Shown piece after piece: positions 1 through 64,000 of a stretch of 64,000 bases of DNA. Each line of letters starts with the position of its first letter. The first letter of the stretch is position 1. Source of the DNA: Bradyrhizobium paxllaeri (lineage in GTDB: Bacteria; Pseudomonadota; Alphaproteobacteria; Rhizobiales; Xanthobacteraceae). The notes under the pieces are model-generated. The model was not told the origin of the DNA. It saw nothing but the letters and a program-made list of their open reading frames with translations, and searched no databases. The DNA lies in NCBI RefSeq assembly GCF_001693515.2, contig NZ_CP042968.1, positions 1,550,001 to 1,614,000 on the forward strand, given 5' to 3'. The position numbers and the translations under genes were made by a program.

Positions 1-2181
1 CTTCTGATCAAGCACCGTGACGAATACGCACGCGAAGGCGAGGCCAACGACATTCTGGAAGAGGATCGTTCCGTCGCTTCGGGGCGATCGATGGCGCAGA
101 TTGCCGAAGGCAAGGGCAGGGCGCCAAAGCCGTTCATGCTGGCCAAGGGCAAGACCAAAGCCGACGCGGTCTGGCATTCGAACCGTGGCGATGCGGCGGA
201 GGCGCGCGCCAGGGGCAAAGCGGCGGCCTTGCGATCCAGTCTCGAAACAAGATCCCGCGCACCGGCGCAGAGCGCAAAACCGAAGAAGGTTTCCACGATG
301 CCGGATTTCGTCGCGCCGCAACTCTGTGCCTCGGTCGAGCGGCCGCCGAACGCGGATGGCTGGTGTCATGAAGTCAAGTTCGATGGTTACCGCGTGCAAT
401 TGCGGATCGAGGATGGTGATGCCGCGTTGCTGACCCGGAAAGGGCTGGACTGGGCCGACAAATTCGGCGCCATTACGCGAGCGGCCAAGGCGTTACCCGA
501 TGCGTTGATCGACGGCGAGATCGTCGCGCTGGACCACAGCGGCGTGCCAAGTTTTTCCGCCTTGCAGGCGGCAATAGCGGACAACAAGACCGGCGACCTG
601 ATCTTCTTTGCCTTCGATCTGCTGTTTGCCGAGGGTGAGGATTTGCGTCAGTTGCCGCTGCGTGAGCGCAAGGAACGCTTGAAACGGCTGCTGGAGGAGC
701 GGCGAAACGGAAAGGATAGACTGATCCGTTACGTCGATCATTTCGAGGAGCGCGGCGATGCCGTGCTGGAGTCGGCCAGGAAGCTGTCGCTGGAAGGTAT
801 CGTCTCCAAGAAGCTGGCCGCGCCGTATCGTTCGGGACGTTCCGAGAGCTGGACCAAGGCAAAGATCCGCGGCGGGCAGGAGGTCGTGCTCGGTGGCTGG
901 AAAACCACTAACGGCAAATTCCGCTCGCTGATGGCCGGCGTCTATCGTGGCAACCATCTGGCTTTTGTCGGGCTGGTCGGCACCGGTTTCGGCCAGGATA
1001 CGGTCCGCCGCATCATGCCGGCGCTGAAAGCGGCGGCATCGGACAAGAGCCCGTTCGGCGGCAAGGATGCGCCGAAGAAGACCCGCGATGTCCACTGGCT
1101 GAAGCCCGAACTGATTGCCGAGGTCGAGTTCGCCGGCTGGACCCATGGCGGCAACATCCGGCAGGCCGCGTTCAAGGGTCTGCGTCAGGACAAGCCGGCA
1201 AAGGAAGTACGCGCGGAGAGGCCTGCCATGACCCAAGTTGTAACGCCCGTCGCGCGATCGCCGAAAGCGTCGGCCAGATCTTCAGAGGTGCTGGGCGTTG
1301 CGATTTCCAAGCCCGACAAGGCGCTGTGGCCTGACGGCGGCGACGGCGAGGCCGTCACCAAGCTCGACCTCGCGCGATATTTCGAGGCGGTAGGCGAATG
1401 GATGATCGGCCATATCAGGGGAAGACCGTGCTCGGTGCTGCGTGCGCCCGATGGCATCAAGGGCGAGACCTTCTTTCAGCGCCACGCCATGCCGGGCGGT
1501 TCGAAGCTCCTCGAACTGGTGAAGGTCTCTGGCGACCGCAAGCCCTATCTGCAGATCGACCGGATCGAAGGGCTGGCCGCGGTGGCGCAACTCGGCGGGC
1601 TGGAGCTGCATCCCTGGAATTGCGCGCCCGGAGAACCCGATGTGCCGGGGCGGCTGGTGTTCGATCTCGATCCGGCGCCCAATGTCGAATTCCTGGATGT
1701 CATCGAGGCGGCGAAAGATATGCGCCAGCGACTGACCGCCGTCGGCCTCGAATGTTTCTGCAAGACCACCGGCGGCAAGGGGCTGCACGTGGTGACGCCG
1801 CTGCTCCATGGCGCGAGGGACAAGGTGACGTGGAAGGAAGCCAAGGCGTTCGCGCAAGGCATCTGCCAGTGGATGGCGAACGATGATCCCGAGCGCTATC
1901 TGCTCAACATGTCGAAGAAGCTGCGCAAGGGAAAGATCTTCCTCGATTATCTGCGCAACGACCGGATGTCGACCGCGGTTGCCGTGCTGTCGCCGCGTGC
2001 GCGCGACGGCGCTACCGTCTCGATGCCGTTGACGTGGACGCAGGTGCGCGACGATCTCGATCCGAAGAAGTACACGGTGCGCACCGTGCCCTCGCTGCTG
2101 GCGAAGACGAAGGCGTGGGACGGTTATGATGATGCGGCGGCGTCGATCAAGGCGTCGATGAAAAAGCTGGCTTCAATGTAG
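1..2181 (+). CDS. ligD: DNA ligase D (LigD), 3' part, truncated by window edge
   Basis: ATP-dependent ligase/polymerase of bacterial non-homologous end joining, working with Ku. The frame is open from base 1, so the start lies outside the window; 726 residues are visible. Residues 1-40 match the end of the phosphoesterase domain ([10 protein letters not shown], then [14 protein letters not shown]). The ligase domain follows, with the nucleotidyl-transfer motif KFDGYR; the lysine that becomes adenylylated is codon 376-378. The C-terminal third is the primase-like polymerase domain, with the metal-binding motif FDLDPAPN near base 1665 and [13 protein letters not shown] near base 1770. The order phosphoesterase-ligase-polymerase is the usual proteobacterial one. 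A second ATG at 91 lies inside the gene and is not the start. No Ku gene is visible. Confidence 0.95.
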
Positions 2182-2256
2182 GGTGGGCAAAGCGAAGCGT
2201 GCCCACCATCCTGCGGCCAAAAAGAAAGGTGGGCACGGCTGCGCCTTTGCCCACCC
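2181..2256. repeat. Palindromic intergenic repeat (GGGTGGGCAAAG type)
   Basis: Perfect 12-bp arms (GGGTGGGCAAAG at 2181-2192, its complement at 2245-2256) enclose a second inverted pair (GTGCCCACC at 2199-2207 and GGTGGGCAC at 2228-2236), so the transcript could fold as a branched hairpin. It begins at the last base of the ligD stop codon and may act as its terminator, although no T-run follows. I recognise this sequence type as a dispersed element of Bradyrhizobium genomes; the copy number here is not known. Confidence 0.75.
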
Positions 2257-2273
2257 CACGTACGGCGCTTTTC

Positions 2274-2438
2274 CTACAGCTTCCCAAGCAACAACAGGAT
2301 CAACAGAATCACGATCACAAGGCCCAATCCTCCGCCACCGTAATATCCGGTGCCATAGAACGGACCGCCGCCGATGCCGCTGAATCCGCCGAGCAGGGCG
2401 ATGATGAGAATGATCAGGATGATGGTGCCGATAGACAT
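2274..2438 (-). CDS. DUF3309 small membrane protein
   Basis: A 54-residue protein of the DUF3309 family; its function is unknown. It has an N-terminal hydrophobic segment (about residues 3-17), a Gly/Tyr-rich centre (about 18-38) and a second hydrophobic segment ending LLILLLLGKL, so it is probably an inner-membrane hairpin. A longer frame reaches back to 2744, but the start at 2438 is preferred because GAGGAGAGG lies just upstream and family members begin MSIGT. A GGAAC-N16-TGTT motif about 60 bp upstream suggests control by the EcfG general stress sigma factor (inference). It stands alone, opposite to ligD. Confidence 0.8.
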   Translation of the reverse strand: MSIGTIILIILIIALLGGFSGIGGGPFYGTGYYGGGGLGLVIVILLILLLLGKL

Positions 2439-2493
2439 AAACCTCTCCTCAGCCCGAACGGGCGTTCTGCATGTTCTGCCCTTCACGGGGACC

Positions 2494-2518
2494 AACAACC
2501 GGGAGTCACCTAAGTTCC
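2494..2518 (-). promoter_or_regulatory. Candidate EcfG-type promoter of the DUF3309 gene
   Basis: On the minus strand GGAAC (2518-2514) is followed by 16 bases and TGTT (2497-2494). The alphaproteobacterial EcfG (general stress) consensus is GGAAC-N16/17-CGTT, so only the base before GTT deviates. The start codon is about 56 bp downstream. This is a motif match only. Confidence 0.45.
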
Positions 2519-2601
2519 GTTTTGCACCGCCATAATGCGTGAGGCTCTTCCATTCGAAGCCTGTGCAATTACATGCGGTTAGATGAGAGAGGGATTTTGC
2601 G

Positions 2602-2913
2602 ATGACCAAGCCGCTCGTGGTTTCCATTCCGCATAGTCTGGGACGCGAAGAGGCGATGCGCCGCCTTAAGTCCGGGCTTTCGCGCGCCGCGTCCGGCGTG
2701 CCGATGCTGAGCGTCGATGAGGAGCGCTGGGAAGATAACCGCATGATCTTCCGCGTGCGCGCCCTCGGGCAGGGCGCGGCGGGCCATGTCGACGTCGCCG
2801 ACGATCATGTGCAGGTCGAAGTGGTGCTGCCATGGCTGTTGCAGCGCTTTGCCGAGGCCGCACAGGCCGCCATCCGCAGTCGGGGCCAGTTGTTGCTGAC
2901 CAAGAAAAACTGA
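2602..2913 (+). CDS. Polyhydroxyalkanoic acid system family protein (PHA_gran_rgn)
   Basis: A 103-residue cytoplasmic protein resembling the PHA granule-region family found beside polyhydroxyalkanoate genes; its biochemical role is not settled. The sequence opens KPLVVSIPHSLGREEAMRRL, contains a central beta-rich part (VDVADDHVQVEVVLPWLL) and ends with a helix and LLLTKKN, all characteristic of the family. ATG at 2602 is preceded by GAGAGAGGG, a purine-rich ribosome-binding site. No PHA synthase or depolymerase is visible nearby, so the gene is an isolated member here. Confidence 0.8.
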   Translation: MTKPLVVSIPHSLGREEAMRRLKSGLSRAASGVPMLSVDEERWEDNRMIFRVRALGQGAAGHVDVADDHVQVEVVLPWLLQRFAEAAQAAIRSRGQLLLTKKN

Positions 2914-2917
2914 TGCA

Positions 2918-5707
2918 CTAGCCGCGGCTGCGCCGTGGAGACGGCTTTGCGGCGCCGGTGAACCTCGCTTTCAGCACGGCGACGGGCAGATGCGTGAGCA
3001 GGTCTGACAGGCGCAACTGCGCAGCGTCGGCATCGGCAAAACCTTCCGCCGCATAGCCGCCGACGTTCAGCACGGCGTCGTAATTTTCCGGACTTGGCCA
3101 ATGCCTGCCGCTGTCGGTAAACGGCGCAAACCATCGCGTCACGACGACGATTGCCGCCTCCCGGCCTCGCCGCCGGGCGAAAGCAATGAAATGGTCGCGA
3201 TGCAAGCCGCCCACCTCCAGAGGCTCGTAGTCGCCGTCCGTGAATACATCGGCGAGTTCAGTCCGCAGCTTGAGTAGATGCCGTGTCCAGGCCAGCTTCA
3301 GATGCCCGTTCGGCCAGTTCTCCGTCAGCCGACCCCAATCCCATTTCTCCAGCGCGGCGAGCCGGCCTGCGCGTTCGGCAAAATCGACCGGCCGCCGATT
3401 GTCCGGATCGACCAGTGAAAAATCCCACAGCTCCGTGCCCTGATAGATATCCGGTACGCCCGGCATCGCCACTTTCAGCGTGATCTGGCTGAGCGAGTTC
3501 AGCGCGCCCAGCAGCGATAATCGCTGCGCAAGCGATTGCAGGGAGCTTAGAAATTCACCCGAGAGCGATGGATCGAGAATTTTTGCGATGAAGTCTTTTA
3601 CGCCGCCCTCGTAAGCCGCGTGCGGATTGAGCCAGCTCGTTTCCTGCTTGCCCTCGCGCGCCGCTTTCAGCGCATACTCCTGCATCCGTTCGAGGAGGGA
3701 AGCGTCGCCCGGCTGCCATGCGCCCAGCAATGCCTGATACAGCATGTATTCTGATGTCGCCGAGGGCGCGCGCAACTCGCCATCGACCAGAAGGTGCGGC
3801 GCGTTGAGCAATTTCCATCGTGCCACCGTGCTGGTCCATTCGCCCGGGATTTCGGCCAGCGCCATGATGCGCGCCCGCGCATCCTCGCCGCGCTTGGTGT
3901 CATGCGTCGCGGTCGCCGTCATCCCATGCGGCCACTCCCTGGCGCGGGTCCGCATCATGTCGTGAAATTCGCCGGCCGTAAGCGCCTTTGCGGCCGGGTC
4001 GCCGCCGACCTCGTTGAGGGCCAGCAGGCGGTGGTAGCGATAGAACGTCGTGTCCTCCAGCGACTTCGCCATCATCGGGCCGGTGAATTGCTGCACCTTC
4101 AAGGCGAAGCGCCTGACGCGTGGCGCGCTGTGGTGCGCCCGCCCGGGGTTGATCAGATCCATCGTCAGCGTGTCGCGGAGAAAGTCGAAGATGCCGTCGT
4201 CGGCGGCAAACCAGTCGCTGCGCGCCCGCTCGATCGCGCCTGATATCAACTGGCGATCATGCACGGACGGGCCTGACGGTGCCAGATAGGTCCGATAGAC
4301 CGGAAAGTGCAGCACGTAGAGTTCGAGCGCCTGCCGCAGGCTGTCGGCGGAATAGTCGCGGGTAGAGTAATGTCCGCTGGCAATCCGCGCCAACAGCCGC
4401 GTCAGCACCGTGAACTCGCTGGCCAGCAGCGTTTCCAATACGCGGCGTTTGGCCTCCCGCAGGATGGGTTCGAGCTTGGGCGACTGGTTGCTGATCTGCC
4501 GCCAGATCTCGTCGAGCGGCTCCAGGCCGTTTCCGTCGATCAGCACCTGGGTGATCGCGTTCATCCATTCATAGCCGGTGGTGCCGTGAACCCCGGCGAA
4601 GGCCGGCAGCTTCTCGTGCTCGCCGAGGATCTTCTCGATCACCACGTAGAAGGGCCGTGACTGGCCGCCATGCGCCTCGCGAACCAGCCGGCGCAGGCGC
4701 TGGAAATACTGCACGGGATCGCGCAGGCCGTCGATGTGATCGAGCCGCAGGCCATGCAGCTTTCCCTCGGCAATCAGCTTCTTGACCAGGCGATGGATCG
4801 CCTCGAACGTGGCGGCATCCTCGACGCGCAGGCCTGCCAACGTGTTGATGTCGAAGAAGCGCCGGTAGTTGATGTCGCTGGAAGCGAGCCGCCAGTGGCC
4901 GAGCTTGTAGTGCTGGCGTTCGAGCAGATGATGCAGCGCCAGTGTGGCAGCGCCGCGATCCGGTCCGGCGCGATAGGCTGCAAGGCCCTGCGCGATGATC
5001 TCGGCGGCTCCCGCGATGCCCTTCAGTTCGGCCTTGAAGCCAGGCGCTTCCTTGCGGTTGGGACGCCGCGGTCCCTGGTAGCGCAGCGCCAGCGCAAGCA
5101 TGGCCTTGCCGGGCGCGCTTTCTTCCGCATCCGCTTCCTTGAGGATCATGCGCAGGATTTCGCCGTAACGTTCCGGCGCGATCGGCAGCCGATGCTCGAA
5201 ATACCAGGCCGAGAAACTGCCTTCGCTCGCGTCATAGCGCAGCTCGATCTCGCCGCTTTCCAGTGCCTGGCCATACGACGAGCCGATGATCGGCAGCAGA
5301 ACGCCGCCACGGGCGCGGTAAGGCAGTTGCTCCCAGTCGATGTCGAAGGATATGGCGTGCGGCGAGGCGGGACCCCACTCCAGCACGTCGAGCCACCAGG
5401 GATTGTCGTCAAAATGCACGCCGACATGGTTAGGCACGAAGTCGAGGATCAGCCCGAGATCGTGTTGCCGCAGCACCGCGCTCAGCCGCTCGAAGCCGGC
5501 TTCGCCGCCGAGTTCGGGATTGAACCGGGCGTGGTCGGTGACGTCGTAGCCATGCGTGCTGCCCTTGCGGGCGCGCATGAAGGGCGAGGCATAGAGATGG
5601 GTGATCCCAAGGGCCTTCAGGTAAGGCACCACCGAAGCGGCAGCGTCGAAATCGAAATCCGCCGACAATTGCAGGCGGTAGGTCGCGATCGGGATCGCCG
5701 GAGGCAT
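2918..5707 (-). CDS. treY: Malto-oligosyltrehalose synthase (TreY)
   Basis: GH13 intramolecular transglycosylase that turns the reducing-end alpha-1,4 bond of malto-oligosaccharides into an alpha,alpha-1,1 bond, the first step of the TreY-TreZ trehalose route. The 929 residues are normal for the family. The N terminus (IATYRLQLSADFDF) and VPNHVGV (about 91-97) are typical; the nucleophile is Asp323 in RLDHIDGL. A conserved GRAHHSAPRVRRF stretch and DIYQGTELWDFSLVDPDNRR lie in the C-terminal half. It is the last gene of the leftward treS-glgB-glgX-treZ-treY operon, starting 4 bp after the treZ stop codon. Confidence 0.95.
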   Translation of the reverse strand: MPPAIPIATYRLQLSADFDFDAAASVVPYLKALGITHLYASPFMRARKGSTHGYDVTDHARFNPELGGEAGFERLSAVLRQHDLGLILDFVPNHVGVHFDDNPWWLDVLEWGPASPHAISFDIDWEQLPYRARGGVLLPIIGSSYGQALESGEIELRYDASEGSFSAWYFEHRLPIAPERYGEILRMILKEADAEESAPGKAMLALALRYQGPRRPNRKEAPGFKAELKGIAGAAEIIAQGLAAYRAGPDRGAATLALHHLLERQHYKLGHWRLASSDINYRRFFDINTLAGLRVEDAATFEAIHRLVKKLIAEGKLHGLRLDHIDGLRDPVQYFQRLRRLVREAHGGQSRPFYVVIEKILGEHEKLPAFAGVHGTTGYEWMNAITQVLIDGNGLEPLDEIWRQISNQSPKLEPILREAKRRVLETLLASEFTVLTRLLARIASGHYSTRDYSADSLRQALELYVLHFPVYRTYLAPSGPSVHDRQLISGAIERARSDWFAADDGIFDFLRDTLTMDLINPGRAHHSAPRVRRFALKVQQFTGPMMAKSLEDTTFYRYHRLLALNEVGGDPAAKALTAGEFHDMMRTRAREWPHGMTATATHDTKRGEDARARIMALAEIPGEWTSTVARWKLLNAPHLLVDGELRAPSATSEYMLYQALLGAWQPGDASLLERMQEYALKAAREGKQETSWLNPHAAYEGGVKDFIAKILDPSLSGEFLSSLQSLAQRLSLLGALNSLSQITLKVAMPGVPDIYQGTELWDFSLVDPDNRRPVDFAERAGRLAALEKWDWGRLTENWPNGHLKLAWTRHLLKLRTELADVFTDGDYEPLEVGGLHRDHFIAFARRRGREAAIVVVTRWFAPFTDSGRHWPSPENYDAVLNVGGYAAEGFADADAAQLRLSDLLTHLPVAVLKARFTGAAKPSPRRSRG

Positions 5708-5711
5708 TTTC

Positions 5712-7469
5712 CTATCCGATGCGCCAGAGCACCGTCCATGGCGGGACGCTGTCGCCCAACTCGCTGCCCCAGATCAGGGTTCCCGCCGGTCTGCCGGGCG
5801 CATGGCTGATGGTCTGGTCCGACAGGTTGGCGGCAAGGCGGAGCGCGGCGCCGTCGCCCATGCGCCAGTTGGCCGTCAGTAGCCCGTTGTCTGCTGCCTC
5901 GGCCTTCCCGAAGGCTGCGCCGGCCAGGCGCGGCACGATCTCCTGCCGTCGTATCAGCAACAGTTCTCGCACCATGGTCAGGCGTTTCTGTCCGGCCGGC
6001 GCGTTGCGGCCGTCCCAGTCGAGGATGGCGGAATCGCGGGTCGATGCCGCAAGCGCGTCGGGGACCTCGTCGCCATATTCCGCATAGGCCCACGCCAGTT
6101 CGACGCGGCGACCCTTCCGGACCGCGTCGGCAAGCTCGCCGCCGAAATCACAGAAGAACGGGAAGGGGACCGTGGAGCCCCATTCCTCACCCATGAACAG
6201 CATGGGAATGTGAGGTGCGATCAGCAGCACCGAAAGCGCCGCTTCGATCATCCGCGGGTCGGCGTTGCCTTCGAGCCGGTCGCCGAGCGCGCGGTTGCCG
6301 ATCTGGTCGTGGTTCTGCACGAAGTTGATGAAGGCCGTTGGCGTCAGATGGCCGCTCGGCTCGCCGCGCTTGCCGCGACGGAACGCCGACATCTCACCCT
6401 GATAGACGAAGCCCGACGACAGCGCGCGGGCGATGTCCGATAACGGCGCGCGCTGATAGTCGGCGTAATAGCCCTGCTTCTCGCCGGTCATCAGCACGCG
6501 CCAGGCGTGATGATAATCATCGTTCCACTGCGCGCGATACTTCCCGTGCGGCGGGCCTTCCGCGGCGTCCAGAATGCTGGCGCGGTTGTCGCCGTTTTCC
6601 AGCACGAGATGAATGTGCCGGCCGGTCTCGGTTGCGAGCTTGCCCGCGGCGGCGCTGATATCATGCAGCAGCGATAGCCCGCCCGGCTCGACGATGGAGT
6701 TGACGGCGTCGAGCCGCAGCCCGTCGAAACGATAGTCGCGCAGCCAGTGCAGTGCATTTTCGATCGCAAAGGCGCGGACCGGCGCTACACGATAATCGAT
6801 CGCGCTTCCCCACGGGGTATGTGCATCCGTGAAGAAGGATGGCGCATAACGGCCGAGATAATTTCCTTCGGGGCCGAAATGGTTATAGACGACGTCGAGC
6901 ATCACCATCAGCCCGCGCTGATGCGCTTCGTCGATCAGCGCCTTGAGATCGTCGGGCCGCCCATAGGCGCTGTCCGGCGCATACCACAGCACGCCGTCAT
7001 AGCCCCAGTTGCGCGTGCCTGCGAAATCCGCCAGCGGCATCAATTCCAGCGCGGTGATGCCGGTCTCGACGAGATGATCGAGCCGGTCGATCATCGCGCG
7101 ATAGCTGCCTTCCTTGGTGAAGGTGCCGACATGGGCCTCGACGATGACAGCCTCCTGCCACGGCCGGCCGCGCCAGTTTTGGGCACGCCACGGATAGGCT
7201 GCATGATCGATGATCTCGCTCGGGCCAAAGACGTCATCGGGTTGAAACTCTGATGCCGGGTCCGGCACGTCGATCTCGTCATCGATGCGGAATTTGTAGC
7301 GCGCGCCAGCCTTGACGCCGGCAATGTCGGCCGTGAACCAGCCGTCCTCGCCACGCCGCATCGCGTGAGGTTGCTCGAGCATCACCTCGACGCGTTTCGC
7401 CGCTGGCGCCCACAGTCGAAAGCGCGTGCCGTAATTGGTCAGAAAAGGGCCGAACTGGCGGTCATTCAT
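5712..7469 (-). CDS. treZ: Malto-oligosyltrehalose trehalohydrolase (TreZ)
   Basis: GH13 hydrolase that releases trehalose from maltooligosyl-trehalose made by TreY. It has 585 residues: an N-terminal beta-sandwich (about 10-90), then the barrel with LDVVYNHFGPEGN (about 191-203), nucleophile Asp254 in FDGLRLDAV and acid/base Glu291 in LVLENGDN. FVQNHDQIGNR supplies the transition-state Asp, and FMGEEWGS is typical of TreZ. Its start overlaps the glgX stop by 4 bp and it ends 4 bp before treY, so the genes are almost certainly co-transcribed. Confidence 0.95.
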   Translation of the reverse strand: MNDRQFGPFLTNYGTRFRLWAPAAKRVEVMLEQPHAMRRGEDGWFTADIAGVKAGARYKFRIDDEIDVPDPASEFQPDDVFGPSEIIDHAAYPWRAQNWRGRPWQEAVIVEAHVGTFTKEGSYRAMIDRLDHLVETGITALELMPLADFAGTRNWGYDGVLWYAPDSAYGRPDDLKALIDEAHQRGLMVMLDVVYNHFGPEGNYLGRYAPSFFTDAHTPWGSAIDYRVAPVRAFAIENALHWLRDYRFDGLRLDAVNSIVEPGGLSLLHDISAAAGKLATETGRHIHLVLENGDNRASILDAAEGPPHGKYRAQWNDDYHHAWRVLMTGEKQGYYADYQRAPLSDIARALSSGFVYQGEMSAFRRGKRGEPSGHLTPTAFINFVQNHDQIGNRALGDRLEGNADPRMIEAALSVLLIAPHIPMLFMGEEWGSTVPFPFFCDFGGELADAVRKGRRVELAWAYAEYGDEVPDALAASTRDSAILDWDGRNAPAGQKRLTMVRELLLIRRQEIVPRLAGAAFGKAEAADNGLLTANWRMGDGAALRLAANLSDQTISHAPGRPAGTLIWGSELGDSVPPWTVLWRIG

Positions 7470-9541
7470 GCCGCGCCTGCAAAGGCAAGCACCGACCGCG
7501 GCGGCGCGCTGGTCTCTGTGCCGGAAGCGAACTCGGCAAAGCTCTGCACGGTTTCGGTCGTGTTCAGCACCTGCTGCCAGTTCTTGATTTCGGACATCTG
7601 CGGCAATTTGAAACCGATCTCTTCAGGCGCGGCGTTCAGCACGATAAAGATCGGCGGCTGGCCTTGTTCCAAGGGCCCCAGCACGTAGGCGAGGAATCGT
7701 CCCTCCGGAAAATTCCAGTCGGATTCCTGCATTTCCTCGGCCGCCGGTGTCAGCCACAGCACACCATAGGTGCCATCCTTGCGTCGCCCGGAAAGCCAGC
7801 GCTGGTAGCGCAGTTGCGGGAAGCGCCGGCGTAGCGCGGTCATGTGACCGACGAAATCGGTGAGGTCTTCGCCCACCTTGCCGAGATTGTCCCAGGTAAC
7901 CCAGCCAATCTCATTGTCCTGGCAATAGGCGTTGTTGTTGCCGTTCTGCGAATTGCCGACCTCGTCGCCGGCCAGCATCAGCGGCGTTCCCTGCGCGAGG
8001 AACAGGCAGGCAAACTGATTCTTGCGGAGTTGCCGGCGCAGCGCTGTTATCCCGGCGTCGGTGGTCGGGCCCTCATGGCCCCAATTGTTGCTGTTGTTGT
8101 CGTTGGAGCCGTCGCGATTGTCCTCGCCGTTGGCTTCGTTGTGCTTCTCGTTGTAGCTGAACAGGTCGGCCAGCGTGAAACCGTCATGGACGGTGATGTG
8201 ATTGATGCTGGCGCGCGCCGCGCGATTGTCGTGACGGAACAGGTCGGATGAGGCGGTCATGCGGCTCGATACTTCGCCGATCAGGCTGCCTTCGCCGCTC
8301 CAGTAACGCCGCATCGCGCCGCGATAGCGATCGTTCCATTCCGACCATTGCGAGGGAAACGCGCCGACCTGATAGCCGCCGAGGCCAAGATCCCACGGCT
8401 CGGCGACGAGCTTGACGGTGGCCAGCACCGGGTCCTGCCGCACGGCGGTGAGGAAGGAGGAATTGCGGTCAAAACCGTTCGGCCCGCGCGCCAGCGTGGT
8501 GGCGAGGTCGAAGCGGAAGCCGTCGACATGACAGACCTCGACCCAGTAGCGCAGCGAATCCATCACCATCTGCAGCACGCGCGGATGGGTGAGGTTGACG
8601 GAGCTGCCGCAGCCGGTGAAATCGTCATAGTAGCGCGGATGCTCTTTGTTGAGCCAGTAATAGGACGCGTTGTCGATGCCGCGGAAGCACAGCGTCGGGC
8701 CGAGATGGTTGCCCTCGGCGGTGTGGTTGTAGACGACATCGAGCATCACCTCGATGCCGGCGTCGTGCAGCCGCGCCACCGTGGTTCTGAAAGCATCGAG
8801 CGCATTGTCCTGCGCATAGCGCGGCTCCGGCGCGAAGAATGCCAGCGTGTTGTAGCCCCAGTAGTTCGCCAGCTTGCGTTCCACCAGCACCCGGTCGTCG
8901 ATCAGCCCGTGGATCGGCAACAGCTCGATGGTGGTGACACCAAGTCGCTTGAGATGGTCGATCATCGCCGGCGAGCACAGTCCGCCATAGGTGCCACGCC
9001 AGGCCGGCGCCACGTCGTTGCGCTTTTGTGTCAGACCCTTGACGTGGGCCTCGTAGATGATGGTGTCTTCCCAGGCGATGTTCGGCCGGATCTCGCGGCG
9101 GCCCCAGTTGAAGGTCTCGTCGACCACGACCGCCTTCGGCATGCCGCGCGCATTGTCGCGGCGGTCGAAGGAGAGATCCTCGCGCGCGCTTCCCGTGCGA
9201 TAGCCGAAATGCGCGTCGCTCCACACCAGGCGGCCGGCGAGCCGCTTGGCATAGGGATCGAGCAGGAGCTTGTTGGCGTTGAAGCGGTGCCCGCGCTCGG
9301 GCGCGTAGGCGCCGTGGACGCGGTAGCCGTAGAGCTGCCCGGGCGAGACGTCGTTGAGATAGCCGTGCCAGACGTCCTCGTTGCGCTCCGGCAGTTCGAT
9401 CCGCTCGAGTTCGCGGCGGCCCTGGGCGTCGAACAGGCAAAGCTCGACCTTCTCCGCATTGGCCGAGAACAACGCAAAGTTGGTGCCCCTTCCGTCCCAG
9501 CTTGCACCTAAGCGGGCGGGACTTCCCGCGGACAATCGCAT
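7466..9541 (-). CDS. glgX: Glycogen debranching enzyme (GlgX, isoamylase type)
   Basis: GH13 isoamylase-type enzyme that hydrolyses alpha-1,6 branches of glycogen and limit dextrins, giving linear malto-oligosaccharides for TreY. The 691 residues comprise an N-terminal CBM48-like domain (about 10-130, with SPGQLYGYRVHG), then a barrel with LDVVYNHTAEG, nucleophile Asp345 in VDGFRFDLATTLAR and acid/base Glu381 in LVAEPWDLG. SWNYGHEG-type loops are represented by NNWGHEGPT. It overlaps treZ by 4 bp and is 3 bp from glgB. Confidence 0.95.
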   Translation of the reverse strand: MRLSAGSPARLGASWDGRGTNFALFSANAEKVELCLFDAQGRRELERIELPERNEDVWHGYLNDVSPGQLYGYRVHGAYAPERGHRFNANKLLLDPYAKRLAGRLVWSDAHFGYRTGSAREDLSFDRRDNARGMPKAVVVDETFNWGRREIRPNIAWEDTIIYEAHVKGLTQKRNDVAPAWRGTYGGLCSPAMIDHLKRLGVTTIELLPIHGLIDDRVLVERKLANYWGYNTLAFFAPEPRYAQDNALDAFRTTVARLHDAGIEVMLDVVYNHTAEGNHLGPTLCFRGIDNASYYWLNKEHPRYYDDFTGCGSSVNLTHPRVLQMVMDSLRYWVEVCHVDGFRFDLATTLARGPNGFDRNSSFLTAVRQDPVLATVKLVAEPWDLGLGGYQVGAFPSQWSEWNDRYRGAMRRYWSGEGSLIGEVSSRMTASSDLFRHDNRAARASINHITVHDGFTLADLFSYNEKHNEANGEDNRDGSNDNNSNNWGHEGPTTDAGITALRRQLRKNQFACLFLAQGTPLMLAGDEVGNSQNGNNNAYCQDNEIGWVTWDNLGKVGEDLTDFVGHMTALRRRFPQLRYQRWLSGRRKDGTYGVLWLTPAAEEMQESDWNFPEGRFLAYVLGPLEQGQPPIFIVLNAAPEEIGFKLPQMSEIKNWQQVLNTTETVQSFAEFASGTETSAPPRSVLAFAGAA

Positions 9542-9544
9542 GCG

Positions 9545-11692
9545 TCAGCTTTCCGGTACGAGAAAGATCGCGGCCAACGGCGGAATGGTGAGGCTGAGTT
9601 CGGGGATGCTGCCATCCAGGGTGTGGACTTCGCCGACATTGCCGACATTGCTGCCGCCATAATGCGCGGCGTCGGAATTCAGCACTTCCTTCCACTTGCC
9701 AGCGAACGGCACCCGGACGCGGTAATTTTGATAGACGTTCGGCGAGAAGTTGACGACCACGAGACAGCGCGCATGCGCGTCGAAACCCTTGCGCAGCCAG
9801 GCAAAGATATTGTTGCCGGAATCATGGGTAATGACCCATTCGAATCCAGCCTGGTTGCAATCCATCTCGTGCAGCGCCGGCACGGCGCGATAGAGCCGGT
9901 TGAGATCGCGGATCAGGTTCTGGATGCCAGCGTGCCGGTGTTGCCCCAGCAGGTGCCAGTCCAGCGACTGATCGTGATTCCACTCGCGCTCCTGGCCGAA
10001 CTCGCAGCCCATGAACAGGAGCTTCTTGCCGGGATGGCCGAACATGAAGCTGTAATAGGCGCGTAAGTTGGCAAACCGCTGCCACTCGTCGCCCGGCATG
10101 CGGCCGAGGATCGAGCGTTTGCCGTGCACGACCTCGTCATGCGACAGCGGCAGGATGAAGTTTTCCGAAAACGCGTAATGCAGGCCGAACAGCACATCGC
10201 CGTGATGGTGCTTCCGGTACACCGGATCCTTGCCGATATATTTCAGCGTGTCGTGCATCCAGCCCATGTTCCACTTGAAGCCGAAGCCGAGCCCGCCATA
10301 TTCGACCGGCTGCGAGACCTGCGGCCATGCGGTGGATTCTTCCGCCGCCGTGGTGGCTTCCGGAAAATGCCCGAACACCTCGATGTTGAAGCGGCGCAGG
10401 AATTCGATGGCTTCGAGGTTTTCCCGCCCGCCATGCCGGTTCGGAATCCACTCGCCCGCAGGCCGGCTGTAGTCGAGATAGAGCATCGAGGCGACGGCAT
10501 CGACACGCAGGCCGTCGACGCCATAGCGATCGAGCCAGAACAGCGCGTTGGAAACCAGGAAATTGACCACTTCGGTGCGGCCGTAATTGTAGATCAACGT
10601 ACCCCAGTCGAGGTGGCGACCCTGCATCGGATTGGCATGCTCGTAGAGCGCGGTGCCGTCGAAATAGCCGAGACCATGCGGATCATCGGGAAAATGTCCG
10701 GGCACCCAGTCGAGCCATACGCCGAGCCCCTCGCGATGGCAGGCATCGACGAGGGCGGAGAAATCCTCCGGCGTGCCGAACCGGCTGGTCGGCGCATACA
10801 GGCCGGTCGGCTGATAGCCCCATGAGCCGTCGAACGGATGCTCGCTGACGGGCAGGAATTCGATATGGGTAAAGCCCATGTCCTTTGCGTAGGCCGGAAG
10901 CTGCTCGGCGAGATCGCGATAGCTCAGCCATTCGTTGCCGTTCTTGCGCCGCCACGAACCGAGATGCACCTCGTAGATCGAGATCGGCGCTTCCAGCGCG
11001 TTGATGCCCGATGGCGCCGAGCGCGGATGCGGAATCTTGCTTTCGTCGACGACGATCGAGGCCGTCGAAGGCCGGATCTCCGCCGCAAACGCCACCGGAT
11101 CGGATTTCAGCGGCAGGCGCCGTCCGTCCCGGTCGGTGATGTCGAACTTGTAGCGGTCGCCGGCGCGGGCATGGGGCACGAACAATTCCCAATAGCCGAC
11201 GCCGCGCACACGCATCGGATGCCGCCTGGCATTCCAGTAGTTGAAATCGCCGACCACGCTGACGGCCTTGGCGTTCGGCGCCAGCACCACGAACGCGACG
11301 CCTTCGACGCCATCCAGCCGCATCGGATGCGCGCCGAGCTTGTCGTAGATCCGCCGGTGGGTGCCTTCGCCCAGCAGATAGAGATCGAAGTCGCTGAGCA
11401 CGGGCGGGAAGCGGTAGGGATCATCGAGATCGACGACGTTCTCGCCGAAGCGGGCGCGGAGCTGGTAACGCTTCGATCCGTTCGGCAGCGCGCCCGCGAA
11501 CAGTCCGGCATCGTGAATGCGCTGCAGCGGTGCGGTCTCGCCATGCTCGCCGATCGCCTCCACGTTGGAGGCTTCGGGGATGAACGCGCGCACCACGCTT
11601 TGGCCGCCCTCGCTGTGCAGACCGAGATAGCGGAACGGATCGGAATGCTTGCCTTCGATGATCGCATAGGCCTCGGCGGATAGCTTGGTCAT
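9545..11692 (-). CDS. glgB: 1,4-alpha-glucan branching enzyme (GlgB)
   Basis: GH13 enzyme that introduces alpha-1,6 branches into glycogen. With the start at 11692 ([14 protein letters not shown]) the protein has 715 residues; a longer frame reaches 11920 but runs into treS. The N1/CBM48 modules occupy about 1-220 ([10 protein letters not shown] is the CBM48 signature), and the barrel carries Asp398 in [10 protein letters not shown], the catalytic-glutamate motif EESTAWP at about 451 and [14 protein letters not shown]. The ATGA overlap with the treS stop codon shows translational coupling. Confidence 0.95.
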
Positions 11693-14600
11693 GCGGCCTC
11701 GAATGGTGATTGCGACAACGTTCGGATGATTCCGGTCAGGGGCATGCGTAGCCAGTCCGGTCGATACAACAGCTCGTGTTCGATTTCGTTCAAAGCCTTC
11801 TCGAGCAGGAAGAAGTTCAATATGCGCTCGGCAGCTCTGGGATCGTTCGGCCACAACCGTTGATCGGTCATGGCTTCGCTGTAGGCGGCGAAAAATGCCA
11901 CGGTCGCCCGGTCGCGCCACTCGCCAAGCGCCGCACCCAGCTTGCCATGCTCATCGTTGGCCACTTTGAGCGCGCGCTCAAGGGCGGAAGTTGCCGAATA
12001 ATCGATCGAGCGGATCAGGCTGGCGACATCGCGCGCCGCGGGCACCTTGCGCCGGCGTTCGGCAATCGTGCGCCGCGGCGTGCCTTCGAAGTCGACGATG
12101 AAGATGTCGTCCTTGACGATCAGCAACTGGCTGAGATCGAGGTCGCCATGGCAGCGGATGTTGGCGGCGTCGAACTCGCGCGGCAGCAGCGTTTCGAGGC
12201 GATCGCGCAGGGCCGGCTGCAACGCCAGCACCTGGTCGGCCAGCGCCCGGTCGGCGGCGTCTTTCAGCGTTTCGCGCCGCTGCCTGAGCAAATCGAAGAC
12301 GTGTCCGGCGCACAGTGCCAAATCGTCGATCCAGCGCTGTACGTCGTCGCGGCCGGTCGGCTCCGGCGCGAATTCGGCGAGCTCGCTATTGCTGGCGAGC
12401 GCGACATGCAGCTCGGCGACGCGCCGCCCGGCCTGCGCGATATAACGCAGATAGGGGATTTCTTCCTCGCGCTCGCCGGGGTGGATGCTCTCCGCCAGCA
12501 GCCGCTGCTCCTCGACGAAACGATCGAGATAGGCAGCACTCACGGCCCATAGATCGCCCTGATTGGCGACGAAGGCGTGAACGACACCGACCGCGCTCTT
12601 CTCGTTGCCCTCGACCAATTCGGCGCTGCCGAGCAGCACCGGTGCGTTGGGAAAATTGGCGACGTCGGTCAGGAAGCGCCCCATCTCGATCTCGGGATTG
12701 GGGCCGGGCTGAAGCGTTCGGTAGATCTTGACGACGTAGTCGTTGTCTACCAGCGCGGTGCTGCGGGGCAGATCGGACTCGACGGTGCGGATGTGCTCGG
12801 GCTGCCGGATCGGCTTGTCGCCGAAGCGGCTGGTCGGGCGGAATTCGAGTTGCAGGCCCTGTTCGCTCTCGTCGACCGTCAGCGATTGCTGCAGGTTGCG
12901 CAAGAACAGCGAGATGAAGATCTGGTCGGTGGCGACGTCGAGCAAGGTACCCTCGCGGGCACCTTGTCGGACGGCGGCCAGCGCATGCGGATTGTAGCGC
13001 TCGCGGTCGAAGCGTACCCATTCGATCTGCATCGGCAACACGTAACGCGTCGTGATGCTGCGCTCCGTGGTTTCGAAGAAAGCGAGCCACGGTCGGTTGT
13101 CGCCGATGTCGCAGAACGGTATCGCCGACGTCAGCGCCGGACGGATCGCTTTCTCTGACCGTTCGGGATACCAGCGGCTGCGCGCCAGATGTCCCGGAAG
13201 CACATCGCGCTCGAACACGCCGCGTTCGCGCGCCAGCGACACCCAGGTCGCGTTCAGCGGCACCACCAGCGTTTCGAACTCGGGCACTGCGCGCTGCGGC
13301 ACCGGCGCCGATTTGTCGCGCTCCTGCAGTTCGAACCAGTAGAAGCCGTAAGGCGCGAGCGTGATCATGTAGGGCAACTCGCCGATCGCGGGGAAGCGGG
13401 TGCGGCCGAGCATTTCCAGCGGGATGCGGTCCTTGAAGGCGGAGAGATCCAGCTCGGTCGCCTGCGCCGACCGCGACAGGTTGGCGACGCACAGGATGAC
13501 CTCGTCGCCGTACTGACGCACATAGCACAGCACCGCGCGGTTCTCCGGGCGAATGAACGTCATGGTGCCGCGGCCGAAGGCCAGCGTCGACTTGCGGACC
13601 GCGATCAGCCGCTTGGTGGCGGAGAGCAGCGAGGACAGGCTGCGCGACTGCGCTTCGACATTGACCGATTCATAGCCGTAGACCGGGTCCATGATGGTCG
13701 GTGCATAGAGCCGCGCGGGGTCGGCGCGGGAGAAACCGCCATTGCGGTCCGGCGTCCATTGCATCGGGGTGCGCACGCCGTTGCGGTCGCCGAGATAGAT
13801 GTTGTCGCCCATGCCGATCTCGTCGCCGTAATAGATGATCGGCGTGCCCGGGAATGAGAACAGCAGCGAGTTCATCAGCTCGATCTTGCGCCGATCGTTG
13901 TCCATCAGCGGCGCCAGCCGCCGGCGGATGCCGACATTGATGCGGGCGCGAGGATCGTTGGCGTACGTCGACCACAGGTAATCGCGCTCGACGTCGGTGA
14001 CCATTTCCAGCGTCAGCTCGTCATGGTTGCGCAGGAACAGCGCCCATTGGCAGTTGCCCGGAATATCCGGCGTCTGGCGCAGGATGTCGGTGATCGGAAA
14101 ACGGTCTTCCTGCGCGATCGCCATGTAGATGCGCGGCATCAGCGGGAAGTGATAGGCCATGTGGCATTCGTCGCCGCGTCCGAAATATTCCTGCACGTCC
14201 TCCGGCCATTGATTGGCCTCGGCCAGCAACACCTTGCCTTTTGCATAGGCATCTAGCTCGCTGCGCAGCCGCTTGATGATGATATGCGTCTCCGGCAGGT
14301 TTTCGTTGTTGGTACCGTCGCGCTCGCACAGATAGGGAATGGCGTCGAGCCGGAAGCCGTCCACGCCGGTATCGAGCCAGCGCTTCATCACCTGCACCAG
14401 CGCGCTGACCACGCGCGGGTTGTCGAAATTGAGGTCCGGCTGGTGCGAGAAGAAGCGGTGCCAGTAGAACTGGCCGGCTTCCGGGTCCCAGGTCCAGTTC
14501 GACTTCTCGGTATCGGTGAAGATGATCCGGGTGCCCAGATATTTCTGGTCGGTGTCGCTCCAGACATACCAGTTGCGAGCGCTGGAATTCGGGTCCGAGC

Positions 14601-15090
14601 GGCGGGCGCGCTTGAACCAGTCGTGCTGGTCGGACGTGTGGTTGATGACGAGCTCGGTGATGACCCGCAAGCCCCGCTTCTTGGCTTCCTGGATGAAGCG
14701 CCTGAAATCCTTCATCGTCCCGAAATCGGGATTGATGTCGCCGTAGTCGGCGATGTCGTAGCCGTCGTCACGGCCGGGCGAAGGGTAGAACGGCAACAGC
14801 CACAGCGTGGTGACGCCGAGATCCTGCAGGTACCCCAGCTTCTCGGTCAGCCCGGCAAAGTCGCCGATGCCGTCGTTGTTGCTGTCGGCGAAGGCCTTGA
14901 CGTGGAGCTGGTAGATGATCGCATCCTTGTACCAGAGTTCGTCGGCCACGGGGTCGGCGGCTGGCATCTCCTTTGCTTCGAGCAACAGGTCCTTATCCAG
15001 CGGATAGGCGCCATCGATAGGGAGGGAGACGCCGGAATGAGAGCTTTCGGCGGTTTGCGCTTTTTTGTTCACGGTGATGCCATTAGCCAT
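11689..15090 (-). CDS. treS: Trehalose synthase fused to maltokinase (TreS-Pep2)
   Basis: Two-domain protein of 1133 residues. The N-terminal GH13 module (about 50-600) interconverts maltose and trehalose: [13 protein letters not shown], nucleophile Asp249 in [13 protein letters not shown], acid/base Glu291 in [12 protein letters not shown] and [13 protein letters not shown]. The C-terminal part (about 640-1120) is a maltokinase that phosphorylates maltose with [16 protein letters not shown] is the catalytic loop and [12 protein letters not shown] the metal-binding motif. The product maltose 1-phosphate is normally used by GlgE, which is not in this window. It is the first gene of the leftward operon. 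The start at 15090 has [10 protein letters not shown] with purine-rich sequence upstream. Confidence 0.95.
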
Positions 15091-15165
15091 GGAAATGACG
15101 TCCCCGTTTCGTTTGAAGAAAGGGAGACGTTCCGGACATAGATAAAAAGCCGCTCGGCTCGCTTT

Positions 15166-15180
15166 GGTTCCAGTGGAACC
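15166..15180. promoter_or_regulatory. Perfect 15-bp palindrome between treS and malQ
   Basis: GGTTCCA-G-TGGAACC is a perfect 7-1-7 inverted repeat in the 187-bp region between the divergent treS and malQ start codons. It overlaps the GGAAC element of the candidate malQ promoter, so it could be an operator or could simply place a GGAAC element on each strand. No regulator is assigned. Confidence 0.4.
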
Positions 15181-15199
15181 GTTGAGGGGTCCGAGCGTT
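15175..15199 (+). promoter_or_regulatory. Candidate EcfG (general stress) promoter for malQ
   Basis: GGAAC (15175-15179), 16 bases, then CGTT (15196-15199) matches the EcfG consensus GGAAC-N16/17-CGTT exactly. The malQ ATG is 79 bp further on. No matching element was found on the other strand for treS. Confidence 0.55.
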
Positions 15200-15277
15200 A
15201 GACACGGTCTATCTCCTTCCCGTAATTGGACAATTTCGCGACATCGGTTTGATGTTTGCGTGCAAAGTACGTGCCGA

Positions 15278-17224
15278 ATGGACCTTTTTGCTCAAGCCAA
15301 AGCCCTGGGGATTCAAACCGAGTTCCTGGATGGTCAGGGTCACCGCCGTGTGACGGACGCCGCCGCGCTCAAAATAATTCTGGATGCCCTGCCACCGCAG
15401 GCGCCGGGGCCACTGGTCGGCCACCCCGTGGTGGTCCGGTCCGGGCGGCCGTCGCGAACCGAACTCCCGAAGGCCAGGCTCCCGGTGGACTGGAAAATCG
15501 TTGCGGATTCGGGAGTTATTGCCAAGGGCGAGAGTTCGGACCACGCCATCGACTGGCCGAAGGACCTGCCGCTCGGCATCTATCGGCTGCAGGTGAGGGA
15601 TACCGCAACGACCGAGGACGTGCCGCTGATTTCGGCGCCGGAACGGGCGTTTGGCGGCGAGTTCGACCGCTGCTGGCTGCTCGCGGTCCAGCTTTATAGC
15701 GTGCGCTCGGCCCGCAACTGGGGCATGGGTGACTTCACCGACCTCGCCAACCTGATCGAACTCGCCGATCAGCTCGGCGCCGATGGTGTCGGCCTCAATC
15801 CGTTGCATGCATTGTTCGACGATCGCCCGGGCGATTGCAGCCCGTATTCGCCGAACAGCCGGCTGTTTCTCAACGCGCTCTATATCGACGTTGAAAAGCT
15901 TCCCGAATTTCAGCCCGATTCCGAAATCCGCGAGGCGCTGGCATCGTTGCGGGGAGGCGATGTCGTCGATTACGTCGGCGTCGCTGGGTTGAAGTGGCGC
16001 GCGCTTCGCGCCGCCTTCGCCGCTTTCAAGTCCGCTCCCAAGCCGGGGCGCCAACAGGATTTTGACAAATTCCGCACCGAGCGCGGCACGTTGCTGTCGC
16101 ACTTTGCCTGCTTCGAGGTGCTCCGGCACAAGTTCGGCAAGCCATGGTGGGAATGGCCGGAAGAATGGCAGCAGCCGGACGATATCAGATGCGCCGCCTT
16201 GCGCCAGGGTGAGGACGCCGGCGAAATCGGATTCGTCGAATTCGTGCAATGGACCGCCGACCGGCAACTCGGCGCGGCCAACGATCTGGCCAAAAAGCTC
16301 GGCATGAAGGTCGGGCTCTATCTCGACGTCGCGGTCGGCGTGCAGGCCGACGGGTTCGACGCCTGGAACGAGCAGGTCGCAATATCGCGCCACCTCGGCG
16401 TCGGCGCACCGCCCGATCCGCTCAACACCGCCGGCCAGAGCTGGGGCCTTGCCGGCTTCAATGCGGTCGGGCTCGAGCAGCAGTCGTTTGCCCCGTATCG
16501 CGACATGCTACGCGCCTCGATGCGGCATGCCGGCGCGATCCGGCTCGATCACGTTCTCGGGCTGAAGCGGCTCTATCTGGTGCCGCAAGGCTTTACCGCG
16601 CGCGACGGCGTCTATGTGCAAATGCCGTTCGAGGCGCTGCTGGCGGTGACCGCGCAGGAAAGCGTGGCGCAACGCTGCGTCGTGATCGGCGAAGACCTCG
16701 GCACGGTGCCGGAAGGATTTCGCGACCAGATCGCCGATTGGGGCATCTGGTCATATCTTGTGATGATGTTCGAGCGCGACGACCACGGATCGTTCCGCAA
16801 CATCGATCATTATTTGACCAACGCGCTCGTCACCTTCAACACCCATGATCTCTCGACCTATGCCGGCTGGCGCTCGTTCGGCGATCTCAAGCTGAAGCGC
16901 TCGCTCGGGATCGATCCCGGCGAGAGCGACGAGGCGCGCTGGCACGCGCTTGCCATGCTGGACGACGTGCTGCGGCATCACGCCATCGATCGCAACGATC
17001 TCTATTCGGTTGCGAGTTTCCTGGCGCGTACCAAATCACGGCTGCTCGCGGTCTCGCTGGAGGATCTGCTCGGCGTGGTCGATCAGCCCAACATTCCCGG
17101 CACCGTCAACGAGCATCCGAACTGGCGGCGGCGGCTTCCGGTGACAATTGAGGAAATGACGTCCACGGTCGACGTCGCCGCGCTCAAGGCGGCAACCCAT
17201 GAGCGGTCGCGCGCCGCGATCTGA
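15278..17224 (+). CDS. malQ: 4-alpha-glucanotransferase (amylomaltase, MalQ)
   Basis: GH77 enzyme that transfers malto-oligosaccharide segments between glucans and releases glucose; it works with GlgX in glycogen/maltodextrin turnover. ATG 15278 (MDLFAQAKALGIQTEFLDG) gives 648 residues; an upstream in-frame TTG at 15164 would only add a non-conserved leader across the promoter. Typical motifs are GDFTDL, the nucleophile motif IRLDHVLGLKRLYLVP, acid/base IGEDLGTVPEGF and FNTHDLSTYAGW. It diverges from the treS operon and is followed 78 bp later by a GH15 gene, with a strong hairpin between them. Confidence 0.93.
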   Translation: MDLFAQAKALGIQTEFLDGQGHRRVTDAAALKIILDALPPQAPGPLVGHPVVVRSGRPSRTELPKARLPVDWKIVADSGVIAKGESSDHAIDWPKDLPLGIYRLQVRDTATTEDVPLISAPERAFGGEFDRCWLLAVQLYSVRSARNWGMGDFTDLANLIELADQLGADGVGLNPLHALFDDRPGDCSPYSPNSRLFLNALYIDVEKLPEFQPDSEIREALASLRGGDVVDYVGVAGLKWRALRAAFAAFKSAPKPGRQQDFDKFRTERGTLLSHFACFEVLRHKFGKPWWEWPEEWQQPDDIRCAALRQGEDAGEIGFVEFVQWTADRQLGAANDLAKKLGMKVGLYLDVAVGVQADGFDAWNEQVAISRHLGVGAPPDPLNTAGQSWGLAGFNAVGLEQQSFAPYRDMLRASMRHAGAIRLDHVLGLKRLYLVPQGFTARDGVYVQMPFEALLAVTAQESVAQRCVVIGEDLGTVPEGFRDQIADWGIWSYLVMMFERDDHGSFRNIDHYLTNALVTFNTHDLSTYAGWRSFGDLKLKRSLGIDPGESDEARWHALAMLDDVLRHHAIDRNDLYSVASFLARTKSRLLAVSLEDLLGVVDQPNIPGTVNEHPNWRRRLPVTIEEMTSTVDVAALKAATHERSRAAI

Positions 17225-17249
17225 AGAGATCATGCACGAGCAGGAAGGC

Positions 17250-17288
17250 AGAGCGGGATGATGACTGGAAGAAATGCCATCCCGCTCT
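17250..17288. repeat. Perfect 11-bp inverted repeat between malQ and the GH15 gene
   Basis: AGAGCGGGATG (17250-17260) and its exact complement (17278-17288) are separated by 17 nt. The stem would form 25 nt after the malQ stop codon and end 14 nt before the GH15 start, so it could terminate or attenuate transcription, or stabilise the malQ message. There is no T-run. The AGCGGGATGA core also occurs in the repeat at 43040-43141. Confidence 0.6.
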
Positions 17289-17302
17289 GGTGGTGAATCA
17301 CC

Positions 17303-19102
17303 GTGCCGTGCCCGATCGAAGATTATGGGCTGATCGGCGATTGCGAAACCGCGGCGCTGGTCGGCCGTGACGGGTCGATCGATTGGCTGTGCTGGCCGGC
17401 ATTCGATTCCGATGCCTGCTTTGCGGCTATTCTCGGCACGCACAAGCACGGCCGCTGGCTGATCGCGCCGGCGGGGGAGGTCACCGGCACCTCCCGCCGC
17501 TATTGGGGCGACACCCTGATCCTGGAGACACGGTTCGAGACGGCTGATGGTACAGTCGACCTGATCGACTTCATGCCGCCGCGCGGTAACGCCTCCGATG
17601 TGGTGCGGCTGGTGCGCGGCGTTCGCGGCCGGGTCAGGATGCACATGCAACTGGTGATCCGCTTCGGTTTCGGCGTCGACATTCCCTGGGTCAAGAAAAG
17701 CGAGGATGGCTCCGCGCTGCTCGCAATCTGCGGGCAGGACATGACGGTGTTGCGGACGCCGGTGGAAACCCGCGGCGAGGACCTGACGACGGTCGCCGAT
17801 TTCGAAGTGGGCGAGGGCGACACCGTTCCCTTCGTCCTCACCTACGGCCCCTCGCATCTTCCTGTGCCCAAGCCGATCGATCCTGCTTACGCCTTGCAGG
17901 ACACCGAAACGTTCTGGACCGAATGGTGCAGCCGTTGCACTTTTGAAGGCGAATACCGCGATCTCGTGATGCGTTCGCTGATCACGCTGAAGGCGCAGAC
18001 CTATGCGCCGACCGGCGGCATTGTCGCCGCGCCAACGACGTCGCTGCCGGAGCAGCTCGGGGGACAGCGCAACTGGGACTACCGCTTCTGCTGGCTGCGT
18101 GACGCCACCTTCACGCTGCTGGCACTGATGAACTCGGGCTATACCGAGGAGGCTTCCGCCTGGCACCGCTGGCTGTTGCGGGCGGCGGCAGGTTCTCCCG
18201 CCAACATGCAGATCATGTACGGTATCATGGGGCAGCGACGCCTGCTGGAATGGGAGGCCACCTGGCTGCCCGGCTATGAGGGTGCAAGGCCGGTTCGGGT
18301 CGGCAACGCCGCGCATGCGCAGTTGCAGCTCGATGTCTACGGCGAATTGATCGACGCGTTTCACCAGTGGCGCGTGGCCAAGCTCGAAATGGATGAAACC
18401 AGCTGGGCGATGGAGTGCGCCGTGCTGCAGCACCTTGCCGAAGTATGGCACAAGCCCGACCACGGCATCTGGGAGCGCCGTGGCGCCGGAAAGCACTATG
18501 TCTCGTCCAAGGTGATGACCTGGGTCGCGTTCGACCGCGGCATCAAGAGCGCCGAGACGTTCGGCTTCAAGGCGCCGCTGGAGAAGTGGTGCAAGTTGCG
18601 CGATACCATTCATCGCGACGTCTGCACCAAGGGTTTTGATCCTGAAATGAACGCTTTCGTCGAGTTCTACGGCTCAAAGATGCTCGATGCCTCCATTCTG
18701 TTGCTGCCGTCGGTGGGTTTCCTGCCGTCGGACGATCCCCGCGTGCGTGGGACGCTTGCCGCGGTCGAACATCATCTGATGCGCGACGGTTTCGTGCTGC
18801 GGCACGATCCCCGTGAAGTGGAGAAGCAGCCGGCCGAAGGCGCATTCCTCGCCTGCACGCTGTGGCTCGCCGACGCCTATGTGCTGGCCGGGGAGCTTGA
18901 CAAGGCGCAGGAGCTGTTTGCCCGCGTGGTCGCGATCGCCAACGATCTCGGCCTCTTGGCGGAGGAATACGATCCGACCGCTCGCCGCCAGACCGGCAAT
19001 TTCCCGCAGGCGCTGACGCACATCGCGCTGATCAACACCGCGCATAATCTCTGCGCGGCAAAGACGCCGACCGAGAAGCCGGCAGTGCAGCGTTCGAAGT
19101 AG
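17303..19102 (+). CDS. Glycoside hydrolase family 15 protein (glucoamylase-like)
   Basis: A 599-residue GH15 protein without a signal peptide, hence cytoplasmic. The family includes glucoamylases and, in actinobacteria, trehalases of the same architecture, so the substrate may be short alpha-glucans or trehalose. The N terminus CPIEDYGLIGDCETAALVG and SIDWLCWPAFDS form the beta-sandwich domain. The alpha/alpha barrel carries QRNWDYRFCWLRDATFTL (about residues 255-272) and LLAEEYDPTARRQTGNFPQALTH near the end, which contains the catalytic base region. The start is GTG at 17303, 78 bp after malQ. Its last 71 bp overlap the convergent AraC gene. Confidence 0.9.
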   Translation: MPCPIEDYGLIGDCETAALVGRDGSIDWLCWPAFDSDACFAAILGTHKHGRWLIAPAGEVTGTSRRYWGDTLILETRFETADGTVDLIDFMPPRGNASDVVRLVRGVRGRVRMHMQLVIRFGFGVDIPWVKKSEDGSALLAICGQDMTVLRTPVETRGEDLTTVADFEVGEGDTVPFVLTYGPSHLPVPKPIDPAYALQDTETFWTEWCSRCTFEGEYRDLVMRSLITLKAQTYAPTGGIVAAPTTSLPEQLGGQRNWDYRFCWLRDATFTLLALMNSGYTEEASAWHRWLLRAAAGSPANMQIMYGIMGQRRLLEWEATWLPGYEGARPVRVGNAAHAQLQLDVYGELIDAFHQWRVAKLEMDETSWAMECAVLQHLAEVWHKPDHGIWERRGAGKHYVSSKVMTWVAFDRGIKSAETFGFKAPLEKWCKLRDTIHRDVCTKGFDPEMNAFVEFYGSKMLDASILLLPSVGFLPSDDPRVRGTLAAVEHHLMRDGFVLRHDPREVEKQPAEGAFLACTLWLADAYVLAGELDKAQELFARVVAIANDLGLLAEEYDPTARRQTGNFPQALTHIALINTAHNLCAAKTPTEKPAVQRSK

Positions 19103-20090
19103 CGGCAGGCTCCGCCAGCCGCCGGCTCCTGCCGGGATAGCGCTTGCCGAACGTCTCGGACGGATACTCGTCGAACAGGGTGCGGTAATAGCCGGAAAAT
19201 CTTCCGAGATTGAGAAAGCCATGTTGCAGGGCGATTTCCGCGATCGTCGTCGTGGCGGGATCGGAATCGCGGAGCGCGGAATGAATGTCGCATAGCCGCT
19301 TGCGTTGAAGAAAGGTGACCGGACCGATGCCGAGCACCTCGTCGAACGCCCGATGAAGGCTGCGGCGGGATACGCCGCACTCGGCGCAAATCTCGGAAAT
19401 ATGCACGGGCCGGGACCCGGCGGTTTCGATATATTGCTCGGCCCTTTGCGTTACACGTGTCGCCGATGGGATCATCTCCGTCATGCCGGATGATTGCGAA
19501 TGTTGGACGGTCGCCGTGACGACATCGATGATCGTGCGTCGCCAGAACTCGACGGCCTTCGGCGAGATGCGAGCGTTCGGATCGGCCAGTCGCGACACGA
19601 TCTCGCGCAGTTTTGCAATGGCTCTCCCGCCGATACGCGGGTCCGCGCGATAGCAATCTTTTCGGTTCCAGTTCGTCGGATCACCCATCCGGTTCTCGCG
19701 GCCGAAAACGCCGGCCACGTCGGACAGGTCGAGCCGGAGGGCTGCATATGATGCGGCGCCGTGGAATCGCCCATCATGGTCGACGCCGGGCGGAATCACG
19801 AGAACGTCCCCTGGGTCCATATCGTACGACCAGTGCGTGACACGATTCTCTGCACCAAGCAGCATGCCGACGATGAGCTTGGGATCGGACGATGTCCGTT
19901 GTGTCCGAAGTCCGACGGAGAAAGATCCGACGCTGAGAGAGAAGTCGCCGGCGCCAATATGGGTCAGCAGGCCGCGAAACCGGCCGCGCTGAAGCTGCAT
20001 CACATCGACATGCGAGCCGTGGACGGCGTTGCGAAAGCCTTCGAAACCATCCACGCGAGACGTAATGACCGTCAAGTCATCCATCGGCAA
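19032..20090 (-). CDS. AraC-family transcriptional regulator
   Basis: A 352-residue DNA-binding protein. The C-terminal part (about 210-320) carries two helix-turn-helix motifs of the AraC type: ISEICAECGVSRRSLHRAF and TTIAEIALQHGFLNLGRFSGYYRTLFDEYPSETF. The N-terminal half contains a cupin-like patch (MDPGDVLVIPPGVDHDGRF, about 91-109) and may bind an effector, giving it an arrangement like AraC regulators with an AraC_binding_2-type sensor. The ligand and target are unknown. The last 71 bp overlap the convergent GH15 gene, which makes mutual transcriptional interference possible. Confidence 0.88.
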   Translation of the reverse strand: MPMDDLTVITSRVDGFEGFRNAVHGSHVDVMQLQRGRFRGLLTHIGAGDFSLSVGSFSVGLRTQRTSSDPKLIVGMLLGAENRVTHWSYDMDPGDVLVIPPGVDHDGRFHGAASYAALRLDLSDVAGVFGRENRMGDPTNWNRKDCYRADPRIGGRAIAKLREIVSRLADPNARISPKAVEFWRRTIIDVVTATVQHSQSSGMTEMIPSATRVTQRAEQYIETAGSRPVHISEICAECGVSRRSLHRAFDEVLGIGPVTFLQRKRLCDIHSALRDSDPATTTIAEIALQHGFLNLGRFSGYYRTLFDEYPSETFGKRYPGRSRRLAEPAATSNAALPASRSASLPRRDYARC

Positions 20091-20999
20091 AGTCCGCTGT
20101 TTCGCTGCTTGAACAGAATGCGTCTGAATCTGCTTGCAGCCGTGTGTTGCGCTAGAACTCAGCCTTCATGCATTTCCACGAACACTATGCGACATCCGCC
20201 GAGGCAGACAACTCAATTTATGAGCGAGCAAGACATGGCCGATTTCTGCCCGGCGCGAAGCTTTGATTTGAATTATCGGACAAGCCTTCACGCTGGTCGA
20301 ATGAGCAACGATTGCGCTGCAGGGTTTCCAGGGGATGTGAGGCGTCGGAAGATTTGGCACGAGCCGTACATTACAGCGTGGTCTATTTCGGTTATGGCAT
20401 CTGCTGCGCTGGCAAGGGAAACAGAGACTTATCGATCGTATGATCGAGTCAGGGCGGAGCAGGGATTCATGGGGCACTTGGACCGGAACGATCCTGAGGG
20501 AGCTTTCAGCCACGACGTGTCCGGATAATCACGTTGACGTGCATTCGGATATGGCGATGCGTTCATGCCCGGCGGCGTGCATATGGCCAGCGTGCGGCGC
20601 AGTGATTTTCCACGTCATAGTGAAGACGGTTGCGAACACGCCTCCCGGGCGACGGCAGAAGCCGTCGAGCTTCAGCGTCGATTAGGTCCTGTCGGAGATG
20701 TCGAATGCGCATGGCGGTTGAAGACCGAGCAACGCCGGTCGGCGGAAATACCGGCCGGCGGTCGACAATCATACCGGAGGGAGCGACAAGCCCACTGAGG
20801 TTGTTGGAAGTCGCGCGAGCCGCCGCCCGTTCGCCGAGGCAGGCTCGGGCTGGGGGGCCTGCCTTCATGGGAGGAGGAGGCGCTCGGACACCGGCTCGCG
20901 CTTGCCGATTGTGCCCGCCGACAGGACCGGATTCGTCGCCGGAAGACTTTGACAAGTCCTCGATTTATCCTTCAGGCGGCCTTGATACGCCGGATCGGC
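20091..20999. other. Gene-poor 0.9-kb region, no recognisable gene
   Basis: No open frame here has a recognisable product or good codon usage, and base composition from about 20100 to 20560 is visibly more AT-rich than the neighbours. Short frames exist on both strands (for example 20166-20513 minus and 20565-20798 plus) but lack ribosome-binding sites and family resemblance. The stretch may be decayed sequence. It holds the promoter of the AraC gene at its left end. Confidence 0.5.
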
Positions 21000-21803
21000 C
21001 TATCCAAGCCGCAGTACCGTATCGATGGCGGCCGCAAACCCGTCGTGCTCGTTGCTGTCGGAGACATGCGTCGTGCGCTGCTTGATGCTGTCGGCCGCGT
21101 TGCCCATCGCAAACGAAACGCCGCTCCTGGCAAACATCGGCAGGTCGTTTTCCATGTCGCCGATGGTCGCGACCGCTGCGGGCGAAATGCCGAGGCGCCT
21201 GATCATGGCGTCCACGAAGGTGCCTTTGTCGTGGCCGGGCGGCGTGACGTCGAGATAGTAGGTCTGCGAACGCACCGCGGTCGCCTCAAGACCCACCGCC
21301 TCCCTCATGGCCACTTCGCAACGCTGCAGCAGCGCCGGGTCCGAACTGGCGCCGACGATCTTGCAGGCCTCCGCAAGATGCGGCGTGAAGTCGGTGACGA
21401 TGGTCGGGTCGGCCTTGATGGCTCGTTTCTCGTGCGGGACATACTCGCCGTCGGGATTGCGCGTGTACCAACGTTCGTTGCTGAACAGCCAGATATCGAC
21501 GCCGAACGCATTGAGCACGTCGAGGCTGCGCTGCGCCACTGCAGGCGGAATCAGGTGCTGCTCGATCGGCTTGAGCCTGTTATCGACGATCGAGCTGCCG
21601 TTGAAGGCGCCGATCGGAAGCGTGATCGAAAGCGGATCGATCAGAAAACCCATGCCGATGGTCGGCCGGCTCGAGACGATGGTGAAGCCGACGCCGGCCG
21701 CATGCAGCTTGCGCACGGCAGCCTTTGCGCCCTCGGTCAGGATCTTGTCGTGCGTCAACAGGGTGCCGTCGACGTCGGAAACAACGAGTGCGATTCGGGT
21801 CAT
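21000..21803 (-). CDS. HAD-superfamily phosphatase, Cof type
   Basis: A 267-residue hydrolase of the Cof/HAD-IIB group, which dephosphorylates sugar phosphates and related metabolites. Motif I is VSDVDGTLL (nucleophile Asp9, acid Asp11), motif II TIVSSRP, a cap domain occupies about 85-190, and motifs III/IV are DKGTF (Lys) and IGDMENDLPMF. It is the last gene of the leftward tal-pgi/gnd/zwf/pgl/gluconokinase operon and overlaps the kinase gene by 4 bp (ATGA), so its substrate is plausibly a sugar phosphate of that pathway (inference). Confidence 0.9.
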   Translation of the reverse strand: MTRIALVVSDVDGTLLTHDKILTEGAKAAVRKLHAAGVGFTIVSSRPTIGMGFLIDPLSITLPIGAFNGSSIVDNRLKPIEQHLIPPAVAQRSLDVLNAFGVDIWLFSNERWYTRNPDGEYVPHEKRAIKADPTIVTDFTPHLAEACKIVGASSDPALLQRCEVAMREAVGLEATAVRSQTYYLDVTPPGHDKGTFVDAMIRRLGISPAAVATIGDMENDLPMFARSGVSFAMGNAADSIKQRTTHVSDSNEHDGFAAAIDTVLRLG

Positions 21804-22321
21804 TGGGAAACCAGGTTCAATTGATTGACGATGTCGTCGACGATTGCCTCGACCGGGGCATCGATCGATACCTTGATCGGATGCTCGTCGGTATCAGGCG
21901 GCTCCAACGTTCTGAACTGGCTGGCGAGCAGGCCCGGCGGCATGAAATGTCCCTTGCGGGCCGCAAGCCGTTCCGCGATCAGCTCCTGCGTTCCCTGGAG
22001 AAAGACGATTCTGACATCGTCGCGCCCGTGCACGAGAACGTCGCGATAGGCGCGCTTCAGCGCCGAGCAGGCGATCACGGCGTGCTCGCCGAACGCTGCG
22101 AGCCGGTCGATCTCGTCGGCGATCGCCTTGAGCCACGGCCAGCGGTCTTCGTCGGTCAGCGGATGGCCGGCGCTCATCTTCGCAACATTGGCCGGCGGGT
22201 GAAAGCGGTCGCCGTCCTCGTAGCGCCAGCCGAGGCGTTTGGCGAGATGATCGGCGATGGTGCTCTTGCCCGAGCCGGAAACGCCCATCACCACCAGCGC
22301 GCAAAGAGTCCTGTCGCTCAA
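21800..22321 (-). CDS. Gluconokinase (TTG start)
   Basis: Phosphorylates gluconate to 6-phosphogluconate with ATP, feeding Gnd. The P-loop is MGVSGSGKST, followed by EDGDRFHPPANVAKMSAGHPLTDEDRWPWL (in two conserved blocks) and CSALKRAYRD, characteristic of GntK/IdnK enzymes. The TTG at 22321 is chosen: it shares bases with the pgl stop codon (TTGA), has GGAGG 7 nt upstream and supplies the first beta strand (LCALVV) before the P-loop. The ATG at 22288 would remove that strand. The protein has 173 residues, normal for the family. It is translationally coupled to pgl. Confidence 0.9.
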   Translation of the reverse strand: MSDRTLCALVVMGVSGSGKSTIADHLAKRLGWRYEDGDRFHPPANVAKMSAGHPLTDEDRWPWLKAIADEIDRLAAFGEHAVIACSALKRAYRDVLVHGRDDVRIVFLQGTQELIAERLAARKGHFMPPGLLASQFRTLEPPDTDEHPIKVSIDAPVEAIVDDIVNQLNLVSQ

Positions 22322-23067
22322 CCAAAATCCTCCGGAAGCGCGTCCCGGTCGACCAGCCAGATCGTCTCGCCGGTGGATCGCGCGCGGTTGGCGGGCAGGT
22401 TCTCGCCTGCGAACAACCGCGTCAAGATCGCGCGCTTGGCTCCGCCTGCAACCTCGAACAACATTTCGCGGCAGGAGGCAAGGGTGAGCAGCGTAAGCGT
22501 GATCCGCGGGACGAATGGTTCGACATTCGCCTTGGGCACGCCGACGACCCAGCGCACGGTCTCGTCGAGCGCGGGATCGCCGGGAAACAGCGACGCGGTA
22601 TGGCCGTCGGGACCTATGCCCATCAACACGAGATCGAACAGGGGGTAGGCTGGATCGAGCATGTCTGCGCCATAGAACGATCGCAGCTCCTGTTCGTAGA
22701 GCGCGGCGCATCGGTCGGGGTCGGCCGGGTCGGCGGTCGCCGTTGGAATCGGATGGATATTGGCCGCCGGCGCGCATCGGTCCAGGAAGGCCGCTCGCGC
22801 CATGCCCATGTTATTGAGCGGGTCGTCCGCCGGCACGAAGCGCTCGTCGCCGATGAACCAGTGCACGCGCTGCCATGGAATCCGGCTTCGATACGCATCG
22901 GTCGCCAGCAACTGATAGAGCTGCTTCGGGCTTGATCCGCCGGTCAGGCAAATCGCCACGCGGCCGTTGTTGGCGGCTATTCGGGCGAGAAGGCGTTCGG
23001 CGGCGGCCTTTGCGAGTTCGGCCGGATCGGCGACCGCAACGACATGGCGATTGTCTTCCGCCGTCAT
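22318..23067 (-). CDS. pgl: 6-phosphogluconolactonase (Pgl)
   Basis: Hydrolyses 6-phosphogluconolactone to 6-phosphogluconate, the second step of the oxidative pentose phosphate pathway. The 249 residues belong to the NagB/DevB-like family: CLTGGSSPKQLYQLL binds phosphate, VHWFIGDERFVPADDPLNN is the signature of the family and MGIGPDGHTASLFPG is conserved in the active site. It starts 3 bp after the zwf stop codon and overlaps the gluconokinase start. Confidence 0.95.
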   Translation of the reverse strand: MTAEDNRHVVAVADPAELAKAAAERLLARIAANNGRVAICLTGGSSPKQLYQLLATDAYRSRIPWQRVHWFIGDERFVPADDPLNNMGMARAAFLDRCAPAANIHPIPTATADPADPDRCAALYEQELRSFYGADMLDPAYPLFDLVLMGIGPDGHTASLFPGDPALDETVRWVVGVPKANVEPFVPRITLTLLTLASCREMLFEVAGGAKRAILTRLFAGENLPANRARSTGETIWLVDRDALPEDFG

Positions 23068-23070
23068 CGC

Positions 23071-24582
<1,512 letters not shown>

Positions 24583-24588
24583 GACAGC

Positions 24589-25584
24589 CTACGCCTTCGT
24601 ATCAGGTTTCTTCGGCGGCTCCTTGTGGCCGCCGAAACCGGCCCGCATTGCCGAGAGGATCTTTTCCGCAAAGGTGTGATCCTTGCGCGAACGGAAGCGC
24701 GCGTAGAGCGCCGCCGTCAGCACTTCCGCCGGCACCGCTTCGTCGATCGCGGCGTTGACGGTCCAGCGACCTTCGCCGGAATCTTCCACGAAGCCGGAGT
24801 AATTATCCAGCGTCTGGTTTTCCGCGAGTGCGGAGGAGGTGAGATCGAGCAGCCAGGACGGAATGACGCTGCCGCGCCGCCACACCTCGGCAATATCGGC
24901 GATGTTCATGTCGAAGCGATGCTCCGGCGGCAAGGCTTCGATGTTGGCGTTCTTGAGGATGTCAAAACCCTCGGCATAGGCCTGCATCAGGCCGTATTCG
25001 ATGCCGTTGTGGATCATCTTGACGAAATGTCCGGCGCCGGAAGGGCCGGCGTGGATATAGCCCTGCTCGACGCGTGGGTCGCGGCCCTCGCGGCCCGGTG
25101 TGCGCGGAATGTCGCCGGCGCCCGGCGCCAGTGTTTTGAAGATCGGGTCGAGCCGGTCGACAACGGCCTTGTCGCCGCCGATCATCATGCAATAGCCGCG
25201 TTCGATGCCCCAGACGCCGCCACTGGTCCCGACGTCGAGATAGTGCAAGCCTTTCTCCTTCAGCGCCGCGCCGCGGCGGACGTCGTCCTGCCAGAACGTG
25301 TTGCCGCCGTCGATGATGACGTCGCCAGGCTGCATCAGCTTGGCGAGCGCCTCGATGGTCGCCTCGGTGATCTTGCCGGCCGGCAGCATCACCCAGGCGG
25401 TGCGCGGCTTCTCCAGTTTTGCCACGAACGCTTCCAGCGTTTCCGCGCCGGTTGCGCCTTCGCCGGCAAGTGCGGCGACCGCCTTGGCATCCTTGTCGTA
25501 GACCACGGCGGTGTGGCCGTTCTTCATCAACCGGCGGACGATGTTGCCGCCCATCCGGCCGAGACCGATCATGCCGAGTTGCAT
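24589..25584 (-). CDS. gnd: 6-phosphogluconate dehydrogenase, decarboxylating, short type (Gnd)
   Basis: Oxidative decarboxylation of 6-phosphogluconate to ribulose 5-phosphate. With 331 residues it belongs to the short (GntZ/YqeC-like) form rather than the roughly 470-residue enzyme. The Rossmann motif is [13 protein letters not shown], with Asp30-type acceptor [10 protein letters not shown] that suggests NAD+ preference (inference). [19 protein letters not shown] and [22 protein letters not shown] are the substrate and catalytic motifs (Lys and His/Asn). It starts 9 bp after the tal-pgi stop codon. Confidence 0.94.
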
Positions 25585-25593
25585 CTGACTTTC

Positions 25594-28440
25594 CTAACTG
25601 AGCGCTTCCGAAATTGCGGCATCGAGTGCGGCCAGTCCCGGCCCGAGGCTGCCCTTGAGGTGGACGCGCAGCGCGCGCCGGCCGCGCTCGGTGAGCACGT
25701 CGAAATCGCCGCGCGCCTGCGCCGCCTTGATGATGCCGAAGCTCGCTTTCTGTCCGGGCACCGGCAAATCCTCGGTATCGTCGGCCGTGATCTGCAGGAA
25801 CACGCCGCTGTCGGGGCCGCCCTTGTAGGCCTGACCGGTCGAGTGCAGGAAGCGCGGGCCGAATTCGGCGCAGGTCGCCAGATGATGCGTGTCGCGCACC
25901 GCAAGCCGCATCTTCTGCAGCGAGCCGATCGTGCCGGGATTGCGCGCGATATAGGCGAGCAGGGCGACGTAGTCGCCGCTGTCCGCGCGCGAAAGCTGAG
26001 CTTTGATCCAGGAGCCGAGCGTGCCATCGGCACCGGCCTTGCGCAGCTCGGCCGCATTTTGCTCGTCGGTATAGAGATCGGCCTCGTCGGTCGAAATGAC
26101 AGGCTTCTCCGCCGGGAGCGAACCGGTCTTTTCGAACGCGCCGGTCAGTTCCCGCGTCTTGATCTTCGCCGCTTCCACGTCGGGCTGGTTGAACGGATTG
26201 ATGCCGAGGATCGCGCCAGCCACGGCGGTCGCCATCTCGAACCGGAAAAATTCCTGGCCGATATGGTCGATCGATTTCATGACGATGCGGGCCACGGGAT
26301 GTCCGGCCGTTTCCAACGCCTTGAGCCGGTCGTCATGCGAGGCGTCGTCCTCGCCTTCGGTCCTGATATCGATGAAGAAGCGGTCGTTGCCGTAGAGCGA
26401 GGGAGCACCGAGCGGCTCGCCGTCGATCGGGATCAGCCCCTTGCCCTCCTTGCCGGTGGATTCGGCGATCAACTGCTCGGCCCAGGCGCCGAAATCGGCG
26501 ACCTTTTCCGACGAGGTAATGGTCACCTTGTCACGGCCTTCGAGGCCGGCCAGACCCATCGCGAGCCCAAGCTGCACGCCCGGGTTTTCATGCGGCGGCA
26601 CGTCGGCGCCGCAGGAGCGCACCATCGCGAGCGTATGCTCGATCAGGCTGCGCACGTCGATGCCGGCGGCGGCCGCCGGCACCAGGCCGAACGGCGACAG
26701 CACCGAATAGCGTCCGCCGATCGCGGGATCGCCGTGGAAGATACGGGCAAAGCCTTGGCTGATCGCATTCTTCTCCAGCGACGAGCCGGGATCGGTCACG
26801 GCCACGAAGCGATGGCCGGCCTTGTCCTTGCCGACCGTCCTGGCGACGCGATCGAAGAAGTAATCCTTCATCACGTTCGGCTCGGTGGTGCCGCCGGATT
26901 TGCTGGAGACGATGAAGAGCGTGTGGGCGAGATCGACGGTGTCTTCCATCGCGCGCACCTGCGCAGGATCGGTGGAATCAAGCACGTGCAGTTTCGGAAA
27001 GCCGGACTTCTTGGGGAAGGTTTCCGCCAGCACCTCCGGCCCGAGGCTCGATCCGCCCATGCCGAGCACGACGACGTCGCTGAATTTCTGGCCCTTCACG
27101 CGCCGGGCAAAATCCTCGTAATTGGCGACGTCGGCTGTGGCGGGGCTGTCGAGCCAGCCCAGCCATTTATTCTCATCCTCGCCGGTCCAGACCGATTTGT
27201 CCTTCTGCCACAGCCTTCGGATTTTGGCCGATGCGCGCCAGTCCTCGGTGCTCTTCTCGACGGCCTTTCGGATGCCATCGCCGAGCGCGAGTTGCTGGTG
27301 GTCGATGCCGCCGCCGAGAGAGGCGGCGCGCTTGTTCGCGACCGCGCCATAGAGCTTGTCGGCGGCGTCAGCGAACAGCTTGACGCCGTCCGTGACCAGT
27401 TCGGCGGTGATGTCGTCGAGCGAGATGCCGGATTTTTCGAGCTCTTCGAGCACGCGCTGCGCGTCCTCGATATTTTCTTCCAGACTGTCGCGCAGCTTGC
27501 CGTGGTCGCGGAATGCATCGAGCGTTGCCGGTGGCACCGTGTTGACGGTGTTGGGACCGATCAGCTCCTCGACATACAGCACATCGCTGTAGTCCTTGTT
27601 CTTGGTGCCGGTGGAGGCCCACAGCAGCCGCTGCGGCTTGGCGCCCTTGGCGGCAAGCTTCTCCCAGCGGGGGCCTGCGAACAGCCCCTTGTAGTCCTGA
27701 TAGGCGAGCTTGGCGTTGGCGATGGCGACCTTGCCCTTCAGCGCGCTCAGCCGCTCCTTCTCGCTGGGGTCATTGGCCCTGGCGATCTTCTCGTTGAGCT
27801 GCTTGTCGACGGCGGTATCGATGCGGCTGACGAAGAAAGATGCGACGCTGGCGACGTGAGAGGGATCGCCGCCCTTGGCCACGTAGTGTTCCAGGCCCGC
27901 GATATAGGCTTCTGCCACCTCGCGATAGACGTCCTGCGAGAACAGCAGCGTGATGTTGATGCTGATGCCTTCGCCGATCAGATGCTCGATCGCGGGCAGG
28001 CCTTCCGGTGTTGCCGGCACCTTCACCATCAGGTTCTGCCGATTGACGTCCTTCCAGAGCCGCTCGGCCTCGGCGATCGTTCCCTTGGTGTCCATCGCCA
28101 GATAGGGCGAGACCTCGAGGCTGACAAAACCGTCACCGCCGTCCAGGCTGTCATAAACCGGCCGCAGCACGTCGGCGGCGTTCTGGATGTCCTCGATCGC
28201 CACCGCCTCGAACAGGTCGGCGACCGGGCGGTCGCCCGCCTTCAGGGCATGGCTGATCGCGCCGTCATATTCGTCCGAACTGCCGATCGCCTTTTCGAAG
28301 ATCGAGGGGTTCGACGTCACGCCCTTGACGCCGTCGGTGTCGATCAGCGCCTTGAGGTCGCCCTTGGCGACGAAGCCACGGGCGAGGAAGTCCAGCCAGA
28401 CGGCCTGGCCATGGTTTTCGAGTGATTTGACGGGATTCAT
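25594..28440 (-). CDS. Bifunctional transaldolase / glucose-6-phosphate isomerase
   Basis: A 948-residue fusion. Residues 1-370 are transaldolase, moving a dihydroxyacetone unit between sugar phosphates: GVTSNPSIFEKAIG, Schiff-base lysine in LMVKVPATPEGLPAI and LLWASTGTKNKDY. Residues about 400-940 are phosphoglucose isomerase: VVLGMGGSSLGPEVLAE, VSSKSGGTTEPNVMKDYFF and GGRYSVLSPFGLVPAAAAG. The fusion links glycolytic and pentose phosphate hexose pools in one polypeptide and heads the operon with gnd, zwf, pgl, gluconokinase and a phosphatase. Such fusions are known in several rhizobial and cyanobacterial/actinobacterial genomes. Confidence 0.95.
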   Translation of the reverse strand: MNPVKSLENHGQAVWLDFLARGFVAKGDLKALIDTDGVKGVTSNPSIFEKAIGSSDEYDGAISHALKAGDRPVADLFEAVAIEDIQNAADVLRPVYDSLDGGDGFVSLEVSPYLAMDTKGTIAEAERLWKDVNRQNLMVKVPATPEGLPAIEHLIGEGISINITLLFSQDVYREVAEAYIAGLEHYVAKGGDPSHVASVASFFVSRIDTAVDKQLNEKIARANDPSEKERLSALKGKVAIANAKLAYQDYKGLFAGPRWEKLAAKGAKPQRLLWASTGTKNKDYSDVLYVEELIGPNTVNTVPPATLDAFRDHGKLRDSLEENIEDAQRVLEELEKSGISLDDITAELVTDGVKLFADAADKLYGAVANKRAASLGGGIDHQQLALGDGIRKAVEKSTEDWRASAKIRRLWQKDKSVWTGEDENKWLGWLDSPATADVANYEDFARRVKGQKFSDVVVLGMGGSSLGPEVLAETFPKKSGFPKLHVLDSTDPAQVRAMEDTVDLAHTLFIVSSKSGGTTEPNVMKDYFFDRVARTVGKDKAGHRFVAVTDPGSSLEKNAISQGFARIFHGDPAIGGRYSVLSPFGLVPAAAAGIDVRSLIEHTLAMVRSCGADVPPHENPGVQLGLAMGLAGLEGRDKVTITSSEKVADFGAWAEQLIAESTGKEGKGLIPIDGEPLGAPSLYGNDRFFIDIRTEGEDDASHDDRLKALETAGHPVARIVMKSIDHIGQEFFRFEMATAVAGAILGINPFNQPDVEAAKIKTRELTGAFEKTGSLPAEKPVISTDEADLYTDEQNAAELRKAGADGTLGSWIKAQLSRADSGDYVALLAYIARNPGTIGSLQKMRLAVRDTHHLATCAEFGPRFLHSTGQAYKGGPDSGVFLQITADDTEDLPVPGQKASFGIIKAAQARGDFDVLTERGRRALRVHLKGSLGPGLAALDAAISEALS

Positions 28441-28571
28441 GGTGCCTGTTCTGTTTGCGCGGTCTGTTTTTGGGTTTCTGGCAGCTTTCGGGGGCAGGGC
28501 CGGAAAGTCAATATTTGGTTGGGCTTGCGGTCGGATGGGGGAGGTTTCCCTGCGATATTAACGCCATTGGC

Positions 28572-28628
28572 ACCGGTTCGATCCCGTAAAATGGCCGGTC
28601 TCGATGCCGGCTGGCGGGTCGAACCGGT
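28572..28628. promoter_or_regulatory. 10-bp inverted repeat upstream of a small secreted-protein gene
   Basis: ACCGGTTCGA (28572-28581) and its exact complement (28619-28628) are 37 nt apart, between the divergent tal-pgi and 28683 genes. They could be paired operator half-sites or the stem of a leader hairpin. No regulator is assigned. Confidence 0.35.
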
Positions 28629-28682
28629 TGTCGAAATGGCGACACCAACGGGCACAAGCACGAAGTTGTGAAGGAGCCCGTC

Positions 28683-28946
28683 ATGAGCCGTTGTTTTTCG
28701 TCTCGCACCTGCCTCGTGCTTTTGGCCGGCCTGCTCGCCTTCGGCCCGCGCGCAGCGGAAGCCGCCGGCGCCGGCGTGCATTTGAGGGTTCATGCGCAAA
28801 ACATTCCGCGGGCGGTTGCTGGGGGACACAACTCGCATGTCGGGGTGGGAGCGGGCGCGCAGACGCCATCGCGACTGCATCCGAACACAAGAGGCATTCA
28901 ACTCGATGGCGCGGGCGAAAGTGCGGCGACCAGATCGCTCAAATGA
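28683..28946 (+). CDS. Small exported protein of unknown function
   Basis: An 87-residue frame starting MSRCFSSRTCLVLLAGLLAFGP and continuing to AAEA, which looks like a Sec signal peptide cleaved near residue 26. The mature part is about 60 residues, rich in Gly, His and Ala, with no Cys and no family I recognise. ATG 28683 is preceded by GAAGGAG at good spacing; an in-frame GTG at 28668 would add five residues and is less likely. It could be a periplasmic peptide; a spurious frame is possible but the signal sequence and ribosome-binding site argue for a gene. Confidence 0.5.
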   Translation: MSRCFSSRTCLVLLAGLLAFGPRAAEAAGAGVHLRVHAQNIPRAVAGGHNSHVGVGAGAQTPSRLHPNTRGIQLDGAGESAATRSLK

Positions 28947-28984
28947 GCGGTCGACGTGAAACATTCACGTCAATCGGCAACGCC

Positions 28985-29431
28985 TCATGGTCGCAGGTAA
29001 AGATAGCCTTGCGATTGCAGCTCGGCGATCCGCACCACGCCGCCGCGGTCGTCGGCGATAAAACCCGGCAACAAATCCGTCAGCGTGACATTCTGCGACT
29101 TCATGGTGTTGCCGCAGACAGCGAATTCGATTCCGGCTTTGTTGAAGTGGCCGACGCGCCGGGAAATGTCTGGATTGACGGAAGCGGAGTGAAACGCCCG
29201 CAACGCCTGGCCGTGAACCACCAGCGCGATCGTGACGTGATCGGGGCCGCCGACACCGTTGAGATGGTTCTGGATGTTGCTCAGAACGAAGTTCACCTTG
29301 TCGAGATCGTTGAGGTGATACACCACCTTCAATTTTGTTGAAGGCGCTTCGGCAGCGGTGTTTGCGCGAGAGGCAGCAAAGACTGCACTGAACGCCGAAA
29401 CCGCGCCCCACAGCATGTTGCGTCGATGCAT
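28985..29431 (-). CDS. Exported DsrE-family protein
   Basis: A 148-residue protein of the DsrE/DsrF-like fold, a group that includes sulfur-relay and other small-molecule-binding proteins. MHRRNMLWGAVSAFSAVFAA forms an N-terminal signal with a twin-arginine-like RR pair. The mature part has KVVYHLNDLDKVNFVLSNIQNHL, VALVVHGQAL-like sequence (IALVVHGQALRAF) and a conserved Cys in FAVCGNTM, the position that is redox-active in DsrE. The start at 29431 has GGAAGGA upstream; an upstream ATG at 29452 sits in a duplicated copy of the same start region. It stands alone. Confidence 0.82.
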   Translation of the reverse strand: MHRRNMLWGAVSAFSAVFAASRANTAAEAPSTKLKVVYHLNDLDKVNFVLSNIQNHLNGVGGPDHVTIALVVHGQALRAFHSASVNPDISRRVGHFNKAGIEFAVCGNTMKSQNVTLTDLLPGFIADDRGGVVRIAELQSQGYLYLRP

Positions 29432-29465
29432 AACGTCCTTCCAACGTAACATGACGTCGTTCCAG

Positions 29466-29526
29466 CCTAAGTGGTGTGGTTCACAAACCTAAGTAGGTGG
29501 TTCACCAACTTATGTAGAGTGGCTCA
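29466..29526. repeat. Three imperfect 17-18-bp direct repeats
   Basis: Copies at 29466-29483, 29488-29504 and 29509-29526 share the pattern C(C/T)TAaGT-GTGG(T/C)TCA, spaced 21-22 bp, about two helical turns. They lie between the DsrE-like gene and the end of the next leftward gene; the third copy covers that gene's stop codon. Their position upstream of the DsrE-like gene would suit a regulator array. Confidence 0.55.
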
Positions 29527-30129
29527 CTTGTGCCTGAGTGCCGCAAGCTCCTTGCGATCGGTCACCAAGTCGGAGCATTCGTGCAGATCGGCGCGATCAA
29601 CGCGGAAAATCTTGTCGTCGGCACCGGCCGCCAGATCGTCGCTGGCGTCTTCGTCGGCCTTGTTGCGCTCCCAGGCTCTGATGCGCTCAAGCCGGATCAG
29701 CGCGGATCGCGCATCCTTCATCGCCACCTCGATGCCGCCGCCTTCGCAATCGACGCCGCAGCCGAGCCGAATTTCACCGCCGCTGTTTTCGGCGGCAATG
29801 TGACTGCAAGAGCCGCTGGAATCGAAGTTGCCGGCGCGGTGGCGATACTTGAAGCCAAGGCGGAAGGAATAGTTGACGATCTTGTCCTCCGGCGCTTCTT
29901 CGGCTGTCACCAGCAGCTTCATCGCGCTGACTTTCTGCCTGGGGTGCTGCGCCAGATGGCTGGCGTCATAACGACGCACGAAGCAGGCATAGGCCTTGTG
30001 GCTGAGCGGCCCGCTGAACATCTTGATATTGAAGGTGGCGGCTTTCGCCTTGTCGACCGCCTCCTGGGCGAGAGAGGCATTGGCTCCGACGAGGGAGGCA
30101 ACAGCTGCGACGATCCAGACGAATTTCAT
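29524..30129 (-). CDS. Exported hypothetical protein
   Basis: A 201-residue protein with a clear signal peptide (MKFVWIVAAVASLVGANASLA, cleavage near AQEA). The mature part has YACFVRRYDASHLAQHP, a central SYSFRLGFKYR-like strand region and Cys pairs (SGSCSH, LGCGVDCEGGG), with acidic stretches near the C terminus (KADEDASDDLAAGADD). The Cys pairs suggest disulphides in the periplasm. I recognise no domain. The start codon lacks competition from other in-frame starts. It is leftward and about 70 bp from the DsrE-like gene. Confidence 0.7.
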   Translation of the reverse strand: MKFVWIVAAVASLVGANASLAQEAVDKAKAATFNIKMFSGPLSHKAYACFVRRYDASHLAQHPRQKVSAMKLLVTAEEAPEDKIVNYSFRLGFKYRHRAGNFDSSGSCSHIAAENSGGEIRLGCGVDCEGGGIEVAMKDARSALIRLERIRAWERNKADEDASDDLAAGADDKIFRVDRADLHECSDLVTDRKELAALRHK

Positions 30130-30634
30130 GGCAGACTCGGATTAAACGCGCGGCACCGTACTTTAGTTGCAGTTGGCACGGGGCGCGTTCAACGCCCCGG
30201 CCCGCGAAATGAACGGGTGTTAATCTTGGCCCTTTCGCGACTGGCCGGCCTGCCGAAGGTGACAAAAGGCCACCGTTCTCGCACCTTTGGGCCGCCTGGA
30301 ATCCGGATTTTCTCCGCTTTGCTGCTTCAGACTGCCAAAGCCGTCGCCGATTCGAGCAGTGCAGTGCGCAGAATCGTTAAAAAACCCCTTACCTCCCGCT
30401 CGGTATTAGCCCGGTGCAAAATGTTGCCGCGCGGATACAACGGGAGCGAAATGGACCCGTATCTTTACGAGGCTGAGCCGCTTAGCACGACTATTGCATT
30501 GCATTGTGATCTGGCTCGCGTGTCCAATCAGTGCAGGTGCTTATGGTGATTCGCGAGACGGAAGCTGTGACGCTCCGCTACTGGAACCCGACGGTGCGTC
30601 CGGCATTTATCAGGTGACCATGGAGAGACGGATC
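30130..30634. other. 505-bp intergenic region upstream of prkA
   Basis: Holds the promoters of the divergent 30129 gene and prkA. Near the left end CGGGGCG (30179-30185) pairs with CGCCCCG (30193-30199) around a 7-nt loop. An open frame continues upstream of prkA from 30494 but has no ribosome-binding site. I found no EcfG or sigma-54 consensus here, and no RNA gene. Confidence 0.5.
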
Positions 30635-32578
30635 ATGTACAACGATTCTCTGTTCAATGCTTTCGCCCGGTCCTTCGAAGCTAGAAGCCAGACCGATATG
30701 TCGATGGCGGAATATCTGGAGTCGTGTCGAAACGATCCGATGCGATACGCCAATGCTGCGGAGCGACTACTAGCTGCGATCGGCGAGCCTCAGATGATTG
30801 ACACGGCCAAGGACCCTCGCCTTGGCCGTATCTTTTTGAATCGCACCATGCGGCTCTATCCGGCCTTCGCCGGCTTCTACGGCATGGAAGATACGATCGA
30901 GCGCATCGTCGGCTTCTTCCGCCACGCAGCTCAAGGGCTCGAAGAGCGCAAGCAGATCCTCTATCTGCTTGGACCTGTCGGCGGCGGAAAATCGTCGCTC
31001 GCCGAACGCCTCAAGTCGTTGATGGAAGTCCACCCCATTTACGTGCTGAAGGCTGGTGACGAACTCAGTCCGGTGTTCGAGAGTCCGCTCAGCCTGTTCG
31101 ATCCGGAATCGCTGGGGCCGATGCTTGAGGAAAAGTACGGCATTCCGCGCCGCCGCCTCACTGGTCTGATGAGCCCGTGGTGCTACAAGCGCCTCGAAGC
31201 CTTCGGTGGCGACATCTCGCAGTTCCGCGTCGCCAAGATCCAGCCGTCGCGGCTGCGCCAGATCGCGATCGCAAAGACCGAGCCCGGCGACGAAAACAAC
31301 CAGGACATCTCGTCGTTGGTGGGCAAGGTCGACATCCGCAAGCTGGAGACCCTCGCCCAGAACGATCCCGACGCCTACAGCTATTCCGGTGGTCTCAATC
31401 GCGCCAACCAGGGCATTCTCGAATTCGTCGAGATGTTCAAGGCGCCGATCAAGATGCTGCACCCGCTGCTGACGGCGACGCAGGAGGGCAACTATATCGG
31501 GACCGAGAATATCGGTGCGATCCCGTTCACCGGTCACATTCTCGCCCACTCCAACGAGGCCGAATGGCAAAGCTTCAAGACCAACAAGAACAACGAGGCC
31601 TTCATCGACCGCATCTGCGTCATCAAGGTGCCGTACGTCCTGCGCGTCACCGAAGAGCAGAAGATCTACGAGAAGCTGATCCAGAGTTCCGAACTGGCCG
31701 CCGCACCGTGCGCTCCGGCCACGCTGGAAACCATGGCGCGCTTCTCGGTGATGTCGCGGTTGCGCAGGCACGAGAATTCGACCGTGTTCGCCAAGATGCG
31801 GATCTATGACGGTGAGAGCCTGAAGGAATCCGATCCGAAGGCGCGCAGCGTTCAGGAATACAGGGATGCTGCCGGCGTCGATGAAGGCATGGACGGCGTT
31901 TCGACCCGCTTCGCGTTCAAGGTCCTCGCCGCGACCTTTAATCACGACACCAGCGAGGTTGGTGCCGACGCGGTCCATCTGATGTACACGCTGGAGCAGG
32001 CGATCCGGCGCGAGCAGCTTCCCGACGAGGTCGAGAAGCGTTACCTCGAGTTCATCAAGGCTGAACTCGCGCCTCGCTATGCCGAATTCATCGGGCATGA
32101 GATCCAGAAGGCCTACCTCGAATCCTATTCGGATTACGGCCAAAACCTGTTCGACCGCTATGTCGACTATGCCGATGCCTGGATCGAGGACCAGGATTTC
32201 AAGGATCGCGACACCGGGCAAATGCTCGATCGCGAGCTGCTCAATCAGGAACTGACCAAGATCGAAAAGCCGGCCGGCATCGCCAATCCGAAGGACTTCC
32301 GCAACGAGGTGGTCAAGTTTTCGCTGCGGTCGCGGGCCCAGAACAGCGGGAAGAACCCGTCCTGGACCAGCTACGAGAAGATTCGCGAAGTGATCGAAAA
32401 GCGGATATTCTCCCAGGTCGAGGACCTGCTTCCCGTGATTTCGTTCGGTTCGAAGAAAGACGGAGAGACGGAAAAGAAGCATGGCGAGTTTGTCGCGCGC
32501 ATGGTCGAGCGAGGCTATACCGAGCGACAAGTCCGCCGGTTGGTCGAGTGGTACATGCGCGTAAAACAGGCAGGCTGA
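30635..32578 (+). CDS. prkA: PrkA-family serine protein kinase / AAA protein
   Basis: A 647-residue cytoplasmic protein of the PrkA family, which combines an AAA-like ATPase domain with a C-terminal kinase-like domain and takes part in stress and stationary-phase responses. The P-loop is LLGPVGGGKSSLAERL (about residues 105-120). NRANQGILEFVEMFKAPIKM and GHILAHSNEAEW belong to the AAA core. ATG 30635 (MYNDSLFNAFARSFE) is preceded by GGAGAG at 7 nt; upstream in-frame starts are not conserved. It is the first gene of the prkA-yeaH-spoVR operon, 13 bp before yeaH. Confidence 0.95.
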   Translation: MYNDSLFNAFARSFEARSQTDMSMAEYLESCRNDPMRYANAAERLLAAIGEPQMIDTAKDPRLGRIFLNRTMRLYPAFAGFYGMEDTIERIVGFFRHAAQGLEERKQILYLLGPVGGGKSSLAERLKSLMEVHPIYVLKAGDELSPVFESPLSLFDPESLGPMLEEKYGIPRRRLTGLMSPWCYKRLEAFGGDISQFRVAKIQPSRLRQIAIAKTEPGDENNQDISSLVGKVDIRKLETLAQNDPDAYSYSGGLNRANQGILEFVEMFKAPIKMLHPLLTATQEGNYIGTENIGAIPFTGHILAHSNEAEWQSFKTNKNNEAFIDRICVIKVPYVLRVTEEQKIYEKLIQSSELAAAPCAPATLETMARFSVMSRLRRHENSTVFAKMRIYDGESLKESDPKARSVQEYRDAAGVDEGMDGVSTRFAFKVLAATFNHDTSEVGADAVHLMYTLEQAIRREQLPDEVEKRYLEFIKAELAPRYAEFIGHEIQKAYLESYSDYGQNLFDRYVDYADAWIEDQDFKDRDTGQMLDRELLNQELTKIEKPAGIANPKDFRNEVVKFSLRSRAQNSGKNPSWTSYEKIREVIEKRIFSQVEDLLPVISFGSKKDGETEKKHGEFVARMVERGYTERQVRRLVEWYMRVKQAG

Positions 32579-32591
32579 GGCGGATGAGACC

Positions 32592-33869
32592 GTGGCCATT
32601 CACATCGTCGACCGGCGCCTGAATCCGGGTAGCAAGAGTCTGGAGAATCGCCAGCGCTTTCTGCGTCGAGCCAAGGCGCTGGTTCAAGGGGCGGTGAAGA
32701 AGTCGTCGCAGGAACGGGACATCAAGGATGTCCTGGAGGGCGGCGAGGTCAGCGTACCCATTGATGGCATGGACGAGCCGCGCTTTCGCCGCGAGGGCGG
32801 CACGCGCGACATGGTGCTGCCTGGCAACAAGAAGTTCGTCGAAGGCGACATGCTGCCGCGGCCGAACCAGAGCGGCGGCAAGGGCAGGGGTGCGGGCGAG
32901 GGCGACAGCGAGGATACGTTCCGCTTCGTCCTCAGCCGCGACGAGTTTGTCGACCTGTTCCTCGATGACCTCGAATTGCCCGATCTCGCCAAGCGAAAGC
33001 TGGCCGAGGTCGAATGCGAGGGCATTCGCCGGGCGGGCTACTCGACGTCAGGCTCGCCCGCCAATATTTCGGTCAGCCGCACCGTAAGCCGTGCCTTGGC
33101 GCGTCGCGTCGCGCTGCGGCGGCCGCGGCCGGAGGAACTGGCGGCCCTCGAAGCCGAGCTTGAGGATTGCAGCGAGGCGCGCCGCGTCGAACTGCTGGCC
33201 GAGATCGAGGCCCTGAAGGCAAAGATCAAACGCATCCCGTTCATCGATCCGATCGACATCCGCTACCGCCGTTTCGAGACGGTGCCGAAGCCGGTGGCGC
33301 AGGCCGTGATGTTCTGTCTGATGGACGTCTCCGGCTCGATGACCGAGCACATGAAGGATCTCGCCAAGCGCTTCTACATGCTGCTCTACGTGTTCCTGAA
33401 GCGGCGTTATCGCCATGTCGAGATTGTCTTCATCCGGCACACCGACCGGGCCGAAGAGGTCGACGAGCAGACGTTCTTTTACGGGCCGGCTTCCGGCGGC
33501 ACGCTGGTGTCGAGCGCATTGCAGGCGATGCACGACATCGTGCGCACGCGGTTCCGCCCCGAGGACTGGAACATTTATGCCGCGCAGGCTTCCGACGGCG
33601 ACAATTCCTACGCGGACGGCGAGGTCGCGAGCCGGCTTCTGACCGACAAGATCCTGCCGGTCAGCCAGTTCTTTGCCTATCTGGAAGTCGGCCAGGAAAA
33701 CGGCCTGTCCTACGAAATGCCGAATTCCGCGCTCTGGACCCTTTACGAGGGCCTGCGTGCGAATGGCGCGCCGCTGTCGATGCGCAAGGTCAATGAGCGC
33801 AGCGAGATCTTCCCGGTGTTTCACGATCTCTTCCAGCGCCGTAGCCAGCAGGAAAGGACCGCGTCATGA
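32592..33869 (+). CDS. YeaH/YhbH family protein (DUF444)
   Basis: A 425-residue protein of the family always found beside PrkA. The N-terminal part is basic and low in complexity (NQSGGKGRGAGEGDSED, about 95-111); the C-terminal part is a von Willebrand A-like domain with the metal-site motif MDVSGSMTEHM at about residues 240-250. The start is GTG at 32592. The gene overlaps spoVR by 4 bp (ATGA). In enteric bacteria this partner is part of the same stress-response cascade as PrkA; the molecular role is not known. Confidence 0.93.
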   Translation: MAIHIVDRRLNPGSKSLENRQRFLRRAKALVQGAVKKSSQERDIKDVLEGGEVSVPIDGMDEPRFRREGGTRDMVLPGNKKFVEGDMLPRPNQSGGKGRGAGEGDSEDTFRFVLSRDEFVDLFLDDLELPDLAKRKLAEVECEGIRRAGYSTSGSPANISVSRTVSRALARRVALRRPRPEELAALEAELEDCSEARRVELLAEIEALKAKIKRIPFIDPIDIRYRRFETVPKPVAQAVMFCLMDVSGSMTEHMKDLAKRFYMLLYVFLKRRYRHVEIVFIRHTDRAEEVDEQTFFYGPASGGTLVSSALQAMHDIVRTRFRPEDWNIYAAQASDGDNSYADGEVASRLLTDKILPVSQFFAYLEVGQENGLSYEMPNSALWTLYEGLRANGAPLSMRKVNERSEIFPVFHDLFQRRSQQERTAS

Positions 33870-35410
33870 CTGCGACCGACCAGTTGCTGTTTCAGGGCGC
33901 CGACTGGGATTTCCGGACGCTGCAGAAGATCTGCGACACCTGCGAGCAGGTCGCGTGCGATGAGCTGGGGCTCAACGTCTACCCCAACCAGATCGAGGTC
34001 ATTACCGCCGAGCAGATGCTGGACGCGTATTCATCCGTCGGCATGCCGCTGTTCTACAAGCATTGGTCATTCGGCAAACACTTTGCCTTTCAGGAGGCAT
34101 CCTATCGCAAGGGACTGATGGGGCTGGCCTACGAGATCGTCATCAACTCGTCGCCGTGCATTTCCTACCTGATGGAGGAAAACACCGCGACGATGCAGAC
34201 GCTCGTCATCGCGCATGCCGCCTTCGGCCACAATCATTTCTTCAAGAACAATTATCTGTTCAAGCAATGGACGGATGCTGACGGCATTCTGGATTATCTC
34301 GAATTCGCCAAGCGCTACGTGGCGCATTGCGAGGACCGCCACGGCCGGCAGGCGGTCGAACACACGCTCGACGCCGCGCACGCCTTGATGTCGCACGGCA
34401 TCGATCGCTATCCCGGCAAGAAGAGTCTCGACCTGCGCGCCGAGGAAAAGCGAGCGGGCAGGCGCCGTGCCCATGAGGAGGCCGCATTCAACGATTTGTG
34501 GCGCACCGTTCCGGGCGGCAAGGTGAAGAGCAGCGCGATACTGGACGTCGAACGCCGCCGCCAGATGCTCGGCCTGCCGCAGGAAAACCTGCTGTATTTT
34601 CTCGAGAAGACCGCGCCGCGCCTGCGCCCCTGGCAGCGCGAATTGCTGCGGATCGTGCGCCACATCGCGCAATATTTCTATCCGCAGAGCCAGACCAAGG
34701 TCATGAACGAGGGCACGGCGACCTACGTTCACTATCGCATCATGAGCCGGCTGCATCAGCAGGGAAGGCTGACCGACGGCAATTTCCTCGAATTCCTGCA
34801 GTCGCACACCAACGTGGTGTTCCAGCCCGAGTTCGACGATCCGCGCTATTCCGGCTTCAACCCGTATGCGCTGGGATTTGCGATGATGCAGGACATCGAG
34901 CGCATCGTCACCGATCCGGACGCCGAGGATCGCGAGTGGTTTCCGGATATCGCCGGCAAGGGCGATGCCATGGCCGTGCTGCGCGACATCTGGGCCAACT
35001 ATCGCGATGAAAGCTTCATCAGCCAGTTCATGAGCCCGCGGCTGATGCGGCACTTCCGCCTGTTCCACCTGCATGATGATCCGGAGGAGCGCGCGGGCAT
35101 CCTGGTCGATGCCATCCACAACGAGCGCGGCTACCGCCGGCTGCGGCGCGAACTGGCGCGGCAGTACGACGTCGGTTTCATCGATCCGAATATCGAAGTC
35201 GTCGATGTCGACCTTGCCGGCGATCGCCGGCTGATGTTGCGCCACACCGTGGTGAAGGGCGCCCAGCTCACCGAGACCGATACCAAGCGCGTGCTGCAGC
35301 ACCTCGCCGATCTCTGGAGCTATGACGTATCGCTCGTCGAGAGCGACGCGTCCGGCACGGTCCTGAAGGAGTATGTCGCGCACCCACGGAACATCTCCGT
35401 GGCGGCGTAG
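33866..35410 (+). CDS. spoVR: SpoVR family protein
   Basis: A 514-residue cytoplasmic protein homologous to Bacillus SpoVR and E. coli YcgB. It opens LLFQGADWDFRTLQKICDTCE and contains GMPLFYKHWSFGKHF, ENTATMQTLVIAHAAFGHNHFFKNN and MNEGTATYVHYRIM, all strongly conserved; the clustered His/Glu residues look like a metal site (inference). It completes the prkA-yeaH-spoVR operon. Its stop codon directly abuts the stop codon of the convergent korB gene with no base between them. Confidence 0.94.
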   Translation: MTATDQLLFQGADWDFRTLQKICDTCEQVACDELGLNVYPNQIEVITAEQMLDAYSSVGMPLFYKHWSFGKHFAFQEASYRKGLMGLAYEIVINSSPCISYLMEENTATMQTLVIAHAAFGHNHFFKNNYLFKQWTDADGILDYLEFAKRYVAHCEDRHGRQAVEHTLDAAHALMSHGIDRYPGKKSLDLRAEEKRAGRRRAHEEAAFNDLWRTVPGGKVKSSAILDVERRRQMLGLPQENLLYFLEKTAPRLRPWQRELLRIVRHIAQYFYPQSQTKVMNEGTATYVHYRIMSRLHQQGRLTDGNFLEFLQSHTNVVFQPEFDDPRYSGFNPYALGFAMMQDIERIVTDPDAEDREWFPDIAGKGDAMAVLRDIWANYRDESFISQFMSPRLMRHFRLFHLHDDPEERAGILVDAIHNERGYRRLRRELARQYDVGFIDPNIEVVDVDLAGDRRLMLRHTVVKGAQLTETDTKRVLQHLADLWSYDVSLVESDASGTVLKEYVAHPRNISVAA

Positions 35411-36466
35411 CTACCGCAGGCTGGCGTTGATCTTTTCCAGCGCCGCCGTGCCAGGGCACAGGTCCTTGGCTTCCAGCGTATTGAGCGGCGTCTCGACGGT
35501 GTCGAGATGGGTGTGCAAGTCTTCCGCATCGGGATCGACATACAGCAACCCTGTGACCACCTGGCCCTTGGCGGCGTGCTTCTGCAGGAAGGTCATCGCC
35601 GCCAGCCGGTCGCTGGCGTCATAATCGGCGTCGATCTTGCGCAGCGCCAGCCGCGTGCCGTCATGCTGCTCGACCACCTGCACCGTGCCCGGCGCATACT
35701 CGACCGTGATCGGGTCGCGGCCGGTGAGCACGTCGAGCCGGTTCACCGCGTCATTGTGCTCGCGGACATAGTCAAAACTCTTGGTCGAGCCGGCATGGTT
35801 ATTGAAGGCGATGCAGGGGCTGATGACGTCGATGAAGGATGCGCCCTTGTGGCGGATCGCGGCGGCGATCAGCGGCACCAGCTGGGTCTTGTCGCCGGAG
35901 AAGCTGCGCGCCACGAAGCTGGCGCCGAGTTGCAGCGCGATCGCCACCAGGTCGATAGCGTTGTCGGTGTTCATCACGCCCTTCTTGGACTTCGAGCCGC
36001 GGTCGGCGGTCGCCGAGAACTGGCCCTTGGTGAGGCCGTAGACGCCGTTGTTCTCGACGATATAGGTCATGTTGACGCCGCGCCGGATCGAATGTGCGAA
36101 CTGGCCGAAGCCGATCGAAGCCGAGTCGCCGTCGCCGGAGACGCCGAGATAGATCAAGTCGCGGTTGGCGAGGTTGGCCCCGGTCAGCACCGACGGCATG
36201 CGGCCGTGCACGGAGTTGAAGCCGTGCGAATTGCCGAGGAAATAGTCCGGCGTCTTCGACGAGCAGCCGATGCCTGAAATCTTGGCGACGCGATGCGGTT
36301 CGATCGACAGCTCGTAGCAGGCTTCGATGATGGAAGCCGTGATCGAGTCGTGACCGCAGCCGGCGCACAGCGTCGAGATCTTGCCCTCGTAGTCGCGGTG
36401 GGTATAGCCGAGATCGTTCTTCTTCAGGCCGGGATGATGAAATTTTGGCCTTGCAATGTAGGTCAT
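35411..36466 (-). CDS. korB: 2-oxoacid:ferredoxin oxidoreductase, beta subunit (KorB)
   Basis: Thiamine-diphosphate and [4Fe-4S] subunit of a CoA-dependent 2-oxoacid (probably 2-oxoglutarate) ferredoxin oxidoreductase. In its 351 residues Cys34 and Cys37 (LCAGCGHDS), Cys68 (SGIGCSSK) and a fourth Cys in ISPCIAFNNH are placed to hold the cluster. The TPP motif runs from VSGDGDSASIG to IVENNGVYGLTKGQ. It is the last gene of the leftward operon and overlaps korA by 4 bp (ATGA). The sequence resembles the oxygen-tolerant KorAB enzymes of actinobacteria. Confidence 0.92.
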   Translation of the reverse strand: MTYIARPKFHHPGLKKNDLGYTHRDYEGKISTLCAGCGHDSITASIIEACYELSIEPHRVAKISGIGCSSKTPDYFLGNSHGFNSVHGRMPSVLTGANLANRDLIYLGVSGDGDSASIGFGQFAHSIRRGVNMTYIVENNGVYGLTKGQFSATADRGSKSKKGVMNTDNAIDLVAIALQLGASFVARSFSGDKTQLVPLIAAAIRHKGASFIDVISPCIAFNNHAGSTKSFDYVREHNDAVNRLDVLTGRDPITVEYAPGTVQVVEQHDGTRLALRKIDADYDASDRLAAMTFLQKHAAKGQVVTGLLYVDPDAEDLHTHLDTVETPLNTLEAKDLCPGTAALEKINASLR

Positions 36467-38313
36467 GACACGGCCTTGCGGAGAGGGGTCACCTTGAGAT
36501 GGTCCTGGTGGTCGCCGATGGCATTGGCGATGAAGCGCGCGGTGATCGGTGTGCCGTCATAGTGCAGGATCGGTACCAGCCGGACCGGATCGATGCCGTT
36601 CTCGTTGACGATCAACTGCCGAAGCTGGGCGTCGCGGTTCTGCTCGACCACGTACACGAAATCATGGTCGGCGATAAAGCTCGCCACGCTGGAGTGGAAC
36701 GGGAAGGCGCGGATGCGCATGCGATCGAGCTGGTGCCCGCGCGCTTCCAACAGGCCGATCGCTTCGTCCATCGCGGGCGCCGTCGAGCCGAAATAGATCA
36801 CGCCGTATTTGGTCGGCTTGGCGGCGTTGGCCTGCAACGGCCGCGGCACCAGGTCCTGCGCGGTCTCGAACTTGCGCACCAGCCGCTGCATGTTGTCGGC
36901 GTAAACCGCGCCTTCTTCCGAATAGCGGGCGTAGCGGTCGCGCGAGGTGCCGCGGGTGAAGAACGATCCCTTGGTCGGATGCGTGCCCGGATAGGTGCGG
37001 TAGGGAATGCCGTCACCGTCGACGTCGAGATAGCGGCCGAAATCGCGCCCGGGTTCGTCGAGCATTGCCGCCGTCATCACCTTGCCGCGGTCATACTGCC
37101 TCGCGTCGTCCCACTTCAGCGGGCGGCAGAGGCGGTGGTTCATGCCGATGTCGAGATCGAGCATCAGGAAGATCATGGTCTGCAGCCGGTCGGCGAGATC
37201 GAACGACTGCGCCGCGAACTCGAACGCTTCGGCCGGGTCTTCCGGAAACAAAAGGACGTGCTTGGTGTCGCCGTGCGAAGCGTAGGCGCAGGCGATGATG
37301 TCGCATTGCTGGGTGCGCGTCGGCATTCCCGTCGAAGGGCCGGCGCGCTGGATGTTCATGATCACGGCCGGAATTTCCGCGAAGTACGAAAGGCCGATGA
37401 ATTCGGTCATCAGGGAGATGCCGGGACCGGAGGTCGCAGTGAAGGCGCGCGCGCCGTTCCAGGAGGCGCCGATCACGATGCCGATCGATGCGAGCTCGTC
37501 CTCACCCTGGACGATCGCGTATTTCGCCTTGCCGGTCTCGGGGTCGTGCCGCAGCTTCTTGCAGTGGCTCGTGAAGGCCTCCGCCACCGACGATGACGGC
37601 GTGATCGGATACCAGGCGCAGACGGTGGCGCCGCCATAGACGGCGCCGAGCGCGGCTGCGCTGTTGCCCTCGATGAAGATGCGGTCGCCGACCTTGTCTG
37701 ATTTTTTCACCTGCAGTCCGATCGGGCATTTCAGGTTCTGCAGCGCCCAGTCGCGGCCGAGATGCAGCGCGTGGACGTTCGACGACAACAGCTTTTCCTT
37801 GCTCTTGTACTGCTCCCCGATCAGTTGCTCGACCAGTTTTGGATCCATGTCGAGCAGGGCGCAGAGCGCGCCGAGATAGATGATGTTCTTGAACAGCTGA
37901 CGCTGACGCGGGTCGGTGTAGGTCGAGTTGGTGATCGCGGTCAGCGGCACGCCGATGACGTTGATGTCGGCACGAAACTTCGACGACGGCATCGGCTTGG
38001 TGGAATCGTAGAACAGATAGCCGCCGGGCTCGATCGAGGCGACGTCCTTGTCCCAGGTCTGCGGGTTCATCGCCACCATCATGTCGACGCCGCCGCGGGC
38101 GCCGAGATGGCCGGCTTCGGTGACGCGCACCTCGTACCAGGTCGGCAGCCCCTGGATGTTGGAGGGGAAGATGTTGCGCGGAGAGACCGGCACGCCGTGG
38201 CGCAGGATCGAGCGCGCGAACAGTTCGTTGGCGCTCGCCGAACCCGAGCCGTTGACGTTGGCGAAGCGGACGACGAAGTCGTTTACGCTGCTGATCGGGC
38301 TTTGGTCTGGCAT
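36463..38313 (-). CDS. korA: 2-oxoacid:ferredoxin oxidoreductase, gamma-alpha fused subunit (KorA)
   Basis: A 616-residue fusion of the gamma domain (about 1-190, with GHLGARGGVDMMVAMNPQTW) and the alpha domain with the pyrimidine-binding motif (GNSAAALGAVYGGATVCAWYPITPSSSV, in two parts about 205-235). TSGPGISLMTEFIGLSYFAEIP is characteristic of the alpha domain. This gamma-alpha layout is the KorA type. ATG 38313 (MPDQSPISSVNDFVVRFANVNGSG) is chosen; it lies 31 bp inside the end of the upstream oxidoreductase gene, whose frame differs. Confidence 0.92.
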   Translation of the reverse strand: MPDQSPISSVNDFVVRFANVNGSGSASANELFARSILRHGVPVSPRNIFPSNIQGLPTWYEVRVTEAGHLGARGGVDMMVAMNPQTWDKDVASIEPGGYLFYDSTKPMPSSKFRADINVIGVPLTAITNSTYTDPRQRQLFKNIIYLGALCALLDMDPKLVEQLIGEQYKSKEKLLSSNVHALHLGRDWALQNLKCPIGLQVKKSDKVGDRIFIEGNSAAALGAVYGGATVCAWYPITPSSSVAEAFTSHCKKLRHDPETGKAKYAIVQGEDELASIGIVIGASWNGARAFTATSGPGISLMTEFIGLSYFAEIPAVIMNIQRAGPSTGMPTRTQQCDIIACAYASHGDTKHVLLFPEDPAEAFEFAAQSFDLADRLQTMIFLMLDLDIGMNHRLCRPLKWDDARQYDRGKVMTAAMLDEPGRDFGRYLDVDGDGIPYRTYPGTHPTKGSFFTRGTSRDRYARYSEEGAVYADNMQRLVRKFETAQDLVPRPLQANAAKPTKYGVIYFGSTAPAMDEAIGLLEARGHQLDRMRIRAFPFHSSVASFIADHDFVYVVEQNRDAQLRQLIVNENGIDPVRLVPILHYDGTPITARFIANAIGDHQDHLKVTPLRKAVS

Positions 38314-40082
38314 GTCGAACCTGCGTGAGTCATATCGATGAGGTACTTTTGCATGTCCCAGGCGCCGGTCGGGCAGCGCTCGGCACACAGCCCGCAATGC
38401 AGGCAGACGTCCTCGTCCTTCACCATGACGCGCCCGGTCTTGAGCCCTTCGGCGACATAGAGCGCCTGGTCGTGACGCGGCGAGGGCGCTTTCAGCCGCT
38501 GCCGCAGGTCCTCTTCCTCGCCATTCTCTGTGAAGGTGATGCAATCCATCGGGCAGATGTCGACGCAGGCGTCGCATTCGATGCAGGCCGGCGCCGAGAA
38601 TATGGTCTGCACGTCGCAGTTCAGGCAGCGTTGCGCCTCGCCGAGCGCGAGCTTGACGTCATAGCCGAGCTCGACCTCGGTCTTGATGTCCTTCAGCGCG
38701 ATCACCTTGTCGCGATGCGGCACCTTGAAGCGCTTGTCGCCCGAGATGTCGTTGTCGTAGCTCCACTCGTGGATGCCCATCTTCTGTGAGGTGACATGCA
38801 CCTCGGGCAGCGGGCGCTCGTTGATGTCCTCGCCCGAGATCATCTTGTGGATCGACAGCGCAGCATCATGGCCGTGCGCCACTGCCCAGATGATGTTCTT
38901 CGGGCCGAACGCAGCATCGCCGCCGAAGAACACCTTCGGGTTGGTCGATACAAACGTCTTGGGATCGACCTGCGGCATGTTCCACTTGTCGAACTCGATG
39001 CCGCAATCGCGCTCGATCCAGGGGAAGGCGTTCTCCTGGCCGACGGCAACCAGCACGTCGTCGCAGGGGATGGTCTGGTCCGGCTCGCCGGAGGGCACCA
39101 GATTGCGGCGGCCCTTGGCGTCGTATTCGGCCTTCACCTTCTGGAAGGTGACGCCGATCAGCTTGCCGTTCACATGCTTGAACGCGACCGGCACCATGTA
39201 ATTGAGGATCGGAATGTCCTCGTGAATGGCGTCTTCCTTCTCCCAGGCGCTCGCCTTCATTTCCTCGAAGCCGGAGCGCACGATGACCTTGACGTCCGCG
39301 CCGCCGAGCCGGCGCGCGGTACGGCAGCAATCCATCGCGGTGTTGCCGCCGCCCAGCACGATCACACGCTTGCCGATCTTCTCGACATGGCCGAACGAGA
39401 CGGACGCCAGCCACTCGATACCGATGTGAATATTGGCGGTGGCTTCCTTGCGGCCAGGGATATCCAACTCACGGCCACGCGGCGCGCCGGAGCCGATGAA
39501 GACCGCGTCGTAATTTTCGGCCAGTAGCTTCTTCAGGCTGTCGATGCGGTGACCGCCCTTGAACTCGACGCCGAGGTTGAGGATGTAATCGGTTTCCTCG
39601 TCGATGACCGTATCGGGCAGGCGGAATTTCGGAATCTGGCTCCGCATCATGCCGCCCGCCTTGGGATCGGAATCGAACACGGTGCAGTGATAGCCGAGCG
39701 GCGCGAGGTCGCGTGCCACGGCGAGAGAAGCGGGACCGCCGCCGACCAGCGCGATGCGCTTGCCGTTCTTCGCGACAGGCCTCGGCATGCGGTGCCTGAC
39801 GTCGTCCTTGAAGTCGGCGGCAACGCGCTTCAGGCGGCAGATCGCGACCGGATTATCCTCGACGCGGCCGCGCCGGCATGCCGGCTCGCATGGACGATCG
39901 CAGGTGCGTCCCAGAATTCCGGGGAACACATTCGATTTCCAGTTGATCATGTAGGCGTCGCTGTAACGCCCCTCGGCAATCAAACGGATATACTCGGGAA
40001 CCGGTGTGTGTGCGGGGCAGGCCCATTGGCAATCGACCACCTTGTGAAAGTAGTCTGGCGCCGAGATATCAGTCGGTTTCAT
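38283..40082 (-). CDS. FAD/NAD(P)-binding oxidoreductase with two [4Fe-4S] ferredoxin motifs
   Basis: A 599-residue GltD-like flavoprotein that may move electrons between KorAB/ferredoxin and NAD(P). The N terminus has cysteines for a cluster (CQWACPAHTPVPEY, GRTCDRPCEPACRRG). The FAD site is LVGGGPASLAVARDLAPLG (about 113-131) and the NAD(P) site VIVLGGGNTAMDCCRTARRLGG. The C terminus (about 500-585) is a 2[4Fe-4S] ferredoxin: CIECDACVDICPMDC and CLHCGLCAERCPTGAW. It is the first gene of the operon and overlaps korA by 31 bp. A 19-bp palindrome lies 51 bp upstream. Confidence 0.9.
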   Translation of the reverse strand: MKPTDISAPDYFHKVVDCQWACPAHTPVPEYIRLIAEGRYSDAYMINWKSNVFPGILGRTCDRPCEPACRRGRVEDNPVAICRLKRVAADFKDDVRHRMPRPVAKNGKRIALVGGGPASLAVARDLAPLGYHCTVFDSDPKAGGMMRSQIPKFRLPDTVIDEETDYILNLGVEFKGGHRIDSLKKLLAENYDAVFIGSGAPRGRELDIPGRKEATANIHIGIEWLASVSFGHVEKIGKRVIVLGGGNTAMDCCRTARRLGGADVKVIVRSGFEEMKASAWEKEDAIHEDIPILNYMVPVAFKHVNGKLIGVTFQKVKAEYDAKGRRNLVPSGEPDQTIPCDDVLVAVGQENAFPWIERDCGIEFDKWNMPQVDPKTFVSTNPKVFFGGDAAFGPKNIIWAVAHGHDAALSIHKMISGEDINERPLPEVHVTSQKMGIHEWSYDNDISGDKRFKVPHRDKVIALKDIKTEVELGYDVKLALGEAQRCLNCDVQTIFSAPACIECDACVDICPMDCITFTENGEEEDLRQRLKAPSPRHDQALYVAEGLKTGRVMVKDEDVCLHCGLCAERCPTGAWDMQKYLIDMTHAGSTCQTKARSAA

Positions 40083-40132
40083 TCCTACCTTGTCCGCGCC
40101 AACAACCGGAACGCGGCCTCATTTTGCCTTGC

Positions 40133-40151
40133 GAACGCTTAACGAGCGTTC
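40133..40151. promoter_or_regulatory. Perfect palindrome upstream of the kor operon, candidate operator
   Basis: GAACGCT-TAACG-AGCGTTC has perfect 7-bp arms and a 5-bp spacer, 51 bp upstream of the first gene of the leftward oxidoreductase-korA-korB operon. The size and half-site (GAACGCT) resemble TetR-family operators. No regulator gene is adjacent. Confidence 0.45.
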
Positions 40152-40339
40152 TTGTGGTTTTTGAATTGGATCATAGGCTTATCTTATTAGAGCCATTCCA
40201 GACGCGGCACACAAGCCAATTTTGCGCGATCTCAAGCTTTCAATTGCATAGGAGCTTGGACTTAGCGTCGCAGCATTGATGTGGCACCGCAGCATGTGCA
40301 GTGCACTTTTGATTCAATGCTGAATGAACCAAGCAGACG

Positions 40340-41539
40340 TTAGATCATCGGCAACGCAGCGCCGGCCGCCGCAAGAATGACGACGACGATCCATGGCGGC
40401 AGCTTCCACACCGTAAGCAGCAGAAAGCCCGCAAGCGCCACCGCGAAATCGCGCGGCGTGAGTACCGCGCTGGTCCAGACCGGATTGTAGAGTGCGGCGC
40501 CGAGGATGCCGACGACGGCGGCATTGGTGCCGCGCATCGCGGCCTGTGTATTGGGGCGCTGGCGCAGCGCATCCCAGAACGGCAGCATGCCATAGACCAG
40601 CAGCAGCCCCGGTAGCGACAACGCGATCAGCGCAATCACCGCGCCGGCGAGGCCATTGGGAGCGGGGCCTGTGACAGCGCCGAGATAGGCCGCAAAAGTG
40701 AAGAGGGGCCCGGGCACGGCTTGCGCCATGCCATAGCCGGTGAGGAAGTCCGCATTGCTGACCCAGCCCGGCGCTACCACTTCCGCCTGCAACAGCGGCA
40801 GCACGACATGTCCGCCACCGAACACCAGCGCGCCGGAACGGTAAAACGCATCGAACAGGGCAAGGCTTTGCGAGCCGGTCTTTGCCGCCACCAGCGGCGT
40901 GACCAGGAACAGCACCGCGAACAACACAAGCGTGGCGACGCCAAGCCGATGCGATACTGAAAATCCGAGATGGCCGGTTGGCTCGGGTCCTGCTCCACGG
41001 CACAGCCACAGTCCGGCCACCGCGCCAAGGGCGATGGCGCCGATCTGCCCAAACGATCCGCCGATGAAGACCACGATCGCAACGGCCGCAAGCGCGATGG
41101 CGGCACGCTCACGGTCCGGCGTGAGACTCCTGGCCATGCCCCAGATCGCCTGCGCGACGACGGCGACCGCGACCAGCTTGAGCCCGTGCAGCACCCCTTC
41201 GGCGAACGGGCCGGTGAAGACCGTCGCGCCGAGCGCAAAGGCGAACATGACGACGGCGGAGGGCATGGTGAAGGCCAACCACGCCGCCAATCCGCCGAGC
41301 AGGCCGTTGCCGCGAAAGATGCCGAGCGTGAAGCCGACCTGGCTGGAGGCCGGCCCCGGCAGGAACTGGCACAGCGCAACGATGTCGGCATAGCTGCTTT
41401 CACTCAGCCATTTCCGCCGCTCGACGAATTCGCTCCTGAAGTAGCCGAGATGCGCGATCGGCCCGCCAAACGACGTGAGGCCGAGCTTGAGGAAGGCGGC
41501 GAAAATCTCGGCGATGTTGCCCACGGGCTTTTCCACCAT
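40340..41539 (-). CDS. chrA: Chromate transporter (ChrA family)
   Basis: A 399-residue polytopic inner-membrane protein of the two-domain CHR family, which exports chromate by proton antiport. The first half opens FAAFLKLGLTSFGGPIAHLGYF and contains ALCQFLPGPASSQVGFTLG; the second half repeats the pattern (YRSGALVFGGGHVVLPLLQAEV and FLTGYGMAQAVPGPLF). These SFGGP, PGP and GGGHV motifs are diagnostic. About ten hydrophobic segments are visible. ATG 41539 has GGAG 8 nt upstream. It stands alone; chromate may not be the physiological substrate. Confidence 0.93.
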   Translation of the reverse strand: MVEKPVGNIAEIFAAFLKLGLTSFGGPIAHLGYFRSEFVERRKWLSESSYADIVALCQFLPGPASSQVGFTLGIFRGNGLLGGLAAWLAFTMPSAVVMFAFALGATVFTGPFAEGVLHGLKLVAVAVVAQAIWGMARSLTPDRERAAIALAAVAIVVFIGGSFGQIGAIALGAVAGLWLCRGAGPEPTGHLGFSVSHRLGVATLVLFAVLFLVTPLVAAKTGSQSLALFDAFYRSGALVFGGGHVVLPLLQAEVVAPGWVSNADFLTGYGMAQAVPGPLFTFAAYLGAVTGPAPNGLAGAVIALIALSLPGLLLVYGMLPFWDALRQRPNTQAAMRGTNAAVVGILGAALYNPVWTSAVLTPRDFAVALAGFLLLTVWKLPPWIVVVILAAAGAALPMI

Positions 41540-41937
41540 GCATGCGACTCCATTGGCGGCTGAAGGTAACGGGAGCCGGCAATGTCACCAAGTGTGTGAG
41601 GCAAGCTTTATCAAGGAAGCAGATGCGTATGGCATCCATTACATCCGAAACAGGACGTCAGTTCATGAAGAACATTAGCGACACAATTGAAAGTGATATG
41701 AGAGACTTCGGCAGAAGTTCTCATCTGTCTTCTCGGGGCGTTCGCCCAATATGCGAAGAGAAATCGAAGCCGCTTGACGCAAGCGCTGGCCGTGCGGACC
41801 CGCTCTGAAATCGAGCGATGCTTGCCAGAAAGCAAATCTCGCCCAGCGGTTTACTCGACATGTATTAACAGCACCTTCATCGGAAGTTCCTACGTTCGCG
41901 GCATTGCCATTTGTTCCCATTCCGGAACGCTCAGATC
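41540..41937. other. 398-bp region without a recognisable gene
   Basis: Between the divergent chromate-transporter and acyltransferase genes. The sequence from about 41600 to 41850 is more AT-rich than its surroundings. A 47-codon frame begins at ATG 41665 with AGGAC upstream (MKNISDTIESDMRDFGRSS), but it has no family resemblance, so it is not called as a gene. The region presumably holds both promoters. Confidence 0.45.
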
Positions 41938-43038
41938 ATGCCGCCAACCGCACATCCAAATTCGCGCGTCGAAGCGCTCGATCTGCTGCGGCTCGCGGCC
42001 GTGCTGGCCGTCGTTCTCTACCATTTTGGCTTCTGGGGCCCGGCCTCGCATGGGATACCGCAGGTGGCGCTGCCCTGGCTGACGCCGATCGCCAAATACG
42101 GCTATCTCGGCGTGCCCGCCTTCTTCGTCATCAGCGGCTTCGTCATCGCCTATTCGGCCGAGGGCCGAACGGCGACCGGCTTCGCCATCGCCCGCTTTAG
42201 CCGGATCTACCCGACCTTCGTCTTCTGCATGACGCTGACCTGTCTCGCGATCGTGGTGTTGGGCCCGCCGCACTTCGAAACCGGCATCAGGCAGTGGCTC
42301 GCCAATCTGTTCATCGCAGCGCCCCCGCTCGGTCAGCCCTATATGGATACCTCCTACTGGTCGCTGGTGATCGAAGTGATGTTCTATGCCTGGGTCGCCG
42401 TCCTCATCGCGGCCGGGCTCTTTCCGCGCCGGATCGATGCCATCATCCTGGTCTGGCTCGGCATCACCTTCGCCAATGAGCTGACGCTCGACGCTCCGCT
42501 GCTCGAGAAGCTGTTTCTCACCGATGATAGCGGCTTCTTCGCCGTTGGCCTCCTGATCTATCAGTTCTATCGCGGCCGCCGCGGACCGGCGCTGTACGGT
42601 ATGTTCGCGCTGTCGATCGGCACGGCGGTATTTCAATCCATCCACAAGACGGTGAAGCTGGCGCCGCTTACCGGCGGCACGTTCGACGCATGGACGGTAG
42701 CGGCGATCTGTCTCGCATCGATCGCGATCATCTTTGTGGCCACGCGCATCCGCCATGTGCCGCTGCCGTCTGCACTCGTGCTCGCGGCCGGCGGTCTCAC
42801 CTATCCGCTCTATCTCCTGCACATGCAGTTCGGCTACGTGCTGCTTACCCGTCAAGCGCCGGCCAACCCGGTCCCGTCGGTGGTGGCAATCATTCTTGCC
42901 ACGACGCTATTGGCCTGGATGGTGTGGCGCTTTGTCGAACGGCCGGCGCAGCGCTCAGTCAGGGATTTCCTGTCGGGCCGCGCCAGCCGGTTCGGATGGC
43001 GGCTCAAGCTGCCCGCGGCGGTCGGGGGCAGCGTCTAG
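41938..43038 (+). CDS. Membrane acyltransferase (OafA/acyltransferase 3 family)
   Basis: A 366-residue integral membrane protein of the acyltransferase 3 family, which O-acetylates or O-acylates surface polysaccharides. It opens SRVEALDLLRLAAVLAVVLYH, with the conserved His in the first membrane helix, then YLGVPAFFVISGFVIAYS and FSRIYPTF. SYWSLVIEVMFYAW is the conserved middle motif. About ten hydrophobic segments follow. ATG 41938 is chosen over a TTG at 41911, which lacks a ribosome-binding site. No glycan genes are adjacent, so the substrate is unknown. Confidence 0.88.
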   Translation: MPPTAHPNSRVEALDLLRLAAVLAVVLYHFGFWGPASHGIPQVALPWLTPIAKYGYLGVPAFFVISGFVIAYSAEGRTATGFAIARFSRIYPTFVFCMTLTCLAIVVLGPPHFETGIRQWLANLFIAAPPLGQPYMDTSYWSLVIEVMFYAWVAVLIAAGLFPRRIDAIILVWLGITFANELTLDAPLLEKLFLTDDSGFFAVGLLIYQFYRGRRGPALYGMFALSIGTAVFQSIHKTVKLAPLTGGTFDAWTVAAICLASIAIIFVATRIRHVPLPSALVLAAGGLTYPLYLLHMQFGYVLLTRQAPANPVPSVVAIILATTLLAWMVWRFVERPAQRSVRDFLSGRASRFGWRLKLPAAVGGSV

Positions 43039-43039
43039 G

Positions 43040-43141
43040 GCATGATCCGGAAAAGTGTGTAGCGGTTTTCCGAAAAGATCATGCTCAAACAAAAAGCTAA
43101 AGCGGGATGACAATTCGAGGAAGAGTCATCAGGCTTTAGCT
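43040..43141. repeat. Double-hairpin dispersed repeat (GCATGATCCGGAAAA type)
   Basis: GCATGATC+CGGAAAA (43040-43054) pairs with TTTTCCG (43066-43072) and GATCATGC (43077-43084). A second hairpin pairs AGCTAAAG (43095-43102) with CTTTAGCT (43134-43141), with an inner GATGAC/GTCATC pair. I recognise this as a common Bradyrhizobium/Rhodopseudomonas intergenic repeat. It lies between convergent genes, reaching into the 3' end of the minus-strand gene, and probably serves as a bidirectional terminator. Confidence 0.8.
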
Positions 43142-43801
43142 GCCGATATCGCCCTTCGCCAGATCCCACATCAGCCGGTAGATACCGCTCGAGATCGTCA
43201 ACGGCTTCAATGCGATATTGCCGCTGAAGCGCAGCATGGCCGCGGGCAATGCGCCAACGTCGGTGGCATCGATCAGCAGGAACCAGTCGCCGGCGCCGGA
43301 ATTGGGCGCCGAGGGATCATCGGTGATCGGCTTCGACAGCGCCGGATCGCTCTCGATCAGGTGCAGCGAAATGATGCCGTCGAGCTGTGCCGGATCGAGT
43401 TGCTCGTGCAACGCAGCGCGCAGTTTGTCCTCGCCGCCCGATGGCCTGAGCCTGATGATGCCGAGCGCCGCGCCGCGGCCGGTACCCCGGCTGATGGTGA
43501 TGCGCGCCACGGCGCGGATCATGTTCTGGAAGCGGGCGATGTTGGCCTTCGACCACGCCGTCTGGTTCGCCAGTGCGGTGCGATAGGCCGGGCTGTCCAG
43601 CACCTCAAAGGTTTCGGTGGAATAGAGGCTGAGATATTTCGGATTGCCGTCATGGGCGACATAGCGGCGCGCTTCGAGGAAGCCGTCGATGGCAACGCGC
43701 TCTTCGAGATGTTCGCGGTCGTACCAGCGATTGAACTCGGCCTCATGCTCGGCGTCGATGTTCATCGACGTCAGCAGCATGCCTTTTCCCGCCATCGGCA
43801 T
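43136..43801 (-). CDS. Ferredoxin-fold hypothetical protein (EthD/DUF4286-like)
   Basis: A 221-residue cytoplasmic protein. The N-terminal part (GMLLTSMNIDAEHEAEFNRWY, then DREHLEERVAIDGFLEARRYV) has the pattern of dimeric alpha/beta-barrel proteins of the EthD/DUF4286 kind, and the second half (GIIRLRPSG, WFLLIDATDVGAL) looks like another such half-barrel. No catalytic residues can be named. The gene is leftward, 12 bp after the prolyl aminopeptidase gene in the opposite sense of coordinates, so it may be the distal member of the pqq transcription unit. Confidence 0.6.
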   Translation of the reverse strand: MPMAGKGMLLTSMNIDAEHEAEFNRWYDREHLEERVAIDGFLEARRYVAHDGNPKYLSLYSTETFEVLDSPAYRTALANQTAWSKANIARFQNMIRAVARITISRGTGRGAALGIIRLRPSGGEDKLRAALHEQLDPAQLDGIISLHLIESDPALSKPITDDPSAPNSGAGDWFLLIDATDVGALPAAMLRFSGNIALKPLTISSGIYRLMWDLAKGDIGS

Positions 43802-43813
43802 TTTTCTTGATTC

Positions 43814-44800
43814 CTATTTGCTGGTTCGGGACGCCATGTCCGCGATCGCCCTCATCACGGCGTCGCGGACGCCGGGATCGTACAACGTGTGGCCGGCGCC
43901 TTCGATCACGCGGATTTCGGTCTCGCGCCAGATCGCCGCGAGCGCATGCGAGGTCGCGGGTGGACACAGCAAGTCGTAGCGCCCCTGCACGATGATGCCG
44001 GGAATGCCGGCGAGCCGTTCCGCTTCGCGCAGCAACTGGTTCGGCTGCATGAAGCAATCGTTGGAGAAATAGTGCGCTTCCATGAACGGCGTGGCCGGCA
44101 TGCTCTTTGACGAATTGAGTGCCGTCAGATCGAGGCGCGTGCGGTTGGGCGTGTGTTCGGAAAGGATACGTTCGGTCTCGCCCCAGGCCCGCGCTGCGGG
44201 AATGTGCACGTCGGGACTGGAATTGAGGATCCTGCGAAAATAGGCCTGCAGCGGTTGCGCGCGTTCGTCTTCCGGTAGCGTGCTGATGAAGTCGTCGTAA
44301 AGGCCGGGGTAAAACCTTGGCAGCGTTTTGAGAAATCCGTTTTCGATTTCTTCGATCGTGCCGAGGAAGGTTGCGCGCAGCACGATGCCGCTGACGCGGT
44401 CGGGGTGAGCCTGCGCATAGGCCAGCGCCAGCGTCGCGCCCCAGGAGCCGCCGATGACCATCCAGCGCTCAAAGCCAAATTTCTCGCGGATCGCCTCCAT
44501 GTCCGCGATCAGATGCGGCAAGGTGTTGGCTTCGCGGCTGCCCTTGGGGCGGCTGCGGCCGGCGCCGCGCTGGTCGAACAGCACCGCATGGAAACGCTCG
44601 GGATCGAACAGCCGGCGATGATCCGGCTGGCAGCCGCTGCCGGGCCCGCCATGCAGATAGACCGCGGGAATGCCGCTCGTGCAGCCGACGCTTTCGACAT
44701 AGATGTCGTGACCGTCGCTGACCGCGAGCTGCTCCGACGTCAGCGGCGCAAACGGATCGGCACGCTTGATGGATTTGCCGGCGTCGGCGTCAGGCGCCAT
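43814..44800 (-). CDS. pip: Prolyl aminopeptidase (alpha/beta-hydrolase, S33)
   Basis: A 328-residue cytoplasmic peptidase that removes N-terminal proline. The oxyanion-hole motif is YLHGGPGSGC, followed by HRRLFDPERFHAVLFDQRGAGRS (in the family order), the nucleophile Ser in VIGGSWGATLALAYAQAHP, the Asp region GRYDLLCPP and His in EGAGHTLYDPG. ATG 44800 is used; a longer frame to 44902 lies inside pqqE. It overlaps the pqqE 3' end by 11 bp, so it is co-transcribed with the pqq genes. A role in handling the PqqA peptide is possible but unproven. Confidence 0.9.
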   Translation of the reverse strand: MAPDADAGKSIKRADPFAPLTSEQLAVSDGHDIYVESVGCTSGIPAVYLHGGPGSGCQPDHRRLFDPERFHAVLFDQRGAGRSRPKGSREANTLPHLIADMEAIREKFGFERWMVIGGSWGATLALAYAQAHPDRVSGIVLRATFLGTIEEIENGFLKTLPRFYPGLYDDFISTLPEDERAQPLQAYFRRILNSSPDVHIPAARAWGETERILSEHTPNRTRLDLTALNSSKSMPATPFMEAHYFSNDCFMQPNQLLREAERLAGIPGIIVQGRYDLLCPPATSHALAAIWRETEIRVIEGAGHTLYDPGVRDAVMRAIADMASRTSK

Positions 44801-46001
44801 GTTCGCCTTCCGTCTCCAGCGTGCCGCCGGCGAAATTGCGATAGAGGAAGCGGTCCTGGTGCGCGGCGGCCTCGCGCTCGGCCTGCTTGAAGATCTGCTC
44901 ATGCATCGGCGACAGCGTGCAGGCCGGATCGGTATTGCCGGCGTCGCCCGTCAGCGCAAACGCCTGGCAGCGGCAGCCGCCGAAATCGATCTCGCGGAAT
45001 TCGCAGCTCTTGCAGGGCTCGGGCATCCAGCCGGTGCCGCGGTAGCGGTTGAAGGCCTCGGAATTCTGCCAGATCCAGGCGATCGAATGGTTCGAGCGAA
45101 CGGATTCGAACTCCAGCCCGGTGATGCTCTCGGCCGCATGGCAGGGAAGCACCTTGCCGGCCGGCGAAATGTTGAAGAACTGCCGGCCCCAGCCGCCCAT
45201 GCATTTCTTCGGCCGCAGCGCGTAATAGTCCGGCACCACATAGTCGATGGCGAGAATGCCCTTCAGCCGTGTCGCGGCCTCCTCGACGATGCGGCTGGTT
45301 TCCTCGATCTGTTCGAGCGTCGGCATCAGCGCGGCGCGGTTCTTCAGCGCCCAGCCGTAATACTGGACGTTGGCGACTTCGAGCCGGTCGGCATCGAGAT
45401 CGACCGCCATCTGGATGATGTCGGAGAGCTGGTGCAGGTTCTGGCGGTGCATGACCGCGTTCACCGTTAGCGGCATGTCGAGCTCGCGCGTCCATCTCGC
45501 GGCTTCGATCTTCTTCTCATGCGAATTCTTCAATCCGGCGACGCGATCGGCCACGACGGGCTCGTTACCCTGGAAACTGATCTGCACGTGGCAGAGCCCG
45601 GCATCGGCGAGTGCTGACAGCTTTTGCTTGGTCAGCAGCACCGCCGAGGTAATGAGATTGCTGTACAGCCCGACATCGGTTGCGTGCTGCACTAGTTCGA
45701 CCAGGTCCTTGCGCGCGGTCGGCTCACCGCCGGAGAAATGGATCTGCAGCACGCCGATCTCGGCGAGCTCGCTCAAGACCTTCTTCCATTCCGCGGTGGT
45801 GAGTTCGCTATTGCCACGATCGAGTTCGATCGGATTGGAGCAATAGGGGCATTGCAGCGGGCAGCGGTGGGTCAGCTCGGCGAGCACGGCGAGGGGAATG
45901 CCGAACGTCTCCGCGGTCGAGCGCTTCTGCTCGAGCACCGCGAGTCCGTCGCTGGGGGCGGCGGTGCCGGTTGTTTTGCCGTCTGCGAGAATGTCGCTCA
46001 T
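44790..46001 (-). CDS. pqqE: PqqE, radical SAM enzyme of PQQ biosynthesis
   Basis: Cross-links the Glu and Tyr side chains of PqqA, with PqqD as the peptide chaperone. In 403 residues the radical SAM motif is ELTHRCPLQCPYCSNP (Cys CxxxCxxC, about residues 43-58), SGGEPTAR binds S-adenosylmethionine, and the SPASM domain carries cysteines in KKCMGGWGRQFFNISPAGKVLPC, PEPCKSCEFREIDFGGCRC and later. It overlaps pqqD by 4 bp (ATGA) and the pip gene by 11 bp. Confidence 0.96.
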   Translation of the reverse strand: MSDILADGKTTGTAAPSDGLAVLEQKRSTAETFGIPLAVLAELTHRCPLQCPYCSNPIELDRGNSELTTAEWKKVLSELAEIGVLQIHFSGGEPTARKDLVELVQHATDVGLYSNLITSAVLLTKQKLSALADAGLCHVQISFQGNEPVVADRVAGLKNSHEKKIEAARWTRELDMPLTVNAVMHRQNLHQLSDIIQMAVDLDADRLEVANVQYYGWALKNRAALMPTLEQIEETSRIVEEAATRLKGILAIDYVVPDYYALRPKKCMGGWGRQFFNISPAGKVLPCHAAESITGLEFESVRSNHSIAWIWQNSEAFNRYRGTGWMPEPCKSCEFREIDFGGCRCQAFALTGDAGNTDPACTLSPMHEQIFKQAEREAAAHQDRFLYRNFAGGTLETEGEHGA

Positions 46002-46306
46002 GACGTCTTCTCACGCGCTCCGGTCAGAAAACCCTTGTCGGCGAGGTCCTGCAGCATCGCAACCACATCGGTGGCAATCGCCTCGCGGGGAGCTGTGTAC
46101 TTGATGGTAAGCTGGTCGATGATGTCGGCGACGCTGCGCACGCCGTCGCAAAGCTGCAGCACCTCGACCGCAATCTCGTCTGGCGCCAGCACCCGCTCCG
46201 GCGCCAGGATCACCCAGACCTGCCGCGTCTCATCGAATTTCAGCCTGGCGTGCCGCGGCAATTTCGGCCGGCTCGCCTCGCTGACACTGATGTTGCGGCT
46301 CGCCAT
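45998..46306 (-). CDS. pqqD: PqqD, PqqA-binding chaperone
   Basis: A 102-residue winged-helix-like RRE protein that presents PqqA to PqqE. Conserved features are PKLPRHARLKFDETRQVWVI, LAPERVLAPDEIAVEVLQLCDG and SVADIIDQLTIKYTAP. ATG 46306 (MASRNISVSEASRPKL) follows the pqqC stop codon by 2 bp; an earlier frame start at 46390 lies inside pqqC. The ATGA overlap couples it to pqqE. Confidence 0.94.
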   Translation of the reverse strand: MASRNISVSEASRPKLPRHARLKFDETRQVWVILAPERVLAPDEIAVEVLQLCDGVRSVADIIDQLTIKYTAPREAIATDVVAMLQDLADKGFLTGAREKTS

Positions 46307-46308
46307 CG

Positions 46309-47088
46309 CTAATCCCCTTTGGGCACGAACGCGCCGGGCGGTATGTGGCCCTCGACATAGGCATGATACAGCGCGTCGAGCTGAACCCATAGCACATTGG
46401 TCTTGAAGATCAGCGCGTTGCAGACCGCCTCGCGCTCGGCATGCGTCTTCGCATGCGCCTTGACGTATTCCAGCGCAAAGCCTGCATCGCGAGGCGCCTG
46501 GCTCAGGCGGCGGCTGAAATAGCTCATGATGTCAGGATTGACGAAATCATAGTGCTGCAGCATCCCGGAGATGCGCTCCTCATGCAGGTTCGGCGCGAAC
46601 AGTTCCGTCAGCGAGGAGGCGATCGCCTCCAGCGGCGTCTTGTCCCGGCAGAAATGCACATAGGCCTCTACGGCAAACCGCGTTGCCGGCAGGATGCCTT
46701 CGGTCGATTCCACATAGGCGCTGTCGAGCCCGAGGCCCTCGGTCAGCTTCAGCCAGCGTTCGATGCCGCCTTCGCTGCCGACGTCGCCATCGTGATCCTC
46801 GATCCGGTGCCGCCACTCGACCCGGGTCGCACGATCGCGGAACCTCGAGATCACCATCGCATCCTTCAGCGGGATCGTGCTCTGGTAATAATAGCGGTTC
46901 AGCGCCCAGGCCTGCACCTGTCCCTTGTTGAGCTTGCCGCCGTGCAACAGGCGGTGAAACGGATGCAGGCTGTGATAGCGCGTCGCGCCGATATGGCGGA
47001 GCGTCGCCTCCAGTTCCTCGGCATTGTTGAGCGTAATGCCCTTGCCGATCGAGAGCGCGGTCATTCCGCTGGTAGGCACGACATTCAC
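46309..47088 (-). CDS. pqqC: PqqC, pyrroloquinoline-quinone synthase
   Basis: Cofactor-free oxidase that closes the ring and carries out the eight-electron oxidation giving PQQ. The 259 residues show the all-helical fold signature: RYHSLHPFHRLLHGGKLNKGQVQAWALNRYYYQSTIPLKD (as separate conserved blocks about 37-76), EDHDGDVGSEGGIERWL and ISGMLQHYDFVNPDIMSYF. The active-site His and Tyr/Arg residues lie in these blocks. The start codon overlaps the pqqB stop by 4 bp. Confidence 0.95.
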   Translation of the reverse strand: MNVVPTSGMTALSIGKGITLNNAEELEATLRHIGATRYHSLHPFHRLLHGGKLNKGQVQAWALNRYYYQSTIPLKDAMVISRFRDRATRVEWRHRIEDHDGDVGSEGGIERWLKLTEGLGLDSAYVESTEGILPATRFAVEAYVHFCRDKTPLEAIASSLTELFAPNLHEERISGMLQHYDFVNPDIMSYFSRRLSQAPRDAGFALEYVKAHAKTHAEREAVCNALIFKTNVLWVQLDALYHAYVEGHIPPGAFVPKGD

Positions 47089-48014
47089 AGCGTGATCTCC
47101 GTTCCATCGGCTGGAATCTGCCAGCCCGCCTGTTCCAGTGCCGTTCGTTCGTCCGAGCCGGCGAGCAGAGCGGGGTTCGAGTTGTTGATATGCAAGAACA
47201 CCCTGCGGCCGATGTCGAGGCCGGCAAGGCTCTCGATCGCCCCATGTTCGCCCGACATCGAAATATGGCCCATGCTCTGTCCCGTCTTGGTGCCGAGGCC
47301 CTGCGCGATCAATTCATCGTCGCGCCACACCGTGCCATCAAAGAACACCAGCGCGGCGCCCGAAAGGCGCGATTTGAGATCGTCGGTCACATCAGCGCAG
47401 GCGGCCAGGAAATAGAAGTACTTGCCGCTGGCCTTGTCCAGAATCCGCAAGCCCAGCGTATCGCCCGCGCCATCGCCGCCCGCCGGATGCGCCTTGCCTT
47501 CGAGATACCACGCGCCCTTGCCGGGAACCGCGAAGGGAAGGATTTCGATGCCTGACGGCGAGCCGTCAGGCAAAGCGGGCTCGAACGCGACGTCCATCTC
47601 GATCGCCCGCCGCTTCACATTGTTTTCGCCCAGCACGTTAAAGATGCTGTTGGATCGCAAAATCGCAAGCACCCGCTCATGCGCATAGAGCGTGAAGGGG
47701 GAGCCCTCGCGCATCGATAACAGCCCTGCGACCGCATCGACTTCGCCATTGGTCAGGATCACGCCGGCGATCGGGTTGTGCCTGAGCTGGCCAGCTTTGG
47801 GATGAAGCTGCGGCGTCGCGATCAATTGCTGGCGCAGGTCGGGCGAGGCGTTGATGAGATACCAGTGCTCGCCGTCGGCGCTGACCGCGATCGAGGCCTG
47901 GGTGCTCTGCAATTCCCGATTTTCGGTTCGTGCCTTGGTGCACACCGCACACCCGCAGTTCCACTGCGGAACGCCGCCACCGGCGGCGGCGCCCAGGACG
48001 ACGACGCGAAGCAT
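47085..48014 (-). CDS. pqqB: PqqB, metallo-beta-lactamase-fold PQQ biosynthesis protein
   Basis: A 309-residue protein implicated in hydroxylating the tyrosine ring during PQQ assembly. It opens VVVLGAAAGGGVPQWNCGCAVC, which is diagnostic, then GVILTNGEVDAVAGLLSMREG and LFFDGTVWRDDEL-type sequence (ALVFFDGTVWRDDELIAQG). HINNSNPALL at the end belongs to the metal site region. It lies 144 bp after pqqA, separated by a hairpin-forming spacer, and overlaps pqqC by 4 bp. Confidence 0.95.
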   Translation of the reverse strand: MLRVVVLGAAAGGGVPQWNCGCAVCTKARTENRELQSTQASIAVSADGEHWYLINASPDLRQQLIATPQLHPKAGQLRHNPIAGVILTNGEVDAVAGLLSMREGSPFTLYAHERVLAILRSNSIFNVLGENNVKRRAIEMDVAFEPALPDGSPSGIEILPFAVPGKGAWYLEGKAHPAGGDGAGDTLGLRILDKASGKYFYFLAACADVTDDLKSRLSGAALVFFDGTVWRDDELIAQGLGTKTGQSMGHISMSGEHGAIESLAGLDIGRRVFLHINNSNPALLAGSDERTALEQAGWQIPADGTEITL

Positions 48015-48067
48015 GATCCGTCTCCTGGAGATTCAAACTTGAAGATGCGAACTGCTACAAACACCAC

Positions 48068-48132
48068 AAGGTGGACTCCGGACTCAGACACAACCCCGCG
48101 ATCGGGGATGCGTCATGCCCGCAAATCCACCT
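48068..48132 (-). terminator. Stem-loop between pqqA and pqqB, possible attenuator
   Basis: AGGTGGA (48068-48074) pairs with TCCACCT (48126-48132), and an inner hairpin CCCCG-CGAT-CGGGG lies at 48093-48106. In other bacteria the pqqA-pqqB gap holds a partial terminator that gives an excess of pqqA transcript; this structure could do the same. No long T-run is seen on the minus strand. Confidence 0.45.
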
Positions 48133-48158
48133 GCGTGAGAAATGATAGGCGCTACCGC

Positions 48159-48239
48159 TTACTTGCGGGTGGCACACATATACATGTTGATTTCCATGCC
48201 GACCGGCACTTCGACGATTTTCGGCGCTTTCCAGGCCAT
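48159..48239 (-). CDS. pqqA: PqqA, PQQ precursor peptide
   Basis: A 26-residue peptide, the substrate from which PQQ is built. It reads MAWKAPKIVEVPVGMEINMY followed by MCATRK; Glu16 and Tyr20 form the invariant E-x3-Y pair that becomes the cofactor. ATG 48239 is preceded by GGGAGAGG. It heads the leftward pqqABCDE-pip unit. Confidence 0.97.
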   Translation of the reverse strand: MAWKAPKIVEVPVGMEINMYMCATRK

Positions 48240-48545
48240 TTAGCCTCTCCCTTTGCTACCGGACGAACACCGCCCATACCCTTAAGGTACTGCGGATCAA
48301 AAAGTTCGCCAGTTAAATCTTTTTCCCGGAACTCCTAATTGTTATGCTGCGCTGCGAAGACGCTTTCACGGGGTTGTGCGGCGCGTTCCGGTCAAATCAA
48401 CGTGGGATCAAGCGTTTCGCTGTTGTTCGCAGCGCCGCGAATGGCAATTCTGGGAGGACGGAGCGCTGCCGGCTTCGGATGAAAGAATTTGTGAGACAGT
48501 GGCGGCCTCCGGTGGCGGGGCCTTAATGGAATCAGGTTTCAGCCG
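48240..48545. other. Divergent promoter region between pqqA and the DUF6894 gene
   Basis: A 306-bp gap that must hold the pqqA promoter on the minus strand. I found no EcfG or sigma-54 consensus and no long inverted repeat. Short open frames from 48344 on the plus strand have no family resemblance. Confidence 0.5.
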
Positions 48546-48803
48546 ATGCCGAGATATTATTTCAACACCCGTATCGGCGATGAGCTGATTTCCGATCCCG
48601 ACGGCGAAGTGCTGGTCGATCCCGATCGCGCCTGGGAAATGGCGCGCGCCATGATCCGGGAGCTGCTCAAGACGGATGGTGCCGAAGGGGCGCTTCTTAG
48701 CGCCACCATCGAAGTCACTGACGACGACGGCGAGATCGTGCTGGAGTTTCCGTTCGCGGAAGCGATCCTCGACGCGCCCGGCGGGTCCATCACCCGGCAC
48801 TGA
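48546..48803 (+). CDS. DUF6894 family small protein
   Basis: An 85-residue protein of a family that is abundant in Bradyrhizobium, of unknown function. It begins MPRYYFNTRIGDELISDPDG, then has a helix (DPDRAWEMARAMIRELLKTD) and ends with two strands (ATIEVTDDDGEIVLEFPFAEAI), the usual beta-alpha-beta layout. It is acidic and soluble. It lies between the divergent pqq operon and the sorbosone-dehydrogenase-like gene. Confidence 0.8.
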   Translation: MPRYYFNTRIGDELISDPDGEVLVDPDRAWEMARAMIRELLKTDGAEGALLSATIEVTDDDGEIVLEFPFAEAILDAPGGSITRH

Positions 48804-48988
48804 CCGCGCGCGAGAAGCCCGCGGAACGCTTCGCAACGCCGTTCGTTACGGCAGGTGCAACTTGCGAGCGGTAGGTTTCCGATTGCGCACCTACAGAGAA
48901 ATATGGAGAGTGCCGGCCGGGAAAGCCTCCGGCGCTGGCGTCATATCGGCCCGCGCAACGAGAAAGGCTTCCGCCAGGGAGAACGCCG

Positions 48989-50308
48989 ATGATGAACTAC
49001 GTGTCGGTGCCGCGCAGCCTGTTGCTGTCCGGCGCATTCTTGACTGCCTTCGCGCTGAATGCCGCGGCCCAACAGGCCGCCGATCCGCCGGCCGCCGCGC
49101 AGCAGCCCGCTACGCCACCGGCCGCGGCAGCGCCACCGCCGGCTGCGGTCTCGCCGGGGCTGCCTCCAGGCTCGCCGTTGATCGGCCGTCCCGCGGGCAA
49201 TGAAGCCGCCGCCAAGCTTGCGCCGAATGCGCCGCCGCCGATACCTGCGGCGCCGGATAAATTGCCGACGGCGAAGCTCAAGGTGCCGGCCGGTTTCAAC
49301 ATCGAGGTGTATGCCGCCGGCATGGCGAACGCCCGCTCGCTCGCGCTCGGCGACAAGGGCACGGTGTTCGTCGGCAGCCGCCTGGTCGACAAGGTCTATG
49401 CCATCGTCAACAAGGACGGCAAACGCGAAGTCAAGGTGCTGGCCTCCGGCCTCTATCGGCCGAACGGCCTCGCCTTCAAGGACGGCACGCTCTACATCGC
49501 CGAACTGTCCAAGGTCTCGAAGATCGAAAAGGTCGAGGACAACCTGGACAACCCGCCGAAGCCGACCGTGATCTTCGACAAGCTGCCGAAGGATGAAGCC
49601 CATGGCTGGAAGTTCATCGCCATCGGTCCCGACAACAAGCTCTACGTTCCGGTCGGGCAGCCCGGCAACAACGTGCTGAACGACGACGAGCATGGCCTCA
49701 TCAGGCGGATGAATCTCGACGGTTCGGGCGCGGAAGTCATCGCCCGCGGCGTTCGCAACACCGTCGGCTTCGACTGGCATCCGGAAACCAAGCAGCTCTA
49801 CTTCACCGATAACGGCCGCGACTGGATGTCGGAAGACGTGCCGGAGGACGAGCTCAACCGCATCACCAAGGTCGGCGAACATTTCGGCGCGCCGTTTTGC
49901 CTGCAGGGCAACATCGTCGATCCCGAATTCGGCTGGGGTAAATCCTGCAGCGAATACACCGCGCCGGTGGGTCTGCTGGGGCCGCATTCCGCGGCGCTTG
50001 GCATGCGCTTCTACACCGGAAGCATGTTCCCGAAGGCCTACAAGAACGCGGCCATCATCGCCCGGCACGGCTCCTGGAACCGCTCCAAGAAAGTGGGCGG
50101 CGATCTCGTGATGGCCAAGTTCAACAAGGACGGCACGATGAAGTCGATGGAGCCGTTCCTCACCGGCTTCCTGGAAGACAATAAATATATCGGCCGCCCG
50201 GTCGATGTGCTGCAGATGAAGGACGGCTCGCTCTTGGTCTCCGACGACTGGAACGGCGCCGTCTACCGCATCACCTACGGCAAACAGAAGGTGGCGGGGA
50301 AGTCGTAG
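48989..50308 (+). CDS. Exported sorbosone-dehydrogenase-type beta-propeller (putative PQQ sugar dehydrogenase)
   Basis: A 439-residue protein with a signal peptide ending near ALNAAAQ (residue 26), a Pro/Ala-rich linker (about 28-90), then a six-bladed beta-propeller of the glucose/sorbosone dehydrogenase family: [94 protein letters not shown] and [15 protein letters not shown]. Family members use PQQ, which fits the adjacent pqq operon, but binding is inferred. GGGAGAAC precedes the ATG. The next gene is a dihaem cytochrome c, a plausible electron acceptor in the periplasm. Confidence 0.85.
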
Positions 50309-50328
50309 TCGGAGCTAATCCACGACAT

Positions 50329-50418
50329 CGTCATGGCCGGGCTTGTCCCGGCCATCCACGTCTTCGGTGCTGTGACGCAGTCAAGACGTGGATGCCCGGC
50401 ACAAGGCCGGGCATGACG
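50329..50418. repeat. Palindromic repeat (CGTCATGGCCGGGC type)
   Basis: The 90-bp element starts CGTCATGGCCGGGCTTGTCC and ends with the approximate complement finishing CATGACG, with inner ACGTCTT/AAGACGT pairing. I recognise it as a frequent Bradyrhizobium intergenic element. It fills the gap between the dehydrogenase and the cytochrome c gene and could stabilise or terminate the first message. Confidence 0.8.
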
Positions 50419-50442
50419 AGCCATGTTGCAAAGTATTCATCA

Positions 50443-51009
50443 ATGCGAAAAAAAATCCTGGCCTTGGCGTTCGCCTCCATCGCCTTTTCCGCCAACGCCG
50501 AAACCATCGAACAGCGCATCGCGCCGTGCCTCGCCTGCCACGGCGAGAAGGGCCAGTCCGAAACCGAAAACACGCCCTCGCTCGGCGGTCAGCAGGCGCC
50601 TTATACGTTGATCCAGCTCTTCATGTTCCGCGAGAAGCTGCGCGTCTTCGAGCCGATGAACGAGATGGCAAAGGGGCTTACCGACGACGATCTTCGCCTG
50701 TTCTCGGACTTCATCGCCAAGATGCCGAAGCCCGAGGCGCCAGGGGAAAATGGCGATCCGGCGCGGATGCAGCGCGGCCAGGCGCTGGTACAACAGCACC
50801 GCTGCGACACCTGCCATAATCCTGATCTGTCGGGGAAGGAAAACGTCCCGCGCATCGCCAATCAGCGCGAGGACTATCTCGCCAAGACCCTTGCCGAGTA
50901 CAAGGACAACAGCCGCCACGGCTATGATGCCAGCATGGCCGACGTGATGGCCCCAATCTCGGTCGCGCAGATCGTCGATCTCGCCTATTACATCGCCCAT
51001 ATGCGCTAG
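50443..51009 (+). CDS. Dihaem cytochrome c (c4-like)
   Basis: A 188-residue periplasmic electron carrier. [20 protein letters not shown] is a signal peptide; the start at 50443 is preferred over 50392, which would run through the upstream repeat. Two haem-binding motifs, CLACH (about residue 32) and CDTCH (about 126), head two similar domains, each followed by a Met-containing segment ([23 protein letters not shown]) that may give the axial ligand. Its place after the putative PQQ dehydrogenase suggests it accepts electrons from it. Confidence 0.9.
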
Positions 51010-51020
51010 CTTTGGTCAAC

Positions 51021-51042
51021 CTCGCCCCGCTTGCGGGGAGAG
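51021..51042. terminator. Hairpin after the cytochrome c gene
   Basis: CTCGCCCCGC-TT-GCGGGGAGAG forms a strong stem 12 nt after the cytochrome c stop codon. There is no T-run. The sequence is also of a type scattered in rhizobial genomes, so it may be a repeat that serves as terminator. Confidence 0.5.
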
Positions 51043-51122
51043 GGAGCGCGCCCTGCCATTTCCTCCCGCTGGCATTGCCCTGCGCCTGGCGCTACAAGGG
51101 CGGCAATCGGATGGAGTTTTGC

Positions 51123-52514
51123 ATGCAGGATCTCTGGCGTTTGTCGGCTGCGGAAATGGCCTCGCTGATCAGGTCGAAGAAAGTCTCGGCCAGGGAGGCG
51201 GCGACTGCCGCGCTGGCGCGGCTCGATGCGGTCAATCCCAAAATCAATGCCGTCGTCGACCATAGGCCCGAGGACGTTCTGGCTCAGGCTTCCGCCATTG
51301 ATGCCGCGATCGGGCGCGGCGAAGACACCGGCCCCCTCGGCGGCGTGCCCGTCACGGTGAAGGTCAATATCGACCAGGAGGGCTTTGCCACCACCAACGG
51401 GCTGAAACTGCAACGCGATACCATCGCAAAGAGCAACAGTCCGGTGATCGACAATCTACGCAAGGCCGGCGCCGTCATTCTCGGGCGTACCAATTGCCCG
51501 GCGTTCTCCTATCGCTGGTTCACCACCAACCTCATTCATGGCGATACCAAGAATCCGCGCGACCCCTCGATCACGCCGGGCGGTTCGTCCGGCGGTGCAG
51601 GGGCGGCGGTCGCGGCCGGCATCGGGCACATCGCGCACGGCACTGATATCGCGGGCTCGATCCGCTACCCGGCTTATGCCTGCGGCGTGCACGGCCTGCG
51701 GCCGACCATGGGACGCATTGCGGCGTTCAACGCGGCGCTGCCCGATCGTCCGATCGGGCCGCAGATCAGCGCCGTCTCCGGCCCGCTGGCCCGCACCATC
51801 GGCGATATCAGGATCGCGCTGACCGCGATGTCGGCGAAGGATTATCGCGATCCCTGGTGGGTGCCGGCGCCGCTGGACGGGCCGGCGATGCCCAAGCGCG
51901 TCGCGATGTGCCTAAACCCTGACGGCCTTGATCCCGTGCCCGAGGTGAGGGCCGCTGTTGCCGACGCCGGCAAGCGGCTGGAGCGTGCCGGATGGATCGT
52001 CGAGGAAATCGCGAATACGCCGCCGCTACGCGAGCCTGCCGATCTCCAGACAAAGCTCTGGCTCGGCGACGGCTATGAGGCGCAACTCGAAGCCGCCGAA
52101 CGCGAAGGCGACCCCGGCGCATTGGCCTGCCTGCGCGGCAACCGCGCAAAGGTGCATCCATTCGATCTGTCCAAGGTGCTGACGCGGCGCGCAACGCTGA
52201 CGCGCGAATGGCTGGCGTTCTTCGAAAACTATGCCGTGCTGCTGATGCCAGTATCGGGCGAATTGCCGTTCCCCGATCAGCTCGACTGCAAGGACGAGGC
52301 GTCGTTCGCGCGCGTCTGGCATGCGCAATTGCCGCAGATTGCCATTCCCTTCATGGGGCTTCCCGGGCTAACGGTCTCCACCGGGCTGGTGGGACGCATT
52401 CCCGTCGGCGTGCAGCTGGTTTCCGGGCGCTACCGCGAAGATCTCTGTCTCGCCGTGGGCGAGGCAGTCGAAGCCGGCGAAACGCCCGCGGCGGCGATCG
52501 ATCCGGCGGGCTGA
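51123..52514 (+). CDS. Amidase signature family protein
   Basis: A 463-residue amidase with the Ser-cisSer-Lys triad: Lys in GVPVTVKVNIDQEG (about 77-90), the cis-Ser in TPGGSSGGAGAAVAAG and the nucleophile Ser in GTDIAGSIRYPA. It hydrolyses amides; the substrate cannot be told from sequence. ATG 51123 (MQDLWRLSAAEMASLIRSKK) has GGAG 6 nt upstream and is preferred to ATG 51111. It begins a run of rightward genes (amidase, gpx, DUF3297, serA). Confidence 0.9.
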   Translation: MQDLWRLSAAEMASLIRSKKVSAREAATAALARLDAVNPKINAVVDHRPEDVLAQASAIDAAIGRGEDTGPLGGVPVTVKVNIDQEGFATTNGLKLQRDTIAKSNSPVIDNLRKAGAVILGRTNCPAFSYRWFTTNLIHGDTKNPRDPSITPGGSSGGAGAAVAAGIGHIAHGTDIAGSIRYPAYACGVHGLRPTMGRIAAFNAALPDRPIGPQISAVSGPLARTIGDIRIALTAMSAKDYRDPWWVPAPLDGPAMPKRVAMCLNPDGLDPVPEVRAAVADAGKRLERAGWIVEEIANTPPLREPADLQTKLWLGDGYEAQLEAAEREGDPGALACLRGNRAKVHPFDLSKVLTRRATLTREWLAFFENYAVLLMPVSGELPFPDQLDCKDEASFARVWHAQLPQIAIPFMGLPGLTVSTGLVGRIPVGVQLVSGRYREDLCLAVGEAVEAGETPAAAIDPAG

Positions 52515-52526
52515 ACAGAGAGGACC

Positions 52527-52999
<473 letters not shown>

Positions 53000-53003
<4 letters not shown>

Positions 53004-53269
53004 GCGAGACCAACAAAGCGATGAGCGACCAATTTCCCGACCGGCTTTCGGTCGATCCGAACAGCCCGTACTACAACGCCGAGATCCTCGCGCGCGATGT
53101 CGGCATTCGCTTCAAGGGCGTCGAGAAGACCAATGTCGAGGAATACTGCATCAGCGAAGGCTGGGTGCGCGTCACCGCCGGCAACGCCAAGGACCGTTAC
53201 GGCAACCCGCTGACCATCAAGGTGCACGGCCCGGTCGAGCCGTATTTCCGGGATAAGCCGAAGTCCTGA
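53000..53269 (+). CDS. DUF3297 family protein
   Basis: An 89-residue cytoplasmic protein of unknown function. The conserved core runs PDRLSVDPNSPYYNAEILAR, then VGIRFKGVEKTNVEEYCISEGW and a strand region KVHGPVEPYF. The GTG at 53000 overlaps the glutathione peroxidase stop (GTGA) and has GAGG 7 nt upstream; ATG 53021 (MSDQFPDRL) matches the usual family N terminus but has no ribosome-binding site. The overlap suggests translational coupling. Confidence 0.82.
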
Positions 53270-53283
53270 AGAGGTCTCTCGTT

Positions 53284-53367
53284 CGTCATTGCGAGCGAAG
53301 CGAAGCAATCCATATCTCGGCACAGGGAAAGATGGATTGCTTCGTCGCTTCGCTCCTCGCAATGACG
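53284..53367. repeat. Palindromic repeat (CGTCATTGCGAGCGAAGCGAA type)
   Basis: The 84-bp element begins CGTCATTGCGAGCGAAGCGA and ends with its approximate complement (CTCGCAATGACG), with AATCCAT/ATGGATT inside. I recognise it as one of the commonest Bradyrhizobium intergenic repeats. It separates the DUF3297 gene from serA and could act as a terminator. Confidence 0.85.
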
Positions 53368-53395
53368 GCATAATCTGAAGAAGGACGCTACGATC

Positions 53396-54655
53396 TTGGC
53401 CACCACGCTTCCCCAACTCTCGCTTGCAAAGGACAAGATCCGGGTCTTGCTCCTGGAAGGTGTCAACGACAGCGCCGCGCAGATGATCGAGGCTGCCGGC
53501 TACTCCAACATGACGCGCCTGTCCAAGGCGCTCGAGGGCGATGCGCTGAAGGAGGCCATCAAGGGCGTGCATCTGCTCGGCATCCGCTCGCGCACGCAAA
53601 TCACGCCGGATGTTCTCGACGCCGCGGACCGCCTGATCGCGGTCGGTTGTTTCAGTGTCGGCACCAACCAGGTGGACCTCGACGCCACGCGCCGGGCTGG
53701 CATTCCGGTGTTCAACGCGCCGTTCTCCAACACGCGGAGCGTGGCGGAACTCGTGATCGGCGAGATCGTCATCCTGCTGCGCCGGATCGTCGCGCGCTCG
53801 AATGCGGCCCATGAGGGGCGTTGGGACAAGTCGGCCAACGACAGCTACGAGGTGAGAGGCAAGACGCTCGGCATCATCGGTTACGGCAATATCGGTTCGC
53901 AGCTCTCCAACCTCGCCGAAGCGATGGGCATGCGGGTGATCTTTTATGATCACACCGACAGGCTTCGTCACGGCAACACCGAGCCGACCGCGAACCTGCA
54001 TGAACTCCTGGCGCAAAGCGACGTCGTGAGCCTGCATGTGCCGGAAACTCCCGCCACGCACGGCATGATCGGGCGCGAGGAGATCGCTGCGATCAAGCAC
54101 GGGGCGTATTTCATCAACAACAGCCGCGGCACGGTCGTGGACCTCGAGGCGCTCGCCGACGCGCTGCGCGAGAACAGGCTTCGCGGCGCCGCGGTCGATG
54201 TCTTTCCGGTCGAGCCGCGCTCGAACGCCGATCGCTTCGTCTCGCCGCTGCAGGGACTGGAGAACGTCATCCTGACGCCGCATATCGGCGGCTCGACCGA
54301 GGAGGCGCAGGAGCGCATCGGCGCCGAAGTCGCACGCAAGCTGGTCGATTACAGCGATTCCGGCTCGACCATGGGCGCCGTCAACTTCCCGCAGGTTCAA
54401 TTGCCGTCGCGGCCGTTAGGCACGCGTTTCATTCAGGTGCAGCGTAACCTGCCGGGCATGCTCGGACGTTTGAACGAAGTGCTGGCGCGCCATGCCGTCA
54501 ACATCGCCGCGCAATATTACGAGACCGCCCACGACGTCGGCTACGTGGTGCTTGATGTCGACGCGTCGGCCGCCGACGGCCAGCGCGTGCTCGCGGACAT
54601 AAGGGCGCTGGAAGGCACCATTCGGGCCCGGTTGCTCTATGAGTACAAGACTTGA
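53396..54655 (+). CDS. serA: D-3-phosphoglycerate dehydrogenase (SerA) with ACT domain
   Basis: First enzyme of serine biosynthesis, oxidising 3-phosphoglycerate with NAD+. The 419 residues follow the E. coli-type layout: substrate domain, NAD-binding domain with LGIIGYGNIGSQLSNLAEAMGM (about 162-183), catalytic Arg in NNSRGTVVDL, Glu and His in LTPHIGGSTEEAQ, then a C-terminal ACT domain (about 345-419, QRNLPGMLGRLNEVLARHAVNI) that normally mediates serine inhibition. The start appears to be TTG at 53396. Its 3' end is followed at once by a palindrome holding a group II intron. Confidence 0.93.
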   Translation: MATTLPQLSLAKDKIRVLLLEGVNDSAAQMIEAAGYSNMTRLSKALEGDALKEAIKGVHLLGIRSRTQITPDVLDAADRLIAVGCFSVGTNQVDLDATRRAGIPVFNAPFSNTRSVAELVIGEIVILLRRIVARSNAAHEGRWDKSANDSYEVRGKTLGIIGYGNIGSQLSNLAEAMGMRVIFYDHTDRLRHGNTEPTANLHELLAQSDVVSLHVPETPATHGMIGREEIAAIKHGAYFINNSRGTVVDLEALADALRENRLRGAAVDVFPVEPRSNADRFVSPLQGLENVILTPHIGGSTEEAQERIGAEVARKLVDYSDSGSTMGAVNFPQVQLPSRPLGTRFIQVQRNLPGMLGRLNEVLARHAVNIAAQYYETAHDVGYVVLDVDASAADGQRVLADIRALEGTIRARLLYEYKT

Positions 54656-54662
54656 AACAGAT

Positions 54663-55451
54663 CGTAGCCCGCATGAGCGCAGCGACATGCGGGGCCTCTC
54701 GCAAAGGCTCGAGTTTGGGAAAGAGTGGCCCCCGCATGTCGCTGTGTGCCCCGAAAGGGCGTGTATCACCAGTGGAGGAAGAATCCACCCAGATAGTTGT
54801 CGATAGGTCTGGTAGCTGACGAGCAGGGTGGCTGGGTAACTGGTCACACTGAAGCCTCGTGACAAAGGTCGCCTTGGGCGGTCGAGCAATCCAGCGGGCC
54901 GTAACGTGAGTGAAGCCTGAGCAGGCCTCGAAAGTGAAGATGCGGATGCCGACCCGCCAGCGATACGGGGAAGGCCGCACAGATGGGGAAGCAATCGACG
55001 CGCGCACCCGTCTGATCCGCCGGGGTAATGGGCACGGCACGGTGGAAAGGTGATGCAGGCAACGGGGGAGACCCGTTTGGGCGAGGGTGGCGGCCTCGAC
55101 GTCGCGAAAGGCGGCGGCCGGAACGGGAGTCGGACAGGGTCATAGTACTGATGAAACCGGGTAACTCCGGTGGAGGGAAGGACCCTGACTTCGGGCACGC
55201 CTTTCGAAGGAGCCGAGGAGTGGTGATTGGCGATAAGCCTGCAAACACCAGTTAGCTCCGGACGCTCCTGAGAAGGCTGTACGACAGAACGAAGGCTGAT
55301 CAGTCGTGTGTTCTGTCGTGAAGCCAGTCGGAAAGCCGGATGCCGGAAATCGGCACGTCCGGTTTGATGAGCGGGGAGAGGAAACGGAACGTTGCCGCAT
55401 GGCCCAAGTCACCGCGCCTCTCCTCGACTCTACGCGCTCATGCGGGCTACG
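54663..55451. repeat. Perfect 32-bp-arm palindrome, right arm split by an intron
   Basis: The left arm is 54663-54694. The right arm is in two pieces, 54730-54743 (14 nt) and 55434-55451 (18 nt), which when joined are the exact reverse complement of the left arm. The uninterrupted element would have 32-bp arms and a 35-nt loop. The left arm begins 7 nt after the serA stop codon (CGTAGCCCGCATGAGCGCAG), a sequence of the dispersed Bradyrhizobium type, and probably served as the serA terminator. Confidence 0.9.
54744..55433 (+). ncRNA. Group II intron without an internal ORF
   Basis: A 690-nt insertion with group II hallmarks. The 5' end is GTGTG (consensus GUGYG) and the 3' end is AC (consensus AY). 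A domain V-like hairpin lies at 55333-55365, with the catalytic triad AGC at 55334-55336 paired through a G.U wobble to the closing GTTT, and a GAAA terminal loop. Domain VI pairs GGGGAGAGG (55373-55381) with CCTCTCCTC (55417-55425) and leaves A55427 unpaired, 7 nt from the 3' end, as expected for the branch point. Domain IV is only a hairpin (ACGACAGAAC 55281-55290 with GTTCTGTCGT 55310-55319); no reverse transcriptase frame exists. AGCGAT at 54959-54964 can pair as EBS1 with IBS1 GTCGCT (54738-54743). The boundaries are fixed by the flanking palindrome. It would need a maturase in trans. Confidence 0.88.
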
Positions 55452-55486
55452 CAGGCGCAATATCGGCGATCGGATCAGTCGCCGGC

Positions 55487-56839
55487 CTACGACAGCCGCA
55501 TGTCGAGCAGCCGTCGCCCCTCGGTCTTCAGCAGCTTCTTTACCGCGCTCGAAGCTGCGATTTCGCCCTGGTTGGCGTAAGCCTCGTGGTTCTTCTCGAT
55601 GTCTTCGAGCCGGTAGAGGTAGTTGACCATGATGCCGGCGGATTCGCGCAGGCCCTTGGGCGAGAGATCGCCGAGCCAGTCGATCTTTTCCAGCCGCGCG
55701 CCGTTGCCGATGTGGAAGCGGGCGACCGAATCGACCAGCCGTCCTTTGGACGTGCGGGCTTTGAGGAAATAATGCGCCGCCAAGGGCTCGATCACGGTGC
55801 GCAGTTGCGCCGTCAGTTCCGCATCCTCGAACCAGTCCGGTCTGTCGAGAGCCTCCAGCAGCGTCCGCTCCTCGTCGCTGAGCGGAACGTCGTCGCCCTT
55901 TTTCAGCCACTGCATGAAGCCCGGCACCGGCGACAGCGTGATGAAGGTATCGAGCTTCGGCAATTCGCGCCGCAATTCCTCGGCCACCTGCTTGATCAGG
56001 AAGCTGCCGAAGGAAATGCCGCCGAGCCCCTTCTGCGTGTTCGAGATCGAATAGAACACGGCGGTGCGCGCGCGTTCGATCGGCACCGGCTGACGCTCGG
56101 CTGCGAGCAGCGGCGCGATCGCGGTCGGTATGGCCTCGGTCAGCGCGACCTCGACGAAGATCAGCGGTTCGTCGTTGAGCTGGGGATGGAAGAAGGCATA
56201 GCAGCGGCGATCGACCGGATCGATGCGGCGGCGTAAATCGTTCCAGTCGCGGATTTCGTGCACGGCCTCATAGCGAATGATCTGTTCCAGAATATTGGCC
56301 GGCGTCGACCAATCGATCCTGCGCAGCACGAGAAATCCCCTGTTGAACCAAGAAGACAATAGATGCACGACGTCGCGGTCGAGCGCGGCCAGATCCTTGT
56401 TGCCCTTCATCAGGGCAAGCAGGTCGGCGCGCATCGCCACCAGGTCGCTGGTGCCGCCGGGCGCGCGGTTGAGCCGGCGGATCAGCTCCTGACGCCGCGG
56501 CTCGGAAGCAAAGTGGAGATCGCTGGCGTCAGAATCGTTCGGGTGGCTGCGCCAGCTCTCGATCGCCTGCGACAACTTCTCGCGGTCGGGGCCGAAGTCG
56601 CGGGCCAGCGCTTCGAAGAAGGTGAGGCGATGGGCGGCGTCGAGGTCGTGGTAGCGATCGAGCACGTCGCGCGCCAGTGCGGTGGCGGACGCTTCGCCGC
56701 GGCCCGACAGCAAGGCCTCGCAGAGTTCAAGCAGTTCGGAGGAGTCCTGGCGGGCGACCGATGGATCGCCCCTGCGCAGCAGCGTACGGCTACGTTCTGA
56801 GATCGTTGCGAGAAGGTCGGAGAAAAAGGCGTTGGCCAT
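55487..56839 (-). CDS. Malonyl-CoA decarboxylase
   Basis: Decarboxylates malonyl-CoA to acetyl-CoA. The 450 residues match the MCD family: an N-terminal helical domain (about 1-160), then a GNAT-like catalytic domain with CYAFFHPQLNDEPLIFVEVALT (two blocks), FYSISNTQKGLGGISFGSFLIKQV and FITLSPVPGFMQWL, which holds the catalytic Ser/His region. ATG 56839 (MANAFFSDLLATISERSR) is chosen over a start at 56938. It lies 118 bp downstream of the leftward AraC gene. No malonate transporter or malonyl-CoA synthetase is adjacent, apart from a neighbouring MFS gene of unknown substrate. Confidence 0.93.
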   Translation of the reverse strand: MANAFFSDLLATISERSRTLLRRGDPSVARQDSSELLELCEALLSGRGEASATALARDVLDRYHDLDAAHRLTFFEALARDFGPDREKLSQAIESWRSHPNDSDASDLHFASEPRRQELIRRLNRAPGGTSDLVAMRADLLALMKGNKDLAALDRDVVHLLSSWFNRGFLVLRRIDWSTPANILEQIIRYEAVHEIRDWNDLRRRIDPVDRRCYAFFHPQLNDEPLIFVEVALTEAIPTAIAPLLAAERQPVPIERARTAVFYSISNTQKGLGGISFGSFLIKQVAEELRRELPKLDTFITLSPVPGFMQWLKKGDDVPLSDEERTLLEALDRPDWFEDAELTAQLRTVIEPLAAHYFLKARTSKGRLVDSVARFHIGNGARLEKIDWLGDLSPKGLRESAGIMVNYLYRLEDIEKNHEAYANQGEIAASSAVKKLLKTEGRRLLDMRLS

Positions 56840-56957
56840 GCGGTTAAGTCGAATCCAGTGAGGGTGCCGGAAACTTATACGGAATTTAGGGCGGTGCCGA
56901 TCACAATCAAGCGTATGGACTGTACAGAAATATGTCACGCCTCCGCAAAGGGATTAC

Positions 56958-57767
56958 TCACTCCTTGCCGGCGAATTCCGTCGGCGTCTTGCCGGTAACC
57001 TGCCGGAAGGCATGGGAAAACGCAGGCACGCTGGCATAGCCCAGATCCGCGGCGAGTTGCTTGACCGAGACTCCGGCCTCGGTCGACAGCTTCTCGATGG
57101 CGGCAGCAATCCGGGCCCGCTGGCACCAGCTCTTGAAGCTCAATTGCGTTTCCGCCGAGAACAGCCGCGACAGCGTCCGCGCCGAGGTGCCGACCTCGCG
57201 CGCCAGCGTTTCGATTTCATGGTCGCTGGTCACGTCCGCGAGCACGATGTCGGCGGCGCGCCGGCAGCGCGGCTCATGTGGGAGCGGGATGAAGGTGGCC
57301 GAATCCTCGGCCTGGTCGAGCTCCATCATGGCCAGCCGCAACAGAAGCTCCGTCCGCTCGCGGTCGCCGCGATCGTCGAACAGCGCGAGGATGGTCTGGT
57401 GCAGGAGCGGCGACACCCGCACCACGAATTCCGCATCGAGACTGTGGCTGCGCGCCTCGCGCTGCAGCCAGTCGATTTCGAAATACAGCGTCCGCATCTC
57501 GATGTCGGCGAGCACGTCGATCGCATGTTCTGATAGCGCCGGGACCCACACCGCCCGGTCCGGCGGCACCAGCCAGCGGCCTTTCGGCGTCGTCACCTGC
57601 ATCGTCCCCTTGGCCGCATAGACGAGCTGCGCCTCGCGGTGCATGTGGGTGTGGATCCGAAAACCCTTCTTGTAGCTGTTGGCGATCATGTGGATGCCGT
57701 CGCCGGTCGAGGTGAGGCGCCCGATAATGGCGGCAATTGGCTTTTCGGCGATATTCATTGGCGACAT
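56958..57767 (-). CDS. AraC-family regulator with cupin sensor domain
   Basis: A 269-residue regulator. The N-terminal cupin (about 30-110) contains IHTHMHREAQLVYAAKGTMQV and LVPPDRAVWVPALSEHAIDV. The C-terminal DNA-binding domain (about 170-265) has TLAREVGTSARTLSRLFSAE and QLAADLGYASVPAFSHAFRQVTGKTPTEF. It is divergent from an MFS transporter gene across 59 bp containing a direct repeat, so it probably controls that gene (inference). ATG 57767 or 57758 may be the start. Confidence 0.9.
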   Translation of the reverse strand: MSPMNIAEKPIAAIIGRLTSTGDGIHMIANSYKKGFRIHTHMHREAQLVYAAKGTMQVTTPKGRWLVPPDRAVWVPALSEHAIDVLADIEMRTLYFEIDWLQREARSHSLDAEFVVRVSPLLHQTILALFDDRGDRERTELLLRLAMMELDQAEDSATFIPLPHEPRCRRAADIVLADVTSDHEIETLAREVGTSARTLSRLFSAETQLSFKSWCQRARIAAAIEKLSTEAGVSVKQLAADLGYASVPAFSHAFRQVTGKTPTEFAGKE

Positions 57768-57771
57768 CCCG

Positions 57772-57805
57772 TCAGGACATCCCCGTATAACCTATTTCAG
57801 GACAT
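57772..57805. promoter_or_regulatory. Direct repeat TCAGGACAT between AraC and MFS genes
   Basis: TCAGGACAT occurs exactly at 57772-57780 and 57797-57805, 25 bp apart, within the 59-bp divergent promoter region. Tandem half-sites in direct orientation are typical of AraC-family operators. Confidence 0.5.
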
Positions 57806-57826
57806 TACGGGATTCGGGAATCGACC

Positions 57827-59008
57827 ATGAACAGCCCCAGCCGGGTCATTACTTTCGTCAACGCCGCCCATTTCATCGACCATTATGCGATGCTCATTTT
57901 TGCGGCTGCCGTCATCATCATGGGGCCGGCGCTCGGCATGGCCTATTCGGAGCTGTTGCCATACGCCACCCCCGGTTTCGTCGCTTTCGGGGCGGGCTCG
58001 CTGATCACCGGCTGGCTCGGCGACCGCTGGAGCCGGCGCCACATGATGGTGATCTTCTTTCTCGGCATCGGCGCGTCGATGATCGCCGTCGGCTTCGTCT
58101 CGAGCCCGCTGCAGCTCGGCGCGGCGCTGCTGGCGATCGGCCTGTTCGCCTCGATCTATCATCCGGTCGGCACCGCGATGATCGTGTCCTATGCCGACCG
58201 GCTCGGCCGCGAGATGGGCCTGAACGGCGTCTGGGGCAATCTCGGCGTCGCGTCCTCCGCGCTGGTCACCGGCGTGATCGGGCAATATCTCGGCTGGCGC
58301 TGGGCGTTCATCGCGCCCGGCATCGTCACCATCCTGATCGGCGTCGCCTTTGCGCTGATGGTGGTGCACGAGGACCGCACCGGCACCAAACAGGCGGCGG
58401 CGCAGGCGCGCATCGCGAAGCAGGACATGTGGCGGGCGCTGCTGGCCCTGCTGATCGTGGTGATCGCGATTTCCACCACCTTCAACGCCATCACGGTGGC
58501 GATGCCAAAGCTGTTCGCCGAGCGGCTGGCCGGCGTGACCAACAGCCCGGCGCTGCTCGGGGTCATCGCGGCCGGCGTCTATGTGTTCGGCGCGATGACG
58601 CAGTATACGATCGGCAAGCTGATCGACCATTATTCGCTGAAGACGGTGATGCTGCCGCTGTCGTTCCTGCTGGCGCCGTTCATGTATGTCGCGGCCACGC
58701 TGTCGAACCTGCCGCTGATCATTGCTTCCATCGGCATCGTGATGGGCGCGTTCGGCCAGGTCACCGTCAACGACGCCATGGTCGGCAAATACACCACCGA
58801 GGAATGGCGCTCGCGCGCCTATTCGGTGCGCTATTTCGTCGGCTTTACCGCAGCCGGCGCCTCCGTCGGCCTGGTGGCATGGCTTTATGAAATGGGCGGC
58901 TTCTCCACCATGCTGCAGGCATTCGGCGCGCTGTGCCTGCTGGTGATCGTGGCCGCCATCATCCTGCCGCAGGAGATCAAGGTGCCGGCGGCGCAATCCG
59001 CGCCATAG
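57827..59008 (+). CDS. MFS transporter
   Basis: A 393-residue polytopic membrane protein of the major facilitator superfamily with about 12 hydrophobic segments. GWLGDRWSRRHMMVIFF (about 63-79) is the conserved loop 2-3 motif. HPVGTAMIVSYADRLGREMGLNG and GWRWAFIAPGIVTILIG are typical of the N-terminal half; a central cytoplasmic loop has RTGTKQAAAQARIAKQDM. The substrate cannot be inferred. The gene is divergent from an AraC regulator that may sense the same compound. Confidence 0.9.
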   Translation: MNSPSRVITFVNAAHFIDHYAMLIFAAAVIIMGPALGMAYSELLPYATPGFVAFGAGSLITGWLGDRWSRRHMMVIFFLGIGASMIAVGFVSSPLQLGAALLAIGLFASIYHPVGTAMIVSYADRLGREMGLNGVWGNLGVASSALVTGVIGQYLGWRWAFIAPGIVTILIGVAFALMVVHEDRTGTKQAAAQARIAKQDMWRALLALLIVVIAISTTFNAITVAMPKLFAERLAGVTNSPALLGVIAAGVYVFGAMTQYTIGKLIDHYSLKTVMLPLSFLLAPFMYVAATLSNLPLIIASIGIVMGAFGQVTVNDAMVGKYTTEEWRSRAYSVRYFVGFTAAGASVGLVAWLYEMGGFSTMLQAFGALCLLVIVAAIILPQEIKVPAAQSAP

Positions 59009-59022
59009 AACATGAAACAAAT

Positions 59023-59781
59023 TCATTCGATCTTGGGCAGCACCATCTTCAGGTGATGGTCCGAGATCTGCATCAGGCCCTGGAAGGGGTGGCTGAGATC
59101 GACGATCAAAAACAGCGCGCTCGATACCGAGAGCGCGAAAACGAGCGTTGATGTCACGACGATCAACCCCGGTTCCGCGAACAGGCTGAAACTCGCGAAG
59201 ATCACCGCCAGCCAGAACACCAGCACGATAAAGAACGGCAGAGGTATCGCGTCGTCGGCCTGCGTGAACACGAGAAGCCGCGTCCGGCCCATGTCGGTGG
59301 TGATCTGGATGATGCGGGATTTCAGCGAGGTCTGTTCCGCGTTGACGGGATTGAGGCCTTCGACCGCCCGGTAGAATCGTTCGGCCGTCTCGCTGACGAC
59401 GAAATTGGGATCGCCGCCTTTGCCTGCGGCGTTCTCCCGCCAGATGCGGGCGGCCGCGGACGGGATGATTTCACGGAGCAGGGTGCGCGCCGCTTTCGCC
59501 TCCGGCCCGTATTTGGTCAGCATCTCGTCGACCAGCACCGCATTGGTGCCGAGTTGTCTTAAATTGCTGTTCTGGTTGTCGTAGGTGTTCTTCGCCGACG
59601 CGATCATCAGGCCGATCACGAGTGCGGCCAAGGTGGAGAGGAAGCCGGCGCTGAGGCGGATCGCTTCCTTGGCGCCGCCTTCGAGCAGTTCGGCCGGCAG
59701 GGCGCGCCTCAGGCCTGTGCCGAGGGCCACGCCGATCAGGATCGTGGCGAAGGAGGCCAGGAACGCGGCGGTCGAACTCAT
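59023..59781 (-). CDS. DUF4239 membrane protein
   Basis: A 252-residue membrane protein of the DUF4239 (bestrophin-like) family of unknown function. Hydrophobic segments lie at about 5-22, 44-62, 183-205 and 208-230; the middle (about 65-175) is a soluble helical domain containing NTYDNQNSNLRQLGTNAVLVD, the family hallmark. It ends near LSHPFQGLMQISDHHLKMVL. It is convergent with the MFS gene, 14 bp away, and stands alone. Confidence 0.82.
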   Translation of the reverse strand: MSSTAAFLASFATILIGVALGTGLRRALPAELLEGGAKEAIRLSAGFLSTLAALVIGLMIASAKNTYDNQNSNLRQLGTNAVLVDEMLTKYGPEAKAARTLLREIIPSAAARIWRENAAGKGGDPNFVVSETAERFYRAVEGLNPVNAEQTSLKSRIIQITTDMGRTRLLVFTQADDAIPLPFFIVLVFWLAVIFASFSLFAEPGLIVVTSTLVFALSVSSALFLIVDLSHPFQGLMQISDHHLKMVLPKIE

Positions 59782-59959
59782 GCTGTCATCACTCTGTCAT
59801 GCTGCAGGTGGCTGGACGGTCATTCGCAAGCCTAGCAAGTCCGGCCTGTCCGGTGGCCCGCCTTGCGACGATTTGTTGCGGCGCAATACATCGAGGAGAA
59901 CGTAGCTAAATCAAACAGAACACTTGACCATCGCCATCCTCCTTGTGTGAGGTGCGCGC

Positions 59960-60376
59960 ATGACCCGAATCCGGCTTTTCCTTTGCATCATTGCAATATC
60001 ACTGCCTTCGCTGGCGGCAGCGCAGACCATGAATTTCGAAAAAGCGGGGGCCATGCTGGCCGCCAGTTGCGGCAAGGACATCGACGACAATTGCCGCGGC
60101 GTCAATCTCGACGCGACGCGTCTGCGGGAGTGCCTCGGCCGCAACCAGGACGTGGTGTCGGCGAAGTGCAGGACCGATTATCCCCAGGCCCTCGGCGCGA
60201 TCCAGGCGCGCATTACCGCGCGCACTTCCCTTGTAAAACTGTGCAATTGGGAGCTGAACCGTTTTTGCGGCGAGGTGCGGCAGGACCCCGTCAAGGGCCT
60301 GCAATGCCTGTTGGAATCGACCAAGAAAGCGACCCCGAACTGTAACAAGGCGATCAGCGCGGCGGGATATCAATGA
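59960..60376 (+). CDS. Exported cysteine-rich repeat protein
   Basis: A 138-residue protein with a signal peptide (MTRIRLFLCIIAISLPSLAAA) and two copies of a Cys-rich motif like that of the GLG1/CFR repeat family: CGKDIDDNCRGVNLDATRLRECL with AKC, and CNWELNRFCGEVRQDPVKGL with CL and NC. The eight or so mature cysteines suggest a disulphide-bonded periplasmic protein. The function is unknown. Its stop codon overlaps the start of the OmpA-like gene by 4 bp, so the two are coupled. Confidence 0.82.
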   Translation: MTRIRLFLCIIAISLPSLAAAQTMNFEKAGAMLAASCGKDIDDNCRGVNLDATRLRECLGRNQDVVSAKCRTDYPQALGAIQARITARTSLVKLCNWELNRFCGEVRQDPVKGLQCLLESTKKATPNCNKAISAAGYQ

Positions 60377-61056
60377 TGCGGTGGACAAGCGGAAAGCTGC
60401 GCGACATCGGCCTTTTGCTGGGCGCCCTGTCCCTGATGGCCTGGCCGACGGCCGCGGCGCGTGCGCAAACGGCGACGTCGACCGCAGATATCATTGAGAA
60501 GCTTGCCGTCGAAGCCGAGTCGGATCTCGATCTGCCTGCGTTGCGCCAGCAGGCTGCCGATCGCATCAAGGCTAGGGCGGATGCGCAGCCGCAAAAGCGG
60601 CCGCCGATCGCGCCGCAATTGACGAAACTGCCGCAGCTCCGTTTCGACGTCGTGTTCGACCAGGACTCTTCCCTGATCCGCCCGGCCTCCTACCAGACCA
60701 TCGGCAGCATCGCCGACGCGCTCACGGACCCGAAGACGCGGCCCTACCGTTATCTGATCGTCGATCACGTCGAGTCCGCCGGAAGGCGCGACCATAATCT
60801 GATCCTGAGCCAGCGCCGCGCCGAATCGATCCGCGACGTGCTGGTGAATACCTTCAAGGTCGCGCCGAAACGGCTTCAGGCGCTTGGCTTGGGCGAAGAA
60901 CAGTTGCAGGATGTCAACCGTCCGGCGTCGCCTGCCAATGCGCGCGTGCAGATCATTGTGATCGGCAAGTTTGAAACGGCCGAGCCGGCCAAGCCGGCAA
61001 CGCCGGCCGCGGCGACACAAAAAGGCGGCGCCGGGGCAAAGAAAAAGAAACAGTGA
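60373..61056 (+). CDS. OmpA-family C-terminal-like exported protein
   Basis: A 227-residue protein with a signal peptide (about 1-31, ending ARAQ), a helical region, and an OmpA-like peptidoglycan-binding domain (about 85-200): LRFDVVFDQDSSLIRPASYQTIGSIADAL, then HNLILSQRRAESIRDVLV and NRPASPANARVQIIVIG. The usual catalytic-type TD..G motif is replaced by VDHVESAGRRDHN. The tail is Lys/Ala-rich. It is translationally coupled to the Cys-rich gene upstream and followed 49 bp later by a solute-binding protein gene. Confidence 0.85.
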   Translation: MMRWTSGKLRDIGLLLGALSLMAWPTAAARAQTATSTADIIEKLAVEAESDLDLPALRQQAADRIKARADAQPQKRPPIAPQLTKLPQLRFDVVFDQDSSLIRPASYQTIGSIADALTDPKTRPYRYLIVDHVESAGRRDHNLILSQRRAESIRDVLVNTFKVAPKRLQALGLGEEQLQDVNRPASPANARVQIIVIGKFETAEPAKPATPAAATQKGGAGAKKKKQ

Positions 61057-61105
61057 TCATCCGTGAAAGGATGGGCGGCGCCAGCCGCCAGGGGAGGAGC
61101 TCCCG

Positions 61106-61909
61106 ATGTTCAATCAGTTCCGGCCGGGAATGTCCGGCCTCCTTCTGGGATTAGCCATCATGACGACAACGCCCGCCGGCGCCGACGCGCTGAAAGACGA
61201 GATCGCGCCGACGGGGAAGCTGCGGGTGGCGATCGCGATCAGTCCGGCCGGCGGCGCATTCTGGTCGACCAAGACCGAAACCGGCTACGCCGGCGTGCCG
61301 GTCGATCTCGGCAAGGCAATGGCGGAGCAACTCGGCGTTCCCGTCGAATATGTCGCGCACAACAATTCCGGGCAAATCGTTGACGCTGCATCGAAAGGCA
61401 CTTGGGACATCACCTTCCTGCCGAAGGATCCCGAGCGGGAGGGCCGGATGTCGTTCGGCCCGATCTATGAAGTTGCTGATGCGACCTACATCGTCAAGCC
61501 GGGTTCGACGGTGACGAATTTTGCGACGCTGGATCAACCCGGCATCAAGGTCGCCGCGGTCAACAACACGACCACGATGCGCGGCGCGATCGCGCATCTG
61601 AAGAACGCCAAGGTCACAGGATACCAGACCTACGACGAAATCTTCGGCCTGCTCAAGGCCGGCGAGATCGACGCTTTCGCGCTGTCGCGCGACCAGCTCA
61701 ACGCCATGGCAAAGCAGATCCCGGGTACCCGCGTGCTGGACGAAACCTTCAAGCAAACGGTCACGGCGGTGGCGGTACCGCCCAATCATCCGCTGTCGCG
61801 GGCGTTCGCGGTCAAGTTTATGAACGAAGCGATCGCCAATGGCATGTTGCGCAAGGCCTATGACAATAACGGCCTGAAGGACCGGCCGGTGCGGACGCAG
61901 ACGAAATAG
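61106..61909 (+). CDS. Periplasmic solute-binding protein (amino-acid-type, family 3)
   Basis: A 267-residue protein with a signal peptide (about 1-29, ending TPAGADA) and the type-3 solute-binding fold: LRVAIAISPAGGAFWSTKTETGYAGVPVDLGKAMAEQLG (in family order), DAASKGTWDITFLPKDPERE and DEIFGLLKAGEIDAFALSRDQL. The GYAGVPVDLGKAMA motif is the ligand-domain hallmark. No ABC permease or ATPase is adjacent, so it may serve a distant transporter or a sensor. A strong AGGGGAGG ribosome-binding site precedes the ATG. Confidence 0.88.
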   Translation: MFNQFRPGMSGLLLGLAIMTTTPAGADALKDEIAPTGKLRVAIAISPAGGAFWSTKTETGYAGVPVDLGKAMAEQLGVPVEYVAHNNSGQIVDAASKGTWDITFLPKDPEREGRMSFGPIYEVADATYIVKPGSTVTNFATLDQPGIKVAAVNNTTTMRGAIAHLKNAKVTGYQTYDEIFGLLKAGEIDAFALSRDQLNAMAKQIPGTRVLDETFKQTVTAVAVPPNHPLSRAFAVKFMNEAIANGMLRKAYDNNGLKDRPVRTQTK

Positions 61910-62228
61910 GCCGCCGTGAGCCCATAAACGTGGTGGCATGGCGCGACGAAGATTATGTCCGCTTTGTCTCGTGAGCGACCAAATTTGCGCGGCACCGCAA
62001 TATGTCGCGAAGGGCCAGATTCGGTCCTCATAATGCGCAGGCGCAGACGGCCGGTCTTCCTCCGGGATCGGAAAGACACGGGCGTGCAGTTGCCCGGCCC
62101 ATGCGTTGTTTCGACCTGGCGGCTAAGGTAGTGGACCCTCCGGGGCGAGGCCGCTAGGCGCGCTTGCTACGCTTCGCCGTCTCGCATTGTTTGTTGCAGC
62201 CGGCATCGAGCCGCTTGCAGCGATTCCT
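61910..62228. other. 319-bp intergenic region with one copy of a 65-bp repeat
   Basis: No gene is recognised. It contains the first copy (61955-62019) of a 65-bp direct repeat whose second copy is at 62913-62977. The rest shows no strong hairpin with a T-run. Confidence 0.5.
61955..62019 (+). repeat. 65-bp direct repeat, copy 1
   Basis: Begins ATGTCCGCTTTGTCTCGTGA and matches 62913-62977 at 54 of 65 positions without gaps, counted by eye. The two copies flank the methyltransferase-like gene in direct orientation. Confidence 0.75.
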
Positions 62229-62732
62229 TTATGCGGCTCGCCATGGCGTCAACCGCGGAATCCAGCGCGGCACATTAGTCCGAAAGCTCTCGTACTCCGT
62301 GCCGAATGTTTGCTTGAGCGTCGGTTCTTCGTACATCACCACAAAGACATGAAAAAAAAGCCAGAGTAGCGCGCCGTACCAGAAGAGACGCCAGTCACCA
62401 AACAAAACGGCCTGACCAAAAATGACTGCGACGACCGCGATGTAGATCGGATTTCGCACGTAGCGATAAAGGCCAGTCACTACGAGCTTTTGAGTCGGCG
62501 CGATGGGGGCAGGCGTCCCCAGTCCCTCCAGCGCAAAACGGGCAAATGAATCCACAAGTCCGGGCACTCCGGCGAGGATCAATATCCCGCCGAGGATGCG
62601 GGTTAGATCGACGCCGAAGAAAGCTGGCCGAAATTCCCACTGCGTGACCCACCAGGGGACGAAGCCTGCCAGCACCAACGGCGCAATGACGAAGAACAGA
62701 GCGGAGCCCAAGACGGCAATTGCTTTCGACAT
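62229..62732 (-). CDS. Isoprenylcysteine carboxyl methyltransferase-like membrane protein
   Basis: A 167-residue integral membrane protein of the ICMT/PEMT-like methyltransferase superfamily, which uses S-adenosylmethionine. Hydrophobic segments lie at about 5-25, 45-62 and 95-130. The signature GLYRYVRNPIYIAVVAVIFG and EEPTLKQTFGTEYESF (cofactor and Glu motif) are clear. ATG 62732 (MSKAIAVLGSALFFV) has GGGAG at 7 nt; the frame extends to 62774 without a better site. The substrate in bacteria is unknown. It lies between two copies of a 65-bp repeat. Confidence 0.88.
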   Translation of the reverse strand: MSKAIAVLGSALFFVIAPLVLAGFVPWWVTQWEFRPAFFGVDLTRILGGILILAGVPGLVDSFARFALEGLGTPAPIAPTQKLVVTGLYRYVRNPIYIAVVAVIFGQAVLFGDWRLFWYGALLWLFFHVFVVMYEEPTLKQTFGTEYESFRTNVPRWIPRLTPWRAA

Positions 62733-62912
62733 TGCGCGCTCCCACGACCCGACAAGAATAGCTTGGCAAATCACTTTTTGCTACGAGCATTGAACTCGGC
62801 TCCACAATCAGTTGTCCCGGCCGTCGAGTTCTCTTCACCTCGCTTCTGATCTTCAGGCTGAGTCCGGTATGGGTCATCTTCAGCTGATTCAGCCAGGACT
62901 ATCGGCCGGTTA

Positions 62913-62977
62913 ATGTCCGCTTTGCCCCGTGACCGACCAAGCTTGCGCAGCGGCGCAATAAGTCGCGAAAGGCCACA
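62913..62977 (+). repeat. 65-bp direct repeat, copy 2
   Basis: Begins ATGTCCGCTTTGCCCCGTGA and matches copy 1 (61955-62019) at 54 of 65 positions. The end lies 15 bp before the stop codon of the cupin gene. Confidence 0.75.
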
Positions 62978-62992
62978 AGATGACGCGATCCA

Positions 62993-63346
62993 CTATGCCG
63001 TCTTGCGTGGTGCCGCCGTTCTGGCGTCGCCGGTATTCGGCGTTCCGGTCGGTTCGATGAGCAACAGGTGTACTTCCTCGCGGGCGACCGGGCGATGCTC
63101 GACGCCCTTTGGAACGATGTACATTTCGCCGGGGCCGATCGTGATCGTTCGGTCGCGCAGCTGGATGTCGAGAACGCCCTTCAGGACGAGAAAGAAATCA
63201 TCCGTATCATCGTGCTTGTGCCAGACGAACTCGTCCTTCACCTTTACGACCATCACATCATAGTCATTGAGTTGCGCAACGGTTCTTGGCGACCAATACT
63301 CATTGAACGTGGCCAGTTTGTCCGTCAGGCTGATCTTGTCGCTCAT
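62993..63346 (-). CDS. Small cupin-domain protein
   Basis: A 117-residue single-domain cupin. The metal-binding motif 1 is VWHKHDDTDDFFLVLKGVLDI (His, His, Asp/Glu positions), and motif 2 is GPGEMYIVPKGVEHRPVA with the last His. Such proteins bind a divalent metal and act as small isomerases, dioxygenases or binding proteins; the function cannot be told. ATG 63346 (MSDKISLTDKLATFNEY) with AAGG upstream is chosen; a longer frame reaching 63529 passes through an intergenic repeat and is rejected. Confidence 0.85.
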   Translation of the reverse strand: MSDKISLTDKLATFNEYWSPRTVAQLNDYDVMVVKVKDEFVWHKHDDTDDFFLVLKGVLDIQLRDRTITIGPGEMYIVPKGVEHRPVAREEVHLLLIEPTGTPNTGDARTAAPRKTA

Positions 63347-63400
63347 CGTTGCACCTTCCTTGAGGCGGGCTGACCCGTCGAGGTCTGAGGATAGTCCTTC

Positions 63401-63483
63401 CGTCATTCCGGGGCGGTGCAAAGCCTCGAACCCGAATCCATCGAGCCTCGAACGCACCAACGCCTTGCGCGCCCCGGAATGAC
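63401..63483. repeat. Palindromic repeat (CGTCATTCCGGGGCG type)
   Basis: CGTCATTCCGGGGCG at 63401-63415 is matched by CGCCCCGGAATGAC at 63470-63483, with imperfect pairing inside. I recognise the ends as those of a frequent Bradyrhizobium intergenic repeat; this copy has a diverged centre. Confidence 0.78.
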
Positions 63484-63516
63484 TGATAGGGCGGACTGCG
63501 CGGCTGGCGCAACATC

Positions 63517-63530
63517 TGTGCAACTGCACA
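63517..63530. promoter_or_regulatory. Inverted repeat, candidate enhancer for the sigma-54 promoter
   Basis: TGTGCA-AC-TGCACA is a perfect 14-bp palindrome about 97 bp upstream of the -24 element, a usual distance for the binding site of a sigma-54 activator. The half-site resembles, but does not match exactly, the NtrC consensus. Confidence 0.4.
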
Positions 63531-63626
63531 AATACAAGGCATCAGTCTCAGTCGGGACATCCTGCGATAAGTCCATAACCACGTAGAAATACGCGCTTTT
63601 TCTAAGCCTGCGGCGCGATTTCGGGT

Positions 63627-63642
63627 TGGCACATCGATTGCT
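63627..63642 (+). promoter_or_regulatory. Sigma-54 (RpoN) promoter
   Basis: TGGCAC-ATCGA-TTGCT fits the -24/-12 consensus TGGCACG-N4-TTGCW, with exactly 10 bp between the GG and GC dinucleotides. Transcription would start near 63653, 284 nt before the next ATG. Confidence 0.7.
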
Positions 63643-63936
63643 TAATCCTGTCTCAGTCAATGACGACTGCCGTCCTTTTCGGATTGCCAAGGCCAGCGTT
63701 GGCCGAAGGCGTTGGGATCAAGCAGCCTCGCGTGAGGTGCTTCGAGCAGTCTTCGGGACTACCTCACGATAGCTCGCGCGTCCCAAGTCCCCGATCGGCG
63801 TGACCTGCGTCGTTCCGTGCCGTTCAGAGGCGGCGCGGGATTCGTCGCGCGCGAGGACGGCAAGATTTTCACTCAATCGGTGCACGGCTGCGCAGCATCC
63901 GGCGCGCTCTAACGTTGTCTCGAAAGGGGAACAGGA

Positions 63937-64000
63937 ATGGCCTATCTCGCGCCTTCGGAATTCGTGACCAAGATGGTCGACGCCGGAGAATCCAAGATCT
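63937..64000 (+). CDS. Formate/nitrite transporter family protein, 5' end only
   Basis: Only the first 21 codons are inside the window (MAYLAPSEFVTKMVDAGESK...). This N terminus matches proteins of the FocA/NirC formate-nitrite channel family in Bradyrhizobium as I recall them. GGGGAACAGGA precedes the ATG. The sigma-54 promoter upstream would suit a nitrogen-regulated nitrite or formate channel (inference). Too little sequence is visible for certainty. Confidence 0.55.
   Translation, partial: MAYLAPSEFVTKMVDAGESKI

Follow-up and report, generated by a model that had tools for sequence, protein, structure and literature searches.

A two-copy ORF-less group II intron in REP hairpin loops of Bradyrhizobium paxllaeri, probably homing with a helper in trans

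What interrupts one arm of a dispersed palindrome in the genome of Bradyrhizobium paxllaeri, and how could an element that encodes no reverse transcriptase (RT) have reached this place? The locus lies in a window of 64,000 nucleotides (contig NZ_CP042968.1, positions 1,550,001 to 1,614,000 of the forward strand), and positions below are those of the window unless another contig or locus is named. The first-pass annotation, made from the letters alone, had proposed an ORF-less group II intron inserted precisely into the arm, and had suggested a covariance-model search as well as searches for further copies, for a related full-length intron with an ORF and for empty palindromes. The features of the locus are listed here.

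54663..54694, minus strand: intact left REP arm, matched as a minus-strand REP; its reverse complement is the interrupted right arm
54730..54743, plus strand: 5′ half of the interrupted right REP arm (5′ exon)
54744..55433, plus strand: ORF-less group II intron, copy a, 690 nt, assigned by Rfam matches and a second copy of the same length
54770..54909, plus strand: part of domain I, Rfam group-II-D1D4-4 (RF02003), 97.4 bits
55221..55326, plus strand: domain IV region without an RT ORF, comprising a relic of the 5′ end of the ORF and a hairpin at 55275-55325
55333..55365, plus strand: domain V (DV) hairpin with AGC, from an RF00029 match spanning 55331-55433 and the consensus fold
55369..55430, plus strand: domain VI (DVI), with an unpaired A at 55427, the seventh base from the 3′ end
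55434..55451, plus strand: 3′ half of the interrupted right REP arm (3′ exon)
55487..56938, other strand: malonyl-CoA decarboxylase gene

The covariance-model search clearly bore out the intron: two group II models of Rfam matched above their gathering scores, RF02003 for part of domain I (97.4 bits, cut-off 49) and RF00029 for DV-DVI at 55331-55433 (46 bits, cut-off 40). The ends, GTGTG...AC, agree with the GUGYG/AY of group II introns in both copies carried by the host genome. The DV hairpin with its AGC and the unpaired A of DVI are present as the first-pass annotation had described them, and in the consensus fold this A sits within a conserved domain VI helix. RNAalifold predicted 137 pairs in D1-D3 from 17 family members, and in 39 of them at least one sequence is changed on both sides with pairing kept, RF02003 covering only part of D1 and the D2/D3 fold being that of the alignment consensus; for DV-DVI (16 members), the same holds for 8 of the 32 predicted pairs. 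Since two Rfam models score above their gathering thresholds, a second copy has the same ends and the family alignment supports the fold, the assignment goes beyond chance, and 54744-55433 is a complete ORF-less group II intron. The possibility that the 690 nt are a fragment is ruled out, as neither end is missing, DV/DVI is there and the second copy is equally long. Membership in a host gene is ruled out by the neighbours, a 2-hydroxyacid dehydrogenase gene ending at 54655 and the malonyl-CoA decarboxylase gene; both host copies are intergenic.

When 54730-54743 and 55434-55451 are joined, they give the exact reverse complement of the 32 bases at 54663-54694, so that the claim that removal of exactly 690 nt restores a perfect 32-bp arm holds true. 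The further claim that the junctions are known from this match stood in so far as no base was duplicated or lost, but not to the last base: the intron and the 3′ exon both start with G, and the match is equally perfect if the cut shifts by one position. This ambiguity of the palindrome is settled by the group II ends together with the EBS1-IBS1 pairing described below. A mobile DNA element with target duplication is ruled out, because the rejoined flanks show neither duplication nor loss, the one-base ambiguity aside.

The target is a dispersed palindrome ending in GTAG, as is visible in the sites displayed. In the host genome, CCCGSATNNCGCTNCGCTCATSCGGG has 40 matches at no more than two mismatches, including the left arm of the window; 28 are exact, and a reversed control gave 0. 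The expectation of many potential landing sites was thereby confirmed, and empty palindromes are found among these sites. Counting by eye, 13 pairs (26 of the 40 sites) are inverted within 100 bp, and the loop reads TGTCGCT, the form occupied by both host intron copies, in 18 sites and TATCGCT in 14. As folded DNA, the two occupied host REPs are unusually stable, only 3 and 1 of 200 shuffles being as stable; the fold is less clearly stable for the TATCGCT variant (9 of 200).

The search for further copies gave one more, in another REP.

C1:5749846-5750535, minus strand: copy b of the intron, 690 nt, 99% identical to copy a

The host genome (8.38 Mb, one contig) thus holds exactly two copies, all 21 candidates of the search having been scored. 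Copy a sits in CCCCGCATGTCGCT^GCGCTCATGCGGGCTACG and copy b in CCCCGGATGTCGCT^GCGCTCATCCGGGCTAC, at the same point in the middle of the REP hairpin loop. The stems of the two REPs differ by a matched change (CCCCGCATG..CATGCGGG vs. CCCCGGATG..CATCCGGG), and the outer flanks are unrelated, which indicates two independent insertions into different repeats. Of the seven differences between the copies, three arose on copy a and four on copy b, as polarised with the related introns of genomes G005 and G190, and the copies are identical in domain IV (36 of 36 compared positions) and in DV-DVI (114 of 114). At the site orthologous to that of copy b in G062 (flank 95% identical), the intron is absent and GAGCGCAGCG is intact in a diverged palindrome. 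At the copy a site in G247 (flank 92%), the left arm is kept, the intron is absent and most of the right arm is missing; among the loci of 29 relatives, several of them seen to 300 nt only, none is a perfect empty counterpart of the copy a site. The partner REP arm of copy b (L002:2191-2300) carries an insert of about 37 bp in its loop, shared by G062 (L199), which has no intron there.

How the intron could recognise such loops was approached by a covariation scan of 60 family copies in 16 loop classes (two of which differ only by unread bases), with G091a and G017 left out. The elements concerned are as follows.

54737..54743, plus strand: IBS1, TGTCGCT, from the covariation scan
54959..54965, plus strand: EBS1, AGCGATA, in a loop closed by CCC/GGG
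55028, plus strand: weak EBS3 candidate, A (intron position 285), which would not pair with the G of the 3′ exon

A 6-base window at intron position 216 reached 5.06 of 6 pairs with its own IBS1 and 2.72 with those of other classes, a gap of 2.35 as compared to 0.55 for the next best D1-D3 window. In the window intron, EBS1 and IBS1 form seven predicted pairs, one of them G-U. Judged by this covariation, EBS1 is predicted to pair with the REP loop, and it co-varies with the target across the family. No window stood out for an EBS2-IBS2 pairing in the same 60 copies (best gap 0.56). For EBS3, position 285 scored best, with pairing in 44 of 49 copies (a good part of them near-identical), and other columns reach 0.88; in neither host copy does the candidate A pair with the G of the 3′ exon.

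Of the 265 genomes searched in the genus, 84 have a match to the intron family; as roughly two candidates were scored in each, copy counts are lower bounds; 115 plasmid records also hold family members, ORF-less and ORF-bearing forms being counted together. The closest full-length form, of the Rfam D1D4-4 type, is that of G005 (C1:5261971-5263898, 1928 nt); the related intron with an ORF that the first-pass annotation had suggested looking for thus exists in a relative, but it is absent from the host genome. The G005 intron shares with the host intron its ends, 402 of 446 positions in D1-D3, 111 of 114 in DV-DVI and insertion in a REP loop (CCCCGGATTGCGCT^TCGCTCCATCCGGGCTGCG), where the hairpin is not clearly above shuffles (z -1.67, 13 of 200 as stable). 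It differs in having an intact RT/maturase of about 457 aa, with RVT_1 and GIIM and no other Pfam domain, and in its EBS1, AGCGTAA. In G190, too, the intron is inserted in a REP loop, and in G237, G236 and G051 the intron 3′ ends run on into REP sequence, the 3′ side alone being readable. In total, all seven close copies with a readable 3′ junction (six genomes; three copies seen at the 3′ side only) lie in REPs, close copies being those fetched that have a tail at least 95% identical to the host intron and reach the 3′ end. Copies of lower tail identity (G081, G169, G136, G196) lie outside REPs, and other clades of the family have other targets with matching EBS1. Short DV-only matches (e.g., G004, G233, G063, G095) were fetched in part, and the fetched G063 stops before the 3′ end.

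Several observations concern the wider family. One clade (L022, L028, L029, L039 and others) has its insertions in a conserved coding-like motif, TATGTGAAGCC.TACG^T, which we take to be typical of IS110-type transposase genes. The genome G042 (L118-L129) holds seven ORF-less, several ORF-bearing and several twintron copies, inserted at TTGGCA^C and often flanked by a TGTCCG..CGGACA-like inverted sequence. In L102 (G190), L123 and L127 (both G042), a group II intron of the D1D4-6 class lies within a D1D4-4 intron, between DV and DVI at 630|631, and G051 (L230) has an unclassified sequence of about 2 kb at 621|622, directly behind DV.

Alignment with the G005 intron shows what became of the ORF. 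Domain IV of the host intron, about 105 nt long, retains the first part of the RT ORF, with ATA (55233-55235) where G005 has ATG, and after this 5′ relic it jumps to the stretch immediately preceding DV; the hairpin at 55275-55325 is strong (z -4.40). The description of domain IV as a bare hairpin without RT was therefore right as to the missing RT ORF, but overlooked the relic. The intron-encoded RT that autonomous mobility would demand is absent within 54744-55433. By these alignments, the host intron is a deletion derivative of an ORF-bearing form, and its sequence sets it apart from ORF-less forms elsewhere. A 25-base piece of its domain IV had 0 exact matches in 84,980 species, a set from which its own genome was possibly left out.

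Is there, then, a protein in the host that could serve the intron in trans? PF00078 gave nine matches in seven host proteins, one of them below the cut-off, and five group II-type RTs are encoded in open frames. Compared with the G005 protein, the host matches are 33-36% identical over stretches of about 360-400 aa, 40% identical over one of about 210 aa and, for the last, 30%. The ORF-bearing clades of the family are 49-78% identical to this protein, so that the far lower values in the host indicate that no close helper is encoded: among the host RTs the best identity was 40%, and the DNA search of the host genome found no related ORF-bearing intron, all 21 candidates scored giving just the two ORF-less copies. 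As the host lacks a close helper, both copies most likely owe their movement to one acting in trans, which either has been lost since or was foreign; probably it was a close relative since lost from the host genome, and a foreign host RT is less likely. Of the ten searched genomes in which an ORF-less copy looks intact, five lack any match above 45% (G000, G250, G207, G083, G091; three drafts), and the other five have one (G042, G236, G159, G066, G039). The host also carries a second, unrelated ORF-less group II intron (Rfam D1D4-3; approximately L015:8968-9619, C1 ~423.0-423.6 kb), which lies directly behind a terminator-like hairpin and has an ORF-bearing relative, 76-91% identical, at C1:5310.4-5312.4 kb.

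Taken together, the data lead us to favour, with a probability of roughly 0.7, a non-autonomous group II intron that homes to REP hairpin loops. The comparisons show that an ORF-bearing ancestor, of the type that persists in the REP loop of G005, lost most of its RT/maturase ORF by an internal deletion in domain IV, that the ribozyme core retained its fold, and that ORF-less copies with the same domain IV occupy two different REPs at the same loop position. To get there, the intron RNA would have been bound by an RT/maturase supplied in trans and would have reverse-spliced into the REP loop via EBS1-IBS1, AGCGATA pairing with TGTCGCT or, perfectly, with TATCGCT. Copying at the REP would probably take place on single-stranded DNA at the replication fork, a route that we infer because the G005 protein has RT and maturase domains and no endonuclease domain.

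The strongest rival, which we nevertheless consider unlikely, is that both copies are dead relics: an ORF-bearing parent was copied into the REPs, both copies later became inactive, and neither splices nor moves now. The absence of a related RT from the host, the EBS3 mismatch and the failure to find EBS2 would fit this, as would the intergenic position of the copies, where no gene needs splicing. However, the ORF-less domain IV is identical in both copies, and it is simpler to assume that the intron moved once its ORF was gone than that the same deletion happened twice; the 111 of 114 identical positions shared with G005 in DV-DVI also speak against decay. Base pairs, too, have been kept on the intron's own branch. 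Since the split from G005/G190, the 42 substitutions on the copy a branch touch 17 ancestral pairs and break 4, as compared to 15.9 (sd 2.5) at random, and none of 5000 random placements of the same changes broke as few, with the structure coming from an alignment that includes the host intron and with a branch that may partly predate ORF loss. On the copy b branch, 43 substitutions touch 20 pairs and break 5. This conservation supports, without proving, function after ORF loss, splicing itself being a prediction.

Somewhat less probable still is that the host now encodes a non-cognate RT/maturase, from another group II class, which splices and mobilises the intron. Five group II-type RTs are indeed at hand, Rfam puts several other group II classes beside them, and the ORF-less copies of G250, G207, G083 and G091 likewise occur without a match above 45% (three drafts). 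Against this, the identity of the host RTs to the cognate protein is just 33-36% over long range (40% over some 210 aa), and a maturase usually serves introns of its own type. It is very improbable that copy b arose by movement at the DNA level, through RAYT mobilisation of an intron-bearing REP pair or REP recombination, and not by retrohoming: GTAG-type REPs are considered to be moved by RAYT transposases (PMC3733652), and the host REPs lie mostly in inverted pairs, but the stems of the two occupied REPs are not the same, with matched changes on either side of the intron, and relatives have the same insertion point in further REP variants.

Homing of a non-autonomous intron, the reading that we prefer, may have parallels elsewhere in the genus. 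Among 19 short copies, 13 elsewhere are of an ORF-less type A and 2 of a type B, G041 and G017 being damaged and left unclassed; the host form, type C, was seen only in the host genome, and the type A module is present in 8 of 265 genomes. Over the 68 positions compared, type A modules are 96-99% identical between introns with D1-D3 only 81-82% identical (G042a or G250 vs. G207 or G236a; loci L088, L118-L122 for G042, L041 for G207, L020 for G250, L064 for G236). The cores of the same introns are 98-99% identical to ORF-bearing introns of their own clades (G042a-G042h, G207-G236b). A tree of the family, leaving out G017, G041, G091b, G039b and 11 exact duplicates, calls for two or more changes to account for type A. 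A simple reading is opposed by the comparisons inside one clade, where conservation of the module does not exceed that of the core (91% vs. 96% for G207-G039a; 93% vs. 93% for G207-G083). The best reading of these comparisons is that the ORF-less module was exchanged between cores. More speculatively, and with considerable doubt, the genus might harbour non-autonomous, SINE-like group II introns whose ORF-less domain IV modules move from one diverged ribozyme core to another through recombination or RT template switching. ORF-less introns would in this way keep gaining current cores and targets (REP loops, other palindromes), and they would live off trans helpers even in genomes without a cognate helper; the window intron would be their REP-specialised member.

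Group II introns and their ORF-less forms are already known (PMC4424553), as are occasional insertions in REPs, two of nine in Pseudomonas putida (PMC1525189). C.te.I1 of Clostridium tetani resembles the host intron in being ORF-less with no related IEP in the genome (PMC4424553), but it resides within the gene of a surface-layer protein, where it undergoes alternative splicing (PMC3919590, PMC4424553), whereas the host intron is intergenic and sits in two REPs. The group II intron of P. putida KT2440 is likewise found in REP elements, with two of nine copies (PMC1525189); there REPs are a minority of the sites, whereas the host clade has seven of seven readable junctions in them, the comparison being one of sites and not of the two intron sequences. 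Group IIC introns share hairpin-associated targeting with the host intron, but they insert at terminator motifs or attC (PMC4424553). The host intron lies inside a REP loop, and its D1 matches RF02003, both of which place it outside IIC, if only weakly so in the case of D1. The target resembles the GTAG-tagged REPs of Bradyrhizobium (PMC3733652) in its GTAG end, palindromic stem and head-to-head dimers, a likeness of general type that implies no exact family such as GTAG-3 or GTAG-14. Group II introns are not mentioned in the accessible part of that account (PMC3733652), and our open-access literature search found no description of the host intron. Within this literature, what is new is the combination of a REP-loop-specific clade, a two-copy ORF-less derivative and the lack of a close helper in a single-contig genome.

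The findings link group II introns with REPs, repeats that provide tens of landing sites between genes, where an insertion leaves every gene intact. In a single-contig genome that lacks a close helper, an ORF-less form has come to occupy two separate sites, with base pairs that look constrained. The host intron and the G005-type protein thus make up a natural pair with which mobilisation in trans is directly testable.
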